A stretch of DNA of 64,000 nucleotides from Tubiluchus corallicola (taxonomy: Eukaryota > Priapulida > Priapulimorpha > Priapulimorphida > Tubiluchidae): contig JAQGDQ010000036.1 in the NCBI GenBank assembly GCA_030141605.1, forward strand, positions 62,001 through 126,000, in the 5' to 3' direction. Of this stretch, positions 1-64,000 are shown in pieces. Position numbers and translations under genes: made by a program. The first letter of the stretch is position 1, and each line of letters starts with the position of its first letter. The notes beneath the pieces were generated by a model. That model saw only the letters and a program-made list of their open reading frames with translations. It searched no databases and was not told where the DNA came from.

Positions 1-548
1 ATGTTGACTTGTAAAGATTAATATGTAGATAAGAATTTGTTGATAAAAATCACATAATACTTGCATGTTATATAAAATGTAATTTATTGTGTGGTATTTA
101 TCAGTAAACTTTTATCTTATCTTAATATTAATCTTAATCAGTTTGTAAGTTGATAAGATAATGGAAAAATTATGTGTACCAATTAAAATAGTTCTGCTAA
201 TAAATTTTCCACGCCAGTTTGCATGTAATCTATTATTATTCAAACCTACAGACGGCATTCAATGAATAAGACTTCCTTGTAAACTAATCTTTTTTAGTTT
301 ATAGCATTCTTATTTTCCATTTCTTTAGGTTTTCTTGGTTCCTAAATATATTTTTATTGCTTCTTGTGACTTGGTTAGAATTGCTGTATTACAGCTACTA
401 ATTAGCTGGATTTTGTATCCTTTTATGATGATACAACATAATGTTTAGATATCGTGTTTCTGAACTGCGACATAATCTTGCTTCATTTCGTGTTTTATAA
501 CAGTATTTTTATATGTTTAACCAATTTATAAAATTTGTCAAGTTTCAG

Positions 549-3500
549 TGAGAATGGAAGTTGGTGCAAAGAAGATCATGATAAATTTATGCTTGCACTT
601 GACATATATGGATCAAAAGACATGAGCAACAAAAGGGCATACTATTTGGACATGATGAAAAGAATTTTGCCTCATAAATCCTATGTTGATCTTGTAAGTA
701 CCGTTGATTTAAAAGCCTTATTTGATGATTTTACTTAGAGTCATCACTACTTCTTGTTAAAGATAATAATTAATACAGCATCTAAATTAGACCTTCTGGC
801 AGAATGAACATGGTATACTTTTACTCACTGATGAATATCATGGGTATATGCAGTCACAAATGACATGTTACTTCCCTCAATAAGTAAATGATATTACAGT
901 GTAAATGATGTAAATGAATTAAGCATAATACTTACCTACTTTTCAGTTAACATAAACATAAATACTTAACAGTTTACTGTGTTGCTATTTCCAGTGCGAT
1001 GTAAATAACTCAGCTCCAGTGGCATAACGGGAGGGGGCAGTCCGCCCTGCACGTCACTTTGATCAAGTTCACTGAAAAAATTGATTCTGTCAGAATGGTA
1101 GAACAAATGTGTTACAAAATTTATATAACATGCGTACTGTAGGCAACTATTGTTGTCTAATTTGCGCTTTGATAATTGTTGTAGGCCTAGTGACGTATGG
1201 TTTGTCTACCATAATTGTGCGTCTGTTTTTATAGGCATTATGGTGTTTGCGTTCATTATTTTGGAGTTCGTTTAAGCTTTCACATATGCTTTTGGATTCC
1301 AGTGTGTGATTTGCTTAACATTAATTTGTAATTGAAACATTTAAACATTGTTTGGCGTGTTTGTATATTCTAACTAACAGACGACAAAATGTGTGGCAAT
1401 ATAATATTCCACGAAAACAATGCTTGTAGCACTAACTGTTGAAAGCTTGCAGTAAAGGAAGATGATAATGACTAGTGATTTAATATTTTTGTAATATTCG
1501 CATAGTTTTTCTTTTCTTTCATATAAAAATATTTGCACAGTACCAAAACTGTGCCTTCGGTACTTTAAACTCCCGACTCCGACTCCGACTTTACAGTTTT
1601 AGGAGCCCCAACTCCGACACTGACTCCTGTCTTTAAATAATAGTGTGTAGTACTCTCAATTTTTAGGAGCTTTGCTGCAGTGGCATGAATCACCACCTCT
1701 TATGCTCAAGTTCTCTAAAAGATATTTGCAAAATTGAAAACACAATGTAAATATTTTTAAGAACAACAGGTACTAACAACACGCTGTAATTGCTCAGGGT
1801 AAGAACAATGAACGGACTAAGTCATAACAATCTTTAGTTTACTTTTCCTGATATAATTAACTTAACATGACCTAATATACATTAGTTTTAGGTGCAATTG
1901 TTTTCAAAGAAACTGGAGTCGGAGTTTGTCTGTTTTTACCAACTCCAACACGGACTTCTCTAACAATAAATGTACTCTTGGGTCCCGATTCCCACTCCAA
2001 AATCCTAATTTTTGACAACTCTGACTTCTTTAGCAATAGATTTACAGTCAAGTTCAACTCCAAAGCCCTGCACATTACACGTCTTGAATGTACTTTTAAG
2101 TATACTTTAAATCATGTTCTTCCCTGTGTCATTGTTAGAGGCAATGTGTAAAATTCCTTAACATTTATAAAATTCCTAAGCATTTCATATAATACCTATG
2201 TATTTTGACGAAAGTGTGAAATAAATCTTTTTAAGTGGCATTTCTAACACTTTACCTACACGTTTTGTATAGTAGTTAGGACCTGCATAGAATGCATAAA
2301 GTATAAAATCAACATAATTCACATTGAATCTAACTTTTCCTAGATATTTCATACTTTGCCCAGTCAGTGCATAGAATGCATAAAACAACTTAGTCAATGT
2401 ATTAAATTAAGAGCAGGTCAAATAAGCAGGCAAGTTAATTGTTTTCTTGGGAACTATGGAACATCACCATCTTTGACAAGCCACTTGGCCAGGTAGACCA
2501 TGCATTTACTTATGAAGCCTGCTCTCTGCAAGTGCACTTCCGAAAAAGGTGTGGCCCAGCATCAAATCGGAGCAGCTTATGCGCTTTTGAGAAGATTATG
2601 AAACAAACCTTTATGAGCAAACAACTAAGCCAAAAATGAAACTCAAGACTGTTGCAGTTGCTGTGGCACATATATGAAGTTTATGTTAGTGCTATTGTTG
2701 CTGAAATAAATTCATTGTAAACCTCATATTCTAGGAATTTGGGTGGTGCAAAAAGTACCTTACAATTAAGGCAAACAAAATTAAGTTGGCGCATTATAGC
2801 TATTTTTTGTTGTTGTATATAACACAGTGTGCGACAACACAGAAAAAATGTAACTAACGACAGTAATGCCACTAATACGTCTATGCTATTGCCCAAATTG
2901 TAAATAATCCACAATATTTTTTTATTTAAAAAAATCAGTGTTTTGACTGCACACTAGCATTAATCTTCTCTGAAGATGGCTGCTAGTGTGCTGGTGAAAC
3001 TGAGTTTTTCTTTGGTAATTATTTTCCTGTTTTTATGTAAAATTAGGTTGACCATGAAACTTGGTGGTTTGCGCAAAAGCACTACGTTAATGCTCAGACT
3101 GCTCTGATCAGTTCCTGGCACCGTACCAGGGATGATTTGTTGCAGAAGACTAAAGCAGTGTTTGCTGAAGCTTGCATTGCCTATGAACAAGATCGCCAAC
3201 TATGGGAGGATAAAGGAAGGCAAAAAGTCAAGTGTCAAGAACTGCACAAAAAAGTATTTAGATTTTGGGTCATCAGTATAATTTAATTGAACAGTTTCAA
3301 ATCATATCAAAAAACCCCTGTCCATTGCTTAAAGGGAATTTCAAAGTATATCCCAAAATAACTTTCTGTACAAAGTTGCATTACTTAACATCACCCTTAC
3401 GTAATTAAAAAAGGAAATACTTAATAATTTAAAATGTTCGCCTCACCTGGTCAAATGGCATTGCATCGCCATCCCAGTATATACCACTGATTCACCAAAA

Positions 3501-6500
3501 ACACATTGTTGACCTTATTGACAATATAAAGTAATTTAAACATTTGCTTAGTTAGTGAAGAATGTGCTACGAATGCTCAAATTATTTTTTCAAACTTTGC
3601 TGAGTATTATGTAAACGTGTTTCGAATGCTTCACCATAAAAATGGTTGTGCCTAACAGGGTTTAAATTTACTAGTTTCATGCAGTGTTACTGCTAACCCA
3701 CCCCTTGTATGCAACAAAATAACATGTAAGGTCTATAAAATTTCATGACAAATTTTTAAGCTTTATTTGTGAAGAGTTGTACTGTAATTCAATATTTATT
3801 ACATAAACAACACTAATTTATGGATAATTCTTAATAAAGTAATCTATGCCAAAATACTTTGTTAGCTATGATTTCTATTTGAAATGTCTCAAATGTAGTG
3901 TTTAACTTTTACTAGCACTTCAGTTTCTATAATTTTCATGGAACATCAATTTGAGTAGAAGAAAAAGCTTCACATATCTAAAATTTTCTTTTGTAGAAAA
4001 GTTGCTTTTAATCTGTTGTTTGCACTCTTCATCTTTAACTTGAAGTAAAAGTTTAAAATATCTTGATGGTCACATTCTTTCCAATATAAATAAAATCACT
4101 ACACACTGAAAGTTTCATTCTTTTTCAAAACCACTGCGTAGTTCATTAAGACATTGTGAGTTTAGAACATAAATCTTTGTACCGAGCTATTAACTGTACC
4201 AGAATGACTGATTTAGGTGTGTTTTTGGAAGAAGAAGAAAATGGAGATTTTGCAGTTAGAGCAGGAATTAGAAGCCATTGCAAACCAAGAAGCTGAGTCC
4301 AGAAAAAAGCAGGCTGATGAGCAGAAAGCTAAAATTGCTGCCATAAAGAAAGAAAGGGTAATAAGTATTACACCTGTTTTTATTTGACTTTTAAGTAGCT
4401 GAAAATAGATGATATCACTGATGAGTGGTACTGCAGTAATTGAACCAAACATGTTAATGTCTTTTTAAAAACTAGGAATGTAACTATGTTACTATGTTAC
4501 TTTTATAGTAATGAAAATGTAAACACATTTTACTATGCAGTCTGCATTAGCTGTCAATATATGTGTTTGAGTAAGAAATAACTAAAGAAAAATACATTCA
4601 ACCATTCTTGAACATTTAGATATACTGATTGAACAATGCTGCTTAAGCAGATTTGTTCAAGTTGAATGAATAAAAAGAAGCCTGACAGTTTGTAATCTGC
4701 CTGAAATTGCAAGATGTAAATTAATTTTCAGCACTTGTTTAGCAGTGTTGCAAATCCAAGTCGTATAGAAACAACTAGTTCACTATACTGAACAAGTGAC
4801 ATGTTTCTTTTTCTGTCCAGCAGCTAAATCGTAATAATGTTACTTTTTGAAAATAATGGTCTCGCTTCTGAATATGAGTTGTTTACTGTGTTTTTTATAG
4901 GAAAACACAAGCAGTACTGCAGCCAATTTTTCAAATTGTTCATCTACTACTATTGAGATTTTTTGAATATTAGTAATTGAATAAAAGACTAGTAAAATCA
5001 TTAGGGTTTTTATGTTGCCAAATGAATATTGTATTTACTGAAAGTTCTTGCAGCTACTTAGCCTAATTTGGCCCCTGTCATTTAATCTGTTATCAATGAT
5101 TTCTTGCTTGTTGTGCAGATGTTTTGAATGTGTGAAAGTAGGAAGCTGCTTTATGCAAATTCATCAACCGAGACTGCCTTACAAATTGCTAATTTTATAA
5201 GTCCAAAAAATTTAAATTTAAGTTCATCTCTTACTGTAAAAGTGTTGAGAATGTTTTGGTAATGGTGATGGAGTAATGACCTATTTAAATAATTATAGTA
5301 TTTCATGTTACTTTTAAAAATGCATTTTATGGAGTGAGCCCTTATATAGCATTTATTAAGGCTGTTTCTTGATATTTTTCAAAATCAACATTTTATTTTA
5401 TGGAACATTGTCTGACACATCTGACAATTTTTTGATTCTTTTAATACTTGTAGGTGCAAAAATTCAAAGCAGGAAGACAGGAACTACTAGTTGAGAAACA
5501 AAACATACAAGCAGCTAAACTAAAGGAACTCCACGCAGAACACACCCTACAAGCAGCTCATAATAGAACAAGAATTGCTTTTAGAGAAAAGCTTTTAGCT
5601 GAACGTTTTAAGGAAAAGCAAGTGCAAAAAGAAATAAAGTTGTGGCAAGAACAAGAGCTGCAGAAACAGCTAGATTTAATTAGACTACAGGTACCAAGCT
5701 TATGTTTATATCACGTTTTTGTCTCGCTGTATATAAAACTGACAGATAAAGAAAAATCTGTTAAAGTATAATTAATCAAATTTATTTAGCATAAAGGTGA
5801 CAAATCCAGTTTTGCTTATTTGATAATATTTTTCATATGTTTGTTTGTCTAGGTAAGGATAACTGCTGACAAAGATCCAGTTCGAGTTAGAAGTGCAACA
5901 GTAGCCTCCACTGCAAGAACGGTGATAGATGACACTAGCTTTGAAGTAGATTTACAAAAGCCTCTTTTTCGTGTTCATAGCTACACGTCTCAAGAGGCAA
6001 GTAAATGAAATGTTTTTTGATATTAGCTAGTATCACTGATATCGAGTAAGATGAATAACTGAGCTTTTGTAAGAATTGAAGTTAAGAAAGTGAACTGCTT
6101 CACTTCTCATTCTTAACGGTTTCATTTGCCATGCTGATTTTGGTTGTTTACCCTGTATACCCTTTTAGAGAACGGTCATCCAAACTTGACTGAGATACCT
6201 CTGTCTTCTTGAGGTATAATCTTGATAAATAGTCAAGTTTCTGTGTTGTCACAATCCATCTTCCACCAGATACTGGATTCTGGTTATCAGGATTGTAAAT
6301 TGTGGAAAAAATTGGCTAAAATTAGCTAGAATAACACCCTAAGGCACAGAAACATTTGAGCAAAATTTTGGAATAAACATGCCCTCACTTTTGATTTGTT
6401 TGAACAGGTTTTCCTATAGGTTGCTTATAACGTACAGCTTTGTTTAGTTTACTGTACTATATAGGTAATAATTAAAATATGTTCAAGTGCATGATAGCTC

Positions 6501-6769
6501 TGCAGTAAATATTTTTTGATATTTTAATAAAAAATGGCAATTTACATTTATGACTTGACGTTGTTTAATCTGATAATTCAGCATTACCTTAGTTTTGCCG
6601 TTCTATTTTTTTACAGATATCTGCAGACCCACGTGTGAGATTTGAAGCTAAGTTACGAGAACAGAATCTTTTACATAGTGAATATGGACGATTATTGCTC
6701 AAGAACATGAAGCCACTTCATTTGCCTCGCCCTGACCAGATGTCCACCTTCACATTTTCTGAGCAATAA
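549..6769 (+). CDS. CCDC148: CCDC148-like coiled-coil protein, 3' part (six exons)
   Basis: Exons 549-693, 3047-3253, 4217-4357, 5454-5690, 5853-5996 and 6617-6769 (TAA stop) join in frame to about 342 residues; the five complete internal junctions are all phase 0. The first two exons read W-x-x-EDH-x-x-F, then an LPHKS-x-x-DL and HE-x-W block and an ALISSWHRTRDD block. The middle exons are Lys/Glu/Gln-rich coiled coil. The last two hold QKPLFRVHSYTSQ and SADPRVRFEAKLREQNL. From memory of the family, this order matches animal CCDC148, a poorly characterised coiled-coil protein; CCDC112, which has a similar EDH block, is the main alternative. The 5' part lies left of the window. The last intron starts with GC rather than GT (5997). 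An AATAAA at 7057-7062 may be its polyadenylation signal. The gene structure is firm; the symbol is less so. Confidence 0.72.
1013..1062. mobile_element. Fragment resembling a hAT transposon terminus
   Basis: The segment begins CCAGTGGCATAACGGGAG and continues into a G-rich then CCGCC stretch ending near CACGTCAC. This wording (CAGTGGCGTAAC followed by GGGGG and CCGCCC) is familiar from termini of hAT-type elements in many animal genomes. No matching opposite end or 8-bp target duplication was found nearby, so it is at most a truncated piece. Confidence 0.35.
1539..2070. mobile_element. GACTCC-rich interspersed repeat, hAT-like
   Basis: The left part carries CCGACTCCGACTCCGAC and related phrases; the right part carries GGAGTCGGAG and ends CCAAAGCCCTG, whose complement CAGGGCTTTGGAGTTG resembles the well-known CAGGGCTGTGGAGTCGG end of hAT-type repeats. 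GACTCC-type hexamers are scattered through the 0.5 kb. The left boundary is uncertain and no clear 8-bp target duplication is visible. Short open frames across it are by-products of the repeat. Confidence 0.4.
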
Positions 6770-7221
6770 TATATTTTTTTATAATAATATGATACTGCCT
6801 TACCACAGTGTGATATATAGATTTCCTGCCTGTTTTATAACTAAGTCACAGTATACTTTTTAGATATTGCAATATTTTAAAAACGTGTATTAATATTGTA
6901 TACATCTGATAGTTTTTTGTTAGCGTGTTATTTGTTATGTGTCCGAAATTTTAAAATGCCAAATTTGTGACCAAAGCAATTAATATTAAAAAGTGATTTT
7001 TTTATTAGCAGCACGTAAAATTTTTATTAACTGTTCTAAAATGTTGTGTTACAATTAATAAATTGTGCATGCAGTATATCTTCCTTTCATTAGATTTGCT
7101 GGTTTTCTTTGCAGTCTTTAGCAAAAATGCTTTGTGAAAAGCAACCATTACCGATAAGACTGTTGTCAGCCTAGCAACTCTTCCCCCCTCTCTCTTTCTC
7201 TGTCTTCTTGCTCTTCACTCT

Positions 7222-7293
<72 letters not shown>

Positions 7294-7873
7294 TCTCCCT
7301 CTCCTTCCTGCTCGAGTCTGTTCCTCCATTTCTCCACTCCTTTGAGTTGATTCAGGGAGCTGACCCGATAGCAATTTATCTTTCGATACTCTTTCACATA
7401 CCTTCCTTGAAATTCGTTCGTGCAAAGTTTGATTTTCTTGAATAGTTAATTTGTCAGCCGGAAGTTGTTTGCTTTGTATTATTGGTATTTATAAAGAGGT
7501 AAATAAAAAGTGTTTATGTCCATGTTCCTTTATGAACAAATTATCTATCAATATCATTAACAATTTTATTTATGTAAAATACGAAGTTGTCCAAAGGCAT
7601 TCTATTATCCTACCTAATCACGGTAAACTGACGCCAAAAGATAATGTAAAAAATATTCTTTTCGTACAACAGATGGCAGACATATCGGTCCAGTCAGCGA
7701 CCTTTGCGGCAGTCGTTCTTTAGCGCCTGACCTAGCGTTAGCGTACCGCGGAGTATTGGACTGTGGTGGTGTGTTCGGCTAAGTGAAAGCTTGAAAACCG
7801 CTTTTAGCATTGCAGTACTGCGTACTGTTTTAATAAAATTGAATTTGTTTAATTAGGCCGCTAAGAAACAATC
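6770..7873. other. Intergenic region between the CCDC148-like gene and DLAT
   Basis: It holds the 3' UTR of the upstream gene, with AATAAA at 7057-7062, then a CT-rich tract (7184-7312) and the presumed DLAT promoter and 5' UTR. The last 150 bp before the DLAT ATG is more GC-rich than its surroundings (for example GCGTTAGCGTACCGCGG near 7734), as expected of a promoter. No clear TATA box is visible. Confidence 0.45.
7184..7312. repeat. Imperfect (CT)n microsatellite
   Basis: A pyrimidine tract of CT dinucleotides broken by TTT, CCC and TG interruptions. It produces spurious Arg/Glu open frames on the minus strand. Confidence 0.9.
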
Positions 7874-10800
7874 ATGGTTTTGTCGGCCTACAGAATTTTC
7901 TCAGGAATGGTAGTGAAAACTAGTACACGAATTTTGAAACGACATTCAAGTAGATGTCTGTCATCTGTCAAAATTTTAATGAGACAACCAAAACCTTCAA
8001 TCTCGTCTGCTAATAACGCATTTGGGTAAGACTCTTTCATTAGAAACAAGGTTTTAAGCGTTTTACTGCCGCGTGCTCGTGTGAGTATTCATAAAGTCAT
8101 GATTATACTGTAGTGTATTATTTATTACATACCTAATTGTATTACGATACCATGCCGTGCCGCCACTCTTAAAATATGAGTGGTAGAGGTTAATCGAGCA
8201 AGCTCATTGTAACCCCATATTTCGTATCTAAATATCTATCCAGCTTATTCTTGAACTTGTTCACTGAAGATTAGCAATTTCAGATGGGAGTTCATTCCAC
8301 TCTCCGTGAAAAAATATTTTCTACAATCCAATTTAGCTCTGTATTTATAACTTTTTAGAGAATGCCCCCTCTGGTTCTGCCATCACCAGCGTAAACATTT
8401 TTTTCTTTTTCCATGCCACCTAACCCATGTATAATTTTATACGTTAATATCAAGTCTCCTCAACTGCAAGTGTGTAAGTGAGATTGTAAGTAAGAGTTTC
8501 TAACCCTCTCTTGGTATGATATTTCCTCCATACCATATGCAGCATGCCCTCTAGAAATTTAATGTCTTTTCTATAGTGTGGATTCCATGCTTGTATGCAA
8601 TACTCTAATTTAGGTCTTACCAAGCTTTTGTACAATTTCATGATTGTCATGATGTCTCTAGATACAAACAAAACTGTATTATGCATAACTGCACACATTT
8701 CGCATTATAATTGCATTTATTTTCAATGTGTATTTCATTATGGCTTTATTATACACATACTGGTTATTGGTATTGTTTAAAAAATCACATATAAATTGGC
8801 TTACTAATTTGAAGATGCTAGGGTAGCTCACAGTTGCTTTGATGTCTCACTTGGTCACTCTGTTAAATGTTTCAGGTAATCGATTTTGAGTGCTGGAGGT
8901 AACTTATACTTTATGTAACTAGTGTATGCGATTCTGTGTAACAGGTGTTTATAATTTCCTTATCTGCTTAGTAAGGGAATTTTACTCTGAATTTTGAATT
9001 TGTGAGGTTTTACTTCAGTGTTTATACCAGTAAAAGCTAGACTATCCTGTTTTCTAAAAGTACCTGTCGTGAATGCGGATTAGGTTGTTGTTTTTTTGTA
9101 AGTATTTTAGAACTTTTAATCTTTTTAGCTCTTTACAGAAAGGGGGAAGCAATTATTGGGTAACTGAAAACTCTGTTGATTTAAACCTCAAGTCCGCATT
9201 GAGGTGCAAATATATGATTAAAATAAAGTTTATTAGTATCAAAATTCTGAGTAGTAATGCCGTTTATAGAAAACAAGTTACACAAACATTTAACAAGTGA
9301 TATTTGCAATGATTATATGGAAAAGGACGATTACATGATAATGTCCATGCAAACAAATACAGCTAAATGCTGCATTTTAAGCAGAGAAAAATAAAGCTAA
9401 ATGCTATGTATGAGCCATTGGCTATAGTAAGTTAACGACTACATCAAAATGAGCATGAGTGAAACAATTTACATAAACACTGCAAAATACAAATATAATG
9501 ACTACTTAGCGATAATTGCATACGAATTATCCTCGATAAGGAAGAGGTTGAGTGCCATAATTCAATGTTATGTCACTCAAAGTTAGGTAGAAAAATTGTT
9601 GACAAGATTACAGCTATATATACCTTCTGAGAAGGAAGCTATATGCAAGTGATTTCACGGCTTATTGAGAATGAATCCAAAGCTAGTTTACATAAAGTTA
9701 AATGCATACTATGAAAACAGGTTTGCTAGGGCACATCCATGCAACCACAAATAAACACTTTTACTCGAGAACCACCATACTGGCATTGTTTTCAACAGTA
9801 CTATCATTATTGATATTTACATTTTTGTCAATTTGTTTACTTACAGTGAAAGATGTCATGCATTACCTTGCACACTAAGTGGACATACGTTATCATTTCT
9901 TAGATTTTGTTGCAGTAAGTGTTATATTATTTGATTGCTTTAGAAGTTATATTGGAGTGTGGCAATGCATACAATTTTAAATATCATGCATGTTGTTAAA
10001 ATTGATTATATTGTTTATTTTTGTCTTCGTGATGCCTTCTCAATTATTTACAGCATTAAAGTTATTATGATTTATAGTTATCAAGTCATCTTTGGCATCA
10101 TTCTGAATTAATTATTTTACTAGCAAAGGCTCCGCAAAAAATTTTACGCATAAATACACTCATAATCAAAATACATGGACATCCTGTCTAGGGTTCGTTT
10201 GCTTACCTAACGCAAAGTCAGCAGCAGCAGCTTTTACTGAATTAAAGTTATAGACAGAGTATAATGGATGACGGCACAACAATGGCTTTGCGTCAGCAGT
10301 TTTTTAAGCGAAAATTGCCAAAAATAGAACATCTAATTAACTTGTTGATACTCCTCTCAGTGGACGTGTCCTAAAATATAGCCCACATCATCGTGTAGCA
10401 CTGTTTTTCCTGTTTCTGAAGAGCTATATATCTCCTCTTGAGAGTCCCACAAGGCGCCGCTAGAACATTTTTTCCGCATACTGTTTGGTCAAAATTTCGA
10501 AAAAATCTGGGAAAATGCCCGTTGGGAAAATGCCCGTTGCGGGACACCGTGGCCCTCTCGCAAATTCTAAATATGCCTACTATACCCACCGCTGAATGGG
10601 CTATCTATCCAGCACCATCCGTGGCCCGTTCCCGTTCTTCGGATCTCAGGCATATAAGTTTTGCAAAAAACGGCCGAAAAATGGCCATTTTGGAGGTTTT
10701 TCCAAAAACATATATATATTTCAGTAGAATTAATATATATGATTTACAAATTTTTGTTAAAATAAAGCTGTAAAGAAAATGAATGGGGATTTAAGGAAAT

Positions 10801-13800
10801 TAATCTGATAACACCTTATTTTCACATTAGGTGGAGATTTACCAGAACACTTCAAAATTGCACTACCAGCTTTGTCTCCAACTATGGAAATGGGTACAAT
10901 TGTTAACTGGGAGAAGAAGGAAGGTGACCAGCTTAATGAGGGAGACTTGTTGTGTGAAATTGAAACTGATAAAGCAACTATGGGATTTGAAACTCCAGAG
11001 GAAGGTTTCTTAGCAAAAATACTCATTAAGGAAGGAACAAAAGATGTGCCGATTGGAAAAGTGTGTTTCATCTTATTTTTTGTGACGCTGTTTAATTTTC
11101 TGCTTGTTTACCAAACAGTTTAAAAATTGTTTTCTCTGCATAAGACTGTGTTAACTACATGTGTTTAAATCTTCTAGACTTTTTTGAGATCATCATTGAT
11201 TTAGCGAATCCACTATTACTGGATCTAGATAAATGCGACGAATCTTGGTTTAATTTGAGTATCATCTGCTGAATCCAGCTATTATATATAGTTTACTAAA
11301 TTCAGTTTTTTGGACGCTTTGACTTGGATTTGCTAATTCTTGGATTCTGACGCTACATGTATACATTTACTTTTAGTAGCCTGTATGGGACATCAAATTA
11401 TCTAACGACATCCTGCGTATAATATCTGATACTTATATGAGTACTTAGTAAGGTGGAAAATTATATCAAGTTTAGCACTTTTAAAATTATAGAAATTGAA
11501 ATATGCGGAAGCATAATTACACTTGTAACCAGCAATCTATTAGCAGTTATATTACTAATTTAATTTCCCCCACTCGTATAATAGTGCGGATCGCTTAAGT
11601 GCCTGTAAGTGTGTACGTGTCATGCAAATTTGGTGGCTGTTATGAAATTTGCATCATATGTACCGAGAGAAGTCGGCTTCTATTAGACTATTGTATACAC
11701 TTGATTTTCAGAGGGTGAGCTGCAATCTAATGTTGTGTAAGTCTTACTGTCTTTGCAATAATATTGTTTAAATCGCTTAGTAAAAACGCCTTGTTGTATT
11801 ACAGTAAAATGCAGTGGATAACACAGTTGCGTGGATTGCGTAATTAGCTCGTGTTACAGTCAAATCTATGGGATATAATTTACCAAATCAGGGTCTTTCA
11901 ATCCTGTCGAATATCGTATCGAACTTCGGATCCGGTGCATCGCTCAGCACTAATGCATTGACTTGTTTGCAATGAGTATGACAATTACTGCCTAATTGTA
12001 GTTTTTAGTTTAAAAACTGTTCTTTTTATTTGCCATTGCAGTTACTGTGCATTATCGTAGCTAACAATGACGACATAGCGGCTTTCAAAGATTTTGTTGA
12101 TGATGGATCTGTAGCAGCTCCTCCTCCTGCACCAGAACCTCCTGCGCCACCCAAACAGGCACCCGTGCCACCACCACCGTCTCCTCCTGCAAAAGCTCAG
12201 CCTGCTGCTGCTCCACCACCTACATTCACGTCATTTCCTGCAGCAACAATGCCACCCCCGCCAGCTACAACTCTACCAGCACCAGGAGCTTCACTAGGAG
12301 GGGAAAGAATATTTGCTTCGCCTTTAGCTAAAACAATGGCAGCTGAACGAGACATTGACTTGTCTGTAAGTAAAGTGTTTCTTACATTACTAGATCTCCA
12401 TATTTCAACAGTTTACGTGCTTTTGATATATTATTTCAACCCACTACAACAGTGGGAAACTTCGCAAACTTTACAGTTTTTATAAGATGTGAAGTGCCTT
12501 TTGTGACAGCGCGACATGTGATAAGTGCTTTACAATGTATCGCTTTGATGCTCATCAAGCTGAGGACCAAAGACGTAAAAAGCTATATTCTTGTTGAGCT
12601 CACGATCTCAATGACATGCTGAACTCGAGTAAAATGCTTTACCTTTTTTTAAGTGAATTCTATTTGAATCTTTGCAGCTGGTTACGCCATCTGGACAAGA
12701 TAAAGTAATACGTGCATCAGATATAGAAGCATTTGCTTCAGCTGCACCACCACTTGTTTCAGCTGCCCCAGCTGCCACATATGTTGATGTTCCACTTACT
12801 AACATGCGACAGGTAATATATTTTGAATTAATAAAAATGTCACTACAATGTTCTTGTAATTCTTTGTCATTAATGTAAAATATGATGGATCTTGTTTTTA
12901 CAGGTAATTGCAAAGCGGCTGGTCTTGTCGAAACAAACAATACCTCATTATTACTTATGTATAGATGTTGAAATGGATAAAATTATAAGGTAATCATAGA
13001 GATTATGGATATAATGTTATTGTCAGGTTTGAAATTTGACATATTTACTTATTGTATAGATTTTTTTGACTATTAAGAAGTATATGAAATTTCCAAAATT
13101 TTTATTTAATTAAACTCATTAAAAGACTTGCCAAAAGAAGCAGTTGAGATTGCAAAATTACTTAAGTTGCTATAAAATTGCGTAATAAAACTGTCAAGCA
13201 GTGGTTTTTCTACTCTTTAATTAATTTTGTTTCATTTTGACAGCATGCGAAAAGAATTTAATCAGCATTTAGAAAAAGAAGGTATCAAGTTATCAGTAAA
13301 TGACTTCCTTGTAAAAGCAGCAGCATTGGCGTGTAGGAAAATTCCTGAAGTCAACTCATCATGGATGGATAACTTTGTTAGACAGTATGTATTTACACAT
13401 TCCTCTTAATGTACTAGGTATTATGTAAAGAAATGTTTTTATTGAACTCTTACACAAGTGTAGGTAATATGCAAGTCTCATGTTGACTAATGGTTATCTC
13501 TAGCAGGCAATGTTGACCATGCGAATTTAATTTCAGATACACTTCAGTAGATATCAATGTTGCTGTAAGTACTGAAGGAGGACTTATAACTCCTATCGTC
13601 TTTGGAGCTGATAAAAGGGTAAATATTGCACTGTTGCACTGCCAATCGCTGTCTCTCCACTGCTTAGTAGTTACACCCAACTGTAACGTGTTATAATTGA
13701 ATCAATCAAATCTATTTACAGTGGCTAATTATTTGCCTCTTATTCATTGTTTAGTAATAACCTCTAACTATACTGCTTAGTAACAAGACCCATATGAATT

Positions 13801-15220
13801 GCTTAGTAACCATTTTGAACTTCATTTCTTAACAATCTTACCTGTTTGCCTTGCTTATTAATTGCATTGCCCAGTAATCATGTCAAATGCATTGTTTACA
13901 GGAATTTCACCCAAGCGCATTGCTTATTAATTTTGATTCCTAATTCTCGCACATTACTTATCAATCTAATACTTTTAATTTTCCATGTCTATTTATTTTT
14001 TATTTATTTATATAATACATTGTTCTCTAAACAACTCTTGAATGAATTGCAATAAATGATGTATCAAACAAATCGCTCCTTCATCGAATAGGGTGTTTGT
14101 TTTTCAATGCAGAACATCCGGGAGAACCTTGAGCCAAAAAACCCTAAATTGGTTGCCTTTTTGCCCATTTTTTCCAAAAATTATAAAACTGAGATCTGAA
14201 GAACGGGACTGCAAGAACCAGGGTGCTGTATATCATTGGAAAGAGCTTTCAATGTGATAAGTGTTTTCTGGGTTACACCTACTCAAATTTTCAGAAAAAA
14301 TGTGCAAAAAACAACCACTAGAAAAAATCGATTTTTGAAACTGTTTGCGTGACTCCGAAAAAATACGTGGAGTGTTGTTTCATTTAGTGAAATGGCTACT
14401 TAACTAAATGAGGAAAAGTGTATTTTTAGAGGTCAGTTTCAACATCCCTATAACTGCTATTAGAACAGTTGTTGCCTTTATTTTTCAGGAATGTGAGACT
14501 GGGCTTTATCATCACCCATCAATTTGTTGCTGTCAATATCGTTCTGTTAATCTATTCATAGCCACAGGGACATTAAGGAAAAACTATTTAAATTGTTGAT
14601 TGTCTGCATAAACTTGTGGGGTTTGACTAGTCATCTGTAATTTTATAATGACTTTTACATGCATGTCACTGTATTTATGGTCTAAGAATATTATTTAACT
14701 CCTTTCACAGGGTCTTGTGTCCATTAGCACTGATGTTCAAATATTAGCAGCCAAAGCCAGAGAAAGCAAATTGCAACCACATGAATTTCAGGGAGGAACT
14801 TTTACTATTTCAAATCTGGGCATGTTTGGAATTAAAAATTTTGCTGCAGTTATTAATCCACCACAGGTAAGCATTTGTACACCTACTACATCCTGGTTTT
14901 TAAGTCCAGATGTTGTTAAAATAAAGTTTATGTAAAAGTGTCATGCGCATATACAAACAACGAATACATATAAAGTTCTGTATATTTCTCGATTGCTTCA
15001 GTTGTCTTCTTATGTTTGTTTATAGGTGTGTATTTTGGCAGTTGGAAGAACAGAAGAAAGAGCAATTCCAGATGAAAAGTGTGAAAAAGGATATCGTATT
15101 GCTCAAGTAATGAGTGTTACCCTAAGCTGTGATCATCGAGTTGTAGACGGTGCAGTGGGTGCTCAGTGGTTAGCTGAATTCCGTAAATTTTTGGAGAAGC
15201 CCCAGATGATGTTATTATAA
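7874..15220 (+). CDS. DLAT: Dihydrolipoamide acetyltransferase, PDH complex E2
   Basis: Exons 7874-8025, 10831-11060, 12042-12365, 12678-12812, 12904-12989, 13244-13384, 13537-13618, 14711-14866 and 15026-15220 encode about 500 residues. E2 transfers the acetyl group from lipoyl-lysine to CoA in the mitochondrial pyruvate dehydrogenase core. In order: an Arg/Ser-rich presequence; one lipoyl domain with the ETDKA lysine site; a Pro/Ala linker; a peripheral subunit-binding domain opening at [10 protein letters not shown]; the acetyltransferase domain with [25 protein letters not shown] and the catalytic DHRVVDG, ending MMLL-stop. Junctions are in phase except exon 1 (leaves 2 nt) to exon 2 (needs 1 nt), so a small exon of 3n+2 nt in the 2.8-kb first intron is probably missing from this model. 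Human E2 has two lipoyl domains; only one is visible here. The subunit-binding GTGPDGR motif is altered. Confidence 0.93.
8190..8698 (-). mobile_element. Non-LTR retrotransposon remnant (CR1/L2/Jockey-like), 3' end of ORF2
   Basis: Lies in DLAT intron 1, antisense to the gene. Reading on the minus strand gives [19 protein letters not shown], then YKIIHG, a TRG phrase, a WNELPSEI-like phrase and finally [14 protein letters not shown] before a stop at 8190-8192. These are the standard C-terminal landmarks after the reverse transcriptase of CR1/L2/Jockey-type elements. At least two frameshifts separate them, so the copy is dead. The endonuclease and reverse transcriptase core are missing, as in a typical 5'-truncated insertion. 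Confidence 0.85.
8700..10394. other. DLAT intron 1, remaining part
   Basis: AT-rich sequence with no recognisable gene. A short missing DLAT exon is expected somewhere between 8026 and 10830, but I could not pick it out by eye. Confidence 0.4.
10395..10700 (-). repeat. Dispersed repeat, copy 1 (minus orientation)
   Basis: Its complement contains TGAGATCCGAAGAACGGGA followed about 20 bp later by GGTGCTGGATAGAT. The segment at 14090-14350 carries TGAGATCTGAAGAACGGGA followed by GGTGCTGTATATCA in the opposite orientation, both preceded by an AAAA-rich TTTTTCC phrase. The two are diverged copies of one repeat, both inside DLAT introns. The family was not identified. Confidence 0.6.
14090..14350 (+). 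repeat. Dispersed repeat, copy 2 (plus orientation)
   Basis: Diverged partner of 10395-10700, in the DLAT intron 13619-14710. The shared core is TGAGATCYGAAGAACGGGA. No terminal inverted repeats or coding potential were recognised. Confidence 0.55.
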
Positions 15221-15637
15221 ATTCTAAGAACTCTCTCTTCAATGAAGTGTAAGGTGTAATAGTTCCATTGTTCCTTATTGTAGTTCAGATAGTTACAAAA
15301 ATGTAAAACTTAATTCATACAAAAGGATAAGACTGGCTTAATCATACAGGCAATTGAAATCTCGATGTACTATATATTATACTATGTCTGTAGTTAAATA
15401 ATATGGGGAAATTTTGCATTTTTAAATGCACTGATTGCCTCATTATAATGCCATACCTTTGTGTTGCCTCTAAAACAGATTTTACAAATTTTATTCTTAA
15501 GAAGTTGATCATATTGACATAACAAGTTGATCATATGAAATTATGAGAAAGTACTATAGATTTGAATTTACAAATTACTGATTCATAATCTCTGGGGATT
15601 ACAAATCTCAAGTTTTAGAAATCAAAAATTGAGTCGT

Positions 15638-15813
15638 TGCAAATACACTGGTGTAACTATACTGAGTTGCTTTACAGTAGCATTTTTCTTTGGTAAGATT
15701 TTGTTGCTGTACCAGTTTTACTTGATGCAAATGCACTGCTGTGAGTAAACTGAGTTGCTTTGCAGTAGCATTTTTTTAGTAAGATTTTGTTACCGTACCA
15801 GTGTTACTTGATG
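15638..15813. repeat. Tandem duplication, two diverged units of about 88 bp
   Basis: Unit 1 (15638-15725) and unit 2 (15726-about 15813) both run TGCAAATRCACTG, then CTGAGTTGCTTT-CAGTAGCATTTTT, GTAAGATTTTGTT and GTACCAGT-TTACTTGATG. They differ by scattered substitutions and one or two small indels. Confidence 0.85.
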
Positions 15814-15958
15814 CTCAATATAAGTATGGTATTTTAATTTTTTATGTAAATTGTTAAGAGGTCTGAATGTATTAATTATTATTAGTGTAAACAAGAGATC
15901 TTGTTCTTGTAATTGTTTCTTGCGTAGAAACCAAATTCAAAATTGGCACTATTCTTTA

Positions 15959-16042
15959 TTCATCATTCATTCATTCATTCATGAGGCAATTCTACACGAT
16001 ATTTTATGCATTCATTCGTGAGGCAATACTACACGATATTTT
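15959..16042. repeat. (ATTC)n microsatellite with duplicated flank
   Basis: A run of TTCATTCATTCATTC is followed by TGAGGCAATTCTACACGATA. The phrase CATTCRTGAGGCAAT-CTACACGATATTTT then occurs a second time about 37 bp later. Confidence 0.8.
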
Positions 16043-18203
16043 TTTAAATCAGCTTACAACAGATACCCGAATTGGTTGCGTGATTCAAAATGTACTCCCT
16101 TTTTTCATACCATCAGTTTTTGTCATAACATGAATGACATGTATTGACATTTAAAAATTGTTACAATATTAAAGCTTGAGTTTATCGTTGTATATGTGTG
16201 ATAAGAGCTTTGCAAAGTAATGTAATGAAAACTTCATTAGATCAAGTCAGATTAAATGCAGTGCTTATGCATGTCATTTAGTCGTAGTGTATATAGAAAT
16301 TAACACTATATGTTAATTAGTAACTAATGTTTGGACGTGTACAAAATAATATTTATTGGCACTAAAGATGACAAAAAGACTTCCATGATTCTTGGTATTC
16401 TGTATTGATGATAGCAGCTGATAGATTTTAACTTGCTAGCATGTACAAGAACTGTGCACATTTCGGGGTATTTATTGTAATATAGTTTTTCTGTCTGTGT
16501 TATTGCTAATAACATTGTTTATTATTTAAAGTAATTGTATGCATTAATTTTTAACTCTTTTTGGTGTTCCGTTTAATTTGGAAACTAACTTAATGTATTT
16601 ATTAATTATTATTAAGGATCTTTATATACAAAGTACAAAGCCGAATGGATATTCTAAGTGTTGGTGGACAAAAATATATTTTGTAAAACATGTGGTGAAA
16701 TTCACAGTTAAGTTACCAAAATTGCTGAAGCAAGTTTGCAAGTTGAATACATACTCTATATACATCACTGTATTGACCTTGCTAGTGGATGCAGCCAGTG
16801 AGTAAGCAGTGTACCACTGATGACTTACACACGTTGACAGCAACTAATTTTCAACTGATTACATACAGCCACACACTTTTAGCAGCAGCAGCACTTCTGT
16901 AATAATCTTTGACCATTTAAGATTTCTTTTGTATCTAGTATGCAATAGTGACTCGCTTTACAATAAATTTAGATTTCTATATCATGCGTAATCCTACACT
17001 AATCCCGTAAAACAGTAAATCCTAACATACATTAGCTTAGAAAACTTAAACGCATATACAGACTGCAGCAGTTATTACAGTAAGCACCTTTTCAACATCA
17101 CCTGGTAACCATTAAACTGTCAGGCCCATATATATCACAGCTATGCCCTCCTGTAAACTTATAACCTGCAACCAAGCATATCAGCAAATGGCTGACTGTA
17201 CACAATATTAATTAGCTTAACTAGTTTAATCAAATAAACACTAGTATAATTTAGCAAAGCCCACAATAGCAATTGTATAAAATCACTGAAAGACACAGCA
17301 CGGCATTTGAAACAATTTACATGACATTTACACAACATTTGAAACACAGTGCCAGTTATACACTATACGGCTGATTATAAATGAATATGAATGACAAAAT
17401 AATAAGCAGTAGAAATTAGAGAATAAAAATCAATTGCTTCATAAAATTTATAACTTAAATTTAGAATGGAAACTATAAAATTACACCAGACAAACAATAA
17501 ATCTAAAACTTAACTAGCTACATATATATTGCACCTAAAAAGTAACTGGGTAAGGAAAACTTGTTATCTTTTTCATTAAATTTAAAAAATAGAAGATGAG
17601 CAACACCTTGGTGACAATCAGCCCAACCATTATAACACAAATATGCACAATGAAATAACAAATTAAACAAAGAAACCACACTTAATAATTAACATGCAGC
17701 TAAAGAAGGCCGTAGTTAAGTATAGTTTTTATGCATCCTTTTAAGATTAATTTCTACCAGCTAGCAGTCACATATGAAAGTTGAAAAGTAATTCACATAG
17801 TTGTAGACACTTCAAACACGTGAAAGTATAGCCTTTAACAATTAACAGTTTTTATAAAACACGAGTCAAGCAATCCTTTAAAGACACTAAGTTTATATTT
17901 ATTAACACCAACGTGTGCAAGAGTTCAATCTTTCACTTCCATTGTTTTGCTGGCTAATGTTAAACAAACTTCATGTTAAAAAAAACTCGTGTCAGTAAAT
18001 CCATGTAACTGCTTTTAAGTAATTTTTTGCCACATATTTTCACTATGTCAAGTATTAAGCACTAAAGAATGCTAAAATAGTATGTAGTGCTCAGCACACT
18101 GCTAACAACCAACAGCGATTCACACGAAAAACTACATACCGGATATCACAAAGTAACTAATAATATATATATATACATAATTAACTAAAAATTAGACTAA
18201 AAA

Positions 18204-21200
18204 TTAATCTAAGACAACACTTATTCGTGGAGGATCATCTTTCATGGTGACAGCACTCTCTGTTCTTCGTAGAGGTTTCTGAGGTGCCTCTGTAAATCTC
18301 AGTTCTGGTAGAGTGTCCTCTTCTGCTGTTAGTGGTTGATCTGCTAGTGAACAAGCACTTAAGACCAATCGATTAAATTCATCTGGACGTTCTGAATAAA
18401 CATGGTGACCAGAGCCTCGAATAACCTATAAACAAAAAGTGTAATGCAAAAATTTCACCAGTTTGCTACCCGATTTTAGACAAAACAAAATATTGCGATG
18501 AACAAATTTTTCGGCGTATCAAACCCTTTTACAAGTTTTGCCTTTGTTACTTAGCTTGAGCTCCAAGAGCAAAGAACAGTAATTCTTTTTTCTGAGTGTT
18601 AGATGTCAAAACCTGTTTAATTATCTTTTTGAATCTCTTGACTGAATCTCATATAGCTATTTAATTCCTTCTTTCATTATTTATTCTCTATAATCATATT
18701 TCAATTAATAACTCATTAATCTTGCAAACTAGGGTCATGAAACTCACAGTAGGTAGCTCTGGATCGGAAAAGGTCAATAGTGTGGCAACTTCTGACCTCT
18801 GGCGAAGGGGTCAGGGACAGCAGGCACCGTTCCGCTTTTCCGTTACTCCACTTTTCCTCATAGGGCTTCTACTTTTTTCATTTTCTTCACAAGTAATTAG
18901 GTATCATCAAGTGCCTGGGGTTTTAAAAAAACTGAGACTCTTTAATGGCCCAAAATAGGAGCTAAAAGGTTAAAATTAGATCAACCATCTTTCAGTTTGT
19001 TTCAAATTTTTTTCACAAGCATTTAGGTATTATGGGATAAATGTGCATCCGGGCTTTTATAAAGCTGGGATTCCTCAAGGGCCCGAGATAGGGGCCAAAA
19101 CCAAAAAATGGGGTCTTGTTAATAACTTCATAAAATCACGAAACTTGCAGGCTAGACTCCTGAGCTAGGTGCTCAGAGAATACCATAGGAAAGATGAGCT
19201 CTTTGTCAAAGGTCATGTGACAGGAGTCAAAATATGAAAAATAGGGTAAATGACTTAGTCACTCAACTCCTCTTACAGTACTGGACTAGTTAGTCTATGT
19301 TTTGCATGTATGGGTAGCCAAGAAAGGGTAGGTGTGCACTAGGTACCTATCAGAAAGTGGGCATGACCGGGCCATGTGAATGGCAAAAGCGTTAAAAGAG
19401 GATTTTGTCAATAACTCAAAAAGTAAACAAGCTGGAGTCATGAAACTAGTAGGGCTCATGCCTGGGGCACGGCTCAGACAATGGACTAGTGAATGTTAAG
19501 AATACCTTGGGTTAAAGAATTGCTCTATGTTCTCCTACAATTTTTGAGCTAGACCTACAATTTGTGATATGTGACTAGATTGGTTCAGGTTCTTATGCAT
19601 GGCTGATATTAGCAATTTGGAAAGTGAACATTTTTTCACTAGCAACCAAAACTGAAAATAGGTGGGTTGGCACAGATGTTCTACCAATCTTAATGAATAG
19701 TGGCTGGCACATCAAATGAAAGATCCCAATGAGATGAAATGAATGGTATAGGTTGGCAGGTTATTGGTTGACTTTGCTTCTGACACAAGGTCATTTCACT
19801 GAAAAGTTAAAAGTTGCAATTTCATTGTTAAGTGCAGTTTCCGCTGTGTGAATTAAATAAAATCAAAATACTTTCAAGCAAAAGGTTGATGTACTTGCAA
19901 GGCCTAATTCTATAACAAATGTTTGCAAAATCTTGACTATGTTAGAAACAATGTTAACTAGTTTCAAATTTTTTAACTCCAAAAGTATTCGTCGAGTTGA
20001 GTTGAAATTTAGCAGGTAGATGTCCCTGGCAGTTGATATCAAACAGATGTCTTTGGATGGAAATGTTTAATTAATGAATTATAATTTTTTTTCGACTACA
20101 AAAAGTATTTATCCAGTTGAGGTTTAAAACAAAAAAAATTCATGGCAATTCATTAATTACCTAATTAAATTGACATCAAAAGCATTTAAGCAAATGAGTT
20201 AAAATAAGGTAAGATTATTAGCCGAGATGTCCTTTAATTCAAAACAAAAAATTGTAGGAATTTAGTAATTCACTGGTTAATTGCAGCTGTTTAGTTAATT
20301 GGTTTTTTAAATTGAATTCAAATGTATTTATCCAGTTAAGTTGAAAGTTGGTAGAATGATTAGCAAGGTTGTCCTTGGTTCAAAACAAAAAATTAGTTGC
20401 AATCCTTTTGTTAATTAGTTTTTTTAATTAGAGCTCTTTAATTAATTAATTGTTAATGGAAGATCACGAAAAGCAGAAGTGTATGACAATCATACACTTG
20501 ATGGCCTCAAACTAGTTCTAGTGCGTTTTAGTCTGCAATTGCGTAATATATTTATTTATGTAGACATGTTTCCGACAGTACACAACATTAGCACTGTATT
20601 CTTGCAAACCTTGACACTCATGTTATAAATCTTTAGATTTTTAATAGAAATAATCAATCAAAGTAATACCAAGGGCTCTTGATGCATAAAATAAAAAATT
20701 AACTTATTATTATTAACAGTTCATATTAGAAGGAATAACTTTTAAATATGAAATATAACCTTCAATAAACTAATAAAATCAGTTATCATATATAATAATT
20801 AACTAATAAAACTATTTATAATGCAAAAACCTAGTATTTCTTATACCATCCAATAGACATTAAGCGGAAATTATAACATTTTTGATAGGTAATGCAGGAT
20901 GCAGTCACAAACAAGCCTTGAGAAACTGGCACAACCAAACAAATATAATGATTTTCCAAATTTCATTTAGTTCTTGTAAACTAAACAGCAAAATTTGAGA
21001 ACATAGCAAGGAGTTCTGTTCTTACATGTACATCCACGTGTGAAGTGTTTCGTATACATTTTACTTGAAAACCCGTGTCACTGCTAATCCATGAGCGTGA
21101 ACCATATAGCATAGTTATCGGTATATTTTCATCTAAGTTAGTTATTCTTGTTACCATTGGGTTCTTCGCCCATCCTACAGATTGCGTCATGCAGCGAAAA

Positions 21201-24200
21201 GCTGTCTCTCCGCTGCAAGAAAATAAAAGCATCTTGAGTACACATGTAAAGTCTTACTCATTTTACTGGTGCAATAATTAAATACAACTTGCTGAAAAAG
21301 CATCTGGTAGTACCCTATAATTTTCACCTTGCATTCAAGTGAAAAAGTTCAACACATTTGGCAAAAATAACCAGCTAAAGTATAAGACTTCGAAAGTTCG
21401 GTTATGAAAACTAGCAATAATTCTATCTTGTTCAATTTCACCTCTAAGTAATACCACGCTTTCACATAATAGAAACAGAAACAAAATTACTATGACAACT
21501 TATTTTCATATATGCTGCAAGTAAACTGTTTCATTAGAAACAATAATCAATGAAACAATGATCAAACATTATTTATACACTTGTTCTTGCCAAAATCATT
21601 TGACCGACTTCTTAAAAAACATCAAACAATAAACAAGAAATGTAAACATAAACACAATCTTTACTACACTTTATTGTTGTTATAAAATCGCTTAAGACGA
21701 GTTATCAGAAGCTTATATACAAAAAAATAGCATTTACTTGAAGACTAACCTGGGTCTTTGTGCATTGCAGTGATATATGTAGTCATACACAGCTTCCTCA
21801 TCCATCTCCTTGAAACGATGCTTAAAATCTGGTCTAAATTTTTGTACCAAATTTGGTCCTATTTTGATAAAACACACACAGTTTCATATCTTAAGACACA
21901 AATACAAAAAATCATAGTGTCATTACTATGCTCATACAAATATTACAATTACATGAAAGATTTCACATTTTCTTGAATTCTTGGCTTTTACTGAATTCAA
22001 CTTATAGAATATCACACTCGACTGTAGATATTTTATTCCTTGTGCGATGAAAAACAATAGCACTTCATTTTCTGCAGACTTAGAAATAAGCATTATTTAT
22101 GGCTAACACGAAATTAAATAGTTGCAATAGCATAAACTCATTGTAAACTAACAAGTAATCTTATTTTGTATAATTAAACTGTAACAACAATTAAATGATA
22201 TTCTCATCATTCACTAGTACACACTGGAACATAAATAAAAACATTCTGTTACAACACTTTACAGTCTAGCATACTCATACTGCAAGCCATTATTCAGCAG
22301 TTACCTAATTATTATGTTTAACAGCTAATGCAGAGCTGAACCTAGTCGTTATCAAGAGTAATCGTTTACATGGGTTACTGAACCAGCAAAGATATCTTAG
22401 CTATTCTCAAAAGTAGATACATCCATCTTCAACAAAAGAACTAGCCTGAAGCAGGCGAAATTGTCATGAAACAACTTTATTGGTGGTCGCCAATTCATTT
22501 GCCAACAAGGTTGAGTATGGCTTAATTTCGGTTAGTAAGCACATTGTGACAATTCAATTATACCCTTTGCCCTTGTCTATATCAGCAAGTACTAAATCGG
22601 TTACCATAACTCTACAACATATCCTAACTCTGGTACTTTAAGAGTGGTAAGTCATATCTTGTATTGCTTGAGATCCACTGCTGAATTTCATTAAGCAAGT
22701 GATTACTTATGCAGCAGTAACTAGTTCCACCCGTTAACTGGTTCCACCAGTAGTGCTTCACACTATGAGCTGTAAGACAAGAACCCGGGCTTACTCATCC
22801 ATGCAAGACGGCACCTCAGTGGTAAACTTTCTTTTATTAATGCCTGCAATTGAAGTCCTGACTGGTTTATAATTTACTAATTCCATAGCGTCTCCTTCCT
22901 TCAATAAATTAGCCAAAAAAGAAGTTTCACACCATCATGGATCATATAATTTTATGTGCTTTGGTTCATATTGATTTATACATTTTTTGTCCTAGGTATT
23001 GCAACAAAGCAAACATGGTAGAAAAGCAGTTAGTCAAAAGTATAGAAGAACAGAGACAAAATGGTATTAAATAACTTTATACTCCTGGGTCATGGTTTTG
23101 TGCTAATTATTGGGCTAATTATTGTTTTACTTCTTGCGCACTGCATTTCAATTATATTGAAAATTAAACAAATTATCATAAATATACAAAAACTGTTTTG
23201 CAGTTTGCTTTGAGTCTTACCCCAAGGTCCAGCAGCTCGTAAAACAGCAAGTGGATTGAACGGCTGTATCAAAAATACTACAGCTCGTATCCAGAAAGGT
23301 ACAGTAGTTGTGCTTCCAGTACCTGGTCGCTCAGCAAAGCCCCAAGGGTCAACTAAGATTAAATGCTTCACTTTTTCAGGATAGCTAAAAATGAAATGTA
23401 TGAAAAGATGAAAAAGAATAGTGTGGTATATAACAAACGAGACAATGAGAGGAACACCGAGACTTTCACTATAATTATCCTGCAGTAATATTATGCAAAC
23501 GGTTATTATGAACAAACAATCTTATGGCTAACTAGGCCATATCCTAAGATGCACAAATTTGAGGGCATGAGTTTTTAGTATAGTTTTAGAATTATATAAT
23601 ATTGTATTGTTTGCACAATTAATATATTAAACACACTATACCACAAGCAGTTGCACAGCTTGCATCAATATAACTACTATGCAAATGCATGACAATTACA
23701 TGTATTTAAGTCAACAGTGACGAGGTAGATACTAGGCAATAGTGCTACTAATACAGCACTAGCAATTGTAAAACAGGTCTAATATATAAAGAACCATAAT
23801 AGATATGGGTGGAACTGATCAGTGTCAGCCTAGGGAGTCGTAATATCTTAATACGCTTCTGTGATCAAATAAAGTATTTAAACTACGAAATATTGCTACA
23901 GCGAATTACAACTCTGACGAGATCAATTTTCAACAGCTTATAACAAAATCAAGTAAAATACCTCATTGCATATGCAGTTACAAGATAGCCACCTAAACTA
24001 TGACCCAGTAGTATAAATTTATTCAACCCCATTTCTTGTCTCCATTCTTCTATACTTTCGACAAACTGCTTTTCTGCCACGTGTGCTTTGTTGTGAAACC
24101 TAGGGAAGAAATGTACAGATTAATATGAACCTAATCACATAAAAATATGTGATCCAAGATGTTATAAAACTTCTGCTAAAGTCAAAGTTAATGTGTTACA

Positions 24201-25202
24201 ACTTAGGAAACATGAAAGACGTTAAGTTACAACAAGTCCAATATCACCACTCGTTAAACAAGCATACAATTATGGAATTCCAGACTTTCATTTTTAAGCA
24301 GTTGCCACACTGTAAGGCATCTAGCAGAATGGTCATGATGTGTGTTTAGTATACAAAGTTAAGCAATGCCAAAGTGGTTAGTAAATGGATAGGTAACCGC
24401 CATATTCAATATTTGCTCCGGGTTGTTTTATTTGCCATACTAATTCTGGAAGTTAAACCTCAGTTTAATGCAAAAGCTACATCACTGCTTGCTACATCTC
24501 AGTTCATTACACTTACACACAAAAAGCAACTGAAACAATGTAATTTGTCTACTTACTTAGGGCGAGAACTCCTTCCAAAGCCAAGTACATCAAATGCATA
24601 AACAGGTCGATCTTTGGCAAAAGCATCCAAGTTTTTTACCCATAATCCAATACCAGAACCAAAACCATGAACCATAACCAATGGTGATTTTTCTTTCTTT
24701 TGCTCGACTTTTGTACTTAGTGTCCTTATAGAATTGTTGCACGATATTTCTACAAATCGGTCTTCATATGGAGACTTCAAATCTAAAAAAGTTATTTTGA
24801 ACATTGTATGATTAAAAATCAGTAACTGTCCATAAACACAATGTCCATAAACACAATGTAAATAAATTAGTAGCAAAAGCCAGTTTGCTTAACTATCTGC
24901 CATCAGTCTAAAACAGAATATGCATAACTATATAAATCAAAATAATAAACAAATAGAATAGCTAAGTCAGGCCTTTTGTTACCTTTTCTAATTGTTTTGA
25001 GTATGTGTGTTCCAAGATAAAAGAAATAGAAAAGATGTTTGTATGAATTTTTTGCGCATAAGCCGTGTTTGTCAGAGCAAGTGTCTAATCAGTTTTTGAA
25101 GTACAATGAAACAAGCAAATTATACAAACGTTTCAGAATCTTAGCCTCAGCTTCTCGTAAGGCTTGTAAAGATGTCGGACACCAAGTTAGCCAGTTCGCC
25201 AT
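18204..25202 (-). CDS. ABHD4: ABHD4/ABHD5-family alpha/beta hydrolase
   Basis: Minus-strand exons 25130-25202, 24557-24782, 23962-24099, 23221-23384, 21750-21858, 21026-21212 and 18204-18425 join in phase at every junction, giving 372 residues (human paralogues are about 340-350). It starts [12 protein letters not shown], matching the N-terminal Trp-rich segment of the family. Landmarks: HGFGSG oxyanion loop, [18 protein letters not shown] nucleophile elbow with Ser134, [23 protein letters not shown] and GSGHHVY carrying the catalytic His near 305. ABHD4 is an N-acyl-phospholipid lipase; vertebrate ABHD5/CGI-58 is a lipase co-activator with Asn in place of this Ser, so ABHD4-type chemistry is inferred. 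The HX4D motif of ABHD5 reads HX4E here. The C-tail (about 50 residues, Glu/Pro-rich) is unlike the vertebrate proteins as I remember them. The symbol could equally denote an ancestral ABHD4/5. Confidence 0.9.
18722..20440. repeat. Diverged tandem/interspersed repeats filling the last ABHD intron
   Basis: The 2.6-kb intron 18426-21025 is built of related units. At 19981, 20101, 20177 and about 20319 units begin AAARTATT-TCCAGTTRAG and run into TTAGC-GRTGTCC and TCAAAACAAAAAATT. At 18731, 19136 and 19436 phrases such as TCATGAAACT and AATAACT-AAAA precede GTAGG or GCAGG and a GCTC phrase. Copies are heavily diverged. No coding potential or terminal repeats were seen. Confidence 0.65.
22978..23105 (+). 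pseudogene. Decayed inverted copy of the ABHD catalytic (GHSLGG) exon
   Basis: Plus-strand sequence here (TACATTTTTTGTCCTAGG, then CAACAAAGCA, GAAAAGCAG, AGTATAGAAGAA, GGAGACAA-type text and TACTCCTGGGTCAT) matches the minus-strand exon 23962-24099 together with its upstream intron end (TACATTTCTTCCCTAGG). It lies in the intron between exons 21750-21858 and 23221-23384 and faces the opposite way. A deletion of about 2 nt and an in-frame stop break the reading, and GHS has become GHG. Because intron sequence was copied too, this is a DNA-level inverted duplication, not a retrocopy. Confidence 0.85.
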
Positions 25203-25713
25203 CCAGGAAATCCAACTGCGTCTAAACAGACAATAATCTTAGATATTGTATTCGGTCAGCAACAAAATTAATTTCAAAATTAATTCTCTTCTTGTTCATA
25301 TAAAAATGCAACCTGTCTACAAAAGAATACAAATCTGTAAATGACCTAGTTAATGAATGCTCGATAGTATCAACTTTAATAGATGCACAATATACACCAC
25401 TTAAGGTTCTATATCTTCTCTTGTTCAGTCATAAATCTGAATAAATCTGTCTAACTTTTTCAGGTCTTCCAAAAAATTTTCTACAAACTCTCCAGTTGCT
25501 TCTCTTACTGATAAATGTGGCAATTAGCAGGATTAGAGAATCCATAACAGCATGGCTGCTTTGCTCATTATACCCAATCCTGTGACTTTTTCTTCAAATT
25601 ATCAACAAATTAACATTACATAACACAAAGAACATGATGCATGATTCCATTCAATAAAACTTCAGTATGTATTGCTACGATGTGTGAAAGTTCATTAGGA
25701 AAGAAATTAAGAG

Positions 25714-27959
<2,246 letters not shown>

Positions 27960-28294
27960 GTTAAGAGACACTTACATTACAAGGTGAATGGAAAATCCTG
28001 TTTAAAAAATTATTTTCAATTTTTCATGTTCCTTGTACACTGCAAGTAATTTATTGTGACTTTAAAAAGTATTTTTACCGTGTATTTGCAACTTGAGCAG
28101 CTTCACTGGCTGTACTTATAGACATTCTTTGGCACAAAGTAATTAATATTTATTCATCCATAAGCTGTAAGGAAAACATGATTCATGAAAATATGCAAAT
28201 AACAGATGAAAATTTATAACAAATAAGTGTAAAATAAAACGACAACATCATTTTGCTAGTATACTGGTACATGAATAACACTTAAAGTGTCATC

Positions 28295-29290
28295 ATAATT
28301 TTAACTCCAGTTTATAGATTTTGCAGTATTGTTGGGAGCCGAGTGGACCACTGAGCCAAGTAGACCAATTGTACTGACACCGTCCGTTGTGCTTGTTTAT
28401 GTAATAATAATAATTAAAAACGTTAGTACACGTTGAATAATTTATTATACATCTAATAAAATAAAAGAATTTTATTCTGAGCTGGTAGAACGGACAATAT
28501 TAAATTTAGTTTCGATATTAATGTTGTTGAAGTGAAAAAAAACCACTTTTTTGCGAATTCAACATTTGTTTAAGGTATATCATTTTTGATTTTGTCTCAC
28601 TTCACAAACAGGTGATCCGTTTCACTATCTCTTGGGCAAATAATTGTTTTTTTATAAGTAAATGTTCTAGCGATCTATGTGTCCTACATGGGCTAGCGAG
28701 CCATGTAGGACAGTGACCTACATGTTACAATACTACTGATAATATTAAAACTAATTATCCTTGCTTTTCTTAAATGTTAAAAATTACTGTTTTACCAACA
28801 AGTTTTTTACCAACAAACAAGCACAATTTTTAATAAAATGAAGAAACTTTCACAGAATTTTCAAAAATTTGACAACATTACCGATTCTCGACAAAAATCG
28901 CTAGTGTCCTACTTGGGCTGCCCATGTAGGACACTACTTTTAGCGCATCGGTTTTACCGGAAGTGGTCTACTTGGCTCAGTGGTCAACTCGGCTCCCTAC
29001 AGTATCACCATAATAGGCTACAATTAATCATGGCCTGAAAACGTATCAAAGGACGTCCAGTCGTCCATTGAGAGTTTACCGTTAAAGAGTGAGACTGGGA
29101 TTAATAGTTTTATAAGTAACTTCCTATACGTCATCAATATTTTATCTCCAGTTTACAACTTATGTAGCATCACCATTTCAAGCAGTTATCAAGAGACGCC
29201 CAGTCGTCCTTTGACAGTCTAATGTTAATGATTGAGATTAATAAGTTTTATAACTCCCTACGCTTCTAAAACGTTTCTATAGTTCAATGT
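28295..29290. repeat. Two-copy tandem repeat interrupted by a TA-flanked element
   Basis: Copy 1 (28295-28328 plus 29003-about 29140) and copy 2 (about 29130-29290) share GTCATCA, a TTAACTCCAGTTTA-like phrase, ATCACCAT, then TATCAA-GGACG-CCAGTCGTCC, TTGA-AGT, GATTAATA and TTTTATAA. Copy 1 is split by the element at 28329-29002; copy 2 reads straight through the equivalent point. Confidence 0.75.
28329..29002. mobile_element. TA-flanked inverted-repeat element (Tc1/mariner-like MITE), 674 bp
   Basis: Terminal inverted repeats of about 40 bp: the left end contains GGGAGCCGAGTGGACCACTG then AGCCAAGTAGACCA; the right end complemented reads GGGAGCCGAGTTGACCACTG then AGCCAAGTAGACCA. A TA dinucleotide lies directly outside both ends (28327-28328 and 29003-29004), as for Tc1/mariner insertions. 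The interior contains two hairpins, one around TGTCCTACATGGGC at 28678 and one around TGTCCTACTTGGGC at 28904. No transposase is present. Confidence 0.8.
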
Positions 29291-30888
29291 TGCGATAATC
29301 AAAATAAAGTTCTTTATTTCAGTACAAAATTAATAGAGCCAAGTATTTCGTAAGCCTATTTAACATCGAATTACCACAGAGATTTACTGACTGGGTAGAC
29401 TAACATTATGGGTAATCTTCTTAACCACACACTTAGTGCCCTAAAGATTTCTGTTACTGTATATTAAGCGTTTTGTTTTGCACGGAAGTGGTGTTGACAG
29501 GTCACTGGCATTTAGCTTCTAGTTTTTTTGCGATTATTGCTGTGTTTACCTGTCTTGAGGGAAGATTTCTTTTATTTTATAGTTCTGAAATGTACTTGAA
29601 GAAATTAAACATGCCATTTCTATCTATTCTCAAAGAGATTTAAGAAGTATCATTTAAAAATTATCGTTTGTGTGATTTAACTTTCCAAAATTAGCATGGC
29701 CTGACCATATTCCTCATAATGATGTCGACTGTATGTTTATTGATTCTTTACACGATAACCCGCTTTCTCGGTTAGTTCATTTTGATATCGCAAAAACAGT
29801 TGTCTAGAATTAGTCGTAATTAATTGTCCTGAACGCATTACGAATTACTCTGCTTGGCATTGATTTTCAACTAGCAATCATGACACTAGCACTTTTGATG
29901 ATGAATACAATTGACGTCAAGCATATTGGTCTATCACTCTGCCTCCGCTGTGATGTAAGCACGCCCAACGGCATTCGAGACAGCAGCTCACGCTGGATAA
30001 CAACTGTCTTTAGTGGTCACCATGACAACTAATGTCTAATCAGCAGATAAACTGCTTCTTCATATACAGAAATTTGCAGAGCGGCTGTTAGTTTTACGCG
30101 AAATTAACACATCAAGAAGCCAAAAAATTTCCAGACGAATTGCTCATAATCGTGACAGTTGTCACTGATTCTCATGGATGAGTTCAACTCTGCGGCTAAG
30201 CCTCGACTATTGCTGACCAAAGCTGACTAGCTTATTCTCTACAACCTGCACAAGCCTATTTATAGGTTTGCAGTCTGTAATTTTTACTGCAAGTTAACTG
30301 TGAATCATTTGTACATTCAGCTCGATGATTTGAAGTTATAACTTTCTTCTGAACTCTGTTCAGGTCGGCTGTTTGACGTTTGCGATCATCAAAGCAGTGT
30401 CAAAAGATTGGCCTTACCTCGCTAGGTATATTTATCCTTTTTTAAAGTTAGCGAAATAGTTGTTTTAACTTTTCATCTAACTTACAAAGTCAAAAATCAA
30501 AGTAAACTGCATATTTTATTGCTTGCAAAATAGTTAATCAGCAACTTGTAGACATAAGCCTTGTGCATTTCTTCCTATTATGGCAAAACTAGACTATGTT
30601 TTTCCACTAATTCACTTGCAATTTGAATCGACAATAATAAAATCTAGAACCAGGCCAATATTTCTCCCGCTAACTAACGAAAAATTGGGTATTTTTCATA
30701 ACGGTATTATATGACTGGCCATACGCAGCTGTAGCTAAATGTCCTGAAGGCACCAGCGTTAAATAAGCTCTACAGGGGTGTGAAAAATCTTGCGTGCTTG
30801 ACATCAATTGCCAACAACTTGCAAATAGACCCTGGCATGACTTTAATCATTCTAAGTTAACTTCATTAGTAATTTTTTTTGAAAGTAT

Positions 30889-31745
30889 TTGACAGGTAAG
30901 CTCAGTTTGACAATTTTGGCATTATTACATGTTGGACTTATATATTCCCCTTGGCTAAACGACCCCATTATTACTAAAGCAAGAACTCGTAAATGCAAAT
31001 TATTTTCAAAATGGAACTATTCTAATCTTAGCAGTGTTTATGCTGAATATACTCACTCCTCGTGGGAATTGAAATCAGCTTTATATTCTGCTCGCATATG
31101 ATAGGAGGAGCGCTCTTGCAAATCGACTAAGTAAGATGGTAAAGAGTTTTGCCGTTATAGTAAACACTTCCTTAAACCTTCTAATCACATTACTACTATT
31201 AACAATCATCAACATGTTATTTCTGATCCTATCATGGTTGCTAATACTATTAATGATTCTTTTGCTTCTTTTTTCACTAATTAACCTGGTGATGATCCGT
31301 TACCAACTCGCTCGTCTTGGAATAATGATAGTATATTCTTATGTTGAATTTACCGTGAATGATGTCTGTGATAAACTTTCCAAACTTAAACCCTTCAAAG
31401 CTTTTGACTCTGACAATGTTCATGAGCTTATATTGAAATCACGTGCCTCGCAACTTTCACTGCCTCTTTTTCTTCTTTTTGGCATATCCTTGGAGTCTGC
31501 TATAGTGCCTCAGAAGTGGTTAGATTGTAGTGTTACCCCTATCCCAAAAAAATACTACCAACTTTACATGTAGTGATTCACGCCTTATTTCTCCATCTTC
31601 TGTTGTTTCTAAATGTCTTGAATCTCTTTTGTGGGATGATATACTAAATTTCCTGCTATTTTCTGGCCAATTCCTTAATAATCAACATGGCTTATTACCA
31701 CAATGTTCCACCATAACAAATCTTCTTGAATGCTTGAATGCCTAA
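30889..31745 (+). mobile_element. Non-LTR retrotransposon remnant, reverse transcriptase region
   Basis: Frames in order give a PWLND-x-I segment, then (frame-shifted) an ISDPIMVANTINDSFASFF-like segment, FTVNDVCDKLSKLKPFKAFD, LFGISLESAIVPQKWLDCSV, TPIPKK, SVVSKCLESLLWDDILNFL and NQHGLLPQCSTITNLLE. This is the N-terminal half of a CR1/Jockey-type reverse transcriptase (LKP-KA-G-D, VP-W, TPI-KK, NQHGF-P-STTTNLL). At least three frameshifts and internal stops show it is dead; the catalytic FADD block and the 3' end are missing. Confidence 0.87.
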
Positions 31746-32207
31746 ATAACTGACCTAGTGTGGCCTATACAGTACAGTATTATGGAAGGCACCTGGCTTC
31801 AGACGCTGATTGGCTGGTTAGCGTTACTTTTTGTTATGCAACCATAATCCTATGACTGTTAAACTTTTCTACAATGTTTTTGCATGACCATAGCAGCGAA
31901 ATAAACAGACTTGGGTAATTGCGCTTAGTGCTGAGCTCGGGTGGTACTCTGCCGCTTTTCGTCCTTTACACGGAAAACATAGGCGTCAGTGTGCCTCCTT
32001 CCATAGTGAAAGGATTAATAAACATAATATATAGCATTTTAAGTTTAATTATTGGCCATCTGGAATGTCCTGAAGACATTTAACGTACCAGAAGAATATT
32101 GGTCATGAGTCATCATACTCTTAATGTAATGTAGAAATATTTTCTTTTTTCAGGTCAGAAAACATTACGTTGTTCGAGTGTAAAGTTCGTGTTTTAAGCT
32201 GACCAAA

Positions 32208-35200
32208 ATGGATGTCAAAAATATTCATAAACGCAACACTTATGCCTATCACACTGTACCCTCAGATGTTTCAGAAACTGAAAATCTTATTCCTGAATCA
32301 GAAATTTCTACTAATGACAGTCAAGGTGATTCTACCATTCATGAACTACAGGTTTTTGCATCAGCTGTCAAGCATGAGTTAGAACATGATATTGATGCAG
32401 TGAAACGTAAACTAAAAACTGTAGGAGAGTTTGTAGCCTTAAAAAGAGAGATAGGAATTTTTAGTGCCATGGCTTATGTTATAGGCAGTATAGTTGGAGC
32501 AGGAATATTTATATCTCCTAAAGGTGTTGTCATTCATACTGGTTCAACAGGATTGTCTTTGATTGTCTGGTTTATTTGTGGCTTAGTGTCACTTCTTTGT
32601 GGAGGATTGTATGTAGAATTAGCCAGTCTTATTCCAAAGTCTGGTGGTGCTTATATATACTTCTATGAAATCTATGGAGAATTATTGGGTTTTTGGTACA
32701 TATGGATAGTATGCATAATTATATCACCAGCAAGCCATGCCATAGGATCCCTAACTGCAGCAACATACATATTGCAGCTGTTTTATGGTAATTGTGCACC
32801 AGATATTCTGATTGAGCGGCTTGTTGCTGTTATGATAATAAGTAAGTATAATTTCTCTAAATTTTAATAGAGAATTAAATAAACTGTCTTTTCAATCAGT
32901 TATGAAGTAAATCAATTACTTTATTATCTAAACTCATTATTATTGTAATTTATAATATCTACTTCAGTCTTTCAGCGTTTATATCCTACAACAGTTCCAC
33001 CCATCATTGTCATGTCTATTTCATTCAGTATATTTCGTACAATTTCAACATCCTCGCAGTCAAAAGAGTGGCGTTGAGGGCTTTTCCTTATCAACAGTTT
33101 CTTCACTGTGCTTTCTGTACCTCTTGCCTTCTTTGTACTAGAGTATTACAGATGTGACTGGCAATAATTGAGAAATATGCAAATCCACGTTCATTGTCTG
33201 ATTGCCTAAAGACTTTTAGAACTTTTGAAGTTTTACTTTCGTGATTGCGATCATGCAATTAAATCCTGAACAAGTACAGCATGTGTAAAAACACTGCCGC
33301 AGATGAAACGTATGATTCACGCATTTCACAAGAAAGACAAAAAGCTTACAATTATTGTTAATCTTACTCATACATTGAGCATTTGCTTGCTAATTGATCT
33401 GGTCGATTTCCAGTTGGTATCTCACCTATACAACTAAACAACACGTACGCCTTTTTTTTGAAACTAGTGCTGAATGAAATGTCATTGGATTATCATTATA
33501 ATAAGACTAGCTAATTTGCTGCATTGATGCTTATTGTTTTTGTAATGCACTAGATATTGTTGAAATAAAATATATACACTAAATTTGTAGTGTTTTCTGC
33601 TTTGTTTATTTTATGAGCAAACTTATTAATGCTTAAAGTGGAAAATGCAGAGTCATGGTCAATTGACTGAGTTCATGTTAAATTTAGTAATTTATATTGT
33701 GTGTTTATATTTACACAAAAAATATGTGAGAGAGTTAGGAAAATAGCGAATCATTAAAAACAAAAATAAAAAAATCATCTACAGATTTTGTTTGTGCCCA
33801 AGTGTCCCCTGTGCTCAAATATCTCGTGCCCAAATGTCACATGCAAATGACCGTGCCCAAATGCCACATACCCATAGAAGCTGTGATAATGGCGAGATTG
33901 TTTTGTTTAAGTCAAACTTGCTATTGTTGGGAATATCTAATGAAGGATGTATTCTAATTAGCTAACCTGCTTAGGCTCAGTCAGGTGATTAGAAGTTCTT
34001 ATTTGACATGCTGTTTATAATATGTATTTAGAGACTTTGTAATTGTTAAGCTTTTTGCCAGGAGAAAATGAGTGAGCAAATAACAGTACTTAAGCTTGTG
34101 CTCACATATTATTGTAAAGATGAAATCCAGAAGAATTTCTTGAATCATTAGTTACAGTGGCACATGCCTAATGGTAGCTCAGGAATTGGAAGCCCTAGTC
34201 AGTAGACCAAATTAGGACTTAATTGTAGCAAAAAAGAAAGGTGTAACTCAAAACCACACTTTTGATTGTTAATTAATTCAGAACCAAGCTGAGCCTAACT
34301 AGTTCTAAATTAGGAAAACCTTTATAGGCGTGCAAACATCCATTTTAGCATAAATGTAAAAATAATTATTCAGCAATGCTTCACAAATTGATTGACTCAC
34401 TTGCTAATATTATCTTCTGAAGGCTTCTAAAATGCAGTTTATAATTTACTTACCCATTATTAAATGAGTAAGAAAGCCTAATGTAATGTCATTGTGCTGG
34501 TATGCAGGTCTGCAAATACTCCAGGGCTTCCGAAATAACTTGTAGTCTAATGCATCAAGATACAAGTTGATATTGTTTATTTTGTTAAGAAACAATTTAA
34601 AAACCAATTACCAAATTTGACCAATTTAAATATTCAGAATTCAGCTTTTTGTACTATCAGTATTGGCTTAAAATGTGTGTCAAATGCAGGACCTGGCTTA
34701 CAGCACTCTCCTTGACCCCTAGCTGTTATGCACAGGGATCCCTATAACTCTTAAGTCTGTTGCTGGTTAATTATATGGTAAATAATACCTAAATGAAACC
34801 GTGTGTCTACACATTTCTGGACTATGTTCCTTTCATTAACTTGTTATGCTTTATAGGTGTTTTAACATATATCAATTACACTGGTGTGAAATGGGGTGCA
34901 GTATTTCAGATTTCAACTACATGTGGAAAACTGTTTGCACTTGTATTGATTGTGATTACTGGAATAATATACCTTGCAAAAGGTAAAGTGCTAACTTTGT
35001 TTTTATGACTTAAAAACAGTGTAATTCAAATTCCAGTTTAAAAACTCTATTTATGTACACATGTTTTTCTTTTACAAAATGTAAATGTTATTCTATAACC
35101 AATCCACAATTAATATTCCTGAAATTTTGTTACGTGTATATGAAAAGGAACTCAGACAATTAACTTAATGACACTATAATGCGACCATATCACCTTATCC

Positions 35201-38200
35201 TGTATAGGTTAGAGGGGCTTTGAACACGAGGGGTTTTCGACACTTGCCATTTTGACACAAACATTTTGGACGCAGACAATTTTTTACACATTGGTTATTT
35301 GGACAAGCCACTTGGACATACAGGTCATTTGGACACATAGGACATTTGGATACAAGGTAATTTCAACACAGGACATTTGGACACACATGACATGTGGACA
35401 CAAGGTAATTTTGACACATAGAACATTTCGATACATGATATGTGGACACAAGGTAATCTTGACACATCTGGACACGTTATTTAAACACGCAAGCTGTTTA
35501 GACACTTGGGGCTTTTAACACAAAAGACCTTTGGACACTAGGTGTTTTTCATACATGATGCTTAGAAATGTAGATAATTTGGATATGTTTAGACACTGTA
35601 GGTACCATTTCGATTCAATAGGGTCATTATCATTCAGCAACGTTAGTTATTTAGTTATACCCTGTTCTCGGAGACGGGTGAATTTAAGCTGCTTTTTTGC
35701 AACACTCAAAGTTTCTAATGTAGATCTCATATTGCACATAAATTATATTTCTTGTTGCTGCTGACAGCTAGTAACAATAATCAGAGATGCTGTTAGTAAT
35801 GCCAATGACTAACACAATTATATTGGTATTTTGAATGAGGGGTGGATGCTCAGTGACCGTTAGTCTTTCTCTACCTTGTCTCTCTTTTTAACTAGTTATA
35901 ATTACTAATACTTTGTTACATGTTTGTAGTGTGAGACAAATAAATAGAAATTGAGAATTGAAAACTAATTCACTTCTAATAACTTAAAAAGTTTAAAGAG
36001 CACCGAAATGACAATAGTCTATGACTGGTGCAGGTTTAAAAGATTTACATGCTATAGTTTGCCATACTGGAAAAATTAAAAATACGCAGGGAAAAAATCA
36101 CACTCAACTGCCAGATGCTAATAATCATTATATATTTGCTTTCAGGTAATACAGAAAACTTTCAAAATTTTATGGAGGGCTCCAAAACCAACCCTGGTGA
36201 TTTGGCATTAGCATTTTACAGTTGTATGTGGGCATACTCTGGATGGTGAGGTTCAGTACTGTTTTTTTTTTGTTTATATACATGTTTAATAGTTTGTAAT
36301 GTGTATTTTGCCTAAACCCATCTTGATACATTTAATTTGGCTTACTAAATTGATGTGGGAACCAGAGTACAAGGTTGCAACAGTGGCAAATACCATATAT
36401 TTGTGTTTATTGTTTTAATGCTGTGATGCTGTACATAATGAACACTGTTATTCTAATTATATAGTTGTTGTGCTTACTTGTACTGTAGATTTCCTTCTTC
36501 TGGATTGTAAGAGTGTTTTATCAGAAATCAGATGTTATTTCCACACATGTTGTGGCGATATCATTGATTTGCTTACGTTGATATTCTGATAATTTTTACT
36601 ATCTCGAAAATACTACATATAGACTGAGCTTGTCTCAGGCCTTCATAATGGGCTGTGCCTAATTTTTGTTAATGCATCATCTACTTTTTTGTTGATGAAG
36701 TTGCTTAATTACTAATGATATTTTACAATAATTAACAAAGTCTAGAAAATGCCATATTCACTTATTTAAGTTCATGATCTCTGACTTCTACAATTTGCAT
36801 CCTGCTGAAATTCATTTTTTTACTTGTAAGAATGTATGAGCCAGTGTGCAAAGAAAAAATGTAGTTGTGATTAAACAAATAAAGATGATCATGAGAAATA
36901 CCAAGGAAAAGTCCTGACTGAAAGCAAATAATTGCAATTTGTAGTATGGTATATTGAGGCAATGTCGGACATATTTAGATTTCTTCAATGACTTACCTTG
37001 TATTGTCACTAGTATTTTATATACAGGCTTAGCAGATACATTAATGGATTTGTCTGCTTTCTGGGAATGCAAAGAAATAGTTTCGCTCAATTCAATGTAA
37101 TTCTATTCGTATTACTTGTGTAGCCAAAATCATGGCAGTGGTGGGCCAATTGAAGGTAATGTCAGCCACCTGGTAGGGTAAAAGCTGCAGTTTTCGATAT
37201 ATTCTAAGCACTTTGCATATATTTTTCTCATCTTATTATTAGAGAAATCTTATCATTGCACAAAATACGTAGAACTACTCTTAGTCTAAACATTATTCAT
37301 TGATTTATCGCGAAATGTTTAAGTTGAAATACTGTTTTTTCTCATTTGCAGACATGTTTTCTTTTCAAACAAACTTCAAACATAAAAACAAAATTTTAGT
37401 GGCAAAACATAATATAGTCATCTTCAAACTATTCTGACAAAATTCACGCATCAAAAGAACATCTTTAAGCTTTACTGACTGTTGGGAGCTAGTAGATTTT
37501 TATGGTGATGATGAAACTTTTTACATTTCTATCATCCACAAATCAGACTAACTTGTTTCATTTTCTTTTATTTTCAATAGAGCTGTTATGCAACAAAATA
37601 CTGTGGGCAGTTTCCACAGTGTATACTGTGTCCTGCAATTTCCAGCGGCCAGTAAAGCGTTTAAACCTGCAAAATGAACGACACAGGTGTAATTAATCTG
37701 CTTGAAAAACCAGTAAGTCTAAAGCTTGATGTTACATTTTACGTGGGTCTGCTTAGGCATTATGGTTTTTCATGTTAACCAAGACAATTATTGGTTTTAT
37801 GTGCATAGCATGAAACAGAAGACAGGGTTATGATTAATCTTACTATTTTACTGACTTTTTAGCTTGTTTAGAAAATCAAACATTACATCACAACAAACTA
37901 CAAGTAACAGTTTAAAAAGCAAAGCCCCCTCTCTCTTTTTTGTTCTTTCTTTTTCTGCTCTCCTTTGTTATCTACAGTGCTTCTGTTTAACGCATGTAGT
38001 TAAAATGACTTGTTTGAGCATTATTTAACTGCACTTTACAAAAGATTTATTACATATTCTGTGAATTTTACTTTCTATGAATGACGGTTCTGGGAAAAAT
38101 TTCTGTTCTTACAAGTACATTTTCTGGTAAAAAAGTTTCCTGTGAATTCTTCTGTTAGGGCAAAAGATTTTTTATGGCAAAAAGCTTTTCTGGGAAATGA

Positions 38201-41200
38201 ACCTCAGGCAAAAAATCTGATTTGGCTAATGTCGGCCACTGCACATTTACTGGCCGACAATACCCGGACGAGTCGGGTAATGTCAACCAGTACTGAAACA
38301 CACCAATACACAGGTATACTGTATGAAGTATTGCAGTACGTCTATTAAATTTCATTGAAACCCATCTAATCGTTGTTTGAAATAGTCTTTAACATCCTCA
38401 GTATAGATGATTATTCATTATAGTACATGTAGTTACTAAAAATATTATAAAACACTAAGGCAACTATGAAATCTTGTAGTAAATCACCTAACTATTCTGG
38501 AGATTTGTTGCTGATGCAGATGACAGACAACTAGAACAAGAGAACCACATCTAGCTGAACAAAGCTAGCTCTGCTGATTGGCTACTGCGTGCTATAAAAA
38601 GTCAGACTAGGTCACGCGACATGTTTACAATCCATAGGAAGTGGCCGGCTAACATTAGCCGATGGCTGACATTACCTCAATATATCTATCTATAGATTTC
38701 AGTCTAACTGTAGGTTAGTAACTGATTATCATATATAAAGTTTTCTGTTTTAGGGAAACATTGGCAATAATTCTTGAAGAAGTACAAAATCCTGAAAGGT
38801 TAGTTTATTTGCTCAGAATAAATTTTTTACCTTTGATTTTGCTTTGTATGTTAATTGTAATCCTGCTTACTTATTATTGTATTATGTATTATTTTTCCAT
38901 GGTGCATTAGCCGTGTAGAACACTGAGTAAAAAATTACTAATGATCATTTTGAGTGAAAGGGGAATAGGGTATTTCAAGGTTAAGGCACACCCCTAGTTT
39001 TAGTGATTAAATAAGCTTTTCAAAACTTCAAGACCAGTTTAGTAGACTTAGATGAAAATCCCGAAAAGGTGCTGCTATAAAGTTCTAGGAACATTTGTTT
39101 CTAAAAGAGGACAACATAGCCAGTCTTATCAGTTTTACTATGCTGAATACATAAAAACTGTTGTCTTTCAAAAATTAGCAGTAAAGGGTCAAAAATATAA
39201 AAAAATCAAAATGGCTGCCAAGTTTTTATACAAAGTATTTGAGTGAAAAGAAATTTCCCAGAAAACTAATAAAAAAGGCAATTATAACTTATTCAAGGGT
39301 ACTTGGACCCCACTCAATCCATTTCTCTTACTTTCATTTTAAAAATGATCCTAAACAGATCCGTCTTCTGAAATAACGTGATTTGGATTTCGTTTTGCCG
39401 TTTTCTTGAGCCTAATTTTTCAATTTCTGCTAAAACAAGTAATAATTATGTTGTAACTTTGATGAATATTAGAATGTGGAATAGTTTTGTCATGTAAAAC
39501 TTGTGCCCCTCTGCCAGAAGAAGGAAGTACGTCTGTCAGTGCACGAAAATTTTCCAGCCCTGGAGACAGGATGATGATTTGAGTATCAAAATATAGGTTT
39601 TAAAGTTCAAAGATTTGGGGTAGTATCATTATTATTGATACTGATCTGTAACTATATCAACAATATCACGTATGAAACTACACATTCAGTGTAGGGCCTG
39701 ACGAAGAAACCAATAATAAGAAACAAACAGTTTAAGTCAGAATTTGTAGATAATGGTATATAGATAACTCGATAACATTACCTCTAAAATATCACACTTA
39801 CAATTATCATGTTTACAGAGAGCTGAGCAAACAAAACTTGCTTTGACACTTACATTTACCAAAGCACCCCTGTGGCAGCAACATTTAATAAGTTGTCGAC
39901 ATATTTCACGTTTTTATGTCTAATGTAGATCCTAGGCCACGCCGTTGACCTGTTCCAGCCCCAGTTAAATGATGATGGTAAAATTGGGTGTGATGGAAGC
40001 TTGCCCATCTTGCCTGATATACCACACTCCTGGCGTGCTCCAATAGGATTCGCCTCCATTGACCGTCCTTTTCTTGTAACAAGTGCTTTGTCATAGTGCT
40101 AGCTGGTGACAGGATTACACTAAAAAACATGCTAACACAATCATAAGTTCAGGGTTTCTTAGAGATATAAATGCTTATGTTGCTGCATCAAATACTTGCC
40201 ATATTTTTTCTCTCTCTCTGTAAATGCTGAAGTTGATCACAGCTAGTTTTGGCATGGAATGCTGGCTGACTTGATACGTTTTCAGTGTCGATGGTATTCA
40301 CAATTTCATGTGGCCTGAGATATGGCCTTTATAAGCTAGTAACGGCTATATTGTGTGCTATGTTGGATGCTTCCTTAAACATAGAGCTTCATAACCTGTA
40401 TATAGGTACTAAAATTATCATCATATTTGCCATGGAACATGCAATCTGCTGCACCCATCTTGACAGCCATGCTGAAATTCTAATTGATGTAATGTATTAA
40501 CTGTTTTTAAGCATCAAATATAGATTCCTTGACTTTAAAAAAACTATATTTCAACACCAAAATTGTCATCTTTTCTGCTGTAGCAGCTAAAATATGGTTT
40601 TTAAAAACCAGCAACAATCATCTTGAAAATGGCAGCCATATTAGATGATTTTTGTTGGCCTAATGTCCATAATTACTCACCTTTATGTATTATAGCATTG
40701 TGCATAAGTTTTAGAAAAAAGGAACAAGTGTTTCACCATTCTCCTAGGCTGGTATCTAGCATCCTTTTTATTTTTTGCTTATTGGACTCTTAAAACTGCT
40801 TTGTATCCTTTTTGAGGTCTACGGGCAGCTTTTTACATTCAGCAATGTCAACTGATAAAAATAATTTGCTTTTTGTTTTATAATGAAGCTTTAAATGAAA
40901 CAGTTAATATAATTGCATTATCAGCATAGTTTGATTTTGTCTGGTGGCTATTTATGAAATGAAAGTAACACGAATGGACTGTTTAGGTCAAACTGCCCTG
41001 GAATAGATGTCATGATCGCCCGCCTCTTAATATTAATTTACTGGCAATTTCTTTTCATTTATATTGCTTGTGCAAAAACTTGAAGGCAATTTGTTTTTTG
41101 TTTTGCATTTTTGACTCTGTTTCTCTCATTTTCCAAGCTGCCAACAGTTTCTTTGGATTCAGCATAGTCAAATTGATAAGACTGGCTATGTTGCTTACTT

Positions 41201-44200
41201 TTCTGGAAATTCGTCTAGTCTATAGAAAGCAGTGAAGTTTCAACTCATGTTTATTTCAATAGCTTGATATTTTGTTTAATTCATCCTTTATTTTTGTTTC
41301 AGGAATGTTCCATTGGCATTAATAATGGGCCAAGTTGTAATAATTACCATATACCTTCTGACCAACTTAGCTTATCATAGTTTAGTTACTGTAGAGGAAA
41401 TTCTTTCTGTATCTGCTGTAGCTGTGGTATGCACTGATGCTTCATTTTTTATAATAGTATGCTACTATTTTCAGAATAGTAGTGGATATTGTTTGAACTT
41501 ATTGATAATATGTATTAAATGTCTGCCAGTCGGTTGGCATTTTAAAGTAAATTACTGAGTGTTGGGACATTTACATTTAAGATGTAGTTTACTACAAATA
41601 CAATTACTCTCCTGAAAAGTAGTACTATCTCTACAATTGTTTTTTAAAAAACTGTTTATTACATTTGCAAGTACTCGTATATCGGTGTCGCTGGTACAGT
41701 GCCCACTATTTTCATTTTGCGACGATTTTTGAGCATCGTTGATATGGTACACTGCAAAATGTATGTGGCAAGTTAAAATGGCCAGTTAAACCCAAGTATA
41801 GACATAAATTGCACCATATCGTGTCAAGGTTTTAAGTAAGCAGTTTATTTTACGCAGGCACTTGCAGGTCATTCATACATTGTCAACAAGACAGCAGGTT
41901 ATTCCTTACAGCATTGGTCATATGACACTTTACTATTTTATGCCATGCGATAAACTACTGTTCAAACTTTTAGCATGTTTATTTGGTTTAAAAAAGTTGC
42001 TATCACTAAGCAACAAGTGTACACTTTTGGCAGAATATGTTTTCCAAGAGAAGACTCATGAATAACATTAATCAGCGAGGCGTGTGTTGCATTAAAGTCT
42101 TGCTCCACTGTACCTATAATCATTACAACTAAAAGTATGCAGTCACACAACTGGCTTAACCTGTAGATGTCTTCAGTTGCTATGAAAAACACAACTCGCT
42201 ACTTAGACAGTAACTGTCAACAGCAAAAGTTAACTGTAGTCCTGTAGTACCGTTATAGCCCTACTTAAAAAAAGTAGTGAAATTACAATTTACCACTATT
42301 TATTTTGAAAGTAGTGCTGCTATTCCAGCATTCAATATCACATACTTGTAGCCACATCACACCTGTTAGATAATCACATATTTGTAGAATTATACAATGT
42401 AAAGGAAATGCCTATAGAAAAATGTCTTATATGTTTTGAACACAGCACACAAAAAATGCCATAAAGATGTTTGTGCATATAAACATATTGTCAGTTTTTA
42501 TGGCCCACTTGTTTGTAAACATGTCATGAGCTTTGAAGTCATTTTATGTTTGCCTTCTTGCGATGAACTGGCACTTATTATATCTGTTTAATTAGTTATC
42601 AAGTAATTCTAGAAAAAAGTTCAAAATATATTTTAATAGTATGTGTGGAACTCTTTTAAGAGAATATAGTGTTTTTATAATTTTTACAGACTTTTGGCCA
42701 GAAGACATTTGGTGTAATGGCTTGGATAATACCTTGCTTTGTCAGCATTTCTGTTTTTGGTACTTTGAACTCTGGTTTGATGTGTCACAGTCGGTAATGT
42801 ATTTAATTTACTAGACATTTATATGCAAAGGGAGAATATATATATACATTTGTCTATATAATTTTCAGAAGATACTTCCTGATAATAAGACAGGTTCATG
42901 TCTTATAACCATTATTGCCTTAACTTAATAATATAAGAAAGTTTGTGTTTCAATTTATGTCATGCTCCTTGACAACTATGTACACAGTTTAGCAGTTGAA
43001 TTAACTCATTTTCAAGTTTCTGATGATTTTGGTTTTTCAAGTAGCAAGTGTCTCGTAAAATTTCTTTACGAGGATTTGTCACGAACGTAGAAAACAGGTG
43101 TCATTTTAACTACGGCTCACTACTGTACTACTTGCTACCATACTATTTTGATCATGTGTAATTTATATTTTGGCTTTTACATATTGATCATTTGTTACAG
43201 ATTTTTCTATGTGGCTGCTCAGGAAAAACATGCCCCAAGGTTCTTGTCTTTAGTGAATGTAGATAAATTTACTCCACAACCAGCACTTATTTGTTCTGTA
43301 AGTGTAGTCAGTGTCAGCGCATTCTTATTTTATGCATGCTTTGAGAATGTATATCAAATTGTAAAAAAGTAGACAAATTTAATAGGTTTATTTAGTTAAG
43401 GAATATGTTTTTTCAGTAATGGTGGGATCTGTTATTCATTAAAGCTTTATATTTTTTGGGAAATTAGTAAGAATTATTTTTGGTCACATAGAATTAGAGA
43501 TCTAATACATTTCTTCTAAATTTTAAAATAATTTAATTGAAACTTAGTATGTACATAAACCATGAAATTGCCATCCATTTTGCAAAAATTATGTATCAAC
43601 AATCACATGTTCTGCTTTTTATATTTCATTATTTATATTTCAGGGTATATTAGCTATGCTATGTGTATTCATGTCCAGTATTTATCAACTGATGAACTAC
43701 CTGCAGTTTTTGCTATGGTTTAATAATATCTTATTAGTGGTTGGTGTGCTTTGGTTTCGTTATAAATATCCATGCAAAAAGTCAATAAAGGTATGTTGTA
43801 AATGAGAGTTGGATACATTGCATCCATTATGATAATACAAAATTGCAGCTACTATATTTCTAAATTTCTGCATTATTTGAAACTTATATTTTCATTTTTT
43901 CCTTTTTTTCAGTTTCCAGTAGTTGGACATATTTTACTACTCTTTATTTGTGTGTTTCTTGTCATCTTGCCCTTCTGGAAAGAACCTTGGATGTGTATTA
44001 AAGGCATTCTTCTCATGTGTACTTCCATTCCGTGTTACCTTCTCTTCATAAGAGAATGGAAAACAAGACCTACTTTTTTAAAAAGACTTTATTGTTTTCA
44101 TGGTAAGATTGCAACAATATTTTCACTTTAACATTGTAATGTTTTTGCAAAAATATCTCACAGACACTGCAGGACAATTGTAATAATTAAACCTGTTATG

Positions 44201-44686
44201 GTAGTTTTTCTTGTCATACCATTCTTTGTGATAGTTACAAAAGTCTGCATTGTCTGACTAAGTTCAAGTGCAAGGACAGAACATATATCTCTAGGCGGGC
44301 CATTTTGATTCTATCTAAATGTCACAGTGTTTGACAATGGTCACATCAGCTTAGTTATGTGGAAGATTCTTTATAGGCTTACATGCCACATTTTTTTTCA
44401 ATTAGCTTGGTGTTTTGAAGATTATTTTTTGTACAATAACTTTTAAAGAGTGGTCAATTACTTTTTGTCTACTGCTTCTGAAAATACTAATCTGTTTAGC
44501 AGGTTTAATTTTTTTAAATTCGCTGTTGTAAGTTTTTTCTCACTTGTGGAGTTTTTTTGTTCAATAGATGATGTAGCAAAATTTCTTCAGTTATTTCTGG
44601 AAGTTACATACACGGATGCTGAACAATCATCAGTCACAACAATGCCTAGTGAAGAACATTTACTGTCTGATACTGACTTTGAATAG
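32208..44686 (+). CDS. SLC7-family amino-acid transporter light chain (b0,+/LAT type)
   Basis: Ten exons (32208-32841, 34857-34982, 36146-36245, 38754-38798, 41303-41426, 42690-42793, 43201-43297, 43644-43790, 43913-44102, 44568-44686) join in phase to 561 residues. It is a 12-helix antiporter light chain for neutral or dibasic amino acids at the plasma membrane, normally disulfide-linked to an SLC3 heavy chain. After an 80-residue acidic N-tail come EIGIFSAMAY, the substrate-binding GSIVGAGIF (93-101), PKSGGAYIYFYEIYG, and Cys196 in FYGNCAPD at the position of the heavy-chain cysteine between helices 3 and 4. Next come WAYSGW, EEVQNPERNVPLAL, a helix-8 CHSRFFYVAAQEKHAP loop, and an LQLFLEV tail like human SLC7A9. 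The usual N-[FY]-[VI]-T-E-E segment reads ETLAIILEE. The N-tail is longer than in human members. Which SLC7 member this is remains unresolved. Confidence 0.93.
32842..34856 (+). other. SLC7 intron 1
   Basis: A 2-kb AT-rich intron. It holds the minisatellite at 33786-33870 and, on the minus strand (32975-33139), a 55-codon open stretch reading SPQRHSFDCEDVEIV and a GGTVVGYKR end before a stop. I could not assign that stretch to a family. Confidence 0.5.
33786..33870. repeat. Short GTGCCCAAATGTCAC minisatellite
   Basis: Four or five imperfect copies of GTGCCCAAATGTCAC (variants CAAGTGTCCC, CTCAAATATC, CAAATGCCAC) in SLC7 intron 1. Confidence 0.7.
35228..35560. repeat. Diverged minisatellite, ACATTTGGACACA-type unit
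   Basis: About twenty imperfect copies of a 14-18 bp unit (ACATTTGGACACA, GGTAATTTTGACACA, GACATGTGGACACA) in SLC7 intron 2. The pair GTGGACACAAGGTAAT recurs, suggesting a higher-order unit of about 50 bp. It explains the Thr/His/Trp-rich open frames on both strands. Confidence 0.85.
36246..38753 (+). other. SLC7 intron 3
   Basis: A 2.5-kb intron, most of whose right half is a candidate inverted-repeat element (37150-38680) ending only about 70 bp before the next exon. Otherwise AT-rich with nothing recognised. Confidence 0.5.
37150..38680. mobile_element. Candidate inverted-repeat element with internal palindromes, about 1.5 kb
   Basis: The left end reads TTGAAGGTAATGTCAGCCA and the right end, complemented, TTGAGGTAATGTCAGCCA. 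Related phrases occur inside: TAATGTCGGCCA and TGGCCGACA forming a hairpin near 38230-38260, and GTAATGTCAACCA and CTAATGTTAGCCGGCC near 38276 and 38643. No target duplication is clear and no coding region is recognised. Confidence 0.5.
39000..41290. repeat. Diverged interspersed repeats, partly inverted, in SLC7 intron 4
   Basis: AACATAGCCAGTCTTATCAG followed by CTATGCTGAAT (39113-39148) reappears on the opposite strand at about 41155-41196, with matching text on both sides (a GTCAAAAAT phrase and an AAATGGCTGCC-like phrase). Weaker copies with ATTCAGCAATGTCAACTGAT (about 40838) and GAAAATGGCAGCCAT (about 40625) lie between. The intron thus carries several old copies of one repeat in both orientations. 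Confidence 0.6.
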
Positions 44687-46486
44687 ACTCATTATCAGCA
44701 CTCAAGTACAAGGTACATGATGTTTCTGTTTGCCTTTAAAGTTTTCTTTTTTGCTGAATCTTCAAAATTTTATCTATATCTGTATAAGTGATTCTCTGGA
44801 CATGTGTTAAAACATGGTACTGATATTACAGTTTTTCTTTTTTAGTAGGTGATGAGTGTAAACACTTTTTCCGTTTATTTAACCCCAACGAGTACCTGCG
44901 CGAAATAGCCAGTTTTAGCACATTAATGCTGTGTCATTAGTGCATTAACACAGCACTATTTCTTCTAACTTGTACAGTATTGTCGGTACTTGTCAAAACA
45001 TATTATCTTATGTTTTTTCTGCTCATACACACAGCCAAACTGCATCAACTAGCTAAAAAATTTTAACGTTATTTGGTCATAATTATCCAATTTGTCTAAT
45101 ATAAATTTGTTTTACTATAAATACAATAAATTATAATAACAATTGAAATTTCCATAATTGTTACAACTCTGCCATTTTGTTAGGACCAATATTGATTACA
45201 GTTGAGGCCTTGACGGAAAATGTAAAGTGGATAGAACATTGATGAATGAAACTTTTCATAAAGCTTGTATCGTTCCTAAACACCTTTACTAATAAAGGTA
45301 ACATTAATTACAGTAGTCGTTGCTTAATGATGCTAATGCGTTCCAGCAGAATGCAGTGCTAAAAGAATTGTTGTCTAAATGAAAAAACCACACCATGGAA
45401 AGCATGCAGATGCATTCCAGGAGTAACAGTCACTAATTTTTAGCTCGGATAAATCGATCATCTTGTGAGTGTTATTGCTTACTTTTAAATGTGTTACTTG
45501 TTTACTAATAGACAAAGATTAACTATATATTGTAATGCGTTTACATAGTTTACCTAAAATAACACATATAGTGATTTTGTTACCTATCCGTTTTGACATA
45601 ATTCGTTCAAAACATGGTTTTCGTGCTTTCTCCTCTGGTGAAACTACGTAACCTGAGCCTTGTTTGTTGCAATTGTGATCTATCTTTAGGGTTGACAGGG
45701 ATCACTTAAGAACTTTGCTAATATTTATTACTCTGCCTTCCTCTATGGTAGTATACTGACTGGTATAAGACAAGTAAATCAAGAGGTTGGCTCTGCCTTG
45801 GGATTATAGTAAAATGTTTTATTTATAATATGCATTTCCTAAGTATGTAGTCCTTGTATTTATCTTTTTGAGTGTTAATCCACGGTATTGAAAGCAAGAG
45901 TTAATATCTCACTTTTACATAACAAGTACTGTTAACATACTAAATGCCTTCTTTCTAAAAATATATGTTATATTTTTATTGTATGTAAACAGAAAAATAT
46001 TAAAATGAATGACACTGCACTTGTAGTTAGATTTCAAATACTAGCTATATTTTCCAGTTTTTGTGATTACAATGAATTATGTTTAACTATTAGGTTATCT
46101 ATTTATATAGGAGTGTGAAAACACAAAATATACTTGTAAACCAATAGAAGCAATTCCTTTTTAAAATGTATAAATGCCTTTAAAACTGTGGACTTTAAAA
46201 TTAAGTGATCTGTGTGAAGAACTTCAGCGAGAAAAATTCGAATCTCTTTGCAATCTTCAAACAAATTAGCAATTATTATCACTCACTAGGTGTAATTTTG
46301 CAGAACATAATTTTGAGTATGTACAAACCAAAAGAGATTATATTTTGTAAGCTACGTATTTTTAAAAGTAAGAAGTCTATTTTCTATTTATAAGGTGATC
46401 AGTACTATTAGATTGTACAGTGTTTTAGAAACATGAATTTTGATGGTTATTTTTATACAAGCTTTTATATTTATAAAATATCCTAA

Positions 46487-46560
46487 ACAGGGCCGTCGAG
46501 AGCCATTGTGAGCCCCGGGTCACCAAGCATTAAAGGCCCCACTTCAAGTGGCAAAACATT
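46487..46560. mobile_element. Fragment resembling a hAT transposon terminus
   Basis: Starts CAGGGCCGTCGAGAGCCAT, followed by GAGCCCCGGG and AAAGGCCCC. CAGGGCCGTC...GAGCC is a common opening of hAT-type elements. No matching right end was found. Confidence 0.45.
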
Positions 46561-47360
46561 ACATAAAGCTGAACTAAATACACAAATGGCACCATTAATG
46601 TTGTAACGTAAGAACCTAAGACATTGATGCTGTGATATTTTGAAACTAAATTAACTAATTCTCCATTATTTCCAATGCCTCCACCAATCAAAAAGGTACT
46701 ACTGTTAAGAGAAAAGATGGAGAAAGGCCAAGAAGAAATTGCAAATCCACACAAACAACTTTATGAAGAAAAAACTTTAGGAGCTCTATATAGCTTGTAA
46801 ACTTACAGATGGTGTAGTACAATGCCAAGTGACAGAAAAAGTAAAGTTATGTTACTCCAAAACATTTCATTCACTGATAAATGTCTTTCAGTGGTAATCC
46901 TGATGGTTTCTCTTATTACTACCCATAGGCATTAGTCAAAGAATGGATTGTATTTGGGTAACATAGCTTTATTTTTTCTGTCATTTGACATCATACTACA
47001 ATTATAAGTTTACAATTTAGTATTTGTTTTGTTTGCTTTTCACAAGGTGGATTTTTGCAGTTTTCGTGTACTGTATTTTTATTAGGTGGATTGTTGCCAT
47101 GTTATGGTCAAAACCTGTACTTACGTGGGTACTGGCTGTTATTTTCATTTTAATTTATTAACTTTTAATTGTAAATATTTTCATATTCGTAACGTGTAAA
47201 AATATGTAACTAGTTTTGCATCAGTAAATGACAAGGTAAAAATTAATGTACATTTGCATAAATTTGACTTGCAGTTGTTTCTGCTAAACCAGTTTCTCTT
47301 ACTCCTGCCTGACTAAGTCAGTTTGCAAATTAAATTTTACTAACATACTGGATAAGATAA

Positions 47361-47643
47361 ATTTATTTATTTAGTAATTTTTTCTTTTATCATGTTTTGT
47401 GTATTGCACAATATTCATAGTTATTGTCTTTATTGCTCAATATTTTAGTAGGTAAATACCTACATATATCTCCACATATTAAGTTATTTACCGTTTCATA
47501 TAAACACATGTTTACTTTATTTTTTCTACTTGTTGGGTACGATGTATTATGGTGTAGCGGCTGTGATTTAGGCCTTTATTTCTATTGTTATGATCATGCA
47601 TTAAAAGTGAATACTTTAAATCAATGCTTGTAGAGTTTTGATT
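47361..47643. repeat. Perfect tandem duplication, copy 1 (283 bp)
   Basis: By direct comparison it is identical to 47644-47926, including an incidental 69-codon open frame that recurs exactly 283 bp apart (47424 and 47707). Identity stops at base 47360 versus 47643 on the left and after GTTTTGATT on the right. Confidence 0.95.
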
Positions 47644-47926
47644 ATTTATTTATTTAGTAATTTTTTCTTTTATCATGTTTTGTGTATTGCACAATATTCA
47701 TAGTTATTGTCTTTATTGCTCAATATTTTAGTAGGTAAATACCTACATATATCTCCACATATTAAGTTATTTACCGTTTCATATAAACACATGTTTACTT
47801 TATTTTTTCTACTTGTTGGGTACGATGTATTATGGTGTAGCGGCTGTGATTTAGGCCTTTATTTCTATTGTTATGATCATGCATTAAAAGTGAATACTTT
47901 AAATCAATGCTTGTAGAGTTTTGATT
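47644..47926. repeat. Perfect tandem duplication, copy 2 (283 bp)
   Basis: Adjacent copy with no spacer. The absence of substitutions implies a very recent event or an assembly artefact. No gene or transposon feature is recognised inside. Confidence 0.95.
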
Positions 47927-49706
47927 CTTCTGTGCAGTGTTTCCTTAACTGTATATTTTCCCAAAAACTTTAACAACAGGCTTTGTTTTTTAGAATAATG
48001 TTAAAACTCAAAAGTAATAATGCATTTTATTACAGTTGTTAAGCATATTTCATGACACAACTCTAAAAGCAGCGGTTCTTCAGGAATACACTTTTTAAAT
48101 AATTTAAAGCAAAACAGGACGATTTTTCATATGCTACTCCATTTTGAAGTTCGGTAAAATGTATACATTTTAACCAACAAAATAATGCCAAAGATTTTCT
48201 GATAATTGAATTACAGGTTAAAAACTTAATTAACAGCAGGCGAGCCCAGCTAGTGATGACCTCACAAACGAACACAATTTTCAACAGCACAAATATTCCG
48301 TGAGCGTGTTTATGAAAGCAAAAATTGAAGTACAGTACTACTATACAAGATTCAGTGTAATATACAAAAACTCGTATATATACATATACTACATATACAT
48401 AAATTGAAATTTTATATTTACCGCCATGCTCATGCATGAGCTCTCGAGCTTGTATATTATGTCAGAAATGAACAGCTCTGGACTAAGAGGTACAGCACCT
48501 GTTTTTCATGCAACACGTTTCCGAAATGCAGGTGTTCATTGCCATCTAACTAATGAATGGCGAAATGCATGTAACTGCGAAGAACTAGCCACTGGAACAC
48601 AAAGTTACTTTTGTGTGGTAATAATTCTTTCATGTAAATCATTCTTTAAAAAAATAGTATGTTCTCTTTCAATATTTTAAAGAGTAGATTGTTTTGGCCT
48701 ATAGTTTATGATTGGGTCGGGTTTTCCTTTAAACTTGCAGTGCATTTTGGTTTTTGCTAGATCTGTTGTCATTGTGTATTTATTGCTACCAGGGAAAGTA
48801 TTGCACTGGAGCATAACTGTGGCCAAACCGCCGTTCATCTGTGAAGTTTATACTTGTGTTACCTGAAAGAAAAATATCTGTCAGTATTAATTTTAGTGAA
48901 TGTGTAGCTGTGGTTCTACCACACATTTTTTGGGTTGACTCAATTAAATCAATACACTTCACGCTTCCAGTCTAGGATATGGTAGACATTTATAGAATGA
49001 TAGAGAACACGTTACTATCTAAAATAATATTGAGGCTTACCTCAACACTAGAAGAATGTTTACAGCTCCACTGAGCTACACAATTTGGTCGGATAGCCAA
49101 CTAACTGAAAGTATCCTATTGATGTGGGGCAAGCTACCTGGTTGAGACTGTAAACAGGTCTCTCTTTGGTAATGTTTGCTCAGTTTAACCAGTTTAATAC
49201 TCTATAGAAAGGACAACTTTTTTGCTGAATTGGATAAGCTTTGTTTCTAATTTGTTTATTTAATCCATTATGATCCTTCACACAGGAAATCTTTCAGGAG
49301 ATCTTTATTGGAATTGAAATAATAAAGATTACACTTATTCCCTAATTTTTTTAGCTTTTGAAGTTCTATTTTGTCTAAAACATACTTTTATCTGTCACTA
49401 CAATTAAAAATTTTCTAATTCCTCATTTGCTATTGCAATATAATTGCAGTATTAAGAAATAATTAAGAAAGTAAGTGAATAAAATGAATTAAATAAACTG
49501 AATTTGAAATAAATAACTATAAGAATGGCTCAGCTTCAAATTATCGATAATTAATGTACGGCAAAGAATTTCAATAAATCCAAGGGAATTTTTCATTCAA
49601 TCTGAATTGCACAATTTTGTATTTCCTGTAAACTCCAAATTCCATAGCCAAAAAAAGCTTTGAACAGTGAAGAATTCCCAATTTTTATTTTATGCGTTGT
49701 TTATTT

Positions 49707-51017
49707 TTACTTACCCCATGCTTTTCCCTTCACGTAATTGTTATTTTTATGTTTGCCGTAGAAATCAGAGAAGTAGTTCTTTTGCGTTGTTTGTGTCTTT
49801 CCAACAGTATTATAGTTATTGTTGTAGAAGTTATTATTATTGTTATCTCTGTACACACTGTTGTCTTTGTAAAGGTCCTTGCCATGTTTGTTATGAAAAC
49901 CTTCTTGATGTTTTTTTGCAAATATTCTGCCATGTAACTTGTTGTGACGGTTGTTTAGAATTGGTGATGGTGGTGGATGATGGATTAGTCCACCATATGC
50001 ACCTGCAGGAGGGTAAGGTGCTCGTCCTTCTGCTTGTATAACTGGATGGTATGCTTCGCTTCCATGAATTCTTTTGTCTGGATGTAGCTCTCTGTTGTGT
50101 GGCAAAGGACCCAATTGTTGTTGGTAGGCATTTTGTCTAGGTATTTCATTAGGAATACTTCGATATCCTATTCGTTCATTTAAGCCGTGATGATTTCTCT
50201 GATGTGCTCGTCCATAATTAACTGAATCTTGATGTAGTCTTGCTTCATAAGCTCTTCCTGCATGAGTTAATGGTAGTTTATGGACATACCCCAGAGTATT
50301 GTCTTTGTCTTGGTAGCCATCAGTTCTATAAGGTTTGTATCTTACTTGATTTAATCTATTTAAGGGATTTGCATAATTTTGTACAGCGTCAATCCTATCT
50401 TCATATGCTTTTGTATTCAGTCTGCCTGAATAGTATGTTCCATCTGCATTGGTTCTGCCTGGATGTGATGCATGGGTGCTACTTCTACCAGTATATGCAG
50501 GAGTATTTACATTTCTAACTGAGCTGCCATACATTCCACTACCAGCATATACGGCTCTACCTTCATGTCTACCCAGATTTTGTCTTCTGTGCTGTCTTGT
50601 TTCTTGAGATCTGTTGTCATGATATTTTGTTGGGTAACCTTCCCTATATACACCGGTTCTTCCTGGCCTTTTGTGGCCATATCTACCCAAGTCACTTGTC
50701 TTGCTTGCATGATGAACTGAATTTGGATGACCATATGCAGTTCGTCCGTTATTATAAACTGTACCTTGGGTGGTATCATATCCTGCAAATTATGCAAATT
50801 TTTACAATGTTAGTTTTATGCTTTTTTACGAAAAAACAATAGTGTTACTTCTAAATTTTTTACTTACCTACTTCAATTCAGTTTTATTTGCACAAATACA
50901 TACAATGTACATTGGCAAAGCAATACACGTTAACTGCTACATAAACCACATATATATATATATATATTTCACAAAAGGCGGTACAATTTTTTTAACTACA
51001 CTAGTTTCACTCATATG

Positions 51018-51049
<32 letters not shown>

Positions 51050-52941
51050 TGCGTGTGTGTACCACCTTTTGTGAAAAAAATATCAATGTGATTACAGATG
51101 CAGAACTCATCGGCTAGGTTTATACATCAAACACATTGCAATTTTAATATATTTTGATTACGTCAGAGATTTTTGCATTTGCGCTACACTTGCGGATATT
51201 ATATTCTCTGATTATGCTAGCGTTGTTCCCCCACCCACGCAATGATGTAATAATAAGCCCTAGAGAAATGCGCGACATCAGAATGTCGATAATCCACATT
51301 TTTTCAGACATAAGCTATATCGATGGAGTATTAATCAGGATCAATGTTAGACGTGCACAACGCTCACAGCAGCATAAACTGTTCCACTGTAAGGGGCAAG
51401 GCATTTGGGCTTGGCCGCGTAATCGTACTTTTTCTGCAACTTATATAAGGAGTCCGAATATCGATATCAGTCATTTGCTCGTCGGTATAGTGAATTTCAA
51501 AATTGGTAAAACTGATTCGTGACATTCATATTATTTGAACCAACAAAATTTTATAAAATTGACGTGCCTAGGCCCATATGAAGCTTATCGTTACGTGCTA
51601 ATGATATTTTACGTACATGTAGTACTTACTAGAATTGAAACCGAGTTGTCGTTGTTGCTCGTATCCGTTTGTTTGATCATGAATGCGATAAGCAGAAATG
51701 AGGGTCCACTAAAATAAAATATAAGCAAGTCGGTTAAACAACTAAGTGTAAAACTAAAAAACTACGATCTCTTATTATCTCGATTTAATCGCGAATTAAA
51801 GCCAATTTTATGCGTTCTTCTTTTGTAACCGGAGCAACATTAGCTTTTATTTGACCTGTGATTTGTATTCAGACAGCGTATATATCATGCAGCCCATAAA
51901 AATAATTTTTTGAAAACTACTTTCTCACATTTTCCCTAAACTAATCATTAAAATATTGATGTTAACTTTGTGTTACGTGTGAATTTTATGCCTGATAAAA
52001 AAACATTATTGGGGTACTTAACTATTTTAAATGTTTAAAAATATTCGAAGTTTTCTTCTAATGAAGTCTTAACTGAATTACGTCAATTTTGTACGTTTGT
52101 AGAGCAATCTTATTTTATACAATACTACTGGAACTTCAAATACGGGTGTGGAATATTAATGCTCTAAACTGGGGGAATTAATCGCTTATGCTTGCTAAGA
52201 AATTGAATATTTGTTGTTGTTATTTTATTAGACAACCTGCATGTGTAATTACACATGCTTCTTGGCTCGCAAAACACCGCAGTGACGCATACCACAGCAA
52301 CTACTTGTGTACGCGGTTCACAACCAGTAAGCAACCAGTGGTCTATGCGTACTTTTCACGTGAGCCATGCTGCTTGAATCTTTATTTTTTTCTTATATTA
52401 CCATTTTTGTGAATTAAAGGAAAGTTCTGTCAAAAGTGGAAAATTATATAAAAAACAATTGGCCCCTTCCAATGAAAACTTCATTTTAGTTCAATTTCCA
52501 TTCATCGTCCTTTATTTTTATATTTGTAACAATACAGGGAACAACATGCGATCTGCTCAAAGTCTAGGTGGTCCGTAGATTGTATAGTCAACTGCGGTTC
52601 TTTTCTTCCGAAACCCAACTGGGCCGTGGGCCAAGAAAAGTTTGGAACCTCTTATCTGGTCTAGACTGTAGATCATATCACATGACAGTGAAGCGCCTGT
52701 GAAGGCTTGAGGTTACCGAAGCCTAGCTACGCTCCCACAGTGCATATTATCAAAGTTAAAAGCAGTTTTATAAATTCTATTTTATGCTTTTAAGATAACA
52801 CAATGTCAAGGAAATTACAATTTTTTTAATTAAATAATATTTTCTCACACTTGTATTCATTATAATCAATATAAAAACACTTACAGATTTTACGACGAGA
52901 ATTGCTCCGAATATCAGAAGACTGCCCATTTTTCTCACCAT
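49707..52941 (-). CDS. Unrecognised secreted Tyr/His/Asn/Gly-Arg-rich protein
   Basis: Minus-strand exons 52885-52941, 51630-51708 and 49707-50782 join in phase (ends 0, 1) to 403 residues, with GTAAGT donors on introns 1 and 2. Exon 1 encodes MVRKMGSLLIFGAILVVKS, a short basic head plus hydrophobic core typical of a signal peptide. The mature part has no cysteine and no recognised domain. Tyr is about 9% of the last exon, with many His, Asn, Gln, Arg and Gly. Gly-Arg occurs about a dozen times, spaced roughly every 25-30 residues, often near Tyr (GRAVYAG, GRAYEA, GRAPYPP). The C-terminal 60 residues are Asn/Tyr/Lys-rich, with an N5 and two N3 runs. It may be a structural, adhesive or matrix protein; a multi-peptide precursor is less likely because residues before Gly-Arg are not conserved. 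The stop overlaps a consensus splice donor, and AATAAA follows 1 nt after the stop (complement of 49700-49705). Confidence 0.8.
50968..51075. repeat. Short inverted-repeat unit enclosing a (GT)n/(GTGC)n microsatellite
   Basis: TTCACAAAAGGCGGTAC (50968-50984) and GTACCACCTTTTGTGAA (51059-51075) are inverted repeats with one mismatch. Between them lies GT/GC-rich simple sequence (51016-51060). It sits in intron 2 of the secreted-protein gene and may be a tiny MITE. Confidence 0.75.
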
Positions 52942-55900
52942 TGTATTTTAACAACAAATATATGTCAAATATGACAAGCGAGAAATAGAAAAACCCTATA
53001 GGCTACTCTTATTTACGGAATTCTACAATCACAAGCATCGCTTCAGTAGCACCAATAATCTCACGTATAGGATCATTAGCGTTTCGTCTTTTTAATAAGT
53101 ACTTTATCCTCTTGCTCTACTAATCAGACTAAATCAGCGGTTATCTGCATACTTGACAAGGCATACCCTGCGATGGTCATCAAGCTGACAGGTGTACCTT
53201 GACAATGATGTATATTCCACCGTCACTGAATTCATTTAAGTTAGCGCATAGCGTTATAAGGTTTGTGCTTACTATGAAAATCAGAAATCCATAAGACTTT
53301 AATTTTTTATCTGCGCCTGAATTAGCAAAAGTCATGGATGCCGCCAGAGTTTAAAAAAAAGTTGAAAAAGGCGGAGCCCCGGCCACCAACGCATTTTCCT
53401 GTTTTTAAGCACATTTTGCAGGCCTCAAATGGAATATTAAATGCTGGTACGTAGTATTCCTCAAACGTGAAAAATTCTGCTTTAATAAATATATTTTACC
53501 AACATTTACCTAGGTAATATTCATTGTATTACAAGTTCGTAATACCCTGCTACGGATGACTCATTACTTAAGGTTAATTTATTTAGCGTTAAGATTATCT
53601 ACCCAGCAAGAATATGGATAATCAAACATAAAACTAATTTGAGACTGTTAAATTGACAGCCCACTTACTATTCATACAAAATTTAATAAGTTGCGTGGTG
53701 CGTGCTAATTTTTCCCACCAGACACAGCTAAACGGCAGAACGTCTCGGGCACACGTGCATTTTAGAACATTTTCCGATTGCTAGAAGCTATTTCCCCAGA
53801 CAAGTTCACTAGTTTAAAACTCATCATTGCACAAACAAACAAGGGTTCACGTATTTCTTGGTTTACAGCAGCTAACAAATTTTATTTAGCCATGAAAAAT
53901 TTTAATTTAAGAAATTTCGTGGGCGCACGTGCGTCAGTCTCTAGCCGCCGGGCAAAAATACTAAGGTCTAACTGCACTGTACCGGTTGGTCCTAACTCGT
54001 TGTGCCCATTTAAATAAAATTCTATTACACTGGTGGCCCAGAGTGATGGCCCATACTTCTGCCGAGTATATAAGGCGACTGTAACTAAAATTTAATGTTG
54101 GTAAGTAATAATGTTATGTAACCGGGTGTATCTAATGTCGAAAAATGCGTATAATTCATGCGCGTTTAATATGCTAACGTTATGTGCATTTAATGATATC
54201 CTAGTATCTAGTCCATTAATCCTATCTGTCCCTCATATTCGCAGTTAAGGGTGATTAATTTTTATTAATTTACTGTAACGTGTAAACGATTTCTTTGACA
54301 ACTGGCATTTAATATCTTTAGCACAAAGTTTGCAAGTTATGGGATGCGAAAGTGAAACCCAATGCGTGGCCGGTGTATGTAGGCAACACTACTTAACATT
54401 AATAAACACTAGATTAAACGTCACTTTGATTTTAATCAGAGAAAAGATAGTGATCTTTTACTAATTAATATTTACACTTAGTACGCAATAGTGCACAGCA
54501 TGGCCAACTTTCAGTTTTCAGTTCGCTTGATTGATTGTGCAATGCAAATTAATTCTATTATCAGAGCGATTCAGATAATTTACCTGTGTTATTATTCAGT
54601 GCGTTATGGACTTGTGAAATTGTCATTACCACCGTTGAATAGTTTGCAGGTATTCAGTTTTTGTCATCGATGCATTTCACTTTTCGTGTTCCGTGACATG
54701 TTTGCAACCAGTTAACACTGCCACCGTAAAAAATATAACAATTGTTTGCAACTATGCAGTTATACTTTTGCAAGTTGTACCGTAATTAGCAACAAGTTTT
54801 GTTTATGAACAGTTTAATCTACCATGTCTTTATGCTTTTCACAATGGAAAATATTAAAACAGAAAAATTGAAATACTGAATATTGAAATAATTGCATAGT
54901 AAAAATAAAACAGGCCTTCAATTAGCAGTCACTCACTCACTATTAGCCTATCAATCACTCTGTCAATTAATACTTATTTAAGAAAATCAGTACAAATATG
55001 TTCACAAAGAGTGATGATTATTAATTAAATGAACAGAAGTTTTGTTCAATCTTAGTTGAAAATTTTTCAATTTTAAAATATAGGTTGCAATAAGCATAAT
55101 TTATAGGCAGGCCTATAAGAAGCGATGTCTACCTCACTGTAGTTATAGATCAGATTTGAGGTTTTTATTTAAAGCCCAAATGTTTCAAAACAGTAGTAAT
55201 GAAAAACGATGAGCCCGTTTTAAACCTTGGGAAGACTGTAACTAAAGTGTATGGCAATTATCAAAACTGCAAATACTGTAGTTGCAATAGCTTTCCGTGA
55301 GATTTGCTGCAATTAGTTGCAATTTCTTAATCAGTTCTTGTGCCTGTCAAATTAGGTGATCTGGTTTGATGTGTCTAAGCTTAACTTTTTCATGAATTTT
55401 GTTTAGCATGTGTTAGGGAATTTGTTAGCATTCTTCTTTTTATTCAATCAAGTTTAGTTAAGTTGCGTAACACTAATGCAAGAATTAAGTGCCAACTGAA
55501 AGTATGCATTCTCATTTTAAATGGGCAAAATCATGACTTCTTCTCAAGAAAAACAAACACAGTATTTAGCATTCAATGCAGTTAAAGTGTCAGGTAAATA
55601 TAAATTATTACAATGCAGTGCGGAACTGCATTACTTCTAAAGAAGCTTAAATCTCAAAAAGATACTAACATGTTAACTTTTATTTTAAATTGATTTATTT
55701 TCTATAAACTTTTTTCAGGTAATACTAAGCTGTACATAATAATACAAAATCAGTGCCTATACGTATTTACACAACATGGGCATTCCCCATGACAATATAA
55801 TACAAACTTAAAAATAATTATTTATATTAACACAGACTTAACAATGATAAACACAGTAGTTTACATAATATTATACAAATTAGCTATACCTTACTCAGAC

Positions 55901-57508
55901 TTCTAAAACTAGGTAATACCGATAAACTACAGTAATTTACGGTACATAGCCGCATCATTTAAATAATTTGTATTTGCTAAAAATATCAATATAAACTAAA
56001 TTTTATAGGAGTGACTGAGTACAGAAGTCTTAATTCTAAAAAGAGACTATTTTCCAAGTAGCTTCCTTGACACAATTATAGTTTATACTTCTTAATCTAG
56101 TATATACATATTTCAAAATAATGTTAATGCCGAATGTTTATAATGCTTAAGACAAATACATTTGAGATGAAACGTTTAAGAATACACAGTTAAGAAATGT
56201 TGTTTTACCTTATAATTAATTTTAATGTTATGCTTAAAAAATTGTTCATAGTAAGGTAATACAAATTTAAAATCCTGTGTCAGCACATGCCTTCCTCTGC
56301 AAAGTTTACAAGTGTTCAGTAAGTACTGAAATACAAGCCAGTGCATTGTGAATTGTCACTATTAGGCCATGTCATGCTACTGACTCAAACGCTGCAAAAA
56401 TAATCTCGAGAAATGTACTAAAAATAGAAAAAGCAGAAAATACTGTACACAAATCACAGTCAAGTAGCATAATTCTACTTGAGGCAAAAGTGCAAAACAA
56501 CAGTGACTTAAAATACTTGCTTTAAAAGATATTTCTCTTACAAAAATAAATAATTAGGTAGCACCTAATAGTGTTTCAAAGCAATCATTTTTAAACAAGT
56601 ATAAAGGCAAATGAATCAAATAAGCTCTCTTTGATGGTAACCAAATAAATGCTAACAACAAGATTACATAGTGCCAAATAAGGAAAAAAGTAGAAAAAAA
56701 TAGAAGATGACTTGATGCAATCTAAACTTTTGTTAGATACTTAGTTTTATGACTAATGATTTAACTCAGGGGTGTGCAAACTGTGGCCCGTGGGTCACTT
56801 GCGGCCCGCATAGAGAGATCTTGTGCGGCCCGCGAAGAGGTTTGTCAACGTAATGAAAGTGCGGCCCACTGAAGTCTGCGCCAATATCGCAAAGATAGTG
56901 CGGGTAGTTTTTTCCTCTAGATCGGATGGTATTAGCCCTTGCAAGACTGTTGTCACTTAATGTCACTGTCGGACATGATGAAATATATGGTTTTTAATAT
57001 AAATTTTAATAACTTCTAAAATAGTTTTTGAGTGTAGTAGTGCAGTAGTGATGATGTGCGCAAATTGGATGCAAAAAAATTGTTATTAGGTCCTACTGTA
57101 CTTGGCTCCTTGACCAAACTGCATGTGGCCCGCAGGAATTGCGGGAAAGTTTAATGTGGGCCGGCTAGTCAGATAATTTGCACACCCCTGATTTAACTGG
57201 TAAATGAACAATTTAACCAATTATATAACAAATGGTGAACTTAATTGTGCCTCTTGAATCAATATTTATACTAGTTTCTGTCATCATTTCAAGCAGAACC
57301 TGCCACATGACTGTATAGCAAAGTATACTTTTTATAACACATATCTTTGGCTTAAACTTTACCACATGCTATGTGTGGTGGCTGAGACAACAATAACAAT
57401 TATAATAATGTTAATATATTTTACAGATCTATGAACAAAAAAACGGCAAGATCTACACGAAGATTTATAACATATTAACGATGTAGTTAATACGTTAATA
57501 ACTTATCG
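52942..57508. other. Intergenic region upstream of the secreted-protein gene, to the RECK 3' end
   Basis: The left part holds the promoter of the minus-strand secreted-protein gene; the right part should include the RECK 3' UTR. It contains the hAT MITE at 56767-57190. Plus-strand open stretches at 53778-54017 and 54491-54715 have no recognisable domain or splice partners. Otherwise AT-rich with nothing recognised. Confidence 0.45.
56767..57190. mobile_element. hAT-type MITE, 424 bp, with intact target duplication
   Basis: The left end CAGGGGTGTGCAAACT and right end TTTGCACACCCCTG are terminal inverted repeats. Both sides carry the same 8-bp duplication, ATTTAACT (56759-56766 and 57191-57198). 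Inside are several GCGGCCCGC/TGGCCCGC phrases, typical of this hAT group and much more GC-rich than the surroundings. No transposase is encoded. The perfect target duplication suggests a fairly recent insertion. Confidence 0.93.
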
Positions 57509-60500
57509 TCACAACGGAAAGATCACGTAATGGAATAAAGCTATACTACTAAACACAGAAACAAATACAGATAAATGTATCCTACATGCTGCAGAGCCAG
57601 TTGTGCTCAAATGTGATGTTCTAACTCCAGCAGCTATTAGAGGAGAAAGAGACAGATCTGAAAGAAGAATAGGGCTTCCTGATCTAATCATCAGTTCAAT
57701 TTTCATGGCTTCTGTATGGCAGGCTTTTATCTGTAGAAAAATAACGAAAAAAATAATTTTACAAAACACGTACATGAGCATTACCAACACAACAAATGCA
57801 ACCAGCAACACAGCATTCTTCCAATTATTTGTAAAGCTTAAAAGCCAACTAAGTAATGACAAGCAGGCCAATTCAGATATAGATAATTTGTGACTTTACA
57901 ATATTTTTAGGAAATGTTTATTCTATACATATTATATATTATTATTTTAGAGTCATACTTATGCTATGAATAACATTTCTAATCCATACTATTCCATCAG
58001 ACACATGCCACAGTGTACACACCTGCACATGAGTTGGATTATCAACTACAGGTATCACTAAGATAATGAGTTCTGACTCGATGCTCAAGTATCCAAAAAC
58101 ATCACATTCTGGAACCATCACATGAACTTGTAGCTTGCTTGTAATGGTATGGACGGTCAGAGGATCACTCTTTGTAGCTTTTGCAGCACGATTTGCCTGA
58201 GATCTGCTGTAGATTATCCTCACTTCAGCAGCTAAAACACAAACGATGAATTTATATAGCACAGGCTGATGATAAACTTAAAAACCAGTTGAGGACAGCA
58301 GGTTTTGAAAACGTACTAGACACTAGTTAAAAGATGTTGGTAGTTCTAAGCCCGCTCTGGAACCAAACCAGCCATGTTGTGAAAATTAGGAATTAACCCT
58401 AATCACTAATCACAAAAAATAGACCACTTCTTGGAATTACTAAGAAACTCATTAGTATGTAAATCCGTGTAAAACAATGCTTTCCGACTGCATATAGAAG
58501 GTGAAACCCAAAACTTACCGCAAATAGGACAGCAGTTTCCAGGAGGTGTAATCCCTTTACAATTCTTTGCATTTAAAGGCGGACATGTTACTCCTGTACA
58601 CTGAGAATTCAAAACATCTAAATCTGCAACAAAAAAACAATTGCACATCTGATGAAAATTTGAAGTACTTTTTTAAAAAAACAATTCCCCAAAATAAATA
58701 AATCACTGTAGCCAGTGATCAACTGTTTAACAGCTATCCATGCAAACAGATAAACTCACATTTTGTTACACATCTGAGCAACAGGTGGCACAACATTCCT
58801 GGATGCACAACAGTGAAAATAATTATACTGTGAAATGCATGCAAAACTTACAGGTTAGTTGTCCGACAGCTTTACATGATCCAATGTAATCAACTGCTAC
58901 TTTATCTGCCCAGGCAGCACATTCACTACTGTATGTTTCTCCATTGCGACCACAAACAATGCCTTCCGTCTTACATTTTTGCTAAAATTTAATAATTTGT
59001 TAAAATAAAAAAAGTTGAAAAATTGTAATAGTACCAACAAAAGGACACGTTAATGTACTAGTTTCTAAAACAGAAAGACATATCAATACCAACTTCTTTC
59101 AACCATTCATGTAATAAAATTTACAAAACATAAGTACACAATGTACATATGGCTGACATGCACTATAGACCATTATAAAAAATAAGCTTACCACACATGT
59201 GCCCTTATGGAGACCATCAGCATGGATAAACTGACACATGGAATTTGGATTTTCCAGCTTACAGAGGGAATTATGTATCTCTGCTTTACAGTTAATATGA
59301 AGAGGCACACAATCATACTGCTTGCAATGCGGAGAATTTTTCGAAAAATTTACTAGGCAGATGCGTCTTCTCGGGATACATCTACAAATAACATTATGCA
59401 TACGCTCAGAAAATGTCTTTCAAACTCAGAATGTTTGACACTTACACTTTACTACATTACTTTCAGTTTTTAAAAATTCATTAATCTACTTAGATTGCAC
59501 AATGCTGCAAGCCAGTGTCAAACCTAGTGCCAGCTAGATGAAATCAATTAAAACTCTTCGATTACTTTGAAACAATCTGAAAACTGTTTATGGTCAGGAT
59601 TACTTATTACACAGCAAGAATCAACATTAATTTTAATAATCACAGAAAACCAAAAAAAAAATTAGAATAGAGATGCAGACAATCACAGCACTTTTATCGC
59701 AATACAAGAGTATTAACAATTGTAAAAATGGCTAATGTACTACCTTTCATTTGGCCCACATGAATTCTTATGACAAGGATCTTTCGTGCATGCACCAAGT
59801 GAATACTGATCCTCAGATTCCAGTGCACACCTGGGCATAAAACAATTTCATTTTAGATACTTCATTTTACAATACATTTTAAATACTTCAAAAAGAAATA
59901 GGCAGTTTTTATTACACTGATTACAAACATGTAATGGTAGGTGCTGATATAGGTTTTCAGTCAAGAATTTTAATTTTTCTAAATTTAACAAAATTGGGAA
60001 TAGTAGTTACTGTAACATCATTCAGACTTCTACACACCTCGCTAGACATTCATTAGGATACGTTCGCCCATTGATTCCACAGACTGGTTTGTAATGCTCT
60101 CTGCAGTAACATGGTAGGCCACGATATCCGACAGCACTATCTTGACTTGGTGGACACATACGATTGCTACATGTCACCTCATTATCATAACAGACGCAGA
60201 CATTACAGCCGTCATACCAATGAGTGTTATGTGCTGAAACAATGGCAGTTTAATGATTTAATAAAATTATGCAGTTAAAAGCATAAAAAAAGATTAATAT
60301 GTACCCAAAAAAATACTTTTGGTATCTCTCATTTCATTAATGTGGCCATTAACAAGTCTTCAATGTCAAAATGTCAAGTATGATGTTCAAAACCATTTCA
60401 TGCTCGTTTAAGCAACTATATCTAGCTCATTAATCCCTTATTTATTCTTTTTTTGCATACTTTTATTTATCATTTATTACTGTATTATCTACTAACAATA

Positions 60501-63500
60501 CTGCATTAACTTTATAAGTTGATAAAATACAAAAACATATGTAACAACTACCAAAAATGAAATCGTAACCACATAACTGAAGATAGACAGCTAATGTTTA
60601 CCTTTAACTTTATCTCCGTGTAGACATGTCCGTGCACCTTGGCATGGCATATTTTCACATTTTTCTAATATGTTTTTCTCTGTGCATTGACACACTTTGT
60701 AACAGCCCCAGTCCCGGAAATCCATGTCATTGTTTGGGGTAGGAATTCGAACAAACGTACCACGTGGCACAAGAAATTCAGATACCTCCCCCATTTTACA
60801 TCCAGGCTGGCAGAGGTAAGGAACACAAGTACGCTTATTGATACACTGCCGTTGTACAGTACATATCTGATTTTTACCACAAGGATTTGGCTTGCACGGA
60901 TGAGAAACATCATTTGAACTTGCAGCATATGGACTTTCAACTGTGTAAAGACAGAACATGTCACAGCTTAATAAGCATGTCAATAGAAGTTTTATGATAT
61001 GTAAAACACGAGTTTGGGATTTAATGTAATTATTGAAAGCTAGTATTTCTACCAGATAAACTCACAACAGTAAATTCACTACAGAAATTTACAGTCACTT
61101 TACATGCAAAAACTGAATCTCCTTAATACACGAGGAATCAAACATAGACATAGCGCTCATTGCTGCAAGCACTGCTAAATTAACAGCTTGCACTCACAAA
61201 GACTTACAAAAATGAAAAGAAATGTTAAAATAGGTAAGCACTTATCTATAAACTAACTTACTCAAATACTTAGTTACAGATATGCAGGGAGTATTATCGT
61301 CAATGGGTGCCATTGCATCACATATACTTTCAGGAGTATTTCCTAGCAATCTTGACCTGTCTGCACATTTAGACAAAATCATGAGGCAGTCTGATCTGCA
61401 AAAAAGTAAAGAATATGACATTAATTTTTCTTGCCACTCACACTATATATTTTATTAAATTTGTTAAACAATTGTCATTCAACAAAAATACCCTTGATGT
61501 TAAAAATGGTTGAAAAAACTTCCAAAAAAATTCACTTATCATGACCTTTTTAGCAAGCACAAAATTCAGAGTTCATAAAACTTAGAATACAACAGCTGCA
61601 CCCTAAGCTTTCTAAAATGTGACAGCAGACAAGATTTATTAAAAGAAAAGAAAAATGAGAATGAATGATACATGACAGGTAGCCCCTCGGCAACAATCTC
61701 ACCGAAGACGGTGACAAATTGAAAAATTCTATAAACTGGTTGAGTTACAAAAGACCATCATCTTGGTAAGATTGGTTAAAAACTAGTGTGTTGACTAGGG
61801 GTGTTCGAGGTTTGGGAAATATTCGAGGCTCGGGTCGGGATCAGCAGTTGGGGATTGGGATTCGGATGAATTCAAGCTCGGGATCTTTTGGGGTTCAGGA
61901 TCAAGTGATCGGAATTGAGGTTCAGGTAAATATAATTATCAGCAAATGGAGAAAAGAAAATTGCAGCGAAGTTTTAGCTCCACCCATTAATATTGATAAC
62001 TGTGGCATGATTCACCAAACTGCACGCTCAAATGATGCTCAGTTCTGACTTTTCATGGTTCCTTTCAAGTGGTATGGCTTCATAAATTCAATAAATGTAG
62101 ATTTATACCACTAACTGGTAGTTTCAACAAGTAATATTGAAACTAAGAAATTATATAAATTATTTACGTGTTTGTTTAATGTGGTATTTGTGGAACTGGC
62201 TAATTCTTTATTATTAAAGTCTAATAATTATAACAAAGACTTCAAAAAATGCCTCGTGTCGTGAACATCATAATTATTGATAAAAAACAAGACAAGAAAT
62301 CTTTCCGAATTGCAAACAGCCTCACGATGCCATAATCCTACAGTATTTAGTTCAGCAGCCAGAAAATCTAGTTTAGAAAAAGTATCTAGACTAACAGGCT
62401 TTCACCCACACACATGCCTAGCAGCATGCCAGCAACAAATTCATTAACTGCCCTGTGGATGCGGTTCTCTCAATGACAAAGCATTTGCTTTTGTCCTTGT
62501 TCATGCAGTAACAATAAGTGTATTCCTTATTTCCCTGTGGTGTCTCCCTGCACTGAGTGTGCCTATTTTACTATGATAAGTTAAATGTAAAATAAATGTG
62601 ACAGTAATCTTCTTGCTATGAAGTTTAAAATAATTGTTAGAAAGAATAGTTATACATAGGGCCTACTGACCAAGAAGCAATATCTACTTGGGCGATATTC
62701 AGATAGGAAAGATACTAGTAGCATACATAGTAAAATAACATAACACAAAAAAATGACAAATTATTTTTTGTAAATTGTTCCAACATTACAGCAAAGATAT
62801 CTCATCAGAAGTGCCACACTAATACACTCTATGTCCGCAAAAAGCTAATCATGCATTTACTTGAAAGTACTTTTTACTTTAAGACATTTTAAAAATATCA
62901 CGACGTAGTTAAGGTTAATAAAATTCCAATAAACAAATTTAAGCGATGAATAATGGCTCATTTTTATTCATATGCCTCAAAAAACTAAAATAAAGTAAAT
63001 GTTGTTTTCGAATATTATTAATGTTTCAAGTTCGGGGCTGGGATTGGGTTCGAGACGTGATGACAGTGAATGTTCGGGGTTTGACAAAAGTTCGGGATGG
63101 AGGCTCGGATTTCGAGATCATAACTTAATAGCTGTACTTATTTGACACATATAATTGTACTTACTTGCATATTGGATTAGTGTAAGCTCGAGTGTTGCAT
63201 GGTTTAATCTGCAGCATGCAAGCGATTGCTTTCCATAATTGTGGTTCACATTTATTTATATCCAAGACTGGAATATTCATCAAAAGCATGCGGTGATTTA
63301 TAGTTCCGTTCTTCCACAGCATGATGTCATTTCTTGCAGCTGCATCTGCGCGTTGATTGCAGGATCTAAACAGCTCTGTTGGTCTGTCATTAAAGTTTGT
63401 GCAGTATGAAAGCCCGCTACATCCTGGCTCACACGGCTCTTCAACTAGAAATAATGAAACATTATTAAACTAACAGAAACACAATAAATCTAAAGCAGTA

Positions 63501-63927
63501 CAATGGTTGATTAAAAAATAACTAAGCATTTCTTAACTTGCACTCCCCTACCACCATCGTATACAAACAGCACGATGAGATTACCTAATAAAACAAATAT
63601 ATAGCTAACTTAATAAACATGTGAAGGCTAAAATTAGGCAATTAATGACAATACAAGTGTAACAAATGAGAAGTTAGATCCATGCAAATTTGACTTGCTT
63701 CAAAGTAGTTGTCATATAGATATGAATACCATATACATACATACATGAATAGATATCATGACTTATGCTATTTATGTATATGGTATGTTAACATTTATCA
63801 TTTAACATCTACCTTACAACTACAGCTTACCATCGGCCAAACAGCTGATGAGTGGTAATTCTGATGGCTGGTATCGACAATGAAGCTCAAACTTCTGCCA
63901 AGTTTGAGTAAAATCTGTGCTAAATGT
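57509..63927 (-). CDS. RECK: RECK, GPI-anchored Kazal-type protein, C-terminal part
   Basis: Minus-strand exons 63831-63927, 63165-63444, 61262-61395, 60602-60940, 60038-60233, 59744-59830, 59192-59381, 58852-58981, 58519-58623, 58023-58231 and 57509-57730 join in phase to 662 residues with a TGA stop; the N-terminal third is right of the window. RECK is a GPI-anchored cell-surface regulator of metalloproteinases and, in vertebrates, a Wnt7 co-receptor with Gpr124. Seen here: YCTNFN and RPTELFRSCN, NIPVLDI and WKAIAC-LQIKPC (frizzled-like region), Kazal 1 (CREHYKPVCGINGRTYPNEC), a degenerate Kazal 2 (59192-59381), Kazal 3 (VCGRNGETYSSEC), a CPP...CCPIC knot, PECDVFGYLSIESELIILVI, and a hydrophobic C-terminal tail after SAAC typical of GPI addition. 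Order and spacing follow human RECK. The N-terminal CK repeats needed for Wnt7 signalling cannot be judged. Confidence 0.96.
61396..63164. other. RECK intron with G-rich TTCGGG repeats at both ends
   Basis: At 61786-61926 the plus strand reads GGGGTGTTCGAGG followed by repeated TTCGGG/CTCGGG-like words; at 63026-63118 a second cluster reads TTCGGGGCTGGGATTGG and similar in the same orientation. The AT-rich 1.1 kb between may be the body of one old transposon (GGGGTGTTCG is a common hAT-type opening), but no inverted right end or target duplication was found. Confidence 0.45.
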
Positions 63928-64000
63928 CTGAAAACACAAGAATCTGCTGATAAATTGCAATAATATTTGAGAAAATATATCGTATACGAGAACTGCATAA

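Follow-up and report, generated by a model that had tools for sequence, protein, structure and literature searches.

Introduction

Spidroins combine a variable bulk sequence with a conserved C-terminal module that is common to different chains, and spidroin terminal domains are included in the PDB. Mussel and other Tyr/DOPA adhesive proteins, as well as eggshell precursors, are Tyr-, Lys/Arg- and His-rich secreted chains, and a Tyr/Gly/Lys-rich composition is also typical of the latter. Silk-like structural proteins have been delimited by a rule (SilkSlider) that asks for a signal peptide and at least 25% glycine in an 80-residue window (McDougall et al., 2016; PMC4944945).

This article describes a gene found in a 64,000-nucleotide stretch of the Tubiluchus corallicola genome (the window, at its full length) and the family to which it belongs, which appears to be a small set of secreted Tyr-rich animal proteins in which a conserved tail is joined to unlike, repetitive or biased bodies. 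In organisation the family is like the spidroins, with a variable bulk and a shared C-terminal module. With the Tyr/DOPA adhesive proteins and eggshell precursors it has in common Tyr-, Lys/Arg- and His-rich secreted chains, and with the silk-like structural proteins the predicted secreted type, the biased composition and the lack of a Pfam domain (McDougall et al., 2016).

Structure of the Gene and Its Product

As read from the sequence, the window gene comprises three exons on the minus strand (52941-52885, 51708-51630 and 50782-49707), as the first-pass annotation had proposed. Exon 1 holds the start codon and the first part of the leader (MVRKMGSLLIFGAILVVKS) and ends in a phase-0 donor. 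It is followed by intron 1 (51709-52884; 1176 bases, phase 0), by exon 2, with the end of the leader and the beginning of the mature protein, and by intron 2 (50783-51629; 847 bases, phase 1), while exon 3 encodes most of the mature protein and carries the stop codon TAA (49709-49707). Both introns are GT-AG, the junctions 52885/51708 and 51630/50782 join in phase, and the product is a protein of 403 residues ending in AWGK; the splice sites are supported by the similar build of the paralogues. On the same strand of exon 3, positions 49926-50782 encode its share of a variable, biased part rich in Gly-Arg, Tyr, His and Asn, and positions 49710-49901 a conserved C-terminal module (residues 340-403, GFHNKHGKDLYKD...AWGK), including an 18-residue core, DFYGKHKNNNYVKGKAWG, at 49713-49766 (residues 385-402). 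A possible polyadenylation signal, AATAAA, matches the consensus at 49304-49309 (minus strand), about 400 bases beyond the stop codon, and more copies start at 49705 and 49689. The last exon sits inside a frame of 360 amino acids from stop to stop, against a longest frame of 186 in 40 Markov-1 imitations of 64 kb. On sequence evidence, the gene is real.

The protein is predicted to be of the secreted type by hydropathy and the simple -3/-1 rule: a hydrophobic stretch, LIFGAILVV, lies within the first 25 residues, and the rule allows three cleavage sites, among them the one that follows WTLISA (residue 25). Cysteine is absent from all 403 residues. From residue 31 on, the composition is dominated by Asn (10.7%), Gly (10.2%), Arg (9.1%), Tyr (8.8%) and His (7.2%), which together make up 46%. 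The predicted secreted type, the lack of cysteine and the make-up of structural type that had been claimed at the outset are all supported. The Gly-Arg doublets had in addition been described as regular and placed near Tyr, and here the claim divides: Gly-Arg is enriched (12 occurrences versus a shuffled mean of 3.5, with none of 5000 shuffles reaching 12), whereas the nearness of Tyr, found within five residues of 9 of the 12 doublets, is ordinary (1784 of 5000 shuffles are equally high), and a regular Gly-Arg/Tyr spacing was rejected for that reason. Internal repeats were not detected, the self score of 43 being close to the mean of 100 shuffles (44.9). The protein is basic and very hydrophilic, and its charge and hydropathy group it with disordered proteins. 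Modelled by AlphaFold from the single sequence, exon 3 had a mean pLDDT of 45, which fits disorder without proving it, since a fold of this kind tests disorder poorly.

A Family With a Shared C-Terminus

The search for relatives covered the window's own assembly (343.5 Mb in 2344 contigs), in which COX1 had no match. With the protein of exon 3 as query, three places were matched, on the contigs C1961, C2112 and C593 (E 3e-13, 3e-4 and 1e-3), and all three matches run through the C-terminal part. A fifth gene, the second one on C593, was reached with a relative as query, and a reciprocal search from it recovered all five together with one unconvincing match (E 0.14); this sixth candidate, on C1849, has two internal stops and was left out. 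The family therefore counts at least five genes in the genome, five being a lower bound from the best candidates scored. All protein lengths given here depend on exon joins read from the genome sequence.

Three of the relatives are small (128-160 residues), Tyr/Gly/Asn-rich proteins: L008 on C1961 (128 residues) has a Gly-rich GGYGGG stretch followed by the module, L007 on C593 (147 residues) has GGYGG and then the module, and L006 on C2112 (160 residues) is Tyr/Asn-rich. The small Gly/Tyr/His-rich relatives are of the secreted type and carry a net positive charge. The fourth relative, L017 on C593, exceeds 900 residues and is Pro/Gln/Tyr-rich, with an 11-residue repeat NYPPPQQQQPV (PPPQQQQPVNY in the other register); among its nine NYPP sites, seven of the eight steps are of 11 residues and one is of 22. 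The bodies are thus unlike across the family, namely Gly-Arg/Tyr/His in the window protein, GGYGG-type, Tyr/Asn-type and PPPQQQQPVNY repeats. All five members lack cysteine after residue 22 and fall under the charge-hydropathy boundary. The variable part of the window protein finds no counterpart in the three small relatives; its N-terminal part scores 93 against L017, where 200 shuffles gave a mean of 56, a standard deviation of 9 and a maximum of 107, and this likeness of about four standard deviations is suggestive, not clear.

The module common to the five genes, some 65 residues long in the window protein, is short, hydrophilic and without glycine richness. Its core, D[FY][FY]GKHKxxxY[VL][KR]G[KT]AWG, lies near the C-terminus in five of five genes, the motif being derived from the same five, and 16 alignment columns are invariant across the five module sequences. 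In all ten pairs the module alignment exceeds composition-preserving shuffles (300 each) with z values of 14-36, and of 6-26 once the core is masked, which rules out shared composition as the cause of the likeness. In a block of 21 codons round the core, pS was 0.46-0.96 and pN 0.04-0.13 in each of the six pairs formed by four genes (L017 was left out), ratios that are rough because the block is short. Synonymous sites in this block are near saturation and its residues almost fixed, which marks the four as old duplicates with a core under purifying selection. As far as codon and residue comparisons tell, it is the conserved C-terminus, rather than the Gly-Arg or His content, that is visibly kept by selection.

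The intron positions have also been compared. A phase-0 intron interrupts the leader of four members out of five (the window gene, L006, L007 and L008), an agreement that is partly by choice, because a scan for hydrophobic first exons gave several candidates, from which the leader exons of the three small relatives were chosen by eye; in each of these three, the frame that follows the acceptor AG of the receiving exon is phase 0. For L017 no leader exon was found within the 1.4 kb scanned upstream. Close to the core, L006 and L007 have an extra phase-2 intron directly before it and L017 a phase-1 intron near it (all read by eye); none occurs there in the window gene or L008.

Genomic Surroundings

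The window gene is flanked by an amino-acid permease gene and RECK. The exons of the latter, the upstream neighbour, extend over 58406-63469 of the window (minus strand), with domain matches to FZ_RECK, EGF1_RECK and Kazal and weak ones to FnI_RECK and VWC. At 12009-12485 (plus strand), an Ala/Pro-rich frame with a weak, below-cut-off E3-binding match may represent an exon of a gene for protein X or a dihydrolipoyl acyltransferase. Simple repeats are present as very long runs of (GA)n, which translate into Arg-Glu or Ser-Leu frames (window 26379-26861; L003 2526-2869).

Contig C593 (86.4 kb, covered whole, partly N) carries two family members, L007 and L017, within a stretch of structural-type frames represented by loci L019-L024, L018, L017 and L007. 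It includes two GGYGG-type frames with glycine up to 70% per 80 residues (L019 1192-2001, plus strand; L023 6874-8217, minus strand), a Pro-rich repeat frame of 428 residues with KHQGYxDxD and LNWLAWQQPS units (L020 1983-3266, minus strand), two Tyr-rich frames with 10 and 16% Tyr (L019 9077-9586 and L020 94-573) and two further frames; a frame of 452 residues lies at L024 5874-7229 (minus strand). Carboxylesterase and peptidase M1 genes stand between the structural-type frames, and the latter had no Pfam match at E 0.01. When frames of C593 and C2112 were compared as possible kin (blastp, E 0.01, eight neighbours and five members), only pairs of members were returned. Over C2112 (130 kb, whole), the filter that singles out C593 gave the family exon, simple repeats and a small number of long unrelated frames, with no cluster like that of C593, and over the window it picked out the window gene alone. 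One of the long frames on C2112, some 32 kb from the family member, belongs to a secreted-type protein with a VWA domain after a Gln/Pro/Tyr-containing start (L033 8054-9127). The surroundings of the C1961 gene were covered over 9.9 kb. Siting among neighbours of structural type therefore speaks for a structural role in the case of L007 and L017, two members out of five.

Comparison With Described Proteins

The full window protein has no Pfam family at E<=1, four modules have no match at E<=5, and two pieces of L017 (the repeat-rich middle was left out) gave matches at chance level only. The initial statement that no family could be recognised is accordingly upheld with respect to Pfam and has to be amended with respect to the genome itself, where the gene is part of a C-terminal-module family of five or more genes. 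Among PDB sequences, no chain matched the window protein at E<=10, while a profile of the module matched a single pilin (E 0.21). In viral contigs none of 111 pattern matches was confirmed as a relative, the 58 pattern matches in prokaryote genomes included none, and plasmids gave no relative at E 0.01. Six core strings are absent from the open-access papers searched, and no such family showed in the titles or abstracts listed. The family may occur in animal protein databases as uncharacterised proteins.

Against this background, a C-terminal domain homologous to that of spidroins was not detected in the window protein by sequence comparison with PDB chains (E<=10), nor were poly-Ala or Gly-rich repeats of spidroin type, with no repeat above shuffles and glycine at no more than 16.2% in 80 residues; unlike the spidroin module, that of the family is short and hydrophilic. 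The Tyr/DOPA adhesive proteins are echoed by the 11-residue Tyr/Pro/Gln repeat of L017 and by the tyrosinase domains that the genome encodes (ten exon matches, spread over four contigs), whereas the window protein has no repeat. Under the glycine rule for silk-like structural proteins (McDougall et al., 2016), L008 reaches 26.2% in 80 residues, as the only one of five members to exceed 25%, and the window protein stays below it. It differs from the proteins described there in being Asn/Gly/Arg/Tyr/His-rich, and the family in being defined by a C-terminus that is not Gly-rich.

Alternative Readings

The window protein might give rise to small signalling peptides, amidated or otherwise, through cleavage at Gly-Arg/Gly-Lys or dibasic sites, since it contains 12 Gly-Arg and five Gly-Lys and ends in a formal amidation signal, Trp-Gly-Lys, a sequence that L008 has too. 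However, the conserved AWG is followed in three of the five members by His and not by Lys or Arg, dibasic pairs are few (five, including one in the leader), and the flanks of Gly-Arg vary; repeated similar peptides ending in Gly-Lys/Arg-(Lys/Arg) were not found in the window protein, and neither was any internal repeat. This case, already considered weak in the first-pass annotation, can be given little credence. Hardly more credible is that the family consists of His/Gly/Tyr-rich antimicrobial or mucosal defence proteins: the small secreted-type relatives with their positive charge would agree with it, but a material is the better fit for members as long as 403 and more than 900 residues, one of which has Pro/Gln repeats, and for the presence of GGYGG-type genes on the same contig, and the pieces scanned belong to no Pfam family.

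That the proteins are egg-coat or seminal components, which would be one form of the structural reading, distinct from permanent skeletal or adhesive material, agrees with the Tyr/Gly/Lys-rich composition known from eggshell precursors and is unlikely, if worth bearing in mind. As for a chance open frame or a decayed copy without function, the 360-residue frame against 186 in the imitations, the purifying selection on the core and the similar build of the paralogues contradict it, and its probability is close to nil.

A Probable Building Block of Extracellular Material

The window protein is probably a secreted building block of extracellular material, as most likely are the other members of the family, and the material may be a cuticle, a shell matrix, a tube, a glue or an egg coat. 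The best reading is that of a disordered building block, silk-like in plan and without silk homology. It is weakened because the window protein, as three of the four others, falls short of the silk-like glycine rule and is without repeats, and because the window gene's own neighbours, RECK and the permease, are ordinary.

In such a material, the variable body would provide bulk and chemistry, its Tyr residues taking part in oxidative cross-links or stacking and its His, Arg and Lys residues in cohesion or in the binding of metal or polyanions; DOPA, cross-linking and metal binding, which we infer for the window protein, would belong here. The conserved C-terminus, by analogy with silks, could act as a common assembly or docking handle by which unlike chains are brought into a common secretion or layer, serving in assembly, sorting or cross-linking. 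With its Tyr, Phe, Trp, Lys, His and Asn residues, the module would be well suited to oxidative cross-linking, to stacking and to hydrogen bonding. Held tentatively, and with more doubt than belief, is the wider proposal that an undescribed module of about 65 residues, with its near-fixed 18-residue Tyr/Asn/Lys/Trp core on unlike low-complexity bodies, marks co-assembling material proteins and that the silk plan was here invented independently.

In invertebrates, many structural proteins confined to one lineage are identified chiefly by their composition. In the present family a sequence signature marks members across unlike bodies, so that transcriptomes and proteomes of materials can be screened for them, and the short core at the C-terminus offers a testable candidate for an assembly or cross-linking handle.
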